This document shows, piece by piece, positions 1-64,000 of a DNA stretch of 64,000 nt (the stretch's first letter is position 1; the number at the start of each line of letters is the position of its first letter). Source of the stretch: Prochlorococcus sp. AG-676-L21. Its GTDB lineage: Bacteria; Cyanobacteriota; Cyanobacteriia; PCC-6307; Cyanobiaceae. The stretch covers positions 1-64,000 of the forward strand of contig QCUA01000002.1 in NCBI GenBank assembly GCA_003210915.1. Reading direction: 5' to 3'. Both the position numbers and the translations under genes were made by a program. The notes beneath the pieces are model-generated. The model was not told the origin of the DNA. It searched no databases and was given only the letters and a program-made list of their open reading frames with translations.

Positions 1-1530
1 AAAATTTTCGTTAATAGCATTAAATTGATTAAATTCTTTAAAATTTATAGAGCATGGATCATATTCTATATTTGAGGTTATATTGTAATTTTTAAAATCA
101 CTATATTGTTTTTCAGCTTTATTACATTGAGTTATTTCTAAATTTCCTGAAAATCTTTTAAGAGATATAAGATTACTATTGTAAAAAGTTACGGAATCTA
201 TAAACGAATTTCTAGCAAACAAAAGATCTCTTTGGTTATTTATAATTTCCCTTTGATTTGTGACACCTGCCTTAAACCTTTTATCAGATATGTTTAGAAT
301 TTCTTCTTGCTTATTTAGCTGTATATAAGAGTTAACTATATCTTGTTTTGCAGATAATAATTTTGAATAGAAATTCTCTAAATTTTTAGTAATATTTTTA
401 TTCTCTGATTTATACCTTGCTTCAAATTCTTTTTTTCGGCTTGTATTTTTTTTCTTTAAATCTTTAGATCTTCCTGCATCAAATATTCTCCATTGTGAAG
501 TCAATGCAATAGTATTATTTAAGTTTCTTCTGTAATCTTCATTTTTAATAGGAGGAGTAACTTCTTCCTGTCCTAGCTTATAAGAACCGGTCAATGTATT
601 TACTATGCTAAATTTAGGCTTAATAAGAGCATTTGATTTTATTATTCTTTTTTCAGATATCTTAATTTCTAAATTTAGATCTTTGAGTTTTTGATTATAA
701 ATCAAGGCATTTTTCTTTGTTTCTAAAAGAGAATTATTCCAAAGTCCTTTAATACTAATTTGATCATTTGAAAGAGGATAAAATCCTTCTTCAATTCCTA
801 AAGTATTAGACAACTCTCTAATAGCTTCGGCCTCATCTTTGAAAGCATTATTTAATAATCTTTTATCTCTTAATAATTGAGTTTCAGCTTCAATCACCTC
901 CAAACCTGGAACAACGAGTGCCTTATTTTTTGTGGTTGTAGTTTTAAGACTTCTTTCAGAAGAATTAACCATTATTTTTGCTGTATTAACTTTTGCACTC
1001 GAAGACTGCAATATATAATATTGATTTTCTGCTTTTAATTTCAAATCATCTAATATCATCATTAATGCATTTTTTGCTTTATCTACTCCTAATCTTTTAA
1101 TTGCGACTTCTGGCCCTCTTTCAGGATCAATTATGTCCCATTTAATTAAAGTCGAAAGAGAACTCTCTAATTGTTTACTTTCGAAATTAGTTGAAGTATT
1201 GTAATTTGGATTTCTATACTCATCAGATATCAAATAAGAAGGCAAACCATTAGATTGCAAATCAATAGTGGGGTATCTAAGTTTCAAAGTCGCTTTCAAT
1301 TCATAAGTTGATTGATTAAATCTCTCTAGAGCTGCCTTATATTCTTGATTATTTTTTTTAATTATTTTACTTAATTCATCAAATTTAATTTGTTTTGATA
1401 ACTTGGATTTATTTAAGTAAGGATTTTCTCTATTACCTTTTTCTTGATATAAATAATTATTAGCGTCAACCTTAAAATCAACAAAAAATGACGTTAAAAT
1501 TAAAAATTTTATTAATAACTTATTAAGCAT
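1..1530 (-). CDS. TolC-family outer membrane efflux protein, C-terminus truncated by window edge
   Basis: Not in the ORF track (no stop inside the window). Reading from ATG at 1530 down gives an open frame MLNKLLIKFLILTSFFVDFKVDA... with long coiled-coil heptads and a 'QWRIFDAGRS' type motif typical of TolC-family proteins. Confidence 0.75.
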   Translation of the reverse strand, partial: MLNKLLIKFLILTSFFVDFKVDANNYLYQEKGNRENPYLNKSKLSKQIKFDELSKIIKKNNQEYKAALERFNQSTYELKATLKLRYPTIDLQSNGLPSYLISDEYRNPNYNTSTNFESKQLESSLSTLIKWDIIDPERGPEVAIKRLGVDKAKNALMMILDDLKLKAENQYYILQSSSAKVNTAKIMVNSSERSLKTTTTKNKALVVPGLEVIEAETQLLRDKRLLNNAFKDEAEAIRELSNTLGIEEGFYPLSNDQISIKGLWNNSLLETKKNALIYNQKLKDLNLEIKISEKRIIKSNALIKPKFSIVNTLTGSYKLGQEEVTPPIKNEDYRRNLNNTIALTSQWRIFDAGRSKDLKKKNTSRKKEFEARYKSENKNITKNLENFYSKLLSAKQDIVNSYIQLNKQEEILNISDKRFKAGVTNQREIINNQRDLLFARNSFIDSVTFYNSNLISLKRFSGNLEITQCNKAEKQYSDFKNYNITSNIEYDPCSINFKEFNQFNAINENF

Positions 1531-1651
1531 TAAATTAAAAAAATTAATAGATTACTACTTCTATAGATCTAATTTGTTAATATTAAAATATAAAAAAAGT
1601 CATACAAATGGCAATTAAATTTACTTAAATAAACATTTTATATGTTTAAAT

Positions 1652-2347
1652 ATGGATATTAAATTCGATTCATGTAAAAAAGAATTAGCGAAACTTGGCA
1701 TTTTAGATGTTTATGTACAAAGGAAATTAAAAGATTATTATTCAAAAAATTTTAAAAAAATAAATAACAAAGAACAGTCAAAAATAATTATTGATTGGAA
1801 AAAGAAAAATTCAATTAATTCAAAATCAGAACTTGATGATTGGTTAAATTTGTATGAAATAAATTTTGAAGAGTGGATCGATTTAGTTAATTCTGATTAT
1901 CTTTGGGCTTCTTGGTGTATGGAAAAATATAAAGATAAACTTTCAGAATATTTTCAAATTAGAAAGAAAGATTTAGATATGTTTAATTATTCAATTATAA
2001 AAGTTAGTAATAAAGAATTAGCAGACGAACTTTATTTAAGAATTAAAGAAAAAGAATCTGAATTTGAAGATATTGCATATGAATTCTCAGAAGATAATGA
2101 GAAATATTCATCAGGAAAAATTGGCCCTATTTGTATAAATAAAATTGAATCTTCAATAGCCTCTCTCATCAATGTAGGTAATGTAAACCAACTATGGCAA
2201 CCAAGATTTTCAGAGGGAAAGTGGTTTATATTAAGACTAGATAATATTTTAAGTGCAGAATTTAACACCAATTTAAAAATAAAGTTATCCCTTGAACTTG
2301 GCAAGAAATTTTTAGATAAGAAATTTACTGAAATTCAGAAAAAATAA
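1652..2347 (+). CDS. Parvulin-type (PpiC-like) peptidylprolyl isomerase, no signal peptide
   Basis: C-terminal half resembles the rotamase fold (FEDIAYEFSEDNEKYSSGKIGPI...); divergent from the adjacent tolC-like gene. Confidence 0.65.
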   Translation: MDIKFDSCKKELAKLGILDVYVQRKLKDYYSKNFKKINNKEQSKIIIDWKKKNSINSKSELDDWLNLYEINFEEWIDLVNSDYLWASWCMEKYKDKLSEYFQIRKKDLDMFNYSIIKVSNKELADELYLRIKEKESEFEDIAYEFSEDNEKYSSGKIGPICINKIESSIASLINVGNVNQLWQPRFSEGKWFILRLDNILSAEFNTNLKIKLSLELGKKFLDKKFTEIQKK

Positions 2348-2390
2348 TTATTAAACTTTTATACTATTTTTGAGTTTTTTAAAATATACT

Positions 2391-3482
2391 TTAAACATTA
2401 AACAAGAATTCCATTACATCCCCTTCATTAACTACATATTCCTTACCTTCACTTCTTAGTAACCCTTTATTCTTGGCATTAACTATTGATCCTGAATCTA
2501 TTAGGTTTTGATATGAAATTGTCTGAGCTCTAATAAATCCTTTTTCAAAATCAGTATGTATTACTCCTGCAGCTTGTGGAGCAGTCATTCCATCTTTTAT
2601 TGTCCAGGCTTTAGTCTCTTTTTCTCCAGTTGTAAAATAAGTTTTTAATCCTAATAATTTGTATGTAGATTTTATTAAAGATTTCAATCCGCCTTCCTCT
2701 ACACCTAACCCCATTAGGTAATCTTTTTTATCCTCAGGTTCTAACTCTATTAATTCTGATTCAACTTGGGCTGAAATCTTTATACATTCTGTATTTTCAG
2801 AGTTTGCAAAACTCTGAACTTTTAAAGAGAAATCATTACCTTTAGCTAAATCATTCTCATTTAAATTAGTCGCATAAACAATTGGTTTTGCGGTAAGAAA
2901 CCCCAATTGTTTAATCATTAAATTTTCTTCATCGCTTAAAGATATTGACCTAACTGAAATACCTTTTTGTAACTCATCCTCAATTTTTTCTAATAAAAAA
3001 TCTTCTTTCGCTGCATCTTTACTTGTTTTAACTTGTTTCTTGATTCTTTCTCTTCTTTTTTGAAGTTGAGATAAATCAGCTAAATTCAGTTCCAAATTAA
3101 TAATTTCAATATCATCCAAAGGATCAATCTTCCCTGAAACATGAATTACCTCACTATCTTCAAAACATCTCACGACGTGAACTATTGCATCAACTTCTCT
3201 TATGTTGGAAAGAAATTTATTTCCTAAACCCTCGCCTTTACTTGCACCTTTAACAAGACCTGCGATATCGACAAATTCAATTTTAGTGGGGATAATATTT
3301 TGACTAGAACTTAAAGTACCTAACTCTTGAAGCCTTTGATCAGGGACTGAAACAATACCTTTATTGGGCTCGATTGTACAAAAGGGAAAGTTTGCAGCTT
3401 GCGCTTTTGCATTTTCAACAAGTGCATTAAATAACGTTGATTTCCCAACATTTGGTAATCCAATAATACCGGCTTTTAACAT
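2391..3482 (-). CDS. ychF: Redox-regulated/Obg-like GTPase-family ATPase YchF
   Basis: [15 protein letters not shown]-terminal MLKAGIIG, C-terminal TGS-like [15 protein letters not shown]. Confidence 0.95.
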
Positions 3483-3629
3483 TTGAAAAAATTTATAGAT
3501 AAATTAGTCATAGAATCATCTTCTTGTAATATAGAGTTTACTTAGCAAACCTTGGATAAGTTAACCATAATCGTTTCGATTATTCACTATAGTTTCTAAA
3601 TATCCTTAATTGTTTGCTTACTAAAAAAT

Positions 3630-4691
3630 ATGCTTAATTTAATAAAAAAGAATTTAAATATAAAAAGTGGAATTGCATTAATTGTATTAGCAACTTTTTT
3701 TATCTTTTTAAGTAATTCTTTTAAGAAAAACAAATCAAAAGACATCTCCAACTTTGTAGTTTCCGTTGAAAAAGGAATTCTTTCTGAATCAATTAACACG
3801 AGTGGAGAAGTAAAGGCTACTAGAACAAGCAATATTGGTCCAAGGAAACAAGGAATAATAGAAGAAATTAAAGTAGAAGAAGGTGATCTCGTAGAAAAGG
3901 GTCAAATTTTGGCTACTCTCGATGATGAAGATTTCATCTATAAGCTTGAAGAACTTGAATTAAATTTTAAAAAACAAAAATCTGAATATTTAAGAAGAGA
4001 ATTTTTATTCAAAGAAGGAGCAGTTAGTAAAGAGGATTATGAAAGCTATAAAAACAAGTACAACACAAGCGAAGCGAAATTTAGTGATGCAAAAGCTGAA
4101 AAAGATTTTTATTCTATAAAAGCTCCATACCCAGGTAAAATAACAGCTAAATATGCAGAGATAGGTTCGTACGTTACTCCTAGTTCAAATTTAAGTTCGG
4201 ACTCTAAAGCTAAAAACTTTATTTTTGAATTATCAGAAGGTCTTGAAATTATTGCCAAAGTTCCAGAGAGTGATATAGGGAGGATAAAAACAGGTCAAGA
4301 AGCCTCTGTAAGGATAGAAGCTTATCCCTCAAATAAATACAGAGCAATCGTTAAAAAAATAGCCGAGAGGGCAGTGAAAGATAATAATGTAACATCATTC
4401 GAAGTAACGTTGAACTTCAAAGAAATCTCTGAGGAAATAAAAATTGGTATGACCGCTGACCTTGAATTTAAAGTTAAAAGTAGTGAAGAAAAAATCTTAG
4501 TTCCAACAGTTTCGATAGTCACCGAAAATGGTGAAAAAGGTGTCTTAAAAGTAGATAAAAATAATGCTCCTAAATTTGAAAAGATAGAAATAGGTATTAG
4601 TAGCGGAAATAAAACCTCGATAATTGAGGGTTTAAGACCTGGAGAGCAAATCTTTATTGATATTCCACCTTGGGCGAATAAAAGAAAATGA
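3630..4691 (+). CDS. HlyD/RND-type efflux periplasmic adaptor subunit
   Basis: N-terminal TM, lipoyl-like halves (EEIKVEEGDLVEKGQILATLDDEDF ... YSIKAPYPGKITAKYAEIGSYV). Confidence 0.85.
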   Translation: MLNLIKKNLNIKSGIALIVLATFFIFLSNSFKKNKSKDISNFVVSVEKGILSESINTSGEVKATRTSNIGPRKQGIIEEIKVEEGDLVEKGQILATLDDEDFIYKLEELELNFKKQKSEYLRREFLFKEGAVSKEDYESYKNKYNTSEAKFSDAKAEKDFYSIKAPYPGKITAKYAEIGSYVTPSSNLSSDSKAKNFIFELSEGLEIIAKVPESDIGRIKTGQEASVRIEAYPSNKYRAIVKKIAERAVKDNNVTSFEVTLNFKEISEEIKIGMTADLEFKVKSSEEKILVPTVSIVTENGEKGVLKVDKNNAPKFEKIEIGISSGNKTSIIEGLRPGEQIFIDIPPWANKRK

Positions 4692-7618
4692 GTTTGAAAT
4701 CCAAAGGCTCAAAAAAACCAATTTTACTTTTAGTTGATGGCCATTCTCTAGCCTTTAGAAGCTTCTATGCATTTAGCAAAGGGGTTGATGGGGGATTAAC
4801 AACTAAAGAAGGTTTTCCAACTAGTGTCACCTATGGATTTTTAAAAAGTCTTCTAGATAATTGCAAAAATATTAATGCTGAAGGGGTTTGTATTACTTTT
4901 GATACAGAAAAACCAACTTTTAGACATGAATTAGATCCAAATTATAAAGCTAACAGAGATGTGGCTCCAGATGTTTTTTTTCAAGATATAGAACAACTAG
5001 AAATCATCTTGAAAGAAAGTCTTAATTTACCTATTTTTAAATCTCCAGGATTCGAAGCTGATGATCTATTAGGAACAATTGCTAATGATGCATCCTCAAA
5101 AGGTTGGTGTGTAAATATTCTTTCTGGTGATCGAGATTTATTTCAACTAGTTGATGATCAAAAAGATATTTATGTTCTCTATATGGGCGGAGGTCCTTAT
5201 GCTAAAAGTGGTAATCCGACTTTAATGAATGAAAATGGAGTCAAAGAAAAACTAGGAGTTTATCCAGAAAGAGTTGTAGATCTGAAGGCCTTAACTGGTG
5301 ACAGTTCTGATAATATCCCAGGAATAAAAGGTGTAGGACCAAAAACAGCAATTAATTTATTAAAAGAGAATGATACCTTAGACGGGATTTATAAAGCCTT
5401 GGACATTATTCAAAAAGATGAAAATAAAAAATATCAGGGTTTTATAAAAGGAGCCGTTAGAGAAAAGCTAAAAAATGATAAATTCAATGCTTATCTTTCA
5501 AGAGATTTAGCAAAGATAGATGTTGAAGTACCTCTGGTATTAAGCAATGGATATGAACTAAATCAAATAAACCAAGCTGCTTTATCGGAATCTCTTCAAA
5601 AACTTGAATTATCAACATTACTTAGACAAGTTGATATTTTTAATTCAGCTTTTAGTAAAGGGGGTTTTAATAAAAATAATGAGGAAAAACAAAAGGAAAA
5701 AGAATCAAAAGTTTCATCGTCAATAGATTTAGAAGAAAAAGAACATGAAATCCCAAAAATCAAAGTAAATATAGTTAATGATTTTAAATTACTAGATCAA
5801 CTAGTTAAAAGATTAGAGATTACGAAGGGGATAGTTGCCTTAGACACTGAGACCAATAGTTTAAATCCTCTAGATGCAGAACTTGTTGGCATAGGTTTTT
5901 GTCTTGGCGAAGAGATTAATGATCTGTTTTATATACCCCTTAGTCATCAATCGCAAAAAGAGGAGATAAATCAATTAGCAATTGAAGATGTATTCTTTAA
6001 TTTAAGATCTTGGATAGAAAGCCCAGAGAAAGAAAAAACACTTCAAAATTGTAAGTTTGATAGACAAATATTTTATAACCATGGGCTAAATCTTAGAGGA
6101 GTTACTTTTGATACACTATTAGCAGATTACATTCTAAATAATCAGGAAAAACATGGTTTAAGTGAAATCAGTTTCAGAGAATTTGGATTTAAGCCACCAA
6201 CTTTTAAAGAAATAGTTGGCAAAAATAAAGATTTTTCATTTGTCGACATTAATGAGGCAAGTATTTATTGTGGTTATGATGTATTTCTAACTTACAAGAT
6301 TGCGAAAATTTTTAAAGAACAATTTAATAATGAAAATAAGGATTTAACAAAATTATTTAAAGAAATCGAATTACCTTTAGAGCCAGTCTTATCAGGAATG
6401 GAGATGAATGGTATCAGAATAGATACCACTTATTTAAATGAACTATCTGGAGAATTAAAAAGTACATTAGAAAATATTGAGGAAAATGTTTTTGAAATAG
6501 CAAAGCAAGAATTTAATTTGTCCTCTCCAAAACAACTTGGTGAAATATTGTTTGAGAAGTTAAATCTTGATAAAAAAAAATCAAGGAAAACAAAAACAGG
6601 TTGGAGTACTGATGCAGTTGTTCTTGAAAGATTAGTAGAAGAACATGAGATAATTCCCTTTCTAATAAAACATAGAACTCTTAGTAAACTTTTAAGTACA
6701 TATATTGATGCTCTTCCCAACCTTATTAGCGAAAAAACTGGAAGAGTCCATACTAACTTTAATCAAGCCGCTACCGCTACGGGGAGATTAAGCAGTAGTA
6801 ATCCTAATCTTCAGAATATCCCTGTCAGAACAGAATTCAGTAGAAGAATAAGAAAAGCCTTCTTGCCAGAAAAAGGATGGAAATTACTATCGGCAGATTA
6901 TTCTCAAATAGAATTAAGAATACTTGCTCACTTAGCTAACGAAGAAATTCTTATAAATGCATTCCACAAAAATGATGATATTCACTCTTTAACAGCACGA
7001 TTGATTTTTGAAAAGGAAGACATAAATTCTGACGAAAGAAGAGTTGGTAAAACCATTAATTTTGGAGTTATTTATGGAATGGGAATAAAAAAATTCGCAC
7101 GCTCTACAGGGGTAAGTACGACTGAAGCAAAAGAGTTTTTGATTAAATATAAAGAAAGGTATGCCAAAATTTTTAAATTTCTAGAACTTCAAGAAAGGCT
7201 TGCTCTATCGAAAGGTTATGTAGAGACAATTTTTGGAAGAAAGAGAGAATTTAAATTTGATAAAAATGGACTTGGTAGATTAATAGGAAAAGATCCATAT
7301 GAAATAGATTTGCAAACTGCTAGGAAAGCGGGAATGGAGGCTCAATCATTAAGAGCCGCGGCAAATGCTCCTATTCAGGGTTCTAGTGCTGACATTATTA
7401 AAATAGCTATGGTTCAATTAAACAAAAAATTATTAGAGATGAATATTCCAGTTAAAATGCTTTTACAGGTTCATGATGAATTATTGTTCGAGGTTCAACC
7501 AGATTTCTTAGAAATCACAAAGAATTTAGTAAAAGAAACTATGGAAGATTGTGTGAAATTAAACGTACCACTTCTAGTCGATATCGGAGTTGGGAATAAC
7601 TGGATGGAAACCAAATAA
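4688..7618 (+). CDS. polA: DNA polymerase I
   Basis: 5' nuclease, 3'-5' exo-like and Pol A domains (SADYSQIELRILAHL, QVHDELLFEV). Confidence 0.98.
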   Translation: MSLKSKGSKKPILLLVDGHSLAFRSFYAFSKGVDGGLTTKEGFPTSVTYGFLKSLLDNCKNINAEGVCITFDTEKPTFRHELDPNYKANRDVAPDVFFQDIEQLEIILKESLNLPIFKSPGFEADDLLGTIANDASSKGWCVNILSGDRDLFQLVDDQKDIYVLYMGGGPYAKSGNPTLMNENGVKEKLGVYPERVVDLKALTGDSSDNIPGIKGVGPKTAINLLKENDTLDGIYKALDIIQKDENKKYQGFIKGAVREKLKNDKFNAYLSRDLAKIDVEVPLVLSNGYELNQINQAALSESLQKLELSTLLRQVDIFNSAFSKGGFNKNNEEKQKEKESKVSSSIDLEEKEHEIPKIKVNIVNDFKLLDQLVKRLEITKGIVALDTETNSLNPLDAELVGIGFCLGEEINDLFYIPLSHQSQKEEINQLAIEDVFFNLRSWIESPEKEKTLQNCKFDRQIFYNHGLNLRGVTFDTLLADYILNNQEKHGLSEISFREFGFKPPTFKEIVGKNKDFSFVDINEASIYCGYDVFLTYKIAKIFKEQFNNENKDLTKLFKEIELPLEPVLSGMEMNGIRIDTTYLNELSGELKSTLENIEENVFEIAKQEFNLSSPKQLGEILFEKLNLDKKKSRKTKTGWSTDAVVLERLVEEHEIIPFLIKHRTLSKLLSTYIDALPNLISEKTGRVHTNFNQAATATGRLSSSNPNLQNIPVRTEFSRRIRKAFLPEKGWKLLSADYSQIELRILAHLANEEILINAFHKNDDIHSLTARLIFEKEDINSDERRVGKTINFGVIYGMGIKKFARSTGVSTTEAKEFLIKYKERYAKIFKFLELQERLALSKGYVETIFGRKREFKFDKNGLGRLIGKDPYEIDLQTARKAGMEAQSLRAAANAPIQGSSADIIKIAMVQLNKKLLEMNIPVKMLLQVHDELLFEVQPDFLEITKNLVKETMEDCVKLNVPLLVDIGVGNNWMETK

Positions 7619-7642
7619 TCTTCAAATAAATATTTTTTTAAT

Positions 7643-9121
7643 ATGATCAAATTATTTAATACTTTAAGCAAAAACATTGAAGTCTTTAAACCAATAGATG
7701 AAGTAGTAAAGATATACTGTTGTGGTGTAACTGTTTATGATTTATGTCATCTTGGGCATGCAAGAAGTTATATAGCTTGGGATATCTTGAGAAGATTCCT
7801 TATTTATAGTGATTACAAAGTTAAGTATGTGCAGAATTTTACAGATATCGACGATAAGATTTTAAAAAGAGCAAAAGAAGAAAATAGCTCTATGACTGAG
7901 GTTTCAGAAAAAAATATTACTGAATTCCATAAGGACATGGATGCCCTAGGAATTATGAGGCCGGATAGTATGCCAAAAGCTACAAATCATATTTGCAATA
8001 TTTGTTCATTTATAAAAGTTCTTGAGGATAAAGGTTTTGCATATGCCAGAGGTGGAGACGTTTATTATTCTGTTTTTAAAAATAAAGATTATGGAAAACT
8101 GAGTAATCAAAATATCCTAGAGCAAAATATAAATCAACAGGGCAGGATGACTACAGATGAAAGTAATAAAAAAGAAAATCCCCAAGATTTTGCTCTATGG
8201 AAAAAAGCAAAAGAAAATGAACCATCTTTTGATTCGCCTTGGGGGAAAGGTAGACCAGGATGGCATATTGAATGTTCTGCAATGGTAAAAGATGAATTAG
8301 GAGAAACAATTGATATCCATTTAGGAGGTTCTGATCTTATTTTTCCTCACCATGAAAATGAGATTGCACAATCTGAATCAGCTAATAATAAAAAGCTTGC
8401 AAACTATTGGCTTCATAACGGAATGGTCAATGTAAACGGACAAAAGATGAGTAAATCTTTGAAAAACTTTACTACCATAAGAGACTTATTAGATTCAGGG
8501 ACAAGTCCGATGACCCTAAGATATTTTGTTTTAACCGTAAACTATAGAAAGCCACTCGATTTTACCGATGAGGCTTTGAAAAGTGCCTCCGAAGCATGGA
8601 AAAATATTAATGTTGCTCTTTCTTTTTTTGATATTACTAAAAAAGAAAATATATCGATTGAGGTAAATGAAACGAATGAATTTATTGAAGAAGAATATAA
8701 AGATATAATCAATTATGAAATATCTCAAAAAAAGATAAAGTTTACTAATGCTTTAAATAACGACCTCAATACAGCAGGAGCAATAGCAATCATTTATGAA
8801 TTAGCCAAACCACTAAAAAACTTTATAAATCAATTCCAAAGAATTAAAAACCTTGAAATAAATACTAATGAAAAATTTCATCTTAGAGAAACTTTAAAAA
8901 CACTAGAAGAACTGACAGAGGTGCTTGGATTAAAAAAAGAAGAAATAATAATCGAAAAAAGAATCAACGAAGATCAAATAATATCTCTTATTAATAAAAG
9001 ATTGATAGCAAAAAAGGAAAAAGATTATGCAGAAGCCGATAAAATAAGAAATTCATTAAAGGAAAAAGGAGTAGAACTTATAGATCAATCCCCTGAGCTA
9101 ACAACATGGGTTAGGATCTAA
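7643..9121 (+). CDS. cysS: Cysteinyl-tRNA synthetase
   Basis: CCGVTVYDLCHLGHARSY, GWHIECSAM, KMSKSLKNF. Confidence 0.97.
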   Translation: MIKLFNTLSKNIEVFKPIDEVVKIYCCGVTVYDLCHLGHARSYIAWDILRRFLIYSDYKVKYVQNFTDIDDKILKRAKEENSSMTEVSEKNITEFHKDMDALGIMRPDSMPKATNHICNICSFIKVLEDKGFAYARGGDVYYSVFKNKDYGKLSNQNILEQNINQQGRMTTDESNKKENPQDFALWKKAKENEPSFDSPWGKGRPGWHIECSAMVKDELGETIDIHLGGSDLIFPHHENEIAQSESANNKKLANYWLHNGMVNVNGQKMSKSLKNFTTIRDLLDSGTSPMTLRYFVLTVNYRKPLDFTDEALKSASEAWKNINVALSFFDITKKENISIEVNETNEFIEEEYKDIINYEISQKKIKFTNALNNDLNTAGAIAIIYELAKPLKNFINQFQRIKNLEINTNEKFHLRETLKTLEELTEVLGLKKEEIIIEKRINEDQIISLINKRLIAKKEKDYAEADKIRNSLKEKGVELIDQSPELTTWVRI

Positions 9122-9203
9122 ATTTTAAGAAAAAACCCAATTTAAAATTTTTATTTTTTAAATTCACCTTTAAGTGGGAAAATATTATAAATATTAGAGA
9201 AAA

Positions 9204-10433
9204 TTGAAATACATCACTGTACTGGGTTCAACAGGTTCAATTGGAACTCAAACCCTCGAAATAGTAAATGAACTTCCAGATAAATTCAAAGTAGTGGCTC
9301 TTACGGCAGGGAGAAATATAGACTTATTAACGGAGCAAGTTAGTCAACATAACCCAGAAGTTATTGCTATCGAGGATAAAGATCTTGTAACAGATTTAAA
9401 AAATAATATTAATAATTTAGGAATAAGTAATCCTCCAATAGTTTTAGGTGGTCGAGAGGCAATTAATTCAGTAGCAGCATGGGATTCTGCCGACACTGTA
9501 ATTACTGGAATAGTAGGATGTGCTGGACTTATTCCGACTATGTCAGCAATTAAGGCTGGTAAAAATATTGCTCTTGCCAATAAAGAAACATTAATTGCCG
9601 CGGGGTCGGTTGTTATACCTGCTTTAAAGGAAAACGAAAGTAGACTTTTACCTGCGGACTCTGAGCATTCAGCTATCTTTCAATGCTTACAAGGATTACC
9701 TAATTATGAAAATGCAGATTTTTCAACAGGTCAAATCCCAAATGGTTTAAAAGCTATTCATTTAACAGCCTCAGGAGGTGCTTTTAGAGATTGGGCAGTA
9801 GAGGATTTAAAAAATGTCACGGTAGAAGATGCGACTTCCCATCCAAATTGGAGTATGGGGAGAAAAATAACTGTAGATTCTGCCACTCTTATGAACAAAG
9901 GATTAGAGGTTATTGAAGCACATTATCTATTTGGGACGTCCTACGAAAATATTGAAATTATCATTCATCCTCAAAGTATTATTCATTCAATGATTGAGAT
10001 GGAAGATTCTTCTGTCTTAGCTCAATTAGGATGGCCTGATATGAAGCTCCCAATTTTATATGCAATGAGTTGGCCAGAAAGATTCAAAACGAATTGGAAA
10101 AGATTTAATTTAACTGAGATTGGTAAACTTACATTTAAAAAACCGGACGAAGTAAAATATCCATGCATGGGACTTGCATATTCAGCAGGAAAATGTTCAG
10201 GAACAATGCCTGCAGTATTAAATGCTGCAAATGAAATGGCGGTAGATCAATTTCTAAAAGAAAAAATTTCTTTTCAAGAAATTCCTATCTTTATAAATAA
10301 AACTTGTGAATCACATTTGAATAAACTTAACTTAAATCCAAAGTTAGAAGATATTCTAGAAGTCGATAATTGGGCTAGAATTTTTGTTCAAGAAGAGATA
10401 AAAAAAGGGAAAAAATATATCAACGTAGGTTAA
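9204..10433 (+). CDS. dxr: 1-deoxy-D-xylulose 5-phosphate reductoisomerase (TTG start)
   Basis: [68 protein letters not shown]. Confidence 0.97.
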
Positions 10434-10437
10434 CAAA

Positions 10438-10791
10438 GTGAACGTTCACAAGCACTTATTACTTTGTGCAACTCCTACAAACCAAAAGTGTTTTAAAGGA
10501 GATGAAGGTAAAAAGACTTGGGAATGTCTTAAAAAAACTTTAAAAAATTATGAGAATGATCCTTCTTCAAGAACTATTCAAATATTGAGATCTAAAGTTG
10601 ATTGTTTAAGAATATGTAAAAACGGACCAATTCTTCTTATTTGGCCTGATGGCATTTGGTATGAAAAAGTTTCTCCAGAAAAAGTATCAGAAATTTTCAC
10701 CTCTCATGTTATTAATGGGAATCCAATCGAAAAGTGGATTTTCAAAAAAACTCCTTTTGAAAAAAATTTTAAAGATATATATATTTCTTAA
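10438..10791 (+). CDS. Thioredoxin-like [2Fe-2S] ferredoxin (GTG start)
   Basis: HLLLCATP.NQKCF ... CLRICKNGPILLIWPDGIWYEKVSPEKVSEI, typical of the (2Fe-2S) ferredoxin domain family. Confidence 0.85.
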   Translation: MNVHKHLLLCATPTNQKCFKGDEGKKTWECLKKTLKNYENDPSSRTIQILRSKVDCLRICKNGPILLIWPDGIWYEKVSPEKVSEIFTSHVINGNPIEKWIFKKTPFEKNFKDIYIS

Positions 10792-11879
10792 ATGCTTAAA
10801 AGCCAATTCTTAACTGCTTCATCAGACCAACAACCATAATGTGAATGAAAACCATTATGCCCCCCTTTATTAGTAATTAAAATAGTTAATTTATCTAATG
10901 ATTCATTTAGAGAATTTTTCAAATTTAAAGTAGATTGATATGGAACCCAAGGATCATCCTTAGCGTGAATTAAAAGAGTAGGGGGAAGATTCCTAATTAA
11001 ATTTTGAATCCTAAATATAGGTGAAGATTGATAATAATAATCCTCTAAAGATTTAAACCCCCAACTAGGTGCAGTGAAATTTGCATCAAATTCTCCTATA
11101 GTTTGTAAACCTTTAATTCTTTTACTCAAGCTACTTTTAGGAAATAAAATCCCTTCATTTTTACATCCATCCCATAATTGCCTTTTCAAACGTTGCATTA
11201 ACCATTTTTGATATAAAAAATTTCGAGGTTTTTCTATACAATTGCTGCAAGACAATAAATCTAAAGGGCTACTAACACAAGCCAATCCATCTAATAATTT
11301 TCTACTATTTTTTGAGTTATAGTCTAAGCAGGCATTAAGAAGAATAGTTCCTCCTAAAGATAATCCAACTCCAAATATAGGTATATCCTCTTTATTTTTT
11401 AAAGAATCTTTAAATTCAGAATTAAGAAATTGTCTAAAATATTTAAGCGCCAAAATAATATCATTCGAACATCTTGCGGAATAATTCCCTTTCGCCAAAT
11501 ATCTAGCTGAACCAGCTCCTCTAAGATTTAGTTTAAGAACTCCAAATCCATTATTTACCAATTTTCTAGCAATTCGTTTTAAACCAAAACGCCCAGTAGA
11601 TCCTCCTAATCCATGAGTAATAAGCACAACTCCTTTTAAACAATCAAAATTTTCTGGCAACTCCAAGAACCCTAAGAGATAATCACCCTCAAATTTTTCT
11701 GAGAGAATATTATTTATCGGCAAAAGTATTTTTTTATTTGTTTTTGCTTGGAGGAAATCAAAAATAAAGGTATCTCTTAAAGTTTGAAGGTCTCCTCCAA
11801 TCCAAGGGAAAGCTTGTTGAAAAGGTCTTTTCTTTAAATAATCTGAGAACTTAAATAAAATATTATTATTTATCACCAA
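10788..11879 (-). CDS. Alpha/beta hydrolase, YheT family
   Basis: VVLITHGLGGSTGR, GVGLSLGGTILLNA, HAKDDPWVP, GGHNGF. Confidence 0.85.
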   Translation of the reverse strand: MVINNNILFKFSDYLKKRPFQQAFPWIGGDLQTLRDTFIFDFLQAKTNKKILLPINNILSEKFEGDYLLGFLELPENFDCLKGVVLITHGLGGSTGRFGLKRIARKLVNNGFGVLKLNLRGAGSARYLAKGNYSARCSNDIILALKYFRQFLNSEFKDSLKNKEDIPIFGVGLSLGGTILLNACLDYNSKNSRKLLDGLACVSSPLDLLSCSNCIEKPRNFLYQKWLMQRLKRQLWDGCKNEGILFPKSSLSKRIKGLQTIGEFDANFTAPSWGFKSLEDYYYQSSPIFRIQNLIRNLPPTLLIHAKDDPWVPYQSTLNLKNSLNESLDKLTILITNKGGHNGFHSHYGCWSDEAVKNWLLSI

Positions 11880-13302
11880 CTCCTAGATCCTTTAATTCTC
11901 CAATTAACTCACTTAAAACTTTCTTGGCATCACCAAAAACCATAGAGGTATTTGGCAAGTCAAACAAATCATTTTTTATCCCTGAATAACCAGCGCTCAT
12001 TCCTCTTTTTATTACAAAAACTGTTCTTGCTTCTTGTACATCAAGAACAGGCATTCCATATAAAGGAGAACTCTTATCATTTTTTGCTTGAGGATTAACA
12101 ACATCATTTGCTCCTAAGACCAAAACAACATCTGTTGCTGGGAATTCAGGGTTAACAACATCCATTTCTTTGAGTTGTTCATAAGGAACATCTGCTTCTG
12201 CCAAAAGAACATTCATATGTCCTGGCATTCTGCCTGCTACAGGATGAATCGCATATACAACTTCAATACCATTTTGTTCTAGTTTTTTTGTTACTTCTCT
12301 CAAAGTATGTTGAGCTTGAGCCACAGCAAGACCATATCCAGGCACAACGATTACCCTATTTGCTGCCTCTAATGTTAATGCACATTCTTCAACACTACAG
12401 GAAGTTATATTTGTATATTCTCCTGATCCAGAAGATGTAGTAGTTTGTGCAGATAAAGAGCCTCCAAAAAGGACAGAAATGAGAGATCTGTTCATTCCTT
12501 TGCACATTACCTGAGTTAATATCAAGCCTGCTGCTCCCACCATTGCACCGGCGACAATTAAAAGCTGACTATCTACAACGAAACCTGCCGCTGCAGCTGC
12601 GATACCTGAATAGCTATTTAAAAGAGATATAACAACAGGCATATCTGCACCACCAATTGGCAAAGTTACACCAATCCCTAAAAGAGTAGAGGCTATAACT
12701 AAGAGCCAAATCGAACTAATATTTCCGCTTATTAGATATATGAAAGCTATCAATGAAGTTACGCCAAAAACAATGTTTACAAAATGCCTAGCTTTAACCT
12801 GAGTCCATCCGGGGGTGGACAACCAACCTTGTAGTTTAGCCATTGCAACGATTGAACCTGAAAAAGTAATGGCACCAACAAATATTGAAACTGAAATTGA
12901 AACATCATTAATAAAAGGCTCTAAAGACTCTGCTTTTGCTACTTCATTAAAAGGGAATAAAAAGGCACCAATAGCTACTAATAGAGAAGACATTCCTCCA
13001 AAACCATTGAACAAAGCTACAGTCTCTGGCATTGATGTCATAGGAACCTTCTTAGCAAGCAAAGTTCCCAACAAACTCCCCACTAAAGATCCAACGATGA
13101 TCCATGCCCATGATTGAGCAGGGATTCCAGAAGTACCTAAATAGTAAGAGAGTAAACCTACAACAGAAAGCAACATAGCAAATGCTGCTAATATATTTGC
13201 CTCTCTAGCAGACCTAACTTTTGATAAACCCTTTATTCCAAGTGCTAATAACAGAACTGCTAGAAGATCTATAACGAATTTAATAATATCAGGAAGATTC
13301 AT
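11866..13302 (-). CDS. pntB: NAD(P) transhydrogenase subunit beta
   Basis: Multi-TM N-terminus plus NADP domain (VIVVPGYGLAVAQAQHTLREV, IHPVAGRMPGHMNVLLAEA). Confidence 0.96.
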   Translation of the reverse strand: MNLPDIIKFVIDLLAVLLLALGIKGLSKVRSAREANILAAFAMLLSVVGLLSYYLGTSGIPAQSWAWIIVGSLVGSLLGTLLAKKVPMTSMPETVALFNGFGGMSSLLVAIGAFLFPFNEVAKAESLEPFINDVSISVSIFVGAITFSGSIVAMAKLQGWLSTPGWTQVKARHFVNIVFGVTSLIAFIYLISGNISSIWLLVIASTLLGIGVTLPIGGADMPVVISLLNSYSGIAAAAAGFVVDSQLLIVAGAMVGAAGLILTQVMCKGMNRSLISVLFGGSLSAQTTTSSGSGEYTNITSCSVEECALTLEAANRVIVVPGYGLAVAQAQHTLREVTKKLEQNGIEVVYAIHPVAGRMPGHMNVLLAEADVPYEQLKEMDVVNPEFPATDVVLVLGANDVVNPQAKNDKSSPLYGMPVLDVQEARTVFVIKRGMSAGYSGIKNDLFDLPNTSMVFGDAKKVLSELIGELKDLGVGDK

Positions 13303-13319
13303 TTTAATTAATTGATTAA

Positions 13320-13616
13320 TTATTTATTTTTTTTTGTAGGTTTACGACTAAACATGGCAAGCATTCTGTCAGTTACAAAAAAACCACCTACAACGTTGAA
13401 AAGAGCAAATCCTAGAGATATTGATCCGATTATTAATAATGGACTATTTGGCTCTGCTTTTATAATTGCAGTTAATGCTGCCAACATCGTTATTCCTGAG
13501 ATGGCATTTGCTCCACTCATTAGGGGTGTATGAAGAGTTGGAGGGACTTTTCCTATCAACTCAAGACCTAATAAACTTCCAAGCAATAAAACCCAGAGCA
13601 AGCTATCAAAATTCAT
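13320..13616 (-). CDS. pntA-2: NAD(P) transhydrogenase subunit alpha, membrane part
   Basis: 98-aa membrane protein between pntB and the PntA nucleotide-binding part; VPPTLHTPLMSGANAISGI. Confidence 0.93.
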   Translation of the reverse strand: MNFDSLLWVLLLGSLLGLELIGKVPPTLHTPLMSGANAISGITMLAALTAIIKAEPNSPLLIIGSISLGFALFNVVGGFFVTDRMLAMFSRKPTKKNK

Positions 13617-13631
13617 AATTTAATTAAGACC

Positions 13632-14762
13632 TCATTTTTCAAAAACTTTATCTTGAAGGATAACTCCTTCATTACTTAATAAACAGCCAGAGATTAACTC
13701 ATCCTCTATGTCTAAATTAATTACACCATCTTTTATGAAAGGTGTAATCAAGGATGTTAGGTTCTTAGCATAAAGTGTGCTCGCATCATATGGAACAGAT
13801 GATGGCAACTCTCCAGCCCCTATAAGCTTTACACCATTACTAATAATAGTTTCATTAGTTTTTGTTCCTTCACAATTACCGCCTTGTGATACGGCTAAAT
13901 CAATTACTACTGCTCCTGACCTCATCTTTTCAATCATATAAGAATCTATTAAAACAGGAGCTTTTTTACCTAAGACTTGCGCTGTACAAACAGCAACATC
14001 TGCATCGGATAAATATTTAGTTAAAGTAGACTTTTGTTTTGAAAGGAATTCAGGCGTAACTGCTTTTGCATAACCACCTGATTCACCTGGTTTTTCGTCA
14101 ATTTCAGGAAGTTCTATAAATCTTGCTCCAAGAGACTCAACTTGTTCTTTTACAGCTGGCCTAATATCTGACACAAAAACAATAGCTCCAAGTCTTTTTG
14201 CTGTGGCAACTGCCTGCAATCCTGCAACTCCACCACCAAGAACAACTACTTTCGCAGGCTGTACAGTTCCTGCTGCAGTCATCAGCATCGGAAAATATCT
14301 ATCAAGTTCACTTGCTGCTAAAAGAACTGCTTTATATCCTGCGATATTGGCTTGAGAGGAAAGTACATCCGATGATTGAGCTCTACTAATCCTTGGAAGT
14401 AATTCCATTGATAAAGCTGAAATCTTATTACTAATAATAGTGTTTTGAAGTTTTTTATTAGCATATGGATTTAAAAGGCCTAGTAGTATAGCTCCCTTTT
14501 TTAACTTGCCTAAATTAGATTCAGAAGGAGTTTGAACACAAAAAACAACATCAGCATTCTCCCAAATATTTAAATTAGATTCACTAACAATTTCACCTCC
14601 AGATTCTTTGTATAAAGTGTCATTAAACCCTGATAGTTCTCCTGCTGAACTTTCTACAAAAACTTCGCATCCAAGACCTTTTAATTTTTTAACAGCTGTG
14701 GGAGTAGCTGAAACTCTTCTCTCTCCAGAGGCTGTTTCAATAGGAATGAGTATCTTTGTCAA
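13632..14762 (-). CDS. pntA-1: NAD(P) transhydrogenase subunit alpha, NAD-binding part
   Basis: ERRVSATP, VVLGGGVAGLQAVATAKRLGAIV, IDLAVSQGGNCEGT. Confidence 0.95.
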   Translation of the reverse strand: MTKILIPIETASGERRVSATPTAVKKLKGLGCEVFVESSAGELSGFNDTLYKESGGEIVSESNLNIWENADVVFCVQTPSESNLGKLKKGAILLGLLNPYANKKLQNTIISNKISALSMELLPRISRAQSSDVLSSQANIAGYKAVLLAASELDRYFPMLMTAAGTVQPAKVVVLGGGVAGLQAVATAKRLGAIVFVSDIRPAVKEQVESLGARFIELPEIDEKPGESGGYAKAVTPEFLSKQKSTLTKYLSDADVAVCTAQVLGKKAPVLIDSYMIEKMRSGAVVIDLAVSQGGNCEGTKTNETIISNGVKLIGAGELPSSVPYDASTLYAKNLTSLITPFIKDGVINLDIEDELISGCLLSNEGVILQDKVFEK

Positions 14763-14894
14763 TTTATAGTATTTTTAAACATATTAAAGATAATTTGAAT
14801 AAAGTCAAAAGTCTTGGAGTTTGAGTTTTGTTAAAAATATATTTTCTTTTTTTAAAATCATGGCTATGAAAAATATATAAGTATTAAAAATCAA

Positions 14895-15473
14895 ATGAGT
14901 ATAAAAGCTATCGAATGCCCAGATGGAGTTTGTCATAGTCATCATGGCGGCCATGCTGTTCCAAGACAAACAATGCAGAGAAACTTAGAAAAACATGGGA
15001 AAGACTGGTGTGAAAAACTAGCTGAAAGAATTTATGAAATGTCAGTTGACACTTATTCTCAAACAGTAATGCCTAGCCTTCATTCTTCAGGATGGCAAAG
15101 AAGACATCTAGATTGGGAATTTAAATTAGCCGAAAATGATTCTGAACCTGATGAAGCTCTTGTTGAAGGAATCATAAATGCTACTGAAAGTTTCCTTAGA
15201 AGCAGTGAGGTTCATAGATTATTCATTCAAGAATTAGTACAGGGTACGTTTGAAGAAGCGAATGATAAAAAAATAATTTCTAAAGCTATTAAGTCTATTA
15301 TTGAAGAGGAAATAGTTATTTCATTAAGAGAAAAAAAAGAAACTCTTTTAAGAAAAATATCTTCAAAATTAGTTTCCGAAGAAAAAGTTAGCGAGGAACT
15401 TGCAATAAATTCAGCAAAAGAAGGATTTGACGAAGTTGAAAGGTTACTCGTAAATCATACAGAGGCAGTTTAG
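14895..15473 (+). CDS. Conserved cyanobacterial-type hypothetical protein with Cys/His-rich N-terminus
   Basis: 192-aa ORF; N-terminal ECPDGVCHSHHGGHAVPRQTMQRN. Confidence 0.8.
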   Translation: MSIKAIECPDGVCHSHHGGHAVPRQTMQRNLEKHGKDWCEKLAERIYEMSVDTYSQTVMPSLHSSGWQRRHLDWEFKLAENDSEPDEALVEGIINATESFLRSSEVHRLFIQELVQGTFEEANDKKIISKAIKSIIEEEIVISLREKKETLLRKISSKLVSEEKVSEELAINSAKEGFDEVERLLVNHTEAV

Positions 15474-15627
15474 ACCTAATTCTTTATATTTTTTTTATAT
15501 TTATAGTAATAAAAGTGTCAAATATTAACTAATTATTAAATTATTGTTTGAAATTACAAAGTTGTAACTTATTAGACAATGATTAAAGCCATTCATATGC
15601 TTATCTATAGTCAATTCTAAACGGGAA

Positions 15628-15864
15628 ATGTCTAATTTTATAAGAAAAAGAATTGATGTAGCAACTTGTTGGGCGACCAACAGAATATCTGTAATGGATA
15701 CACTTGAAAAATATGAGGATAGTTACGCAATCGCAGAGGAATTCAGAGAATGGATATTGCATATTGGGGAAGAAAATGAAAACCTAAAAAATTCGGTTTT
15801 AAATTTCCCTAGTGAAATAAAAGAATTATTAAATCAAAAGATAAATGATAAATTGATCGAGTGA
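15628..15864 (+). CDS. Hypothetical protein
   Basis: 78-aa ORF in intergenic space with plausible composition. Confidence 0.55.
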   Translation: MSNFIRKRIDVATCWATNRISVMDTLEKYEDSYAIAEEFREWILHIGEENENLKNSVLNFPSEIKELLNQKINDKLIE

Positions 15865-15922
15865 AATCCGACCTTCAATAGTAGGGCTTATTGATTAATA
15901 TTAGAAATAAATAAATGTCTAA

Positions 15923-17299
15923 ATGGAAACAAAAAAAAAAGAAGACAACATTGAAAATTTAGTAATAATAGGCTCTGGTCCAGCAGGTTATACAGCTGCA
16001 ATATATGCAGCTCGTGCAAATCTTCAACCTCTTTTAGTAACGGGATTTAATTCTGGTGGAATTCCTGGGGGTCAATTAATGACAACTACTTTCGTTGAAA
16101 ACTATCCAGGTTTTCCTGATGGAGTATTAGGACCTGAATTAATGGATTTAATGAAAGCTCAAGCGGAAAGATGGGGCACGAATTTATATGAAAGTGATGT
16201 AATATCAATTGATACTAGCAAAAGGCCTTTTGAACTAAAAACCTTAGAAGGGAGTATTAGGTCAAATTCAATTATTATCGCAACTGGCGCTAGTGCTAAT
16301 AGGTTAGGTGTTATAAACGAAGATAAATTTTGGAGCAAAGGGATAAGCGCTTGCGCAATTTGTGATGGAGCAACACCACAGTTTAGAGATGAAGAATTAG
16401 CAGTTATTGGAGGTGGAGATTCTGCATGTGAAGAAGCTGCATATCTCACAAAATATGGTAGCAAGGTTCATTTATTTGTTAGATCGGAAAAATTAAGAGC
16501 TAGTGCCGCAATGATAGATAGAGTAAAAGCCAATTCAAAGATTGAAATACACTGGAATACAAAAGTAAAGAAAGCTAATGGTACTGATTGGCTTGAAAAT
16601 GTTGAAACCATTAATTCACAAAAAGACAACGTCGAAATTAAAGTTAAAGGACTTTTTTATGCTATTGGACACACTCCAAATACAAAGTTTTTAAATAATA
16701 AAATTGAATTAGATAAAAAAGGATATATTGCTTGTAATTCAGGAAGACCAGAAACTTCAATAGAGGGTATATTTGCGGCTGGCGATGTTGTAGATTCAGA
16801 GTGGAGGCAAGGGGTTACGGCTGCCGGGACAGGATGTATGGCAGCATTAGCGGCTGAGAGATGGTTAGCAGAGAAGAATTTATCAAAAATAATTGTTAGA
16901 GAAACAACCGAACCAGAAAAAACATTATCTTCATCAAGTTTTAATGAAGAGGAGACAAATGAAGATACTTTCGATTTAAACTCTGAATGGCAGAAAGGTA
17001 GTTATGCACTAAGGAAACTTTATCATGAGAGTAATAAACCAATATTAGTTATTTTTAGCTCTCCTAGTTGTGGACCATGCCATGTATTAAAACCACAACT
17101 TAAAAGAGTTATTAAGGAATTTGATGGAGCTGTACAAGGTATAGAAATTGATATTGACAAAGATCAAGAAATAGCTAAACAAGCCGGAATAAATGGAACT
17201 CCAACAATACAGCTATTTAAAGAGAAATTACTTAAAAAACAGTGGCAAGGTGTTAAACAACGTAGTGAATTTAAAGAAGCGATACAAAATATCATCTAA
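15923..17299 (+). CDS. trxB: Thioredoxin reductase with C-terminal thioredoxin domain (NTRC-like)
   Basis: [26 protein letters not shown]-terminal thioredoxin domain with [12 protein letters not shown] and [11 protein letters not shown]. Confidence 0.95.
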
Positions 17300-17307
17300 G
17301 TATTATA

Positions 17308-17574
17308 TTATTTCCTTCTTATATTATTTTTAGAGTTTCCAGACCTAGGGCCACCGCCGCCTGCATTTCTCTCACGATAAGTTATCCTTCCTCTTGTTAG
17401 ATCATAAGGGCTTATTTCTACCAGTACTTTATCTCCAGCTAACAATTTAATTCTAAATTTAGTTAACTTGCCTGCCGCTCTGCATAAACATTGGTGACCT
17501 TCAGGTTGCTCTAAAGTTACCAAATAAAAACCATTTCCTTGTTCTTTTTCTATTACGCCAGATGTTTCGATCAT
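17308..17574 (-). CDS. infA: Translation initiation factor IF-1
   Basis: MIETSGVIEK...KLTKFRIKLLAGDKVLVEISPYDLTRGRITYRER. Confidence 0.97.
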   Translation of the reverse strand: MIETSGVIEKEQGNGFYLVTLEQPEGHQCLCRAAGKLTKFRIKLLAGDKVLVEISPYDLTRGRITYRERNAGGGGPRSGNSKNNIRRK

Positions 17575-17678
17575 TAAATAATTTATTTTCTAGATTCATA
17601 TTATCAGAAAAGAATAAACAAAATTTATCTCAAGATAATTACATCAAATGAATTAAATTAATTGCAAAGATTTTTAAT

Positions 17679-17915
17679 TTATACAAAAAATTTGATTTCA
17701 TTAATTATTTGAAGTTGACCATAATAAAAATTTGCCTTTGCAATTTTCTCAGAATCCTCTAGTTGATCAAAAAACGTAAAGCCCAAACTTTCCCATAAAG
17801 ATGATCCGCAAACATTGTTTAATTCATTAGTTGCCTCTTGAGCAATATTATTTAACTTTCGTTCCAGATTTTTAGATTTAGAAATTGACATCAAAATAAT
17901 TAGTACATAGTACAA
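17679..17915 (-). CDS. Hypothetical protein
   Basis: 78-aa ORF; plausible later start at MSISKSKNL. Confidence 0.55.
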   Translation of the reverse strand: MYYVLIILMSISKSKNLERKLNNIAQEATNELNNVCGSSLWESLGFTFFDQLEDSEKIAKANFYYGQLQIINEIKFFV

Positions 17916-17944
17916 ATATACTATGAAATTTATTTAATGCAACT

Positions 17945-18907
17945 TTAGAAAGGAAGCCTCTTTTTTTCTTCGATGTTTAGATCAGCTTCCATTTCTTTAA
18001 GTCTTTTTAAGATCTGCTGATAATATTCTTTAATGTAATTCTCTAGAGAAGTAATATCTTCTTTCTTAAGATCTAACACCTCATAAGTGGTGCTCATATC
18101 AGAGTCTAATGCAACTCCACTACTAGTTACTTCGGCGAAGGCTAATCTCTCAGAAACATTTAATGCATCTTGAAAAAATGAAACTAAGTTCTGAGTTACT
18201 TTTATCAAAAAGGGTGAAACTCTAAAAATCTTCGCCTTCTTATTACTATATTTTTCACATAGAGCAATTACTTCATCAGAATCCCACGCCCTAAGTCCAA
18301 CTAAAGGCAGTGTAAGCTTGTAAGATTTAGGATTACTTATTGAAGTAACAATAATTTTAGCCATATCTTGGGTGTTCATGTATGCAATTTTAGTTGGAGT
18401 TCCGCTCATCCAGACGGCTTGACTATCTAAAACAGGTATAGCGAATTGACTAATGACACCTTGCATAAAAGCAGCGCATTTGAAAATTGTATAATCAAAA
18501 TTAGACTTCTCTAAAAGTTTTTCAGTGCAATACTTAATATCCATTAAAGGTACATTTCTAAACTTTTCTGTTAATAAAATTGAGAGAAAAATAACCCTTT
18601 TTATTTTTTTCGATTCACAAGCATTAAAAAGATTAAGTTTCCCATCCCAGTCAGTTTCATATATGCTTTTGGAATCTTCGGGTCTACCTGTTGCGCTATC
18701 AATAACTACTTCGATATCTTGTAGTGCGTAATCTATATCTCCAGAATTGAGTAAATTTCCCTTTGTAAGTTCACAACCCCATTCTTGGAGAAAAGAAGCT
18801 TTCCTTGGATTCCTAACAAAACATCTAACTTCATGCCCTTCTTCAATAGCTTTCTTTGCTATCTGCCTTCCAAGAGTTCCTGTTGCACCTACTAAAAGAA
18901 TCTTCAT
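17945..18907 (-). CDS. ycf39: NmrA-like atypical SDR, Ycf39-type photosystem II assembly factor
   Basis: MKILLVGATGTLGRQIAKKAIEEGHEVRCFVRNPRKASFLQEWGCELTKGNL. Confidence 0.9.
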   Translation of the reverse strand: MKILLVGATGTLGRQIAKKAIEEGHEVRCFVRNPRKASFLQEWGCELTKGNLLNSGDIDYALQDIEVVIDSATGRPEDSKSIYETDWDGKLNLFNACESKKIKRVIFLSILLTEKFRNVPLMDIKYCTEKLLEKSNFDYTIFKCAAFMQGVISQFAIPVLDSQAVWMSGTPTKIAYMNTQDMAKIIVTSISNPKSYKLTLPLVGLRAWDSDEVIALCEKYSNKKAKIFRVSPFLIKVTQNLVSFFQDALNVSERLAFAEVTSSGVALDSDMSTTYEVLDLKKEDITSLENYIKEYYQQILKRLKEMEADLNIEEKKRLPF

Positions 18908-18965
18908 ACTTAAGGATGTACTTAATCAGTCGAGATTAACTCACTTTCTATGGTATTCGTGAGAA

Positions 18966-19064
18966 TCAATCTCCTTGAAATTTTAATAATAATGCCCCAG
19001 CAACCAATCCAATTGGTATCAATATCCAAAAAACAGCAGCAATACTAAAAATTTCTTTAGCCAT
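18966..19064 (-). CDS. petM: Cytochrome b6f complex subunit VII (PetM), absent from the ORF track
   Basis: Manual translation: [32 protein letters not shown] (32 aa). Confidence 0.92.
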
Positions 19065-19177
19065 AGTAAACTTAATCAATTATTATAATTTAACGTTTAT
19101 ATGCATTTTTTTGTAAAAAAAATAAATAATGCAAATATCTTTAAATTATTTAAGTGAGGGATATAAGGTTATTTATT

Positions 19178-20122
19178 ATGAACTCTATCGATAAATCAAT
19201 AAAAGGAAACGAATCTAATTACTGGAAATGGAATGGATTCAAAATTTTTTGGAGTGTTATTGGAGAAGAAAATACACATCCAATAATTTTGATTCACGGG
19301 TTCGGAGCAAGTAGTAAACATTGGAGAAATAATTCTTACTACTTTGCACAAAAAGGATATTCTGTATACTCAATCGATTTAATTGGATTTGGCAATTCAG
19401 CACAGCCAGGAATTAGAGACATAGGAAAATTAGATAATGAAGTTTGGTGTAATCAAGTAAGTGATTTTATTAAACAAGTAATCAGGCCAAAGACTTCTAA
19501 AAAGATTGTTTTAATAGGAAATTCTTTAGGTTCTTTAGTAGCTTTAACATGCGCAGTTTATTTAAAGAATGAAATATTATCTGTTATTGCATCTCCTCTC
19601 CCGGATCCTTTAGAAATCAGGAAAAGAGAATCAAAACTTAATTCGATTTTTGAAAAATATAGAACCAAACTTATAAAAATATTTTTTATTGTATTTCCTT
19701 TAGAAATAGTACTTTTTTTAATAAATAAATTAGGAATAATAAAATTAGGACTTAATTCTGCATATTTCAAAAAAGATAAAGTAGATAAAGAATTAATAAA
19801 TATTGTAAGAAAGCCAGTTTTAAGAAAGACTTCGGCAAGAGCACTAAGAGCTATGTGTATTGGCATGGCAACAAGGGGAGATAAGTTAAAGGCCTCTTAC
19901 CTTTTAGAACAACTTAGTCTTTCAAAAAAAATTCCTTTTTTATTATTGTGGGGAGAAAAAGATAATTTCATACCTTTATTTCTTGGCAAAAAGATTGCAA
20001 AATTCCATAGGTGGGTAGAATTGAAAATAATATCCAATTCAGGCCATTGCGTTCATGATGAAGATCCTTCATTATTTAATAAAATTTCTTATGAATGGAT
20101 TAGAGACTTAAAAACCTACTAA
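19178..20122 (+). CDS. Alpha/beta hydrolase
   Basis: ILIHGFGASSKHWRNN, LIGNSLGSLVAL, NSGHCVHDEDP; start chosen at MNSIDKS (track start 19154). Confidence 0.85.
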   Translation: MNSIDKSIKGNESNYWKWNGFKIFWSVIGEENTHPIILIHGFGASSKHWRNNSYYFAQKGYSVYSIDLIGFGNSAQPGIRDIGKLDNEVWCNQVSDFIKQVIRPKTSKKIVLIGNSLGSLVALTCAVYLKNEILSVIASPLPDPLEIRKRESKLNSIFEKYRTKLIKIFFIVFPLEIVLFLINKLGIIKLGLNSAYFKKDKVDKELINIVRKPVLRKTSARALRAMCIGMATRGDKLKASYLLEQLSLSKKIPFLLLWGEKDNFIPLFLGKKIAKFHRWVELKIISNSGHCVHDEDPSLFNKISYEWIRDLKTY

Positions 20123-20125
20123 AAT

Positions 20126-20650
20126 ATGAAACATACATTATCAGTACTTGTTGAAGACGAATCAGGGGCTTTAAGTAGAATCTCAGGTCTTTTTGCTAGA
20201 AGAGGTTTTAATATTGATAGTCTTGCTGTTGGGCCTGCCGAAACTAAAGGAATTTCTAGATTAACAATGGTAGTAGAAGGTGATAATGAAACCCTTCAAC
20301 AAATGACAAAACAACTTAATAAATTATTTAATGTTCTTGGAGTCGTAGATTTTACTAACCTTGCTGCAGTTGAAAGGGAATTAATGCTTCTTAAAGTATC
20401 GTCTAAAGAAGATACAAGAAGTAATATTTTGGATATCGTTCAAATATTTAGAGCAAAAGTTGTAGATGTGTCAGATATTGCTTTAACCCTTGAAGTGGTG
20501 GGTGATCCAGGGAAATTAGTTGCTTTGGAAAAGCTTCTTGAACCATATGGAATACTTGAGATTGCCAGAACAGGAAAAGTTGCCCTTAAGAGATCATCGG
20601 GAGTGAATACTGAAATGTTAAAAATAAATAAATACTCTTTAGAGATTTAA
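20126..20650 (+). CDS. ilvH: Acetolactate synthase small subunit
   Basis: [32 protein letters not shown]. Confidence 0.97.
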
Positions 20651-21255
20651 TTAGAAATTATGATTTCATAAATCAAATCTTCTTTATCTATTTTTTTTAA
20701 TATTTCTATTCCTTTTACAACTTTTCCAAAGATTGAATACCTTCCATCTAATTCAGGAAATTTGTTAGTTACAAAGAAAAACTCAGTTGAAGAAGAACTT
20801 CTTTCTCCACTTTTTACCATTGCTAATGATCCCTTTTCAAAAAAACTAGTAAGATTTACAATTTCTGAAGGATCTAAAATTTGGTAACCATATTTTGGTT
20901 GAATTTCTTTTTTTAATTTTATTTCCAATGGAATATTTCTTTTAAGTATGTTTAAGTTTTGGTTTTCTTTTTTGTAAAAATTGTTTTCTGGATAAGTTCC
21001 CGAATGAATTAATTGAACTTGAGAAAAATTAATTATCTTATAAAATCTTTTATTTTTATAAATATTCTTTTTTACATTTTGAATAAAATTACTTACGGTA
21101 ACTGGCTTATTTTCTCCATATAATTGAACATCAAGATTACCCTTTGAAGTCTTGAAAACTACTCTTTGGTTCTTTTTTATACAATTAAGCTCGAGCTTTC
21201 TACAATAATAATTAGAATCAAAAGCATTCTTATAACTGCAATTTGTAATTAACAA
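20647..21255 (-). CDS. Cyclophilin-type peptidylprolyl isomerase
   Basis: [61 protein letters not shown]. Confidence 0.85.
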
Positions 21256-21302
21256 TAAAAATATCTTAAAAAATAAAAGCGGTTTTAAAAAATGAAATCT
21301 TC

Positions 21303-21860
21303 TTATTTTAAACCCTCCAAATTTACATTTAAAAATTTAGCTAATCTTGCTCCTTCCTCTTCAACTTGCAGCAACGGTTTAAGTTCTCCTGCTCCGCTTA
21401 GAGGAAGTGCTTTTTTTCTGCCTTTAAGAACTAATGCGATTCTTCTTCTTGGATTAAATCCTTCACTTATATCAAGTTTCACAGACTTAATTTCATCAAA
21501 ATTTATTTTAACTTCAATATCCTTAAATAATCCTTTTCTTTTAATTTCAACAGATTGGGAATCTTTATCAAAAAAGTTATAACCTGAGCCGAAATTTATA
21601 AAAACCAAATACCATAAATATATATTAAGCAAATTGGCTATAACTCCATAAGCTCCCATTATTATTCCTTGAGGGATAAAAAGTAAGGTTGAAGGATTGC
21701 CCAAAGGGAGTAAATCTCTTCCTGTATAGCTTGATATCGCAGCTAAGATAAAACCTATACCCCCAATAGTTAACATTCCTCCAATAAGGTAATTCGATAA
21801 TTTTCTTGAACCATTGATTTTTTGTTCAATTTTTTTAAAAGAAGAGAGATTTGATTGCAT
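21303..21860 (-). CDS. ycf4: Photosystem I assembly protein Ycf4
   Basis: GSRKLSNYLIGGMLTIGGIGFILAAISSY...LPLGNPSTLLFIPQGIIMGAYG; divergent from psbD. Confidence 0.95.
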   Translation of the reverse strand: MQSNLSSFKKIEQKINGSRKLSNYLIGGMLTIGGIGFILAAISSYTGRDLLPLGNPSTLLFIPQGIIMGAYGVIANLLNIYLWYLVFINFGSGYNFFDKDSQSVEIKRKGLFKDIEVKINFDEIKSVKLDISEGFNPRRRIALVLKGRKKALPLSGAGELKPLLQVEEEGARLAKFLNVNLEGLK

Positions 21861-22042
21861 AATATTTATCTTAGAGGCCTATTGCTGCTAATTTAACCAT
21901 TAACATAGGGTATTAATACCTAATTTTTAACATAAAAGTCAGGAAAGCTTTACAAGGCATTTCATATATACAAATAATTCCCCACTTTACTCACAATCTT
22001 TGTTACAGTCTCAGCGTATCCCGAAGCTAAAAACGATTTCTC

Positions 22043-23119
22043 ATGACGATCGCCGTTGGAAGCGCCCCACAGAGAGGATGGTTTGATGTCCTCGATGATT
22101 GGTTAAAGCGCGACAGGTTTGTATTTATTGGTTGGTCCGGTTTACTACTTCTACCTTGTGCATATCTTGCAATAGGTGGATGGTTCGTCGGAACAACATT
22201 TGTTACCTCTTGGTACACACACGGAATTGCATCTTCATATCTTGAAGGAGCAAACTTTTTGACAGCAGCTGTAAGTACCCCTGGAGATGCCATGGGACAC
22301 AGTCTTCTGTTTTTATGGGGTCCTGAAGCCCAAGGTAGTTTTGTAAGATGGCTACAGCTTGGTGGTCTTTGGAACTTCGTTGCATTACATGGAGTATTTG
22401 GCCTTATCGGTTTCATGCTTCGTCAATTTGAAATTGCTGGTCTTGTCGGTATTAGACCTTACAACGCACTTGCTTTTTCAGCTGTAATAGCAGTTTTTAC
22501 AAGTATTTTCCTTATTTATCCTTTAGGACAGCACAGTTGGTTCTTTGCACCTTCATTTGGTGTTGCAGCAATCTTCCGCTATATCCTTTTTATTCAAGGT
22601 TTTCATAACATCACTTTAAATCCTTTTCATATGATGGGTGTTGCTGGAATTCTTGGTGGTGCTTTACTTTGCGCTATCCACGGAGCTACAGTTCAAAACA
22701 CATTATATGAAGATACAAGTATTTATACAGAGGGTAAAGTACAAAGTTCAACTTTTAGAGCTTTCGATCCTACCCAAGAAGAAGAAACCTATTCAATGAT
22801 CACAGCGAATAGATTTTGGAGCCAAATTTTTGGTATCGCTTTCTCAAACAAGCGTTTCCTTCACTTTTTGATGTTATTTGTACCTGTAATGGGTATGTGG
22901 ACATCTTCAATTGGTATTGTTGGTTTAGCACTTAACTTGAGAGCTTACGATTTCGTTAGCCAAGAGATCCGTGCTGCAGAAGATCCAGAATTTGAAACTT
23001 TCTACACAAAAAATATACTTTTGAACGAAGGTATGCGAGCATGGATGTCTTCTGTGGATCAACCACACGAAAATTTTGTATTCCCTGAGGAGGTTCTTCC
23101 GCGTGGAAACGCCCTTTAA
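22043..23119 (+). CDS. psbD: Photosystem II D2 protein
   Basis: [38 protein letters not shown]... Confidence 0.99.
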
Positions 23120-24485
23120 TAATTTACTAAGAGCTCCTAACCAGAGTATTGAAGAAACTGGTTACGCTTGGTACGTAGGTAACGCCAGATTAATTAATTT
23201 GTCTGGACGTTTACTTGGAGCACACATTGCACACTCTGGACTTATTGTCTTTTGGGCTGGAGCAATGATGCTCTTTGAGGTTAATCATTTTACATTTGAT
23301 AAACCAATGTGGGAGCAAGGCTTAATCTGTATGCCACACGTTGCGATGTTTGGTTACGGTATTGGACCTGGTGGTGAAGTAACTGACATCATGCCTTTCT
23401 TCCAGGCTGGTGTGGTTCATCTAATAGCTTCTGCAGTTCTTGGCTTCGGTGGGATTTACCACTCATTGGCTGGACCTGAAAAGCTTGAAGAAGATTTTCC
23501 TTTCTTCTCAACTGATTGGAGAGATAAAAATCAAATGACTAACATACTTGGTTACCATTTGATTGTTTTAGGCGTAGGTGCATTAGCATGGTCAGTAAAC
23601 TGGTGTTTTATTGGTGGTGCTTATGATACTTGGGCTCCTGGAGGAGGAGAAGTTAGACTTGTTAACCCAACACTTGATCCAAGGGTAATTCTTGGTTATC
23701 TGTTTAGATCTCCCTGGGGAGGCGCTGGTTCAATAATCGGTGTTAACTCAATAGAAGATATTGTTGGTGGTCATGTCTATGTGGGTGTAACTGCAATTAT
23801 TGGAGGTATATTTCACATCTTTACCAAACCTTTTGGATGGGCTAGAAGAGCATTCATTTGGAATGGAGAAGGACTTCTAAGTTATGCACTTGGTGGAATT
23901 TGTGTTGCAAGTTTTATTGCATCAACTTTCATCTGGTTTAATAACACTGCTTACCCTTCAGAATTCTACGGTCCAACAAATGCTGAAGCTTCACAGGCAC
24001 AAAGCTTTACTTTCCTCGTGAGAGACCAAAGAATTGGAGCTAATGTAGGTTCAACAATGGGCCCAACAGGGTTAGGTAAATATCTCATGAGATCTCCTAC
24101 AGGAGAAATTATATTTGGTGGTGAAACAATGAGATTTTGGGACTTCAGAGGACCATGGTTAGAACCTCTAAGAGGTCCTAACGGATTGAGCCTCGAGAAG
24201 ATCCAAAACGATATTCAGCCTTGGCAAGTAAGAAGAGCAGCTGAATATATGACTCATGCTCCTAATGCTTCTATTAACTCTGTTGGAGGTATTATTACTG
24301 AGCCTAACGCTGTAAACTTTGTTAACTTAAGACAATGGTTAGCTGCAGCTCAATTCTTCCTAGGATGGTTTACATTCATCGGTCACCTTTGGCATGCTGG
24401 TCGTGCTAGAGCAGCCGCCGCCGGTTTCGAAAAAGGAATCGACAGAAAGAGTGAACCAGCTCTAGAAATGTCAGATCTAGATTAA
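23103..24485 (+). CDS. psbC: Photosystem II CP43 protein; GTG start overlapping psbD
   Basis: METPFNNL...; start at GTG 23103, 17-bp overlap with psbD, the conserved psbDC arrangement. Confidence 0.97.
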
Positions 24486-24503
24486 CTCTAGAATCAACCC
24501 CTT

Positions 24504-24531
24504 AAGCCCTACTATTAGTAGGGCTTTTTTT
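24504..24531 (+). terminator. Rho-independent terminator of psbDC
   Basis: AAGCCCTACTATTAGTAGGGCTTTTTTT. Confidence 0.85.
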
Positions 24532-25156
24532 ATGTCAGAATTAATTGATTTTCTAAATTCTTTCTAAGCCATGGCAAACTTAACCCCATTACATTACTGA
24601 AACAACCTTCTATTTTTTCTATATATTTACCTCCTATACCCTCCAAAGCAAATCCTCCAGCACAATGCAAAGGTTCAAGAGAATCTACATAACTCTTAAT
24701 TTCCCAATCTTCCAACTGTGAAAAATAAACTCTTGAACTTACTGTTTTTCTAATTGTTTCAGTGATATTAAAAATATTTGAAGTTAAATCAAAATTTCCA
24801 ATTATTAAAGTATGACCAGTATGTAGAAACCCAAACTGCCCAGACATTTTTTTCCATCTAATAAATGCTTCTTCTTTATCTGCTGGCTTTCCAAAAGCTT
24901 CCCCTTTAAATTCAAATATTGAATCACAACCAAGAATTTCTACAGAACTAGAATAAAACTTTTCTGGTAAGTCTATTTCTTGGATATTAAGAGCAATACT
25001 ACTAGCTTTTTGAAAAGACAATTCGAGAGCCAAATTAGAGATATCTTTCTCTTTTACTAAAGCTTCATCAAAATTACTTGATATTTGAATAAATTCGATT
25101 TGAGAATTTTCTAGTAATTTCTTTCTAGATTGAGAAGCAGAGGCTAGAATTAACAC
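24530..25156 (-). CDS. maf: Maf family nucleotide pyrophosphatase
   Basis: [39 protein letters not shown]. Confidence 0.92.
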
Positions 25157-25222
25157 AAATTTTTTATCGAATTATAATTCAATTTACTTATTAATAAATT
25201 TCAAGATTAATATAAATTACTA

Positions 25223-26752
25223 ATGGAATTAATAGAAAAACTACAACCTATTAAAAAGCCCTTGATGGTTTTAGGTACATCTAGCGGGGCAGGCAAATCT
25301 TTAACAGTTACGGCAATAGGAAGGATTCTTAAAAATTCAGGAGAAGAAGCAATACCTTTTAAGGGTCAAAATATGAGTAACAATGCGTGGGTTGATTGGA
25401 ATGGTGGAGAGATGGCATTTTCTCAAGCTTTACAAGCATTTGCTTGCGGGATAATTCCTTCTTCAGAGATGAATCCTATCCTATTAAAACCACAAGGTAA
25501 TTCAACTAGTGAAGTCATTCATTTAGGGAGAAGTAAGGGTATTACAACAGCAAAAGATTACTACAAGGATTGGTTTTCCCCAGGATGGGAAGTAATAAAA
25601 AAAAGTTTGAATTCAATATATGAACGACACCCAAATTGTCGTTTAATTATTGAGGGGGCAGGAAGTCCTGTAGAGATGAATTTAATTCACAGAGACCTTA
25701 CAAACTTAAGAGTTGCAAAGTATTTAAACGCGAATTGCATTTTAGTAACTGACATTGAAAGAGGAGGCGTATTTGCTCAAATAATAGGAACTCTTGAGTT
25801 AATGAAACCGGAAGAAAGAAAACTCATTAAAGGTATATTAATAAACAGATTTAGAGGGGACCTTTCATTATTTGAAGAAGGTAAAAAATGGATAGAAAAC
25901 AAAACAAAAATCCCTGTTTTAGGAATAATTCCTTGGTTAGATGATAAATTCCCTCCAGAGGATTCTTTAGATTTATTAGAAAAAAAATCATCTGTAACCA
26001 ACCCTGAAGTAAAGGTTGGAATTATCAAATTGCCATCTATAAGTAACTTTTCAGATTTTGATCCATTAGAGAATGAAGAATCAATATTAATCAAATGGGT
26101 AAAGGAATCTCAAAATTTAAATCAATTTGATTTTCTTATTATTCCTGGAAGCAAACAGACTCTTAAAGATCAACAATTTCTTAGAGATTCTGGTCTATCA
26201 AAAGATATAAAAAATTATTCAACGAATAAAGGTAATATTTTTGGAATTTGCGGAGGTTTACAAATGTTAGGAACAATTCTTGAAGACCCATTTTTTAAAG
26301 AAGGATCAGAAATCAATTTAGAGAAATCAATTAATGGAATTGGATTACTCCCTTTAAAAACAACTTTCCTTCAAAAAAAGATAACAAGGCAAATAAATTC
26401 TGAGTCAATTTGGCCACACATAACAGAAATCAACGGGTTTGAGATACATAACGGAGTAACTGAAATAGATAACAGTCAAGATACTTTTGAAATAAAACCC
26501 ATTTTTAAGGATTTAGATCTTGGGTGGTATAAAGAAAATATTCAAGGAGGGACTATTGCAGGTACATATATTCATGGAATCTTTGAAAACGATGACTGGC
26601 GAGATCACTATTTAAATTTAATTAGAAAAGGGAAAAACTTACCTTTATTAGACAAGAGAACAAGATCTTATAAAATGAAACGGGAAAACATTATTGATAA
26701 TCTCGCAAATGAATTTAAAAAAAATTTTAATATTTCATCATTGTTAAATTGA
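25223..26752 (+). CDS. cobQ: Cobyric acid synthase
   Basis: LMVLGTSSGAGKSLTVTAIGRIL, PFKGQNMSNNAWV, GICGGLQMLG. Confidence 0.97.
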   Translation: MELIEKLQPIKKPLMVLGTSSGAGKSLTVTAIGRILKNSGEEAIPFKGQNMSNNAWVDWNGGEMAFSQALQAFACGIIPSSEMNPILLKPQGNSTSEVIHLGRSKGITTAKDYYKDWFSPGWEVIKKSLNSIYERHPNCRLIIEGAGSPVEMNLIHRDLTNLRVAKYLNANCILVTDIERGGVFAQIIGTLELMKPEERKLIKGILINRFRGDLSLFEEGKKWIENKTKIPVLGIIPWLDDKFPPEDSLDLLEKKSSVTNPEVKVGIIKLPSISNFSDFDPLENEESILIKWVKESQNLNQFDFLIIPGSKQTLKDQQFLRDSGLSKDIKNYSTNKGNIFGICGGLQMLGTILEDPFFKEGSEINLEKSINGIGLLPLKTTFLQKKITRQINSESIWPHITEINGFEIHNGVTEIDNSQDTFEIKPIFKDLDLGWYKENIQGGTIAGTYIHGIFENDDWRDHYLNLIRKGKNLPLLDKRTRSYKMKRENIIDNLANEFKKNFNISSLLN

Positions 26753-27000
26753 AACAATCAAAAATTAAAATCATATGGCCAAATAACATCGAGATATATG
26801 CCTCAGAAGGAGACGATTGGTTTTCAATTGCTGCAAAGGTAGGTTTAGAAATTCCAACTGGATGTTTAACGGGGAGTTGTGGAGCCTGTGAAATAGATGT
26901 CAATGGAGAAACTGTGAGAGCTTGTGTAAGCAATATTCAAAGTAAAAAAGATTGCTCATTAAGCGTTTCATTTACTACTGACCCTTTCTGGGAAAATTAA
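26749..27000 (+). CDS. [2Fe-2S] ferredoxin (TTG start)
   Basis: GLEIPTGCLTGSCGACEIDVNGETVRACVS. Confidence 0.9.
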   Translation: MKQSKIKIIWPNNIEIYASEGDDWFSIAAKVGLEIPTGCLTGSCGACEIDVNGETVRACVSNIQSKKDCSLSVSFTTDPFWEN

Positions 27001-27189
27001 ATTATTTAATTATCCTTATTAAGGACAAAAACGGAAAAGGTTAAATTACATCACACTCCACATAGGTAGATACTGGCCTATATGGGACTTATTTTTGAGT
27101 AATCAAGGCATATCCATCAACACATTATTGGTATGTATAGCGAACACATTAGACGATATAGAAACGTAAAAATAGTAATGAGTTTGCAT

Positions 27190-27286
27190 AAAAAAAAAGA
27201 CCTTTATTTCTAAAGGTCTTTTTCTGGTTTTACTGAATCAAGTGTTTCCTTGTTTCCACTTTTTCAGTAAAACCTCTCCTACACAC
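27190..27286 (-). ncRNA. Yfr2-family (Cyano-1-like) sRNA candidate
   Basis: Minus strand: GTGTGTAGGAGAGGTTTTACTGAAAAAGTGGAAACAAGGAAACACTTGATTCAGTAAAACC + terminator AAAAAGACCTTTAGAAATAAAGGTCTTTTTTTTT. 12-bp perfect stem (27226-27237/27263-27274), double GGAAACA loop, -10-like TATTAT at 27293-27298. Confidence 0.8.
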
Positions 27287-27388
27287 TTTCACATAATATG
27301 TCTTTTATTTCTTTTCCGTGGAAGGGGGTGAGTAATATTACTTAATTGTCACGTTTACCAGTTACGACCTTAAATACTTAATTGCATT

Positions 27389-27460
27389 AAAAAACACCCT
27401 AATTCTTAAGAATCGGGGCGTTTAGTATCAGAAATTAGTGTGTGAGGAGTTTCTGATGTT
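27389..27460 (-). ncRNA. Yfr1/Yfr10-like sRNA candidate
   Basis: Minus strand contains the exact 11-mer ACTCCTCACAC (27440-27450). It lies mostly in the loop of an 8-bp hairpin ATCAGAAA/TTTCTGAT (27427-27434/27450-27457), followed by terminator CGCCCCGATTCTTAAGAATTAGGGTGTTTTTT (27389-27420). Confidence 0.75.
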
Positions 27461-27516
27461 ATTAATCTAATAGAAAAGATCTCATTTCTAGTGTAATGTT
27501 AACACCATTTCTTTTC

Positions 27517-27723
27517 CTAAAACAGGGAAAGATTTGAAAACTGATTTTTAGTATCTACTACTGCAGTGCTTGTTGAGATTAACTTCCAACCGGCAGAATT
27601 ACGTTTTCTCATAATTACTGCAATCTCATTTTCTTGTCTTTGAGTATTTGCATTGCCTACTGCGTAATAGATATCAAGATCATTTTCTACATGTGACATA
27701 TTTAAATGTGCTGGTTTATTCAA
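27517..27723 (-). CDS. Small hypothetical protein
   Basis: 68-aa ORF, MNKPAHLNMSHVENDLDIYYAVGNANTQRQENEIAVIMRKRNSAGWKLISTSTAVV. Confidence 0.7.
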   Translation of the reverse strand: MNKPAHLNMSHVENDLDIYYAVGNANTQRQENEIAVIMRKRNSAGWKLISTSTAVVDTKNQFSNLSLF

Positions 27724-27792
27724 AGTTAATATTACTCAATCTTTCATCGATACTGAAATGGATTCGATAGGGTTATTAGAAATAATTATTGT

Positions 27793-27897
27793 ATGGTTTT
27801 ACCTTCACCTCAAATTGCAATTGGATTATTGCTTATAAGTATTGGAATCGTAGTCACCTTTGATATCAAAATTGATTTATTTAAAGGTAAAGAGTAA
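27793..27897 (+). CDS. Putative small membrane protein (34 aa)
   Basis: Manual translation MVLPSPQIAIGLLLISIGIVVTFDIKIDLFKGKE*; single hydrophobic helix. Confidence 0.5.
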   Translation: MVLPSPQIAIGLLLISIGIVVTFDIKIDLFKGKE

Positions 27898-28145
27898 AAG
27901 ACAAAAGTTGGATATCTGGCAAAATGATTATATTAATTTGTTCAAAGAATAATCTTGTCAATTAAAGAACGCAATTACGATAATGATGGAACAGATCCAT
28001 CAGAAGAATATTTTAGAAAGAAGAAAAAAGATAATGATGATGATACCTACTTCCCCCTAGAAGAATCAGAACCACCACATTATTAAGAACAGTAGAAAAT
28101 TAATTGACAGATTCTTTAAAATTAAAAAAATAAAAAAATTTAAAT

Positions 28146-28550
28146 ATGACTGAACAAAGGAAAATAGAGAAATTTGGAGTCGGGAATTTGTATCCTGACA
28201 TTCATCCACCAGAATTTTCATTCTTTAAAAAAAAATGTATAGATGTAGCAATTGGATATGATGATGGTTTTACTTTCACTCCTAAATTTGGGAATTTTAA
28301 AGAAACTGAAGATATTTTTGATTACCTAAAACAATATCTTGAAGATAAAGAATTAGAAAAATTAGATATTCGTTTTGATACCTTAAAAACTTGTATATAC
28401 CAAATAAATCCTGAGACATTAGAACTTGGAGAATTATTGGAATGTGAAGGAAGTGATGTTAAATATTTTGAATGGAATAAACAAACTAAAAGTTTTGAAG
28501 AGGTTGAATCAAATTCACTAAGTGATGAAGAAGAAGAATATTTTCACTAA
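28146..28550 (+). CDS. Acidic hypothetical protein
   Basis: 134-aa ORF with coherent composition. Confidence 0.6.
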   Translation: MTEQRKIEKFGVGNLYPDIHPPEFSFFKKKCIDVAIGYDDGFTFTPKFGNFKETEDIFDYLKQYLEDKELEKLDIRFDTLKTCIYQINPETLELGELLECEGSDVKYFEWNKQTKSFEEVESNSLSDEEEEYFH

Positions 28551-28608
28551 GTAATGATAATTCATATTTCCCTTCAGAAGAAACTTAGCAAGTTGAGACA
28601 TTAATAAA

Positions 28609-28812
28609 ATGAATAAAGAGCTTAATTATGAAGAAGGATTATTTAATTACATTGTTTTGAAGGAAGAAAAGGAAGTGATCTTTTATTTACATAATCCCTA
28701 TCCAGATTGCTTAAAAATTCCAGATATAATGAAACAAAGGTTTCCTAGTGATTACAAGAGCATAGTTGTAAATTCTTTGGATGATTTCAAAAAGTATGGA
28801 GCAAAAAGTTGA
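28609..28812 (+). CDS. Hypothetical protein
   Basis: 67-aa ORF; 4-bp overlap with the next ORF. Confidence 0.5.
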   Translation: MNKELNYEEGLFNYIVLKEEKEVIFYLHNPYPDCLKIPDIMKQRFPSDYKSIVVNSLDDFKKYGAKS

Positions 28813-28991
28813 GCACTAAATGGGATGACACTTCATGGCAGAAAGAGTTCTTGAATATGAAGGCACATTCGCCTTCAGATGCCAAACTCTTAATGGGAGG
28901 TGTAAAAGGATTGAAAGGCGCTTGGCGTTTAGGTGTTCTACACGTTGAATACGAAAGATTGAAGAAAGCACAAGAGCAGCAACAGCAATGA
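28809..28991 (+). CDS. Hypothetical protein (TTG start)
   Basis: 60-aa ORF MSTKWDDTSWQKEFLNMKAHSPSDAKLLMGGVKGLKGAWRLGVLHVEYERLK; overlaps neighbours by 4 bp. Confidence 0.55.
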   Translation: MSTKWDDTSWQKEFLNMKAHSPSDAKLLMGGVKGLKGAWRLGVLHVEYERLKKAQEQQQQ

Positions 28992-29173
28992 AAGAAGAAA
29001 TAGATTGGAAAAAAGAATTGCTAGAAAGTGGAAGATTTAACGATCAATTTCAAAAGAATCTTTTAGAGAATAGTGATAAGAACTTCATGCAGGGCATATA
29101 TCTTGGATATATTTATTCCAGATGGAGAAAGATTAGGGGCTTAGATAAAGATGATCCAGTAGAAAATAAGTGA
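28988..29173 (+). CDS. Hypothetical protein
   Basis: 61-aa ORF MKEEIDWKKELLESGRF...; overlaps upstream ORF by 4 bp (operon-like). Confidence 0.55.
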   Translation: MKEEIDWKKELLESGRFNDQFQKNLLENSDKNFMQGIYLGYIYSRWRKIRGLDKDDPVENK

Positions 29174-29404
29174 AAAATGCAATCTTTATACAAAGAGTAT
29201 GAAAAGAAAATTAAATGAAAATGATATCTAATTCCCTAAAGAAGAATCAAAACCACCTCATTATTATCAAGCGATCTTGAGGAATCCACCAACACATTTA
29301 TGCATATACTGGTAAATGTTGGATTATATAGGACAAGCAACTTCTCTAAAATCCCATTTTGACTGCATTATTGCCCACATAGCAGTATTCAGGAAGATTA
29401 TTAA

Positions 29405-29416
29405 ACGGAGAGGGTG
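29405..29416 (+). repeat. Putative attL/attR-like copy of the tRNA-Ser 3' end (distal island boundary)
   Basis: ACGGAGAGGGTG identical and same orientation as 36902-36913 at the 3' end of tRNA-Ser(CGA). Confidence 0.5.
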
Positions 29417-29492
29417 TACATAGAATTCAATCTAGAATTCCAGTATAGACCTACTCTGACCACAGTTTAATTTAGTAATTCATATAAAACCT

Positions 29493-29510
29493 TGAGACAA
29501 CCTAGAGACA
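29493..29510 (+). repeat. Subterminal direct repeat (copy 1)
   Basis: TGAGACAACCTAGAGACA, 17/18 identical to 36761-36778. Confidence 0.65.
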
Positions 29511-29544
29511 TTTTTAGAAAATATTTTTTAATTGAAAGTAAAAT

Positions 29545-30255
29545 TCAAGTAATTAAAAAGTTTCCATTCTCCTTCAACCATTTTTTATGGTTTTTATATG
29601 AAGGATCATATTTCTCAACTTCTTGCCAGAAATTCTTTGAGTGATTGCATTGGATCATATGACAAAGTTCATGAATGACTACATAATCAACAATCGAATG
29701 TGGTGCTTTTATTAGATGCCAATTAAAGGTTAATCTTCCTTTTTTATCGCAAGAACCCCATCTAGTTTTGTAGTTTTTGACTTTTATTTCTCTTGGAGAA
29801 ACTCTAATAATTTCTGAATACTTAATGACTTTATCTTCCAATCTTTTGTACGCCTCTTGGACATACCATTTTTCAATATAAGTTCTAATTCTAAATTTTC
29901 TTACATCTCCAATTTCTGATGCTCGTACGTTTGTATGAAGATAATCACCATCTAATTTAGTTCCTACTCTTCCTCCTTCTACCACTTTTAACTTTAAATT
30001 CTTACCAAAAAGAGCAAAAGATTCACCACTAACAAACTCTCTTTCTTTACTCGCTGGTCTGCTTTGTATTTGAACTACTTTATTTCTAATCCATCTTTTT
30101 TTAGTTTCTAAGATTTCAACTATTTTTCCATCTTTTACTCTATTTGGAACTCTTATTTGAAGTTCATCACCAACAATATGAAGTGCTGAAGTTTTTCTTT
30201 TGGATCGAACCACTTCTACTTTTAATCCAAATAACTCTTTTGGAATTGCACTCAT
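29545..30255 (-). CDS. YgjP-like (DUF45) metallopeptidase
   Basis: VIHELCHMIQCNHSKNFW zinc-binding motif, KNYKTRWGSCDKKGRLTFNWHLIKAP. Confidence 0.9.
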   Translation of the reverse strand: MSAIPKELFGLKVEVVRSKRKTSALHIVGDELQIRVPNRVKDGKIVEILETKKRWIRNKVVQIQSRPASKEREFVSGESFALFGKNLKLKVVEGGRVGTKLDGDYLHTNVRASEIGDVRKFRIRTYIEKWYVQEAYKRLEDKVIKYSEIIRVSPREIKVKNYKTRWGSCDKKGRLTFNWHLIKAPHSIVDYVVIHELCHMIQCNHSKNFWQEVEKYDPSYKNHKKWLKENGNFLIT

Positions 30256-33230
30256 TTGAATTTCACCCTTGCAAGTTCCATAAATCTTTCAATAACTATT
30301 TTCCTAAGTTCAGGATCATCAAATGCATCTTCAATCATTGCTCTTTTTATATTTCTCTGCATAGTTTTAATCTCATCTTGTTTCAAGAAGAAACCAACAA
30401 TCTTTGAAGATTCTTCAAATTGATTTACCAGTTTTTTAACTAAAGACAAAATCCTTTGATGAATTTCATCAGAGAACGTTTCCTCACCTGATGATTTAAC
30501 TATTTCTGCCATCAAAATATTGTAGAAAGCAAATTCAGTTTCATTTAATCCAAGATCATTTGCTTTCTGACCTTTTTCTTTTTCTAAACCATCTCTAAAA
30601 AGTAAAAGTTGACGAACTAGTTCATCCCACTTCTCCTCATAATTTCCAATTATTTCATTTAATCGTAAAGACAGAGATTGATAATATTCTGGATCATCTT
30701 CAAGTTTGAGTTTTATATGTGCCTTAATTGCGTGTTCTATTTCTGATGCTTTCACTTCATCACCTTTAATATCTCTAAGAGTTTTAAGAAAGGATTCATC
30801 AAATAATTTTGTAGGAGGAACACGAGGATCAATTCCTGATGCAAAAACATGATCTTCAATTAATTTCTTTACTTTCTCACCAGAACCAAGAATATTTATT
30901 TGCTCGTCTCTATATCTATTTCTTGCCCCAATTGCAATTTTTCCAAGTGATTTTAAATCTTTAATGAAAGGCGATGCTGCCTTATCTGGAAGAACCACTT
31001 CCATCTGTTTTGAGAAACTTCTAAAGTCAATTTCAAACTGCTGACGTTTTAAATCATCTTTCAAAAGAGAGATACATTTTTCCAAATCTGAAATATCAAC
31101 ATCTTTAAAATGATTTATTACTCTTGTGTGTGTTGCTTCTAGTTTGGGAATCTCATCAGTTAAATTTCTTAATGCACCTTTAACATCAGTTGCTGAGAAA
31201 ACTTCTAACGCTTCTTTTAAATAATCCGTTAATCCATAGTAATCAACAATATAACCGATGAATTTCTTCGCCTTTGTTCTATTAACTCTAGCAATTGCTT
31301 GGAGTAAAGAATGATCAGTTAATTTTCTATCCAAGTACATAACCTGACAAATAGGAGCATCAAATCCTGTAAGTAACATATCTTTCACAATCAATATTGA
31401 TAAAGAACTTTCATCTAGTGGTTTCTTGAAATTATCTATTGCAGTTTTATGATCTGCTTTATTTGTCCACTTTGACATCTCAGGTGGATCATTATGATCA
31501 CCAGAAATAATTACTGCAGAATCAGGTGCATCTGGAATCTCATCTAATTTCTTTTTATAAGTAACTGCTGCTTCTCTACTAGAAGTCACAATCATTACTT
31601 TGAATCCATTTGGCATTATCTTTTCTCGATAGTGTTCTACAAGATCAAGAGCAATCCATTCGATTCTTTTTGGTGCCTCTAACACTGCCCGTACGGTTCC
31701 ATATTTTTTCTTTATTGCGTTTTTTTCTTCTGGAGTTTTATCTTTAAAATATCTTTCAAATAGTGCGTCTAAAGAATCGCCAGTAACCTTGGTAATCGCT
31801 TCTCTGCCTTCATAAAGTATTTGTAAAGTCGCCCCATCAGCAACTGCTTGTTCAATAGTGTATTGATCAATAAATTCTCCAAATTCATGAACAGTTTCAC
31901 CCTTCATTTTTCCAGTAATCAGAGGAGTACCTGTAAATGCAATCTTTGGTGCATTAGGCAATGCAGTATTAATAGCAGCACCTAAAGTTCCATATTGAGT
32001 TCTATGTGCCTCATCAGTTAAAACAATTATTCGATCTGAATCATTTAAACAAGAAAAATCTAAATCATCCTCTTCTAGTTTTTGAATAGTAGAGGTTATT
32101 AGATCTGATGAATCTTTACGAAGTAATTCCTTTAATTTAGAAACAGATTTTGCATTTAAAACAGTTTCTCCTTGTGCTCCTCTAAATGTATTTGTAAGTT
32201 GCTTATCAAGTTGCGTTCTATCTGTTAGAAAAACTAATTTATAATCACTTAATAATGGATCTCTTCTTATTTTTTGAGTCAAAAAAACCATTGTTAATGA
32301 TTTTCCTGAACCTTGTGTATGCCAAATAACTCCTCCTTTTTGTTTTCTATCTCCTGGAGTTTTTAATCTTGAAATTGTTTTTTGAACTGCTCTAAATTGT
32401 TGATATCTTGCAATCTTTTTTATTGTTCTTCCATCTTCTACTTCAAAGATCATGAAGTTCTGAATAATATCTAAAAACTTTTGAGGTTTTAACAACCCTT
32501 CAATAAGAATTTCTTGTGAATATGGACTATCACCTAATTCTTCCTTCTTTGTTGGGTAAGGATCTTTCCATTCCAAATAGTATTCATAGGGTGATGAAAT
32601 TGTTCCAACTCTTGAACTATCTCTATGAGTTGAAATCATTACTTGATTGAAATGAAATAGTTTCTGACATCCTTCATTATTTTCAGGATTTCTCAAATTT
32701 GCATAACGCCTTAATTGATTAATCCCTGCTTCCATCGGATCAGTAATGTAAGGTGATTTACACTCAATAACTCCAAGAGGCAACCCATTTACGAAAAGAA
32801 TAATATCAGGAATAATATTTTGAGTTAGTCCTTGAACCTTGAACTGATTAACACAAAGGAACTCATTATTTTGAATATTTTCAAAATCAATCAATTTAAC
32901 TGTTTGACCTCTTCGACCTTTACCTAGATCTTGCTCAACAGAAAAATATTGAGTGAGTCGTTCCCAAAACCATTGATTCGCCTCCATTAAAGTTGAGGTT
33001 TGAATTACGGTAATTTCTCGAATAATCTTTCGAAGATTTTCTTCGCTAATCCAAGGATTGATTTGTTTTATCGATTGCTCAAGGTTTGGAATAAGAACTA
33101 CTTCTTTAATAGATGAACGAATATTTGAAGTTTCGGGAGAAAGTTCTTTCCCATCTTTATAAGACCAACCATTCCTTTGAAGTTGTTCTAGTGCAGGTTG
33201 CTCTACGTAGATAAGTTCATCATTTGCCAT
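30252..33230 (-). CDS. hsdR: Type I restriction enzyme R subunit
   Basis: Nuclease-domain motif DIILFVNGLPLGVIECKSP; Walker A HTQGSGKSLTM; DEAH TDEAHRTQYG; QAIARVNRT. Confidence 0.96.
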   Translation of the reverse strand: MANDELIYVEQPALEQLQRNGWSYKDGKELSPETSNIRSSIKEVVLIPNLEQSIKQINPWISEENLRKIIREITVIQTSTLMEANQWFWERLTQYFSVEQDLGKGRRGQTVKLIDFENIQNNEFLCVNQFKVQGLTQNIIPDIILFVNGLPLGVIECKSPYITDPMEAGINQLRRYANLRNPENNEGCQKLFHFNQVMISTHRDSSRVGTISSPYEYYLEWKDPYPTKKEELGDSPYSQEILIEGLLKPQKFLDIIQNFMIFEVEDGRTIKKIARYQQFRAVQKTISRLKTPGDRKQKGGVIWHTQGSGKSLTMVFLTQKIRRDPLLSDYKLVFLTDRTQLDKQLTNTFRGAQGETVLNAKSVSKLKELLRKDSSDLITSTIQKLEEDDLDFSCLNDSDRIIVLTDEAHRTQYGTLGAAINTALPNAPKIAFTGTPLITGKMKGETVHEFGEFIDQYTIEQAVADGATLQILYEGREAITKVTGDSLDALFERYFKDKTPEEKNAIKKKYGTVRAVLEAPKRIEWIALDLVEHYREKIMPNGFKVMIVTSSREAAVTYKKKLDEIPDAPDSAVIISGDHNDPPEMSKWTNKADHKTAIDNFKKPLDESSLSILIVKDMLLTGFDAPICQVMYLDRKLTDHSLLQAIARVNRTKAKKFIGYIVDYYGLTDYLKEALEVFSATDVKGALRNLTDEIPKLEATHTRVINHFKDVDISDLEKCISLLKDDLKRQQFEIDFRSFSKQMEVVLPDKAASPFIKDLKSLGKIAIGARNRYRDEQINILGSGEKVKKLIEDHVFASGIDPRVPPTKLFDESFLKTLRDIKGDEVKASEIEHAIKAHIKLKLEDDPEYYQSLSLRLNEIIGNYEEKWDELVRQLLLFRDGLEKEKGQKANDLGLNETEFAFYNILMAEIVKSSGEETFSDEIHQRILSLVKKLVNQFEESSKIVGFFLKQDEIKTMQRNIKRAMIEDAFDDPELRKIVIERFMELARVKFK

Positions 33231-33233
33231 CTC

Positions 33234-34460
33234 TTATAAAACCACTCTTTTATAACCTAATAAAAGGTCTTGAATTAATGATCTTTGAAGGTTTTCCATC
33301 TGAAATAAGTATTCTTTTTCCTTTATTATTCTCTTATCGACAGATGAGAGAATTAGTGAAATTTCGTGTTGTTCTTCAATTAAAGGAAAAGCAAATTCAT
33401 AATCTAAAAGATTCTGAGTGTTAATAGAATTAATTGTCGCACCTATGTCTCTAGAGACCTGTTTAAAGAAAATATTAGATTCAATTAAATATTTAACAAA
33501 CTCATATTGATTAGTTCTAAATATTGTCATGAATGCACCATGAGTTGCTCTTGGAAGATTTCCAGTAATGACTGCACTTTTACCTAATAATCTTCTTGAA
33601 CCATTTCGAACGCAAATTAAGATATCTCCAATTTTTGATATAAATTCACTTTTTACATCTTTTTTTACATAAACCAAATCATCAAAAACAACATTTCCAT
33701 CTTCAATATTTGAAGATCTTAAAACTAGTAAACCTTGGTCTGAAAGATCATCTGGAGAATAAGTAAGACCTCTAATACAAGAACCAATTTCTCTTAATTT
33801 CTTGATTTCCCATGTTTTAGGAATCTTACCTAATTTACTATCTTTAAAGTTTTCATTTCTCAAACCTTTAGAAAGCAATTTTTCTCTTAGTGCAATTTTA
33901 AGTGACTTTATTTTTTTTATTTTTAATTTAGAGTTGATAATTATTGAATCGTTTGTACTTAATATTTCAGCAATCTTTTTTTGCTCTGGGAGTGGTGGTA
34001 CTGGAAGAGATGCATCAAAAAACTCTGTTATTCCAAGATTCAAAAGTCCATGACTTCTCGCTCCTTCCTTGGCGATACTATAAATTGCATCAATAAACCA
34101 TTGTGACTTAAACAAATAATCTGCATATCTGAGATCTAATATTTCTTGATTAATACAAAAACAAATATAAAGGGGTGAAACTATTCCATTAGAATATTTT
34201 CTCAATCTTCTGGCAGCACCTACAGGAAAACCATCGGAATAACTTTTATTGTAAGCAAATTCACCATTCTCTAATAGTGTATATCCACTAGTATCTTTAC
34301 TTGCAACTATCTTTTTAAAATACTCTTTTTGAGCAATAAGACCATCACTTGCAGAGATAGTTAGGACATTATCGCAAATTTGTTTATTATTTTTTCTATT
34401 AACTCTTTTTGCAAATTGACCAATTTTGATTTTTGTCCAATTTGGTGGGAACTTATTCAT
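33234..34460 (-). CDS. hsdS: Type I restriction enzyme specificity subunit
   Basis: Two target-recognition halves each followed by [11 protein letters not shown] / [12 protein letters not shown]-type conserved regions. Confidence 0.93.
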
Positions 34461-36195
34461 ACCCCAACTCCTTCAAGAATTTATTCATTACTGCCTCAGA
34501 TTCTTTTAGATCACTATCAATCTGAGAAAGGGAAATCCCATACTTGTCCCACCAACGTTCCAATTGTCGAACAACTGAATCAGGAACATCTCCAAGAACT
34601 TTTCGTATTTGTGTTTTATCTGTAATTTCTTCCTTAAATTGCATGTATTCAGAATTTTTATTTTCTAAAATAACATTCACATCAAATCCATAAATTATCT
34701 CTTGTATATAATCATCTCGAACCTCTTTAATTGGAATCCCACCATTAAGAATTCCTTTTAAGTCAAAATTCTCAGGGGGTGGGGAAGTATCAGCATATCT
34801 TCGGATATTAAGGTTATATTCATTTTCTCTTATTTCATTCAAATCGATAACTCTTGAAAACCTTTTAATTTCCTCATATGAACCATAACAATTTACAATT
34901 TTTTCTATATCTTGATCTCTAAGAATATTCTGATTTTTGCCTTCCTGATAGTCAAGTTCAGCATTAATAAATAGAACCTTATCTTTCTTATGAGAATCTT
35001 TTTGTTTATTGATAATTAAAAGTGTTGCAGGAATTCCAGTTCCATAAAACAGTGAAGAGGGAAGACCTATCACTGCCTCGATAAGATCATTTTCGAGTAT
35101 TCCTTTTCTAATTTCACCTTCTGATGCTCCCCTAAACAGAACACCATGAGGAACAACAACACCCATAATCCCTTCATTATTTAAAGAGGCAATCATATGC
35201 TGAACAAATGCAAGGTCTCCAGCATCTTTTGGAGGTAGTCCAAATCGATACCTTCCATATCCATCAGTTTCTGCATCATCTCTCCCCCATTTTTTTAATG
35301 AAAAAGGTGGATTTGCAATTACACGATCGAATCGCATTAACTCCCCATTCTCAACATGTTGAGGACTTCCAAGAGTATCTCCTTTCCTTATATCTGCACT
35401 ACGAACACCATGCAAAAACATATTTAATTTACATATTGCCCATGTACTTAAATTTCTTTCTTGACCAGACAACATTAGATTTGAGGAATCCTCACCATTC
35501 CTTGTTAGGTAATTTCTTGTTTGTATAAGCATTCCACCTGAACCACAAGTTGGGTCATAAACTTTCATTCCTGCTTTTGGTTTTATAAGTTCAACTAATA
35601 ATTTGACTACTTCACTAGGTGTATAAAACTCTCCACCTTTTTTGCCTGCAGAATCCGCAAACATCTTGATCAGATATTCATATGCAGCACCAAGCAAATC
35701 AGGTCTATCAAAATCAGATTTTCTCAATCTATATTTTGAATAATGAGATAAAAGATCACTTAATTTTTTATCTGTAAGTTTATCTTTGATATTGAAATCA
35801 ATGGATACTAAAACACCTTCAAGTGTTGAATTTTGCTCTTCAATTGCTTCAGTTGCTTTATTAAGTTCTGAACCAACATCATGTTTTAGATTTTTAAGTT
35901 TTTCCCATCTTGCTACTTCAGGAACAAAGAATGTTTTGTCGTATTCGTCTTGCTCTGAGGCAAACTGTTCTGCTTGCTGTTGAGTTTTACCAGTATCTAA
36001 ATAATGTTGAATAACATTTTCTCTCTCCTCATCAAAAGCATCAGATAGATGCTTTAGAAATAACATTCCAAATATATAATCTTTGAATTCAGAAGCATCT
36101 AAACTACCTCTCAAAATATCTGCACTTTCCCAAAGGAATGACTCAAGTTGAGAAAGAGTTAATTTTTCATCTGTTTGAGGGGAAGAAACGCTCAC
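34453..36195 (-). CDS. hsdM: Type I restriction enzyme methylase subunit
   Basis: [42 protein letters not shown]. Confidence 0.97.
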
Positions 36196-36305
36196 TTAAA
36201 ACTCATTTTTTAGTATTTTATCCTTGTTTTATTAGATGTCTTTTCTAATGCTTACAATTGAAGTTAAATTTGTTATTTTTCTAGGTGAAGAGCGAAAATT
36301 AAATC

Positions 36306-36500
36306 ATGATTACTAATAAGAGATACCAAACGTTATTAATGCTTGCTACTACAGGTAAACCATTAAATAAAGACACTACGGAAGAAGAAAAGAAATTCTA
36401 CGAAGAATGCAAACATGACTATGAAGTAATGCATGAAACCGCCAAGAAACATGGCATAAAGAATCCAATTTTAGAAATACCAATGGAAATAGATTTTTAA
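36306..36500 (+). CDS. Hypothetical protein
   Basis: 64-aa ORF. Confidence 0.5.
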   Translation: MITNKRYQTLLMLATTGKPLNKDTTEEEKKFYEECKHDYEVMHETAKKHGIKNPILEIPMEIDF

Positions 36501-36508
36501 GAGGAATA

Positions 36509-36700
36509 ATGCAACCACCACTGACTTCTGAAGAATTAGCAGAAATGTACCCCGACTTAGAACCTTGGCAAAGGGATGAACTAGAAGTTTGGCACAGAGG
36601 ATGGATTACAAAATTGATGACCGGTGATGCAACATCAGAAGAATATAATACTGCGATACCTCCACATCCAGATCCACATCATCCCGAAGATGATGAGTAA
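36509..36700 (+). CDS. Hypothetical protein with His/Pro/Asp-rich C-terminus
   Basis: 63-aa ORF ending PPHPDPHHPEDDE. Confidence 0.5.
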   Translation: MQPPLTSEELAEMYPDLEPWQRDELEVWHRGWITKLMTGDATSEEYNTAIPPHPDPHHPEDDE

Positions 36701-36760
36701 AATGAGGTTTGAAAATTATTTTTATCTCTCAAAAACCTAGAGACTTTAAAAAAATAACCC

Positions 36761-36778
36761 TGAGACAACATAGAGACA
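36761..36778 (+). repeat. Subterminal direct repeat (copy 2)
   Basis: TGAGACAACATAGAGACA; a related AAACCTAGAGACTTT lies at about 36732-36746. Confidence 0.65.
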
Positions 36779-36902
36779 AGAGTGGTCATTGTGGTAAATT
36801 ATAAAAGTCAAACGGGTTAAAGAATACCTAAAATAACTCAGTCATAACAGTCAATCTGGACATTCTGACCAATTCTGACTACATCTTATTTGTATATAAA
36901 TA

Positions 36903-36988
36903 CGGAGAGGGTGGGATTCGAACCCACGAACAGTCTCCTGTTAAACGATTTCGAGTCGTTCGCTTTCGACCACTCAGCCACCTCTCCG
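36903..36988 (-). tRNA. trnS-CGA: tRNA-Ser(CGA)
   Basis: CGGAGAGGTGGCTGAGTGGTCGAAAGCGAACGACTCGAAATCGTTTAACAGGAGACTGTTCGTGGGTTCGAATCCCACCCTCTCCG; 7-bp acceptor stem, long variable arm, CTCGAAA anticodon loop. Confidence 0.97.
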
Positions 36989-37046
36989 TAATTAAACAAT
37001 ATATATATAAATCTATAAATTTATTTTATGTTTTATATCTTAAGCT

Positions 37047-38069
37047 TCAATCCCAACCAGCTTCTTTCATCATCCTTATTGCAATTGAGTTGTTTCTCCC
37101 AAGATCTTCAACAGTAACGAGATCAGGAATAAATTCTCCAAAATCTCTAACAATAGGGTTTTGATTAATCTCTTTCAAGGGATGTTCAAAAGTGGGCACA
37201 GCAATTCCTTTACTTCCAGTTGGAGATGCTAAATATTCAAGTAGCTTTATAGCTTCAGCTTTGTTTGTTGCGTATCTTGCTACACCTCCAGCACTAATAT
37301 TTACATGTGCAGGATTTGGAGTAATGACGGATGTTCGTTTCGCGTATAAAGCATCTCTTCTTCCATTAACACCCGCTAACATTCTTGCGACATAATAATG
37401 ATTAACAATACCTACGCCACATTTTTTCTTGGCAACCGCTCTAACTATTGAAATATCACCAGGGAAGAAGGGTTGGGAAACGTTAGAAATCATTCCGCTT
37501 AACCAAGCTTTAGTTTTTGATTCACCCTTGTTGACTATTTGATTAGCAACTAAAGATTGATTATATGGACTTTTTCTATTTCTTAAGCATACTTTACCTT
37601 TTAAGGATGGATCAGCTAAATCTGTATAGTCCTTTATCTTGCTAACATCTACAACTTTTGGATTAGCAACCATAACTCTCACTCTTCTAGTTAATGCATA
37701 CCATTCTTTTCTTTTATCTTTAAGTCCAAGAGGAACATCATTCTCCAGAGAGGAAGATTCAACACTTTGGAGTAATCCAGCTTTAGCAGCATTTGTAATT
37801 CTTGCAGCATCAACTAGCAAAATTAAATCTGCTTGGGAATTCTTTCCCTCTCTTTTCAATCTTTCAATTAAAGAGATTCCTGCCGCTTCGATAAGTCTAA
37901 CTTTGATTCCTGTTTCTTCTGCAAACTTTTTGTAGACATTCCTATCAGTATTGTAATGTCTACCGGAATAAACTTTTACTTCTTTTTCTGTTGAATTAGC
38001 GGGTATATTAAAATTCAAAAAAAATGTACATGTTAGTGCTGAGTAAAATATTTTTTTTAGATTTTGCAC
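37047..38069 (-). CDS. futA: Fe(III) ABC transporter substrate-binding protein (FutA/IdiA-like)
   Basis: VKVYSGRHYNTDRNVYKKFAEETGIKV, RVRVMVANPKVVD, signal peptide. Confidence 0.93.
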   Translation of the reverse strand: MQNLKKIFYSALTCTFFLNFNIPANSTEKEVKVYSGRHYNTDRNVYKKFAEETGIKVRLIEAAGISLIERLKREGKNSQADLILLVDAARITNAAKAGLLQSVESSSLENDVPLGLKDKRKEWYALTRRVRVMVANPKVVDVSKIKDYTDLADPSLKGKVCLRNRKSPYNQSLVANQIVNKGESKTKAWLSGMISNVSQPFFPGDISIVRAVAKKKCGVGIVNHYYVARMLAGVNGRRDALYAKRTSVITPNPAHVNISAGGVARYATNKAEAIKLLEYLASPTGSKGIAVPTFEHPLKEINQNPIVRDFGEFIPDLVTVEDLGRNNSIAIRMMKEAGWD

Positions 38070-38171
38070 TTTTTCAAAATAGTATCTATGGTTACTTTAT
38101 ATCCATCCACATAAGACGGCCTCTCAAAGAGATTTTCTATACATCAATTTGTATCATTTTTTATATCAAAA

Positions 38172-38837
38172 ATGAATTATTTAACTCATCAACTTTTGAA
38201 TTCTGAAGAATTAGAAATCCTTAGAAAAAATTTAGAAAAAGATGATCTATTATGGGAAGATGGTAAGAAAACTGCTGGGAAGCATGCCGCAAAAGAAAAA
38301 AATAATTTACAACTAAGTAGAGATTCAGATTTATCATTAAAGTTTTCTGGATTGATTACAAAAAAAATTGTTAGTAATCAACTAATCAAGAGCTTTGCCT
38401 TACCCAAAAAGGTTCATGGAACAATCTTCTCAAAAACTATAAGTGGAATGAAATATGGACGTCATATTGATAATGCTTTTATGTCGTCTGGGAGAGCAGA
38501 CTTATCTTTTACTATTTTTTTAACTTCCAAGAACAATTATGACGGAGGAGCATTATCTATTGAGGACTTCAACTCAGAAGAAAAGTTCAAACTTGATGCA
38601 GGGGAAATAATAATTTATCCAAGTACATATTTACATTCAGTGGAAGAAGTTTTAGATGGTGAAAGATTAGTATTTATTGGTTGGATTGAAAGCTATGTAA
38701 AAAGTATTGAAGATAGAGAATCTTTGTTTGATCTTGATGCCGCGGGTAGATCACTACTTGCTAAATATGGCAGATCTGACGAAGTTGACCTTATCTTTAA
38801 ATCATATTCCAATCTTTTAAGAAGATTAGGAAGTTAA
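38172..38837 (+). CDS. piuC: Fe(II)/2-oxoglutarate-dependent PKHD-type hydroxylase (PiuC-like)
   Basis: MKYGRHIDNAFM, YDGGALSIED, YPSTYLHSVEEVLDGERLVFIGWIES. Confidence 0.93.
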   Translation: MNYLTHQLLNSEELEILRKNLEKDDLLWEDGKKTAGKHAAKEKNNLQLSRDSDLSLKFSGLITKKIVSNQLIKSFALPKKVHGTIFSKTISGMKYGRHIDNAFMSSGRADLSFTIFLTSKNNYDGGALSIEDFNSEEKFKLDAGEIIIYPSTYLHSVEEVLDGERLVFIGWIESYVKSIEDRESLFDLDAAGRSLLAKYGRSDEVDLIFKSYSNLLRRLGS

Positions 38838-38913
38838 TTATGGATCATTTTATACATCAATTAGAAAAATAAACCTGAGGTTATTATTATTTGTATAGAT
38901 AGATAAATTATGA

Positions 38914-39153
38914 ATGAATAAAAAAAGTTCAATTTCATTATTTCTTGCAGCTACTAGTGCACTAGCCCTAACAGCTACTGGCAATACAGCCTTACAAGCC
39001 GGGGAAAGCGATTTAGGAGGCCTAAAAGAATGGAATACAGACATGCCAGTCGATTCAGATTTTATTCTTGATGATGAAGCTCAAAGGCTAGCTGATGAAG
39101 CCAAGAAATCTAGTGTTTGTGTTCCAATCGGAGAAGGGGAGAATTGTTGGTAA
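38914..39153 (+). CDS. Small secreted hypothetical protein with C-terminal Cys pair
   Basis: Signal-peptide-like N-terminus; C-terminal SSVCVPIGEGENCW. Confidence 0.65.
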   Translation: MNKKSSISLFLAATSALALTATGNTALQAGESDLGGLKEWNTDMPVDSDFILDDEAQRLADEAKKSSVCVPIGEGENCW

Positions 39154-39186
39154 AAGATAAATTTGTATAGTTCAAAATAATTTATT

Positions 39187-39212
39187 AAAAAAGGCACTTT
39201 GGTGCTTTTTTT
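39187..39212 (+). terminator. Rho-independent terminator
   Basis: AAAAAAGGCACTTTGGTGCTTTTTTT. Confidence 0.75.
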
Positions 39213-39236
39213 ATCTCAAATTTAAATTTTAGCATT

Positions 39237-39265
39237 AAAAAAAGGGCACCAAGGTGCCCTTTTTA
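39237..39265 (-). terminator. Rho-independent terminator of the porin gene
   Basis: Hairpin AAAGGGCACCAAGGTGCCCTTT flanked by A and T runs. Confidence 0.8.
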
Positions 39266-39283
39266 GAACGTTTACTATAACAA

Positions 39284-40627
39284 TTAGAATTTAAACTTAG
39301 TTGTTAAAGCTGCGCCAAAGATGTCTTGATCAGTTGCACTAACGACATCAGAACCACCAAAGACGGTAGGAATCATTGTCATAGAATCATTCACTTTAAA
39401 TGAGTAAGTTAGTTCCCATAAAAATGGACTAAGTGCATCATCACCAGCAGTACCACCACCAACGGTTGAAGTAGACTTTAATGGCTGACCAAAACCAAGA
39501 CCGATATAGTCAGAGTCCTGGAACATATCTGGCCATCCTAAACCTACGAAATAGCTAGTTGCTTCGTCTACCTTGCCACTTGCATTACCATCAAAGCTGA
39601 TTACGTCGTAACCAACAGATACTTCAGGGGTAGCTGTTCCTGAGTCCAATGGTCTCCAGTAAGCTCTTGCTGCATATGCAGTCGCATCCGCATCAGCATC
39701 TGCTTTTGCAGTAGAAGTCGCATAATAACTATATGAGCTCCAGTCATTATCTTGTTGAGATAAGGTTAGAGAAACATGATACTGATCTTTGGTGTAAGCA
39801 AGCATTGTATCCCACTTAGAGCCATCTTCTTTTGTAAAGAAGCCATCAGTAGTTGATCCACCTTCAGAAACAATATTAGTACTTGCAGCGAAACCATTAT
39901 CGCCTACATACTTAACACCAAAACCTTGTTTTGTACTAGCACCGAATGCACCACTCATACTTCCTAACTTGAAAGCTTTATGGAATCCTGGTCTATAGAT
40001 TGAAACAGGAGCTGCATACATGTAGTAGTTTTCAATTTTTGGACCGAATGTTGCTGTCCATTTTTCGCTACTGCCGATAGGTGTTGTGTACCAAATCTTA
40101 TCAACTGCAAGAGAATCTACACCACCTGAATAGGTATCAGTATGATAAGCAGCTGTTTTTTGATAAAAACTACCGGTTGCAGTTTCACCACTTTTAACTT
40201 TACCGTTACCAGTTCTTAGACGAACGTATAGATTGTCATCACCAGTGAAGCTTGTGTTCAAATCCATTGTATATGTATACATGGTTTGAAGAGATTCAGA
40301 AGCAAGAGGTTGGACTTTTGAAATTCCGTCAATTGCAGTAGCAGCAAAAACAGCACTTCCAGTTAAAACTGTAGTATCTGAGAAGCTACCAGCTTCAAAA
40401 TTATTTTGCTGAGCTTCTAGGCCATCAACACGTCCTTTGAGAACTGCAAGATCTTCATTAACTTCGTTAACGAATGTATTACTGTCAAATCTGTTAGAAG
40501 ATGATTTTTTACTACGATTGTAGTCATTCATCCCTTCAAGATTTATTACGTCAGATGCTTGTGCAGCAATGGGAGCAATTAAGCCCAAAGATGCTGTAGC
40601 AACCAACATTTGTTGGAAGAGTTTCAT
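39284..40627 (-). CDS. Outer membrane porin (Som-like)
   Basis: Signal peptide, coiled-coil NEDLAVLKGRVDGLEAQ, beta-barrel pattern ending in AALTTKFKF. Confidence 0.88.
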   Translation of the reverse strand: MKLFQQMLVATASLGLIAPIAAQASDVINLEGMNDYNRSKKSSSNRFDSNTFVNEVNEDLAVLKGRVDGLEAQQNNFEAGSFSDTTVLTGSAVFAATAIDGISKVQPLASESLQTMYTYTMDLNTSFTGDDNLYVRLRTGNGKVKSGETATGSFYQKTAAYHTDTYSGGVDSLAVDKIWYTTPIGSSEKWTATFGPKIENYYMYAAPVSIYRPGFHKAFKLGSMSGAFGASTKQGFGVKYVGDNGFAASTNIVSEGGSTTDGFFTKEDGSKWDTMLAYTKDQYHVSLTLSQQDNDWSSYSYYATSTAKADADADATAYAARAYWRPLDSGTATPEVSVGYDVISFDGNASGKVDEATSYFVGLGWPDMFQDSDYIGLGFGQPLKSTSTVGGGTAGDDALSPFLWELTYSFKVNDSMTMIPTVFGGSDVVSATDQDIFGAALTTKFKF

Positions 40628-40631
40628 TTAA

Positions 40632-40639
40632 CCTCACAC
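40632..40639 (-). promoter_or_regulatory. Predicted sRNA target site (GTGTGAGG) covering the porin Shine-Dalgarno
   Basis: mRNA sense: TTTTTCGTGTGAGGTTAAATG; GTGTGAGG is the exact complement of CCTCACAC in the Yfr1 core. Confidence 0.6.
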
Positions 40640-40746
40640 GAAAAATGCCCATTCGACATGGGTATACATATTGTATCGACTGTAACTTTCCTGAGTAGGA
40701 ATATTAGATGCTAATCTATGTATCAAATGATACTTAATAAGTGTAT

Positions 40747-41628
40747 TTAACTTCTTAATTTATTTTTCAATAATGGAAAATTTAAAAGCTCTCTTTCTTC
40801 TATCCATGAAGATGCGACTTGCCTTGCTAAATTTCTGATTTTTTCTATATATTGTGCACGATCAGTGACAGAAATAACTCCTCTTGCATCAAGCAAATTA
40901 AAGCAGTGGCTGCATTTAAGGACAAAATCAAGTGCGGGATAAGTTAATTTTTTAACGATTAAAGAATTTGCTTCTTCTTGATAAATATTAAATAGGCTTC
41001 TAATGTTTTCAGGATTTGACTCACTAAAGTTGAACGAGCATTGATTTTTTTCAAATTGAAGCCATATATCACTGTAATTAAGTTTATTATTCCAATCTAA
41101 ATCCCAAATACTTTCTTTATCTTGCAAAAACATGGCTATTCTCTCTATTCCATAAGTTATTTCAATTGGAATTGGATTACAGTCTAAACCTCCACATTGC
41201 TGGAAATAAGTAAATTGAGTTACTTCCATTCCATCTAACCAAACTTCCCAACCAACTCCCCACGCACCTAGGGTAGGAGACTCCCAATTATCTTCCACGA
41301 ATCTTATATCGTGGTTTTGAGGATTAATTCCCAAATATTTCAAAGAAGCTAAATATTTTTCTTGAACTTCATCTGGAGAAGGTTTAATAATTACTTGATA
41401 TTGATAATAATGTTGGGCCCTATTTGGATTATCTCCAAATCTTCCATCCGTAGGCCTTCTGCAAGGTTCAGCATAAGCAACACTCCAGGGTTCTGGTCCT
41501 ATTGCCCTTAAAAAAGTATGAGGATTCATCGTTCCAGCTCCCTTTTCAGTGTCATAAGGCTGCATAATTAAACATCCTTCTTCTGACCAGAATTTATTTA
41601 AGTTTTGAATTATATCTTGAAAAAACAT
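40747..41628 (-). CDS. glyQ: Glycyl-tRNA synthetase alpha subunit
   Basis: [36 protein letters not shown]. Confidence 0.98.
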
Positions 41629-41853
41629 CGTGTAATAAAAACTAAAAAATTTTAGACCAAATTAACGCTAATAATAACAAAGCTTCAGCATAGAATTAGA
41701 AAAAAAGTTTTAAAGTTAGTTTATTTCTTTTTCTGAAAATACTATATTTTAAATTTTTTATAAGTAAGAATTAATAAATTCTAAGGACTGAGAAAGTTCC
41801 TTTAATAAACAAAGTCTCTAGTTATATTTTTCTTGAAAAAGACTAAAGCAGAA

Positions 41854-42246
41854 TTAAATTATTGAAAAAAAATCCAACGGGAGTGGTCCATAAGTGAGAG
41901 ATTCTAATGAATCCACATCATATTGACATGTTAATAACACTCCTTCCCCAAGACCATTTTCAGATCTTATGAAAACATTCCCAGATTTTTGATTAGCTTT
42001 TAAAAAAACACTTCCATCAGCTTGAAGAGAATCTAAATCCCTAAATTTAATTGAAGAATATTTCTTAGAAATTGATTTAAGTGCTTTAATAGCCTCATGA
42101 TCATTAGAAGCCATTATTCCTAAGGTGATCCAATCGGCAGCAAATATTTTTGATTCTAGCTCTTCCGATAGTATTTTTATTTGATCTTTACTTAACTGAG
42201 GAGCTGATCTAAGACTAGTTAGGTCAAGTAAGTTATTTATTTCCAT
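41854..42246 (-). CDS. DUF1824-like cyanobacterial protein
   Basis: ADWITLGIMASNDHEAIKALKS...GEGVLLTCQYDV. Confidence 0.7.
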   Translation of the reverse strand: MEINNLLDLTSLRSAPQLSKDQIKILSEELESKIFAADWITLGIMASNDHEAIKALKSISKKYSSIKFRDLDSLQADGSVFLKANQKSGNVFIRSENGLGEGVLLTCQYDVDSLESLTYGPLPLDFFSII

Positions 42247-42272
42247 TTAATTAATACCTAAAAAAATAATAC

Positions 42273-42605
42273 TTAACCAAAGGTTCTTCCATTCCAAGCC
42301 CACATTGAAGCAGACACATCCTCGAAAGAAATATAAATCTTATCTATTGGAATTCCCATTTTCTCATTAACAAAATTAGATATTGGCTTTGCCATTTCTG
42401 AAGGATTTAAAGAGCCTATTGACTTAATCTCTAAAAAGCAACAAGGGCTTTCATCATCGAAATACATTTCGGAATTATCATCTAATTTAGCCATAACAAA
42501 TCTTTTTGATTTGTTTGTTAAAGACGAAACTAATATTGAGATTTCTTCAAGTAATTTTTTCTTATCCTCTATTTTTGCTGAAGTAGAGACATTAATGTAA
42601 GGCAT
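42273..42605 (-). CDS. MIF/phenylpyruvate tautomerase-like protein
   Basis: MPYINVSTSA...FVMAKLDDNSEMYFD...MWAWNGRTFG with Pro at position 2. Confidence 0.92.
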   Translation of the reverse strand: MPYINVSTSAKIEDKKKLLEEISILVSSLTNKSKRFVMAKLDDNSEMYFDDESPCCFLEIKSIGSLNPSEMAKPISNFVNEKMGIPIDKIYISFEDVSASMWAWNGRTFG

Positions 42606-42607
42606 AT

Positions 42608-42778
42608 TTATGCAGCTAAATTATCTTTTTGGAAATCATTTTTTAGATTAAAAATTTTATTTTTTAAAACTTTTTTTGATGAAAGATATGCCATATCGTA
42701 TTGACTAATTCCATTTTTATATGGATTGAAAAGGGCATTTTTAGATCTACTTTTTTTGCTCTTTTTAAATTCAATCAT
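42608..42778 (-). CDS. Small basic hypothetical protein (56 aa), not in ORF track
   Basis: Manual translation MIEFKKSKKSRSKNALFNPYKNGISQYDMAYLSSKKVLKNKIFNLKNDFQKDNLAA*. Confidence 0.6.
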   Translation of the reverse strand: MIEFKKSKKSRSKNALFNPYKNGISQYDMAYLSSKKVLKNKIFNLKNDFQKDNLAA

Positions 42779-42930
42779 TTTAATTAAATTGATATTTAAT
42801 AATTTAACTTTTTTTGAATAGATGTCTAGCTTTTTTAAAAATCTTTAATTAATTAATTGCTAAATATATTTCTAAATCACAATATGAATATCTATCTACT
42901 AAATTTAAAATAAGTCCCGCAATAATAGTA

Positions 42931-43569
42931 TTGGAAGTTTTAAATAATTATCAAAGAAAAAAACTTGATGAGAGCAATGATGAAGAATTTTATTCTGACC
43001 CAAAATTTGTTTATCATTTAGATGCAAACTTCAGGCAATATCTATCAAATATTTATAACAATGAAATTGCAGATGATTCAACTGTCCTTGATTTAATGTC
43101 CAGTTGGGATAGTTATTTACCGGAAGAGAAAAATTATAAAAAAGTTATTGGGCATGGATTAAACAAAGAAGAGCTTGAAAAAAACAAAATTTTTGATTCT
43201 TATTGGATACAAAATTTTAATTTAAATCAAGAAATTCCTCTTGATAGTGGGAGCGTTGATTATTGTTTAATGGTGGCAGCCTGGCAATATTTACAATACC
43301 CAGAAAATTTAACCAAGGAAATCGTAAGAATTTTGAGTAATAAGGGCAAGATTATGATTGCTTTTTCAAATAGAGCATTTTGGCATAAGGCTCCTAATAT
43401 ATGGACTACATCTAATGAAGAAGAGAGAATCAAATATGTAAGAAAAGTATTAATCACAAACGGATTTAATGAACCAAAAATCATTAAAAAGTTTAATGAA
43501 CCTTCTCTTAATATTTTTAATTTTTTAAATAAAGATCCTTTTTATTGTTTAATTGCCACTAAAGAATAA
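42931..43569 (+). CDS. SAM-dependent methyltransferase-like protein
   Basis: STVLDLMSSWDSYLP, LDSGSVDYCLMVAAWQYLQYPENLTKEIVRIL. Confidence 0.75.
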   Translation: MEVLNNYQRKKLDESNDEEFYSDPKFVYHLDANFRQYLSNIYNNEIADDSTVLDLMSSWDSYLPEEKNYKKVIGHGLNKEELEKNKIFDSYWIQNFNLNQEIPLDSGSVDYCLMVAAWQYLQYPENLTKEIVRILSNKGKIMIAFSNRAFWHKAPNIWTTSNEEERIKYVRKVLITNGFNEPKIIKKFNEPSLNIFNFLNKDPFYCLIATKE

Positions 43570-43679
43570 ATTATTCCTAATAATGGAGAGTAAGACAAAG
43601 CTAAAGAAAAGCAAATAATTAAAATCAATAGCCATACTTTTGAATTGTTACTAATATTGGGTAGTTTAAAAATTTTCAA
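43542..43679 (-). CDS. Possible 45-aa membrane protein (TTG start), overlaps methyltransferase 3' end
   Basis: Manual translation MKIFKLPNISNNSKVWLLILIICFSLALSYSPLLGIIYSLVAIKQ*. Confidence 0.35.
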   Translation of the reverse strand: MKIFKLPNISNNSKVWLLILIICFSLALSYSPLLGIIYSLVAIKQ

Positions 43680-43924
43680 TGGGATCAAAAAGAGAAAAAT
43701 ATCCTGAAAAATGTCCATGGGATTTAGGACCTAATCAAGATTTAGCAAAAGAAGAAAACTGGACACTAAGATTAGGTGAGGCCAACGTATGTTTTAGCAA
43801 AAACAAATTAGATAATAATTACTTTCATGTAATTAGTAATGAAAATGAAGAGCAAATTCTTGCTTTCAGAGCTAGGCTTCTTTATCAGAAATTACTTGAC
43901 AAAGGATTTAGATTAGTAGAGTAA
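43679..43924 (+). CDS. Hypothetical protein
   Basis: 81-aa ORF MGSKREKYPEKCPWDLGPNQDLAKEENWTLRLGE. Confidence 0.7.
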   Translation: MGSKREKYPEKCPWDLGPNQDLAKEENWTLRLGEANVCFSKNKLDNNYFHVISNENEEQILAFRARLLYQKLLDKGFRLVE

Positions 43925-43935
43925 ATAGTGAGCCA

Positions 43936-44586
43936 CTAGTCAAATAAACTTAGATCCTCAAAAATAAACTTTTGTATTTCTTCTTCTTGATTTTTATTTA
44001 AGTATTTTATTGATCTTGAATTAAGTATCCAAATATCTTGAGCACCAATATTAATAAATCTATCCTCGTATTCCAACTTCAAAGAATTAGCCTTAAGAGT
44101 ATTAGGATCAATTTGTTGGCTAGTATATTTTTTACTTAGGAATCCATTCCCAGTATCGAAGAATTCTTGAACAAAAATTTCTATGATTATTCCGTGGATT
44201 TTTCTATAAACCATATTTATACAATTATTTTTGACACGATATTTATCACCCTCACTTTTACCGGAAACTATCATTTCAATTCCACTTTCTGAATCTTTAA
44301 TTAAATTAAAATTATTTTTTGAGTGAATTTCTTCAAATTCTCTTTTTACCCTATGGATAGACACTTCGAATAATTGTGAGGATATACTTTTAACTATTTT
44401 CTGATCATCAATATTTTGGATTTCCGGTTTAAAATCTTTCCCTAAAACGAAATCACCTTTATAACTATCATTATTTACTGAAAAAATACATTTACCTTGA
44501 TAACCATTAAATTCAGTACTCCATGTATACCTTTTTTCATAAGCTTTTTTAAAAAGTTCTTTGCAATTTATTTCCGTTAAAGTCAT
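43936..44586 (-). CDS. Conserved hypothetical protein (DUF3386-like)
   Basis: 216-aa ORF; ELFKKAYEKRYTWSTEFNGYQGKC. Confidence 0.7.
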   Translation of the reverse strand: MTLTEINCKELFKKAYEKRYTWSTEFNGYQGKCIFSVNNDSYKGDFVLGKDFKPEIQNIDDQKIVKSISSQLFEVSIHRVKREFEEIHSKNNFNLIKDSESGIEMIVSGKSEGDKYRVKNNCINMVYRKIHGIIIEIFVQEFFDTGNGFLSKKYTSQQIDPNTLKANSLKLEYEDRFINIGAQDIWILNSRSIKYLNKNQEEEIQKFIFEDLSLFD

Positions 44587-44626
44587 TATTTAAAAAGTTA
44601 GGTTTAATAATAATTTTACAAAAAAA

Positions 44627-44660
44627 ATTCCCCTCTACCTAAATAGAGAGGAATTTTTCT
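44627..44660 (-). terminator. Rho-independent terminator of pcb
   Basis: Hairpin ATTCCCCTCTA...TAGAGAGGAAT with flanking A run (minus-strand U tract). Confidence 0.7.
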
Positions 44661-44672
44661 AAATTAATTAAA

Positions 44673-45752
44673 CTAATTTTGTGTAATTTTTGTATTTTCC
44701 ATATTGTCAAATGCCTGCCCAATTTTCTTAAAATCGAATCCCATAGCTCTTAAAGCATGCCATAAATGACCTTGTAAGAAAAAGAATCCTAAATAGAAGT
44801 GAGTATTGGCAAGCCATGCTCTTGAACTATATGCTCCAGAACCTAAATCAACCGTGTCAGTGAAATAAGGAGCAAATTCAAAAGAAAGCTTTAATGGTTC
44901 CCCATAAAGATCAACTGGATAAATAGTAGTATTTGAAGCACACCAGAATGCTGCTACAAAAGCCATATAAGAAACTCCAACTACTGAGTATGAAAGAATC
45001 GCCTCAGCACCAAGTAATCCTTTGCCCTTAAATTCTGTATATTCTCCAAATTGTTTTGTACAAATATGGAAAACACCTCCAATAATTTCTAAGAAGGCTA
45101 AGAAAGCATGACCACCCATAATATCTTCTAAACTATCAATCTTAAGGAAATCGAACTGATGATTCCAAATAGCAGCGATATCTAAATTGTAAATAACTTG
45201 TCTTGTTGAGCCTATAGCAGGGTCGTAAATACCATGAATACGAGCCCATTCAACGAACATTATTGCTCCAAGACCTAAGAAAATGAGATGATGCCCAAGT
45301 ATAAAAGTCAACTTATCTGGATCGTCCCACTCAAAGTCAAATTTTTGAGGCTTACTATTTTCTGGATAATCTCCAAGATCACCGGCAAATTTATTGGAAT
45401 GTAATAGTCCACCAGCTCCTAGTACTGCCGAGAAAATTAGATGCAATGTACAAATTACAACAATTCCATAGGGTTCTGTAATGACTCCATTTTCAATCCC
45501 TCCAATTCCAATACCTGCTAGGTGAGGTAATACAATTGCTTTCTGAGCACCCATTGGAATACTGGAATCATAACGAGCTAATTCAAATAATCCAAAAGCC
45601 CCTGCCCAGAACATCATTAATCCTGCATGAGCAGCATGAGCAGCTATGAATTTACCTGAACGGCCAACAACACCAGAATTTCCTGCATACCAGTCATAGG
45701 TAACATCAGATTTCCCGTAGTTTTGTAACACTTGATTTAAATTAAAGACCAA
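44673..45752 (-). CDS. pcb: Pcb/IsiA-type chlorophyll-binding antenna protein
   Basis: MVFNLNQVLQNYGKSDVTYDWYAGNSGVVGRSGKFIAAHAAHAGLMMFWAGAFGLFELARYD. Confidence 0.95.
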   Translation of the reverse strand: MVFNLNQVLQNYGKSDVTYDWYAGNSGVVGRSGKFIAAHAAHAGLMMFWAGAFGLFELARYDSSIPMGAQKAIVLPHLAGIGIGGIENGVITEPYGIVVICTLHLIFSAVLGAGGLLHSNKFAGDLGDYPENSKPQKFDFEWDDPDKLTFILGHHLIFLGLGAIMFVEWARIHGIYDPAIGSTRQVIYNLDIAAIWNHQFDFLKIDSLEDIMGGHAFLAFLEIIGGVFHICTKQFGEYTEFKGKGLLGAEAILSYSVVGVSYMAFVAAFWCASNTTIYPVDLYGEPLKLSFEFAPYFTDTVDLGSGAYSSRAWLANTHFYLGFFFLQGHLWHALRAMGFDFKKIGQAFDNMENTKITQN

Positions 45753-45875
45753 GTTGACCTTATTGCTAATTCAACTAATTTTTATGAGTTCTTTACAGGC
45801 TTTAATTATTTATGTAAAAAAAACATGTTAGAGGAGAACAAATGTTACAAATGGGAACGAAATATCTTTAAAGCT

Positions 45876-46400
45876 TTATCCCAAGGAAGGAATTTCACCT
45901 TTTAATTGAGAAGCCCATGTTTCTAAACGAGAGTCTGTCAGATCAGATTCGCTATCCTCATCAAGTGGTAACCCACAAAAACTTTCATCTATTACACTTT
46001 TTGACTCATCAAATGTATATGAAGATTTATCAACATAGCCAACCATATCGGCACCAGCTTTTTTGAAATAACTATGTAATTCTTCCATTGCATCGCAATA
46101 ATTTTCAGTGTAGGTAGATGAATCTCCTAAACCAAAAATGGCTACCTTTTTTCCTGACAAACTTAGTTCGCCAATATCTTCTAATATTGAGTCCCATGCA
46201 GTTCCAGATCTTTCTTCATCGGCTCCGGTATTCCATGTAGGTATACCACAAATAATGCCATCAAGACCTTCAAATTCTGAAAGGTCATCAACATCAGAAA
46301 CATCCTTTGGTGATTCTGCTGAAGAAATAAAGTTGTGAAGGCGATCAGCTACGTCTTCAGTTTTTCCAGTTGTAGTTGCGTAATAAATTCCTACGGTCAT
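45876..46400 (-). CDS. isiB: Flavodoxin
   Basis: VGIYYATTTGKTEDVADRL, CGIPTWNTGADEERSGTAWDS, IFGLGDSSTYTENYCDAMEEL. Confidence 0.97.
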   Translation of the reverse strand: MTVGIYYATTTGKTEDVADRLHNFISSAESPKDVSDVDDLSEFEGLDGIICGIPTWNTGADEERSGTAWDSILEDIGELSLSGKKVAIFGLGDSSTYTENYCDAMEELHSYFKKAGADMVGYVDKSSYTFDESKSVIDESFCGLPLDEDSESDLTDSRLETWASQLKGEIPSLG

Positions 46401-46541
46401 AACTTCAAATTGTTTACATTAAAATAATAAAATTAAAATACGATAAATTAATTTTTATAAAAACTTTTTCATGTATTGTTTTATACAAATTTACGTAAGA
46501 AATAACTTTCTCTAGCAAGTTAACTTTATACAAATCTAATT

Positions 46542-47276
46542 ATGCTTAGTACTAAACAAAAAAATAACCTGGTTAAACTCATTAAAGATTTTAATTTTTC
46601 GGGTTCAAAAAAACATAAATTAATTGTTTTATTAGGACTTTTGGGAGATTTTGATAGTTTTGAATACGCAATAAATTTGAAAAATTTTATAAAAAATAAT
46701 CCAAATAATGATATAGATATTTTTGCAATAGCAATTGGCAATAAAATTGGTAAAGACAAGTTTTGCCAATTTACAGGATTTCCGAGTATGAATTTAGAAG
46801 TTGTTCACGATAATAAAATTCACCAAGGCCTTATGGTTTCAAAAGGGGTTGACTTAGGTTTAGGAGGTTGGATCAATATGTTGATAATGTTATCTGGCAT
46901 AAACTCATTAAAAACAATTAGAGAGGTTATTAGGGGCTATACAGGTGATAGGAATTCAAAACAAATTTTTTCTGACGATGATCAAATAAACCTCCTTAAT
47001 TTAATCAAGTTTTCTGGAGTTTTTTTCAAATACACATCTGGAGAAGGCTATTTAAGACCTTTTGAATTAGCTACTTACAGATTAAATAACATGTTAGAAA
47101 TTCTTCAAAATTGGGATGACTATATCCTGCATAATAAATATCTGCCTCAAAGAGGTGCTTCCTTTCTTTTAGACGATAAAGACAAAATTATTTATAAGTA
47201 TTTTTCCAATGATGTACTCTGTTATTCACCAAATATGGAAGATCCATTAAAATTTTTAACTGAGAAATTTAGATAA
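46542..47276 (+). CDS. AhpC/TSA (peroxiredoxin)-like protein
   Basis: HKLIVLLGLLGDFDSFEYAINLKNFIK; KDKFCQFTGFPSMNLEVV. Confidence 0.65.
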   Translation: MLSTKQKNNLVKLIKDFNFSGSKKHKLIVLLGLLGDFDSFEYAINLKNFIKNNPNNDIDIFAIAIGNKIGKDKFCQFTGFPSMNLEVVHDNKIHQGLMVSKGVDLGLGGWINMLIMLSGINSLKTIREVIRGYTGDRNSKQIFSDDDQINLLNLIKFSGVFFKYTSGEGYLRPFELATYRLNNMLEILQNWDDYILHNKYLPQRGASFLLDDKDKIIYKYFSNDVLCYSPNMEDPLKFLTEKFR

Positions 47277-47548
47277 TGACTTCTGTAAATATTGAGTTTT
47301 TCGGATATTTTGCAGCAATTTTAACTACAGCTGCTTTTCTACCTCAGTTAATCAAAACTTTAAAGACGAAAAAAGCCGAGGATGTCTCTTTAATAACCTT
47401 AATAATGTTTATTTTCGGAGTATGCTCTTGGATTATCTATGGATATAAAATTTCTTCATCACCAATTCTGATAGCAAATATAATTACTTTTATACTGAAT
47501 TTATTTATTTTGATTTCAAAAATATATTATTCTAAAAATATTAGATAG
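47276..47548 (+). CDS. SemiSWEET-type transporter
   Basis: GYFAAILTTAAFLPQLIKTLKTKKAEDVSLITLIMFIFGVCSWIIYG. Confidence 0.9.
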   Translation: MTSVNIEFFGYFAAILTTAAFLPQLIKTLKTKKAEDVSLITLIMFIFGVCSWIIYGYKISSSPILIANIITFILNLFILISKIYYSKNIR

Positions 47549-47632
47549 TGATAATTAGTTAATCTAAAAGTATTAACTTACCCTAAAAACGTTTAAATAA
47601 AGCCTAATATAAATCAAATATTAAATTATGTC

Positions 47633-47857
47633 TTGAAATCTTCTAAATGCTGGGTTTGGTTTAAAGGAAGCCTCGATGAAGGGGGATATTGGAAAGAGGG
47701 TTTTAGTTGCACCTTTGATGAAAAGCCTGGAATATTAATAGAAAGCCCATCATATGTAACATGTAGAGTCCCAAATTGGCGTGTCCTTACAAATGAACCT
47801 GAAGATTTAAAAAAGACACCCTTGATTCCAGAAAATGCAATTTGGAAAATAATTTAA
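47633..47857 (+). CDS. Hypothetical protein (TTG start)
   Basis: 74-aa ORF rich in W/G. Confidence 0.6.
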   Translation: MKSSKCWVWFKGSLDEGGYWKEGFSCTFDEKPGILIESPSYVTCRVPNWRVLTNEPEDLKKTPLIPENAIWKII

Positions 47858-47965
47858 ATTAAATAAAAAATATATATTCATCACATAACTCCTAAAAAGG
47901 TAGGATTATTTTATTAAAAATAAATTAATACTATTTACGATCTTTTTATAAATATTATTCCTTTC

Positions 47966-48844
47966 TTGATTTTGGGTTTTTTTATTGGAAAAAGAAAACC
48001 TAAACTATCAGAACTTATCGCTTTACCCCTAATTAAGTATGGTATTCCGTTGAGTGTCATGGGCCTCTTATTAAAAGAAGGAATTGATCTAGATTTAATT
48101 AAAACTGCTTTAATTGCTTTTCTATCAATTGGATTTTTAATAGTTCTAATTAATTACTTATCAATATTTAAAACAAGACTACCTAATTACTCTTTACAAT
48201 TAGCTGGTTTAATAGGTAACACTTCATTCCTAGGTATCCCAATTGCATTAGCCCTCCTTCCTACAAGTACTATTAATTTTACGATAGGCTTCGATTTAGG
48301 AACAACTCTATTTGCTTGGATATTTGGGCCTTTCTTTCTAAAAAAGAAGATAAACACTAATACAAATCTTAATTTCAATGAACTTTTAAAAGCAATACTA
48401 AATAGCCCTGCCTCAAGAGGAATAGTAGGTGTTCTGATTGCATATCTTTTAGGGTTGGAAAAAGTTTTAGGAGATTATTTGTGGATCCCAGCAAGAATAG
48501 TAATAGTTCTAGCGATAGTTGTTGTTGGAACAAGACTAGGAATAATCACAAATAGCAAAACTAAATTTTTTAATTTGAATAAAGGGATTAAATATTCAAT
48601 AATTTTAAAATTATTAATTTTCCCTCTATTTATATTTGTTTTTAGCAAGATCTTAGGCTTTAACTTAAACGAGACTTCAGCGGTGGTTCTTCAGGCAGGA
48701 ACACCATCAGCTGTATCAACAATCTTGATGGCTGAGGCTTATAAAACAAATCAAAAAATTGCAGCTACAATTCTTTTTACAACAACATTAATTTCAATTA
48801 TTACGATTCCTATTCTGGCATATATGATAAATTTTTCTCAATAA
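47966..48844 (+). CDS. AEC family (auxin efflux carrier-like) transporter
   Basis: Multi-TM; LAGLIGNTSFLGIPIALAL; LQAGTPSAVSTILMAEAY; start likely upstream (about 47955 region) or as given. Confidence 0.85.
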   Translation: MILGFFIGKRKPKLSELIALPLIKYGIPLSVMGLLLKEGIDLDLIKTALIAFLSIGFLIVLINYLSIFKTRLPNYSLQLAGLIGNTSFLGIPIALALLPTSTINFTIGFDLGTTLFAWIFGPFFLKKKINTNTNLNFNELLKAILNSPASRGIVGVLIAYLLGLEKVLGDYLWIPARIVIVLAIVVVGTRLGIITNSKTKFFNLNKGIKYSIILKLLIFPLFIFVFSKILGFNLNETSAVVLQAGTPSAVSTILMAEAYKTNQKIAATILFTTTLISIITIPILAYMINFSQ

Positions 48845-48955
48845 ACTCAGAAATAACCACTTTAAATAAGTAGATATAGTTAAATAAGCATCATATTTAC
48901 TGATTATTGTAAATAATATATCCGGATATTTACATAATGTCTTAAGATTTAGAGT

Positions 48956-49207
48956 ATGAAGTCAGTAAATCCTAAAAATGAATATATCCCTCTAGATCTT
49001 AAAATCTCTGTAAGAAGAGATACTTTACGGCTAATTTCAGAAATGGCTCGTGATATGGGGATTAGTATCAATGAGGTTTTCAGCTTTTTGGCGGAGGATT
49101 CTGTCATAGATTTAGAATTATTAGATAATTTAAATAATGTCGAAATTCCAAATAAATGTAGTTTGGATGACCTAAAGAATGAAATGCTTAAAAAAAAGCT
49201 TTGTTAA
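48956..49207 (+). CDS. Ribbon-helix-helix-like small protein
   Basis: DLKISVRRDTLRLISEMARDMGISINEVFSFLAED. Confidence 0.5.
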   Translation: MKSVNPKNEYIPLDLKISVRRDTLRLISEMARDMGISINEVFSFLAEDSVIDLELLDNLNNVEIPNKCSLDDLKNEMLKKKLC

Positions 49208-51009
49208 AATTTTTCCACTTTTTTATTTCTCCAGTTTGCTTTAAAACCATTACTCAGTAAATTAGTTGCTTGAGCATTTAAATCACTTTTTTTGATCCTC
49301 CATAGATTATAAATTCCATAAACACCTAGTTTTTGATGACTAATATTTGACCAATGTTCTTCAATAGATGAATATTTATCTATAACAACCAAAAAGGTTT
49401 CATTATCGTAGTTAGGTTTATCTTGAAAATTAACCCTTCTATCAAAAGTCAATCTATCGGATAAATTAATTACCCCTTCTGCATTTCTAGATTCATAAAA
49501 AACTATCTGTTTTGAGTAGAAATGTAATGATGGTTTTCTTATTCCAATCATTGCGAGAGTTTCACCACCCTGTCGAGAATTTAAAATTTGCTTAGAGATA
49601 TTACGTAAAGGTAATTGTCTAGATGTATCTCCTAATTTCCTGATTGGAGGCATTAAAACAGTTTGTCCCAGCAATAGTAATAATTGAAGATAAAGGAAAT
49701 TATTTTGGGATCTAAAAACAAATAAAACAATTCCAACTAAAGCAAAAGCAAAGAAAAACAATCTTGCTTTAAGAATTATTCCGGTACTCAATAAGTTTGA
49801 CGCAAGATTTGGCATTTCAGGATCATTTATTGTGTTTAACCAAATATTTGATAAAAAGAACGCTATTGATAACCCAAGCAGGATAAAAAGATTAATAATC
49901 CACACAGAGGAAAAGGCTCTTTTTTGATTTTGAAGTTTCGTATAACTATTACTTATCAGAATTGCTGCAGCTGGAATTGCAGGAAGCCAGTAGCTCGGAA
50001 GTTTTGTTGCAGAAATACTAAAAAAAATAAACACGGAACCCAGCCAACATAAACAATAAATAAATAAACTTTCTGAAGGGATGCAACCTTTTTTAAAACT
50101 AGTTTTTAAGTCTTTAAAAGCCTCAAATATTCCATGAAATAAAAAAGGAGTAAATGGTAATGATCCTATAACCATTACGTACAAAAAAAACCAAATAGGT
50201 TCTGCATGATTATTAACTACCGATGTATATCTCTGAAAATTATGATACCCAAAAAAACTATCCCAAAAAGGTTTTCCTTCTTTGATTAGCTCTAAAAAAT
50301 ACCAAGGAAAGCTTAATAAAACTGTTATTAATAAACCTCTTTTAGGTTTTATTTTGTCGAGCAAATCCTTCCAATCCTTTTGAATGAATAAAAAAGATGA
50401 AATAGTCAAAGCTGCAAGAACAAAAGCTACTGGTCCTTTGGTTAAAATTGCAAGCCCCAGAAATACCCATGGAGAGATACATTTTTCTTTTTTATTACTA
50501 GCCATTCTTCTCCAAAACAAAAGAAGGCTTATCCCTAAATTTCCGCATAATAGAGCATCACTTACCGCAGTTCTGCTCCAAACAAGTATGAATGGAGACA
50601 AGGCAAAGCCCAAAGATGCCACTATAGGAGAAGCTAATTTACCCGCCCCTTTTTGAGGCCAACAATATATTGTATCTCCAATCATTACCATCAATAATAA
50701 TGAAGCCAAAGCAGAAGGAAGTCTTGCTGAAATAGTTCCTAAGCTATCCCAAACTTCGTTTTTCGGTAAGGAATAAAACACGCCCATTAGCCAATATATA
50801 AGAGGTGGCTTATCAAAACGGAAAATGCCATTTACTTTTGGGGTTAACCAATCGCCAGATTCACTCATTGCTCTCCCCGCAGCTGCAAAAAGAGGAGGAG
50901 TTTCATCTACTAATCCTGTAGAGCCTAAACCTAAAAGAAAAATTATTATTCCAAAGATCAAAACTACTAAAAAAGTTATTAGCCTTTTTTGTGATTTAAT
51001 AATTATCAT
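49204..51009 (-). CDS. ArnT-like family 39 glycosyltransferase
   Basis: GLVDETPPLFAAAGRAMSESGDWLTPKVNGIFRFDKPPLIYWLMG. Confidence 0.92.
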   Translation of the reverse strand: MIIIKSQKRLITFLVVLIFGIIIFLLGLGSTGLVDETPPLFAAAGRAMSESGDWLTPKVNGIFRFDKPPLIYWLMGVFYSLPKNEVWDSLGTISARLPSALASLLLMVMIGDTIYCWPQKGAGKLASPIVASLGFALSPFILVWSRTAVSDALLCGNLGISLLLFWRRMASNKKEKCISPWVFLGLAILTKGPVAFVLAALTISSFLFIQKDWKDLLDKIKPKRGLLITVLLSFPWYFLELIKEGKPFWDSFFGYHNFQRYTSVVNNHAEPIWFFLYVMVIGSLPFTPFLFHGIFEAFKDLKTSFKKGCIPSESLFIYCLCWLGSVFIFFSISATKLPSYWLPAIPAAAILISNSYTKLQNQKRAFSSVWIINLFILLGLSIAFFLSNIWLNTINDPEMPNLASNLLSTGIILKARLFFFAFALVGIVLFVFRSQNNFLYLQLLLLLGQTVLMPPIRKLGDTSRQLPLRNISKQILNSRQGGETLAMIGIRKPSLHFYSKQIVFYESRNAEGVINLSDRLTFDRRVNFQDKPNYDNETFLVVIDKYSSIEEHWSNISHQKLGVYGIYNLWRIKKSDLNAQATNLLSNGFKANWRNKKVEKF

Positions 51010-52100
51010 TTAGGATAATTTTGAGATTGATATTCTTTAATAACTGTATTAAGCCAACTCACAACTTTACCAGCAAATATATCTGAAGAAGCATTACTAT
51101 CTACCCATTTTCTACAATTTTTTCGGTCAATCTTATTAATGATCTTCAAGTAATTAAGAAGGCTTTCCTTATCATCAGGTTTTACTAGGTATCCTGTTTT
51201 GCCATGCTTGATTATTTCACTTGGCCCTCCCCTTTTATAAGCCACCACAGGTACTCCACAAGCTAATGCTTCAACCACTACATTTCCATAAGCTTCGTTC
51301 CATTTGGGAGTATTAAGTAAAGCTCTACAAGTTCCAAGTTCACTCTGTAACTTACTTGTTTCTAAAAAGCCCTTCCATTCTAGAATCCCTGGTGAGAATA
51401 ATTTTTCTATTTTTAATGCATATGATTCATCTTGAACAATTCCCCAAACATTAAGTTTTTCTCCAAGAGCATTAGCAACATATGCTGCATCCTCTAAACC
51501 TTTTTCAGGTGCTACTCTTCCTACCCAACCTAAGGGGCCATTTTTACAATCTTGAAATGTATAATTTGCTAAATTAAATCCATTTCCAATAACAATTGGT
51601 TTTTCAATAAAAGGATAATCGGAAGCTTGTATTCTTGAATGAAAAGCAAAATTATTAGGAAAAGTGGAATAAACTTTTGAAATTAAATTACTTATAACAA
51701 AGCTTTCGGAGCCCATACTTATTATATGAGCAATTGGAATGTTAATATTTAGAGTCATCCAAATCGGAAGCCAATCGTAAGAAAAATTCAAAATAACATC
51801 TGCTTTCTTTCCAATATCTATTCCCTTTTCAATCATTCCTGATAAAAGTGAATTATCAGGAATAATTACCGACGAATAATAATCTTGATGTTGCCAACTT
51901 TTTTGCTCTTCTCCTTCTATAAAATGTAGTTTTGCTTTTTTACTGACTTCAAACAATTTAGAATTTTTTGGAGCCACTACTTCTACTGTGTGACCTTTTG
52001 CAATCAAGCCAGTCACTAAAGAATTCAGAGTAAGTTCTACTCCACCACCTTTACCACTTCCTAAGAAACCAATAGGAGTACTAATTAAAACTATATGCAT
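51006..52100 (-). CDS. Group 1 glycosyltransferase
   Basis: GKGGGVELTLNSLVTGLIAKGHTVEVVAP; EAYGNVVVEALACGVPVVAYKRGGPSEII. Confidence 0.92.
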   Translation of the reverse strand: MHIVLISTPIGFLGSGKGGGVELTLNSLVTGLIAKGHTVEVVAPKNSKLFEVSKKAKLHFIEGEEQKSWQHQDYYSSVIIPDNSLLSGMIEKGIDIGKKADVILNFSYDWLPIWMTLNINIPIAHIISMGSESFVISNLISKVYSTFPNNFAFHSRIQASDYPFIEKPIVIGNGFNLANYTFQDCKNGPLGWVGRVAPEKGLEDAAYVANALGEKLNVWGIVQDESYALKIEKLFSPGILEWKGFLETSKLQSELGTCRALLNTPKWNEAYGNVVVEALACGVPVVAYKRGGPSEIIKHGKTGYLVKPDDKESLLNYLKIINKIDRKNCRKWVDSNASSDIFAGKVVSWLNTVIKEYQSQNYPK

Positions 52101-52128
52101 TCTTAAAAACTATTTTTCTATGAACTTA

Positions 52129-53070
52129 CTAAATATTAGTCTTAGTATTTGAAAGTTCCCACAAAGACTTTCTCTGGCTAACAAAGAAAACTGAAATCAG
52201 GACAAAAACCACTCCAATCCATTGAATGATTGATAACCTTTCATTTAGGTAAACACCACCACTAAGGAGTGCAAATATCGGAGTTAAAAATGCAAGAGTA
52301 CTAAATCCTGTTATATCTTTATTATTTGCAAAATAGAAAAATAATCCATATGCTAAAGCCCCTCCAAAGATACTGGCAAATGTCATCAGTCCCCAATCAA
52401 ATATTGACCAATTTGGTATCAATTGAAAATTTGTTTGCAAGCAATGTTTAAGAATAAGAGGGGCACTTCCTAAAACCATATGCCATCCAGTTACTGCAAC
52501 TGGATCACTTTTAGTACATGTAAATCTAATCAAAATTGTTCCTAGCGCCATTGCTAGAGATGCTCCAAGCATCCATAATTCACCTATATTAAATGCGATA
52601 TCACTAATACTCTTATCAGACATTAACCACCAACTCTCCAAAAGTTCTTTTGGTACCCCTAAAAAAATTATTCCACCCAAGCCAAAAAGTAAACCTAGCC
52701 ATCCAATTGGATTAATTAAATTACCAAATATTGCTCTTGCCAAGAGTGCTACCAGTAAGGGTTGCGAATCAATCAAAACAGAACCCAAACCAGCACCTGT
52801 CTTTGAAATCCCATATGTTAAAAATAATTGAAAAAAAGTTGCGTCTACGATTGTAAAAACCAAGAACCATTTCAAATCGCACTTGTAAATTTTTAAATCT
52901 CTTTTTAATAAATATGTTGTAATAAGAACAAGAATCCCGGCTGGTAGAAGTCTTAATGAGGCTACAAACTCAGGTCCAGCACTAGATACTAGAGGAGTCA
53001 TAGCTGCCATTGATGTACCCCAGAGAGCAAAAGGGAGTATCATTAAAAACCAATTTAGGATTGAATTCAT
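52129..53070 (-). CDS. DMT/EamA family transporter
   Basis: 10-TM-like; PFALWGTSMAAMTPLV, LGSVLIDSQPLLVALLA. Confidence 0.9.
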   Translation of the reverse strand: MNSILNWFLMILPFALWGTSMAAMTPLVSSAGPEFVASLRLLPAGILVLITTYLLKRDLKIYKCDLKWFLVFTIVDATFFQLFLTYGISKTGAGLGSVLIDSQPLLVALLARAIFGNLINPIGWLGLLFGLGGIIFLGVPKELLESWWLMSDKSISDIAFNIGELWMLGASLAMALGTILIRFTCTKSDPVAVTGWHMVLGSAPLILKHCLQTNFQLIPNWSIFDWGLMTFASIFGGALAYGLFFYFANNKDITGFSTLAFLTPIFALLSGGVYLNERLSIIQWIGVVFVLISVFFVSQRKSLWELSNTKTNI

Positions 53071-53123
53071 TAGGTCTGCTGATAGTCTTTTTAAAGTAGT
53101 TTTATGATTTGTACCTTAAAAGA

Positions 53124-53933
53124 ATGATTTGGCCTTTTAGACGTAAGTCAAAAAAAAGAATGGCTCGCATAGTAATTGATGAGCCAATCACAAGTTCAAC
53201 AAGAGTTTCTGTCCTAAAAGCTCTAAAACAAATTGAGGATAGAGAATTCCCTGCACTAATACTGAGAATTGATTCGCCAGGAGGTACTGTTGGTGATAGC
53301 CAAGAAATATACTCTGCCATTAAACGATTAAAAGATAAAGGCTGTAAAGTAATCTCTAGTTTTGGAAACATCTCAGCTTCTGGTGGAGTTTACATTGGCG
53401 TAGCTTCAGATAAAATTGTAGCTAACCCTGGAACGATAACGGGTTCAATTGGCGTAATAATTAGAGGGAATAATTTGTCTGAACTTTTGAATAAAATAGG
53501 TATTAAGTTTGAGACAGTAAAAAGTGGGATTTATAAAGATATTCTTTCACCAGATAAACCTTTAAGTGATGAAGGAAGAGATCTCTTACAAGGATTAATC
53601 GATGAAAGTTACAAACAATTTACTGAGGCTGTTGCAGAGGGAAGAAATTTACTCGTTGAAGATGTAAAGAAGTTTGCAGATGGAAGAATATTTACTGGAA
53701 CACAAGCTAAAGATCTGGGATTAGTTGACAAAATTGGAGATGAGTTTGTTGCAAGAGAGCTTGCAGCGGAAATGGTGGAAATTGATCCAAAAATACAACC
53801 TGTAACTTTTGGTAAGAAGAAAAAGAAAATATTAGGGCTGTTACCAGGAAGTAAAATTATCGAGAAAATAATTCAAAGTATATTTTTTGAAGTGAATTCA
53901 TCAAATAAAATTCTTTGGTTATACAAACCTTAA
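53124..53933 (+). CDS. sppA: Signal peptide peptidase SppA
   Basis: LRIDSPGGTVGDSQEIY, NISASGGVYIGVASDKIVANPGTITGSIGVI; start at MIWPF preferred (track 53109). Confidence 0.95.
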   Translation: MIWPFRRKSKKRMARIVIDEPITSSTRVSVLKALKQIEDREFPALILRIDSPGGTVGDSQEIYSAIKRLKDKGCKVISSFGNISASGGVYIGVASDKIVANPGTITGSIGVIIRGNNLSELLNKIGIKFETVKSGIYKDILSPDKPLSDEGRDLLQGLIDESYKQFTEAVAEGRNLLVEDVKKFADGRIFTGTQAKDLGLVDKIGDEFVARELAAEMVEIDPKIQPVTFGKKKKKILGLLPGSKIIEKIIQSIFFEVNSSNKILWLYKP

Positions 53934-53941
53934 ATGCAAGA

Positions 53942-54325
53942 ATGTCTAAGGATCAACTCGATAGTGAATATATCACTGCTATTAGAGGAGCGACAACCTC
54001 TAATGGAAATACTTTCAAAGACATTGAGAACTCAGTAGTAGAACTAATTGATGAATTAATATTGCGAAATAGTTTGGATACAAAAAAGATTTTATCAATA
54101 ACTTTTACTGTCACTAAAGACTTAGACGCATGTTTTCCAGCTTCAATTGCAAGAAAACATTTTGGACTTAACTCAGTTGCATTTTTAGATTGCCAACAAA
54201 TGTATGTCCCTAATGATGTTGATTTCTGTATAAGATTAATGGCTTTAGTCATTTTCCCAAGTAATTCCTCAATTAATCATCCTTACCTCCGTGGAGCCTC
54301 TAATTTAAGGACCGATAGATGTTAA
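53942..54325 (+). CDS. aroH: Chorismate mutase, AroH type
   Basis: AIRGATTSNGNTFKDIENSVVELIDEL, ITFTVTKDLDACFPASIAR; start at MSKDQ (track 53915). Confidence 0.93.
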   Translation: MSKDQLDSEYITAIRGATTSNGNTFKDIENSVVELIDELILRNSLDTKKILSITFTVTKDLDACFPASIARKHFGLNSVAFLDCQQMYVPNDVDFCIRLMALVIFPSNSSINHPYLRGASNLRTDRC

Positions 54326-54391
54326 TCTTGTAAAAAGTTTTTAGGCACTCTAAAAATTGAAAAAACCTGAAATCATTTATCCTAAAAGACA

Positions 54392-54961
54392 ATGAAGCAT
54401 GAAGACAAAAAATTTTTTAATAAATCCAAAATTTTTAAATTCTTATTAATTTCACCATTTTTTATTTCAATTCCATTTTTTAGTAATAATGAAGTTAATG
54501 CAGGAATTGAGTTCCAATGGGATCAAGATTCAGGGTATAGAAGATTAAAATGGTTCCAAAAAGAAGATAAAAGAAGAGCCAGAAATACAATATTTTTCTT
54601 TTTAAGACCCTCTGATAGAAAAGCAGGTCTTCTGAAAATAACTATGAATATACCTAAAACTTTCAAATCAACTCTTAAAGAAGAAAAAATAAGCCTTTGC
54701 AAAGTAAGAATTGGTGGCTTTGATACAAGGACAAAATGTATTGAAGATATACCTGCCGATATTGTAATCGATGAAGATAATACCTCATTAGATATTTTTC
54801 CTTATAGCCCAATCCCTGCTAATAAAAAAAGCTATGCAGTCGTTTTCAAAGTATTTAATCCAAGAAGGTCAGGTTTATATCAATTCCATTCATTTGGTCA
54901 GTATATTGGGGATAATCCCGTTTCAAGTTATTTAGGAAGCTCTACTATAGTGATCGATTAA
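54392..54961 (+). CDS. DUF2808-like exported protein
   Basis: Signal-peptide-like N-terminus; GIEFQWDQDSGYRRLKWFQKED...LRPSDRKAGLLKITMNIPKTF. Confidence 0.7.
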   Translation: MKHEDKKFFNKSKIFKFLLISPFFISIPFFSNNEVNAGIEFQWDQDSGYRRLKWFQKEDKRRARNTIFFFLRPSDRKAGLLKITMNIPKTFKSTLKEEKISLCKVRIGGFDTRTKCIEDIPADIVIDEDNTSLDIFPYSPIPANKKSYAVVFKVFNPRRSGLYQFHSFGQYIGDNPVSSYLGSSTIVID

Positions 54962-54991
54962 ATGATAAATTGTTAAAGAGAATAAAAACAC

Positions 54992-55129
54992 ATGACTAAA
55001 AGAACATTCGGCGGAACATCAAGAAAGAGAAAACGTGTATCGGGTTTTAGAGTAAGAATGCGTTCTCACACAGGAAGAAGAGTTATTAAAAGTAGAAGAA
55101 AAAGAGGTAGAGAAAGAATAGCTGTTTAG
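54992..55129 (+). CDS. rpmH: Ribosomal protein L34, not in ORF track
   Basis: Manual translation [45 protein letters not shown]. Confidence 0.98.
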
Positions 55130-55144
55130 TATCAATTACATATC

Positions 55145-55531
55145 ATGGCATTGCCCAAAGCTATGCGTTTAAAAGGTCACAGACCTTTTGATTATATTCA
55201 TAAAAATTCTGTGAAATATTATGGGAAATTAATGACTTTTAAAATAGCAAGATCAAATCCAAAAATTCTCCTCTCCCATAAAAATATTCATAGTTTAAAT
55301 AACTTTAAAATTGCTATTTCTATAAGTAAGAAAGTATCAAAAAAAGCAGTGGTACGAAATAAAATTAGGAGAATATTACAGGATTATTTATTAAAGAATT
55401 TCAGACAAGAAAATAACCACAAACCTTATTGGTTACTTGTTAACCTTAAAACTAGTAATTCCCACAATAATAAAATTGAACTATTAAAGGAATTTCAACA
55501 TCTAATTTTTAAGTCAGGTTTATTTAAATGA
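55145..55531 (+). CDS. rnpA: Ribonuclease P protein component
   Basis: IAISISKKVSKKAVVRNKIRRIL. Confidence 0.95.
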   Translation: MALPKAMRLKGHRPFDYIHKNSVKYYGKLMTFKIARSNPKILLSHKNIHSLNNFKIAISISKKVSKKAVVRNKIRRILQDYLLKNFRQENNHKPYWLLVNLKTSNSHNNKIELLKEFQHLIFKSGLFK

Positions 55532-55941
55532 TTAACATTAATGAAGAATCCTTTTATGAGGGTGGTCCAGCAAAAAGTGACTTAATAATCAATTTATTTG
55601 CCGGTTTAACTCTTCTTGGTCTTCCGTTTACTTTTGCAGCGATAGTAAGGGCCTTATGGTTAAGATACAAAATTACCAACAAAAGAATAACTATTGATGG
55701 AGGCTGGTTTGGCAAAAATAAAACTCAAGTTTCTTTAAGTAATATTGAGGAGATAAGATCTATCCCTAGAGGTCTCGGATCTTATGGAGATATGGTATTA
55801 ATACTTAACGATGGGTCCAAGGTTGAGATGAAATCTTTACCTTTATTCAGAGAAAAACAAAATTTTATTGAGGAAAATATGGTTAAAAGATCACAAACAT
55901 TAAATTTCAATGATGTTGAGGGTTTTGCTACTAAATCTTGA
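55528..55941 (+). CDS. PH-domain membrane protein
   Basis: TM then YKITNKRITIDGGWFGKNKTQVSLSNIEEIRSI. Confidence 0.8.
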   Translation: MININEESFYEGGPAKSDLIINLFAGLTLLGLPFTFAAIVRALWLRYKITNKRITIDGGWFGKNKTQVSLSNIEEIRSIPRGLGSYGDMVLILNDGSKVEMKSLPLFREKQNFIEENMVKRSQTLNFNDVEGFATKS

Positions 55942-56013
55942 TGAAATTAATTACAAATGTGTTTTTATCCTGTAAAATAAAGTGTCAAATAAAATAAAAC
56001 TTCTTTTAATATC

Positions 56014-57153
56014 GTGATCGGGTTCATTTCAGAAAAATTATTAATCCCGATTCTAGATTTTTTCTACGGTTTAGTCCCTAGTTACGGCTTAGCAATAGTT
56101 GCACTTACAGTCGTAATTAGAATCGCACTCTTCCCCCTAAGCGCGGGATCTATTAGAAGTGCTAGAAGGATGAAGATAGCTCAACCTGTGATGCAAAAAA
56201 GGCAAGCAGAAATAAAATCTAAATTTTCAAGTGATCCAAAGAAACAGCAAGAAGAATTAGGAAAGTTAATGAATGAATTTGGTAGCCCACTAGCAGGATG
56301 TCTACCTTTAATAGTTCAGATGCCTGTTTTATTTGCATTATTTGCGACTTTAAGAGGTTCACCCTTTGCAGATGTCCCTTACAATATTAATTTAAAAGTT
56401 CTTCCCCAAGATCAAATTGCCGCTATTGATCCAAAGCCCTATAAGTCTCCAAGACATTCAATCTTTGTAACAGAAAAATCCCACTTCCCTGTTATAGCTA
56501 CGTTACCTAATGGTACAAAATTAGGATCTGAAGAATCAGTAAAGATAAACTTGCAGACAACTAATGGCAATAATTATTCGGAAGTACTTTCAAAATATGA
56601 TAACGGTTCAAAATTTCTTCCAACTTGGACAGTTTCAAAAGGTTCAGAAAATATTAAAGTTTCACAAGATGGTTTAGTTACAGCAATCAAACCAGGAGAC
56701 GCAACAATTGAAGCTAAAATACCTGGACTAGCTGCAAAAAGTGGCTTTTTGTTTATTAAAGCACTTGGACAGGTTGGATTTTATGTAGATGGTTCAATCA
56801 ACTGGGATATCGCTACATTAGTTGGAGCTTTCGGTTTAACCTTAATTCTCTCTCAGGTTTTATCTAGTCAAGGGATGCCTTCAAACGCACAACAATCTAC
56901 TGCTAATAAAATTACTCCAGTAATGATTACAGGTATGTTTTTGTTTTTTCCTTTACCTGCTGGAGTATTACTTTATATGGTTGTAGCGAATATTTTCCAA
57001 GCGTTTCAGACTTTTCTTCTAAATAAAGAAGCTCTTCCAGCAAACTTACAAAAAATTCTTGATGAGCAATTAACAGGTAAAAATAAAGTAATGACTTCTA
57101 CTGTCAACGTTTCAGATAAAAGATTACCATTCGAACCTAATAACAAAAAATAG
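56014..57153 (+). CDS. yidC: Membrane protein insertase YidC (GTG start)
   Basis: [60 protein letters not shown]. Confidence 0.96.
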
Positions 57154-57171
57154 ATATTTTAGTTATAAATA

Positions 57172-58638
57172 ATGGATTCTTGGAGGAGAAATTTCGAATT
57201 ACTTATAAAATCCAGAACACCTTTAATTTGGATAAGAACCAAAGAAGAAGAAAGATTATATAAAGTTGTAGATCAATCATGTAAAAAATTAAATGTCAAG
57301 AGATTCGTATCCTGGGATTGTGTTAATGGAATCAAAGGATTACTCAGTGAAAATGGCAAATTCCCAAACAATCCGCTAGGAGTTCTTAATTGGATAAAGG
57401 GACAAACATCTGAATTACCAACGATTTTATTGGTAAGAGACTTTCATAAGTTTTATGATGACCCCTCTATCAGTAGAACAATCAAAGAATTATCATCTTC
57501 ACTTAGAGAAACAAACAATAACCTAATACTTAGTTCTCATATATTGCCATCATCTGAAGAACTTGATGATTTAATTACAATAATCAACTTACCTTTACCT
57601 GATGTAAGTGAATTGACAGCTCTTATAAAAAAAATTGCTGTTAATTCTGATTCTGATTTAAGTGACCAAGATTTAAACGAACTTGCAATAGCTTCAAGTG
57701 GATTAAGCGAAACAAAAGTTAAGCAAGTAACAGCAAAAGCTTTAACTCAAAGAGGGAAAATAAGTAAATATGACCTTAAAGATATTCTTGAAGAGAAAAA
57801 ACAAGTTATTGCTAGAAGTGAAATATTAGAATTTTGTGAAAGCAAATCAAGTCAAAATGATATTGGAGGATTGAAATTATTAAAAACTTGGCTTAAGCAA
57901 AGATATAGAGCTTTTTCAAATGAAGCCAAAGAATACGGATTGCCAATTCCTAAAGGAGTCTTACTAGTTGGCCCTCAAGGGACCGGGAAATCATTAACTG
58001 CTAAATCTATTTCTCAAAGTTGGTCAATGCCTCTTCTCAGGTTAGATGTTGGAAGATTATTTTCAAGTCTAGTAGGATCAAGCGAAGCAAGAACAAGAGA
58101 GACCATTTCTAGAGCAGAAGCCATGTCACCATGTATCCTATGGATTGATGAAATTGATAAGGGATTTGGTGGTGATGCAAGAAGTGATGGAGGAACAAGT
58201 CAAAGGGTTTTAGCAAGTTTACTGACCTGGATGGCTGAAAAAGAAACGGCTGTATTTGTAATTGCCACAGCTAATGCTATAGATAAGCTCCCAGCGGAAT
58301 TATTAAGAAAAGGAAGATTTGATGAAATATTTTTTCTTGATTTACCTAATTCTGATGAAAGATTAAGCATCCTCGATTTACATCTAAAAAAGAGGAGACC
58401 TAGTTATAAGTTTCCACTTTCAACAATAATTGATCGTACAGATGGATATTCTGGAGCAGAACTTGAACAAGCAGTAATTGAAGGTATGCACTTTTCATTC
58501 GCTGAAAAAAGAGAATTAATGGAAAAAGATTTAATCAAAGCCGTATCTGAATTAGTTCCATTATCTCGTACAGCTAAAGAACAAATTGATTTCTTAAAAG
58601 AATGGTCTTCCACAGGCCGAGCTCGTTCTGCCTCTTAG
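57172..58638 (+). CDS. ycf46: AAA ATPase, Ycf46-like
   Basis: GVLLVGPQGTGKSLTAKSI, ILWIDEIDKGFGG. Confidence 0.92.
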   Translation: MDSWRRNFELLIKSRTPLIWIRTKEEERLYKVVDQSCKKLNVKRFVSWDCVNGIKGLLSENGKFPNNPLGVLNWIKGQTSELPTILLVRDFHKFYDDPSISRTIKELSSSLRETNNNLILSSHILPSSEELDDLITIINLPLPDVSELTALIKKIAVNSDSDLSDQDLNELAIASSGLSETKVKQVTAKALTQRGKISKYDLKDILEEKKQVIARSEILEFCESKSSQNDIGGLKLLKTWLKQRYRAFSNEAKEYGLPIPKGVLLVGPQGTGKSLTAKSISQSWSMPLLRLDVGRLFSSLVGSSEARTRETISRAEAMSPCILWIDEIDKGFGGDARSDGGTSQRVLASLLTWMAEKETAVFVIATANAIDKLPAELLRKGRFDEIFFLDLPNSDERLSILDLHLKKRRPSYKFPLSTIIDRTDGYSGAELEQAVIEGMHFSFAEKRELMEKDLIKAVSELVPLSRTAKEQIDFLKEWSSTGRARSAS

Positions 58639-58763
58639 TTTATTTTTGATTAAAAAAATATAAATCAAGCTAGTAATCCCTATATTTAATTAAATTTTCA
58701 TCAAAAAGCTCTGATAATGATTTGAGATAAACTATCTTAATAAAATATAAAAAATTAAAAAGA

Positions 58764-60041
58764 GTGTTAGATCAAAAATTAATAAGAGAAAATCCAACAT
58801 TTGTGGAAGATAATCTATCCTCAAGAGGAAAAATTTATAATATACCTTTCATACATAAACTTAGTGTAGAGAGAAAAGAGATTGACATCGAGATATCAAG
58901 TCTGCAATCAGAAAGTAAAAAATTAAGCAAAATAATTGGCCAAGAAATAAGAAATTCTAATAATAGCAATTCTCAAGAACTTAATGCATTAAAAGATAAG
59001 GGCAATAAATACAGAATGAAAGTTTCAGAATTTGAAGAAAAAAAAAGAATACTAGACAAAAAACTTCAAGATGAAATATCAAAATTACCCAATTTCCCAA
59101 GTAAAGATACACCTCTTGGAGAAAATGAAAATAACAATATTCAAATTAAAGATTGGGGAGATCCTCTAAAAAAAGATAATCTCAAAGCTCACTGGGAGAT
59201 AGGTGAAAATTTAAATCTATTTGATTTCGTAAAATCAACCAAAATCTCAAAAAGTCGTTTTATTACTCTTAAAGGCAATGGAGCGAGGTTGGAGAGGGCT
59301 CTAATTAATTTCATGCTAGATGTACATTCAAATAACGGGTACTTAGAATTAATGCCTCCAGCATTAGTTAATTCCGAAAGTCTTCAAGGATCTGGCCAGC
59401 TTCCAAAATTTTCCAATGAAAGTTTCAAGTGCGCTAATGATGATTTATGGCTATCTCCAACAGCAGAAGTTCCTCTGACTGCTTTTCATAAAAATGAGAT
59501 TATCGATCCAAAATTCTTGCCTTTAAAGTATGTTGCATATAGCCCTTGTTTTAGAAGAGAAGCTGGGAGTTATGGAAGGGATACAAAAGGTTTAATAAGA
59601 CTTCATCAATTTAATAAAGTTGAATTATATTGGTTTTGTGATCCAAATAAATCATTAGAGGCTCATAAAGAGATAACGGCAGATGCAGAAAGTATTTTAA
59701 AGAAACTCAATTTACCTTACAGATTAGTAGATATTTGTACTGGAGATTTAGGCTTTTCTTCTAGCAGAACTTTTGATCTTGAGGTTTGGTTACCTAGCAG
59801 TAAATGTTACAGAGAAATATCTAGTTGCAGTAATTGTCTAGACTTTCAGGCACGTAGATCATCAATAAGAACAAAAATTGATAAGAAAACTTCATATATC
59901 CACACTTTAAATGGAAGTGGTTTAGCTATTGGAAGAACAATGGCAGCAATTCTTGAAAACGGCCAACAATCTGATGGTAGTGTAAAAATTCCGGATGTTT
60001 TAGTTCCATACTTTGGATCATCTTTCATCAAAACCGCCTAA
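58764..60041 (+). CDS. serS: Seryl-tRNA synthetase
   Basis: [55 protein letters not shown]. Confidence 0.98.
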
Positions 60042-60050
60042 TATAAAATA

Positions 60051-61130
60051 ATGAATGTTTTAACCTCAATAACTGTCCTAGGATTTCTCATTTTCTTTCA
60101 TGAAATGGGACATTTTCTTGCGGCAATATTTCAAGGAATATACGTTGATGGTTTTTCAATTGGATTTGGGCCCTCAATAATACAAAAAAAATATAGGGGT
60201 ATTACTTACTCATTTAGAGCCTTTCCTTTGGGAGGATTTGTTTCCTTCCCTGACGAAGAAATCAATAAAATTGATCCTAAAGATCCAAACCTTCTGAAAA
60301 ATAGGCCAATATTTCAAAGAGTAATTGTTATATCTGCTGGAGTATTTGCTAACTTAATACTTGCTTATACAATTTTAATACTAAACGTAACTACCGTTGG
60401 TATACCCTTTGATCCAGAACCAGGGATTTTAGTTTTAGCAACTCAACCTGAAAAAGCTGCTTTTAAAGCCGGTTTAGAAGCCGGGGATAAAATATTAAAA
60501 ATAGATGGCAATGTTTTAGGTGTAGGGGATCAAGCAGTATCCTCTCTGGTGAAGAAAATTCAAAGTTCCTCAGAAGAATTAATATCAATTGAAATTGAAA
60601 GAGAGAACTCTTATCAAAAATTAAATTTAATTCCTCAAAACATAGATGGGAAAGGAACAATAGGAGCCCAGCTACAACCAAATATTAAAAAAGAAACAAA
60701 AAAAACAAAAAATATTAATGAACTTTTTCAATACACAAATAAGGAGTTTTCATCCCTCTTAATAAAAACAATCCAAGGTTATAAAGGACTAATTACAAAT
60801 TTTTCATCAACAGCTCAACAATTAAGTGGGCCTGTAAAAATTGTTGAAATTGGAGCTCAGTTATCTGAACAAGGTGGTACTGGGATATTATTATTTGCTG
60901 CCTTGATCTCTATAAATTTAGCTGTTTTGAATTCTCTTCCTTTACCACTTCTTGATGGAGGTCAGCTTGTTTTTACTCTTATTGAAGGATTAAGAGGTAA
61001 GCCCGTTCCAGTTAAAATACAAATAGCTGTAACCCAATCAAGCTTTTTTCTTTTAGTAGGACTAAGCGTTTTATTAATAATTAGGGATACAAGTCAATTA
61101 TTAATAGTTCAAAGATTGATTAATCAATAA
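60051..61130 (+). CDS. rseP: RseP/M50 site-2 metalloprotease
   Basis: FFHEMGHFLAA, PDZ domain, LPLPLLDGGQL. Confidence 0.95.
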   Translation: MNVLTSITVLGFLIFFHEMGHFLAAIFQGIYVDGFSIGFGPSIIQKKYRGITYSFRAFPLGGFVSFPDEEINKIDPKDPNLLKNRPIFQRVIVISAGVFANLILAYTILILNVTTVGIPFDPEPGILVLATQPEKAAFKAGLEAGDKILKIDGNVLGVGDQAVSSLVKKIQSSSEELISIEIERENSYQKLNLIPQNIDGKGTIGAQLQPNIKKETKKTKNINELFQYTNKEFSSLLIKTIQGYKGLITNFSSTAQQLSGPVKIVEIGAQLSEQGGTGILLFAALISINLAVLNSLPLPLLDGGQLVFTLIEGLRGKPVPVKIQIAVTQSSFFLLVGLSVLLIIRDTSQLLIVQRLINQ

Positions 61131-61192
61131 TTAATTTTTAAATTTGATAGTTTAACTGTTAAGATGATTAATAACTTGTATAGACATTTTTA

Positions 61193-61495
61193 ATGGCAAA
61201 AAAATCAATGATTGCTAGGGAAGTAAAACGTAAGAAACTAGTAAAAAAATATGCCGTCAAGAGAAAATCATTATTAGACGAATTTAATGCGGCTAAAGAT
61301 CCTATGGAAAGATTAGAAATACATAGAAAGATTCAAGGGCTTCCAAGGAACTCAGCTCCAACAAGAGTTAGAAATAGATGTTGGGCTACCGGTAAACCAA
61401 GAGGTGTTTATAGAGATTTTGGATTATGCAGGAATCAATTAAGGTTACGAGCTCATAATGGTGAATTACCCGGAGTAGTAAAATCTAGCTGGTAA
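61193..61495 (+). CDS. rpsN: Ribosomal protein S14
   Basis: [17 protein letters not shown]...[25 protein letters not shown]. Confidence 0.98.
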
Positions 61496-61686
61496 TTAAA
61501 TAAATTTCATAGATCTTAAGAAATTTATTAATTCTAATTTTTCAGCGAGAATCTAGTAATTACAAGATCTTAAAGTAATCATCAATACTATTTTAAGATT
61601 TAATTTGAAACCTTATTTAAATATTTTTCTCAATATGTACCTATTAGATGTAAGAATAAATTATGTATAGAATTATAATTTAAAAA

Positions 61687-63852
61687 GTGGAAGGAAAAAA
61701 TACGTCGATCACGTTTGACGGACGAGAGATACGACTAACTACCGGACTATATGCTCCTCAAGCTGGAGGAGCTGTAATGATCGAATGTGGAGACACATCT
61801 TTATTAGTTACCGCAACAAAAACAACTAGGAAACAACCAGCAGACTTTCTACCTCTCATATGTGATTATGAGGAAAAATTATATGCTGCCGGAAGAATTC
61901 CAGGCGGGTTCATGAGAAGAGAAGGCAGACCTCCTGAGAGAGCAACACTAATTGCAAGGTTAATAGATAGGCCAATGAGGCCCCTTTTTCCTTCATGGAT
62001 AAGTGATGAGATACAAATAGTTGCTTCTTGCCTTTCTTTAGACGAGAGAGTACCTGCAGATGTGCTAGGCATCACAGGAGCTTCGATTGCAACTTTATTA
62101 GCAGAAATTCCATTTTACGGACCAATGGCTGCTGTGAGAGTTGGGCTAATAGGAGATGATTTTATTTTAAATCCAAGTTACAGAGAAATAGAAAAAGGTG
62201 ATCTTGATATTGTTGTAGCAGGAACTCCAGAAGGAATTGTAATGATTGAAGCAGGTGCTAATCAACTTTCTGAACAAGATACTATTGAAGCTATAGATTT
62301 TGGATATGAGGCTGTAACCGAACTAATTAAAGCTCAAGAAAATCTTCTTAAAGATTTAGGAATAAAACAGGTCAAGCCTTCAGAACCAGAAGAAGATAAA
62401 TCATTAGCGACATATTTAGAAAAAAACTGCACGAAACCAATAGATCAAGTTTTAAAGAAATTTGATCAATCTAAAGAGGATAGAGATCTCGAATTAGATA
62501 AAATAGAACTTGAAGTAGAAACCAAAATTGATTCACTTAAAGATGATAATCCATTAAAAGTTCTTACTACAGAGAATGAAAAACTAATACATTCTGATTT
62601 TAAAAAGTTAACAAAAAAATTAATGAGAGCACAAATCATTAATGATGGGAAAAGAGTTGATGGAAGAGATCTTGATGAAGTCAGAAAGATATCTGCTTCT
62701 GCTGGAATACTTCCGAAAAGAGTTCATGGCTCAGCATTATTTCAAAGGGGCTTAACTCAAGTTTTATCTACCACAACACTTGGAACCCCTAGTGATGCGC
62801 AGGAGATGGATGATCTAAATCCAAGTACTGAGAAAACTTACTTACATCACTATAATTTTCCACCTTATTCAGTTGGAGAAACTAGACCTATGAGAACTCC
62901 AGGGAGAAGAGAAATAGGTCATGGAGCATTAGCAGAAAGAGCAATAATTCCTGTACTTCCTGGAAAAGAAACATTTCCATATGTACTTAGAGTAGTTAGT
63001 GAAGTCTTAAGTTCGAATGGATCCACTTCTATGGGATCAGTATGTGGAAGTACACTCTCATTACTTGATGCTGGAGTACCGCTAAAAGCTCCTGTTAGTG
63101 GTACTGCAATGGGTTTAATTAAAGAAGGCAAAGAAGTTAGAATTCTTACGGATATTCAAGGTATTGAGGATTTCCTAGGAGATATGGATTTCAAAGTTGC
63201 AGGTACTGAAAAAGGTATTACTGCATTACAAATGGATATGAAAATTTCAGGATTACCAGTCTCTGTAATTTCTGATGCCATAAAAAAAGCACGCCCAGCA
63301 AGATTGCATATCTTAGAAAAAATGCAAGAAGCAATTGATAAACCGCAAGAATCCCTTTCTCCTCATGCACCAAGACTCTTAAGCTTCAGAATTGATCCAG
63401 AACTTATAGGTACTGTAATAGGACCTGGCGGAAGAACTATTAAAGGTATTACCGAGAGAACCAATACAAAAATTGATATAGAGGATGGTGGAATTGTCAC
63501 TATTGCTTCTCATGATGGTGCTGCAGCTGAAGAAGCCCAAAAGATAATAGAGGGTCTCACAAGAAAAGTTCACGAAGGAGAAATTTTCTCTGGAGTAGTT
63601 ACAAGAATTATCCCAATCGGAGCTTTTGTTGAAATTCTTCCTGGGAAAGAGGGGATGGTTCATATTTCTCAATTATCAGAAGCGAGAGTTGAAAGAGTAG
63701 AAGATGTAGTAAGACAAGGTGATGAAGTAACTGTAAGGGTTCGCGAAATCGATAGCAGAGGCCGAATTAATTTAACCTTAAGAGGAGTTGCTCAAAATGG
63801 AGGGATGTCTTATCCAGAACCAACTCCAACGCCGGTGGCACCTCTTAGTTAA
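61687..63852 (+). CDS. pnp: Polyribonucleotide nucleotidyltransferase (GTG start)
   Basis: RNase PH repeats, KH ([26 protein letters not shown]) and S1 ([26 protein letters not shown]). Confidence 0.98.
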
Positions 63853-63854
63853 TA

Positions 63855-63998
63855 CTAAAGAGGGTATAAATCATATTCTTTAATTATCTCTTTTATCTCT
63901 AAACATATACTCTTATGTGTTCGGAAATTATTTGTAGCTACGATTATTCCACCTTGTTCAAAATTAGATTTCCCATAAGAAAGTTCTTCATTATCTAA
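63855..63998 (-). CDS. Partial C-terminus, possibly CysQ-like inositol phosphatase-family protein
   Basis: Open minus frame from window edge: LDNEELSYGKSNFEQGGIIVATNNFRTHKSICLEIKEIIKEYDLYPL*. Confidence 0.5.
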   Translation of the reverse strand, partial: LDNEELSYGKSNFEQGGIIVATNNFRTHKSICLEIKEIIKEYDLYPL

Positions 63999-64000
63999 AT

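What the first reader, a model, noticed from the sequence alone, without database searches (positions are those of the whole stretch)
27389..27472. Yfr1/Yfr10-like sRNA candidate carrying the exact ACTCCTCACAC core
On the minus strand the 11-mer ACTCCTCACAC (27440-27450) is presented mostly in the 15-nt loop of an 8-bp hairpin. A strong terminator (CGCCCCGATTCTTAAGAATTAGGGTG + T6) follows, and a -10-like TATTAG sits at about 27467-27472. The same core defines the Prochlorococcus sRNA Yfr1 and is shared by the less conserved Yfr10 family (recalled literature). The loop display differs from the single-stranded display between two stems described for Yfr1, which fits a Yfr10-type RNA better. No guaB/trxA neighbours (the usual Yfr1 locus) are visible.
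Basis: partly seen in the sequence, partly recalled or inferred. Interest (0 to 1): 0.8.

Follow-up and report, generated by a model that had tools for sequence, protein, structure and literature searches.

The report
Prochlorococcus Yfr10-family small RNA, Yfr2-paired
This is an ordinary new copy of a small regulatory RNA (the Yfr10 family) already known from the ocean cyanobacterium Prochlorococcus, sitting as usual just in front of its partner small RNA Yfr2, with which it can base-pair.

Summary
Rfam finds Yfr10 (RF02362) at 27379-27457(-), 75.4 bits against a cut-off of 43. Its 5' motif GUGUGUAGGAG is complementary to the Yfr10 loop. This tandem is published for high-light Prochlorococcus. 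In 98 of 100 Yfr10 hits examined here, a Yfr2 core follows 159-193 nt downstream. The terminator type and a tree place the window copy with the MED4 paralogue Yfr12. It keeps the intact 11-mer that MED4 Yfr12 has lost; MED4 is the only one of 17 Yfr12-type copies that lost it. The genome also carries Yfr10, Yfr18 and Yfr1 orthologues and a degenerate fourth tandem copy. Likely mechanism: Yfr10 loop pairs with mRNAs, and Yfr2 pairs with and sequesters Yfr10. The family, tandem arrangement and mechanism are known, so this is a new member of a known kind. Minor additions: a better-placed -10 element, a conserved upstream promoter palindrome, and a small protein gene linked to the cassette.

The parts
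27389..27457 (-). Yfr10-family sRNA (Yfr12-type paralogue), about 69-78 nt; Rfam span 27379-27457
   Evidence: RF02362 75.4 bits, GA 43, E 6e-10; fold z -5.2; tree
27427..27457 (-). 5' hairpin, 8-bp stem, 15-nt loop
27440..27450 (-). 11-mer ACUCCUCACAC, presented in the loop; pairs with Yfr2 5' motif and presumably mRNAs
27389..27420 (-). intrinsic terminator of the Yfr10 unit (CGCCCCGATTC/GAATTAGGGTG + T6, Yfr12-type)
27464..27469 (-). -10 element TAGATT (-12 to -7), conserved among paralogues
   Evidence: inferred
27491..27505 (-). upstream promoter element GTGTTAACATTACAC (imperfect palindrome; AGTAATTAATACT-like in Yfr10/Yfr18-type loci), about -34 to -48
   Evidence: function inferred
27221..27288 (-). 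Yfr2-family sRNA (Cyano-1), partner RNA
   Evidence: RF01701 65 bits, GA 41
27276..27286 (-). Yfr2 5' motif GTGTGTAGGAG complementary to the Yfr10 loop
27344..27363 (-). palindromic element upstream of Yfr2 (AACTGGTAAACGTGACAATT; relatives AACTGTCACATGTGACAGTT), possibly the published CGRE1 site of the GntR regulator
   Evidence: identity with CGRE1 not verified
27190..27223 (-). terminator after Yfr2, T-runs on both sides; closes a possible 268-nt Yfr10-Yfr2 precursor
   Evidence: published MED4 precursor 270 nt (PMC2518516)
27517..27723 (-). o68, conserved small protein gene upstream of Yfr10 (conserved start at 27699)

Best explanation
The minus strand encodes a Yfr10-family sRNA (Yfr12-type) from its own promoter (+1 near 27457) to its own terminator (near 27389), with a second promoter and a Yfr2-family sRNA just downstream. 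The CU-rich loop is held open on a hairpin and base-pairs with G/A-rich sites in mRNAs. The neighbouring Yfr2 carries the complement of the same loop in its unstructured 5' tail, so the two RNAs pair and Yfr2 takes Yfr10 (and Yfr1) away from mRNA targets, while Yfr10 shields Yfr2 from RNase E. Shown here: sequence, fold, family membership, tandem arrangement, conservation and predicted pairing. Inferred from published MED4 work: expression, target binding, titration and RNase E protection.
For: Rfam Yfr10 75.4 bits and Cyano-1 65 bits on the same strand. 96/121 genus genomes have RF02362. 98 of 100 hits examined have a Yfr2 core 159-193 nt downstream. Predicted Yfr10-Yfr2 interaction gain is -12.5 kcal/mol against a mean of -5.1 for shuffled Yfr2 tails (2 of 200 as good) and -5.4 for shuffled loops (1 of 200). 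The tree places it in one clade with MED4 Yfr12. PMC2518516 and PMC6778093 report the same tandem, Northern/5'RACE detection, Yfr1/Yfr10-Yfr2 binding, and loss of mRNA (ppa) binding when UCCU in the motif is changed.
Against: No expression data for this genome. The Yfr10 loop drifts in many Yfr10-type copies (20 of 33 exact) while the Yfr2 motif is kept (91 of 99 overall), so the adjacent pair is not strictly co-conserved and Yfr2 may answer mainly to Yfr1. An unrestricted duplex energy on whole molecules is no better than shuffles; only the structure-aware test is.
Confidence: 0.93

Rival explanations
1. It is a Yfr1 copy: same 11-mer, constitutive regulator.
For: Identical 11-mer.
Against: RF01116 not matched even at E <= 1; the genome has a separate Yfr1; core is in a loop and not between two stems; no guaB/trxA.
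Confidence: 0.01
2. It is mainly a decoy or expression partner for Yfr2 (a sponge), with few mRNA targets of its own.
For: Almost always adjacent to Yfr2, predicted pairing, published 270-nt joint precursor and inhibition of Yfr2 cleavage by RNase E (PMC2518516, PMC6778093).
Against: CRAFD-Seq recovered 253 Yfr10-associated mRNAs in MED4 (PMC6778093); that was for Yfr10, not for Yfr12-type copies.
Confidence: 0.2
3. A decayed or silent paralogue, as MED4 Yfr12 was described.
For: Belongs to the Yfr12-type clade; the upstream o68 frame ends 4 codons early.
Against: Loop, stem, terminator, -10 and Yfr2 motif all intact; 16 of 17 Yfr12-type copies keep the exact 11-mer.
Confidence: 0.06

Closest known systems
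Yfr10 (RF02362), Prochlorococcus MED4 346661-346738
   Same: 11-mer in the apical loop of a 5' hairpin, terminator, adjacent downstream Yfr2
   Different: Terminator stem is of the Yfr12 type; the true Yfr10 orthologue of this genome is on contig C20
Yfr12, MED4 (PMC2518516)
   Same: Same subtype by terminator and tree; Yfr2-family RNA (Yfr4) downstream; o68 upstream
   Different: Loop is intact ACUCCUCACAC, not ACUCCUCAUAU; lies after cobQ-ferredoxin and not at the MED4 383-kb locus
Yfr18, MED4
   Same: Same 11-mer and Yfr2-family (Yfr5) partner
   Different: Different terminator and fixed locus; the orthologue here is on contig C40
Yfr1 (RF01116)
   Same: 11-mer
   Different: Different structure, locus and model

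Membership tests
Yfr10 family (RF02362) | covariance model score above gathering cut-off | tested here: met
   75.4 vs 43 bits, full length 1-78
Yfr10 family (RF02362) | ACUCCUCACAC displayed in the loop of a 5' hairpin | tested here: met
   stem pairs conserved, one-side and two-side changes in relatives
Yfr10 family (RF02362) | intrinsic terminator ending a 70-80 nt RNA | tested here: met
Yfr10 family (RF02362) | encoded just upstream of a Yfr2-family sRNA (HL Prochlorococcus) | tested here: met
   RF01701 at 27221-27288(-)
Yfr10 family (RF02362) | expressed as a small RNA, dark-induced | not testable with these tools
   no transcript data
Yfr12-type subgroup | groups with MED4 Yfr12 in a tree; CCGATTC-type terminator | tested here: met
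   clade of 18 with support 89/95 that holds both the window copy and MED4 Yfr12; terminator type
Yfr12-type subgroup | CAUAU change in the motif as in MED4 Yfr12 | tested here: not met
   window motif intact; the change is specific to MED4 among 17 copies, so it is not a defining feature of the subgroup
Yfr1 (RF01116) | covariance model match | tested here: not met
   absent at E <= 1; real Yfr1 in L044
Yfr1 (RF01116) | guaB/trxA neighbourhood | tested here: not met
   neighbours are cobQ, a ferredoxin, o68

The most novel reading that the evidence does not exclude
The small protein gene o68, Yfr10/Yfr12 and Yfr2 form one three-part cassette that duplicates and settles in variable chromosomal regions, and the small protein takes part in control of the sRNA pair.
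Probability: 0.2. Interest if true: 0.45.

Novelty: new member of a known kind. Interest (0 to 1): 0.2.

Why it matters
It also shows that the MED4 Yfr12 motif change is a local exception, so Yfr12-type copies should be counted as probable working members of the Yfr1/Yfr10/Yfr2 network in other strains. The conserved promoter palindrome and the linked small protein are testable leads on how Yfr10 is regulated by light, which PMC6778093 lists as unknown.

Tried and rejected
Yfr1 identity: rejected. Weak Rfam hits in the same stretch (NsiR1, sroB, MCS4, MicC; all below gathering score) taken as chance. The generic sigma-70 scan found no promoter on this strand near 27470, so the -10 was placed by comparison of relatives. 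Plain duplex energy against shuffled Yfr2 was uninformative because shuffled strands pair with the terminator arm; it was replaced by a structure-aware test (a first run with 1000 shuffles timed out). The MED4 record by accession was not in the collections; MED4 was recognised as G014 by its published Yfr10 coordinates.

Full report
Observation. The 11-mer ACTCCTCACAC is at 27440-27450 on the minus strand and is the only copy in the window, with 0.02 expected. The 8-bp hairpin with a 15-nt loop and the T-tailed terminator are real and fold much better than shuffled sequence (-19.8 kcal/mol, z -5.2).

Identity. Rfam gives Yfr10 (RF02362) over its full length at 27379-27457(-), 75.4 bits against a cut-off of 43. 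Yfr1 is not matched. The same genome (1.37 Mb, 81% complete) has two more Yfr10-family genes (C20, C40), four Yfr2-family genes and a separate Yfr1. The 11-mer occurs four times in the genome, always in these RNAs; the reversed control pattern occurs zero times.

A Yfr2-family RNA (Cyano-1, 65 bits) lies at 27221-27288(-), directly downstream. Its 5' motif GUGUGUAGGAG is the near-complement of the Yfr10 loop. The distance from the Yfr10 start to the end of the Yfr2 terminator is 268 nt (27457 to 27190); a 270-nt Yfr10-Yfr2 precursor was reported in MED4 (PMC2518516, Table 1). The tandem arrangement is published for MED4 and for high-light strains (PMC2518516, PMC6778093).

Relatives. 96 of 121 genomes of the genus carry RF02362. 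Of 100 hits whose DNA I read (99 fetched plus the window), 98 have a Yfr2 core 159-193 nt downstream on the same strand; the two exceptions, L062 and L078, also lack one by Rfam. One genome, G014, has the exact published coordinates of MED4 Yfr10 (346661-346738), so it serves as the named reference. Terminator sequence and a tree of 97 tandem units divide the copies into Yfr10, Yfr12 and Yfr18 types; the outer Yfr18 split is firm, the finer forks less so. The window copy falls in one clade with MED4 Yfr12, next to G009:C8. MED4 Yfr12 was described as a mutated variant (CAUAU; PMC2518516). Here 16 of 17 Yfr12-type copies, the window's included, keep the exact 11-mer, so the MED4 change is an exception. 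The Yfr18-type copies sit at one fixed locus (40 of 40). The window copy lies after cobQ and a ferredoxin gene, a place where 16 other genomes carry a Yfr10-type tandem of a different clade and where MED4 has none.

Mechanism. Published MED4 work shows that Yfr1 and Yfr10 bind Yfr2, that Yfr2 displaces them from the ppa mRNA, that changing UCCU in the motif abolishes ppa binding, and that Yfr1/Yfr10 binding protects Yfr2 from RNase E (PMC6778093). Here the window's own pair shows a predicted interaction of -12.5 kcal/mol beyond self-folding, matched by 2 of 200 shuffled Yfr2 tails and 1 of 200 shuffled loops. I infer the same action for this copy. Caveat: across copies the Yfr10 loop is exact in 74 of 99 units and the Yfr2 motif in 91 of 99, so Yfr2 is under stronger constraint than its neighbour, as expected if it also serves Yfr1 and the other Yfr10-family RNAs.

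Promoters. Upstream of the Yfr10 start all types keep TARATT at about -12 to -7. Yfr10 and Yfr18 types keep AGTAATT(A/T)ATACT at about -50 to -38, and the window has a diverged GTGTTAACATTACAC at -48 to -34.

Side finding. A small ORF (o68; 64 residues in relatives) ends about 48 nt before the Yfr10 start in most of the roughly 28 Yfr10- and Yfr12-type loci that have it at this position. Codon positions vary as in a protein under selection (position 3 differences 3663, positions 1 and 2 1639 and 1156), though several copies are broken. In two other genera an o68 homologue also lies close to a Yfr2 (within about 0.5 kb) without a detected Yfr10. No Pfam or NCBIfam family matches it.

Verdict. 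A sound observation and a correct interpretation of a known RNA family; new member, Yfr12 subtype, low surprise.

Noticed in passing
window 27517-27723 (-): Small ORF o68 (MxxVENDLDIYYAVGNANTQRQENEIAxIM...), no known family, linked at fixed spacing to Yfr10/Yfr12-Yfr2 units across the genus, and near Yfr2 alone in two other genera (L156, L158). The window copy ends 4 codons early.
   Followed up: partly
window 23517-23700 (-): Rfam IsrR hit (155 bits) on the antisense strand of psbC; IsrR is the antisense RNA of isiA, a psbC paralogue, so this is probably an echo of coding similarity, not an sRNA.
   Followed up: no
window 28100-36990: Region between the ferredoxin gene and tRNA-Ser(CGA) holds small hypothetical genes, a YgjP-like metallopeptidase and a complete type I restriction-modification system (hsdR 30252-33230, hsdS 33234-34460, hsdM 34453-36195); looks like a variable island.
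   Followed up: partly
G000:C18:10147 region (L043): Fourth Yfr2 of this genome has a degenerate Yfr10-like unit upstream (TCTTCTCACAC, no good stem); same in G111:C11 (L076).
   Followed up: partly
G030 (51% complete genome), loci L054-L058: Six Yfr10-family hits in an incomplete 0.8-Mb genome, two of them on opposite strands of contig C5 within 1.7 kb: unusual copy-number expansion.
   Followed up: no
L041:4448-4525: Yfr13 (RF02364) about 1.1 kb downstream of the Yfr10-Yfr2 pair on contig C20 of the same genome.
   Followed up: no
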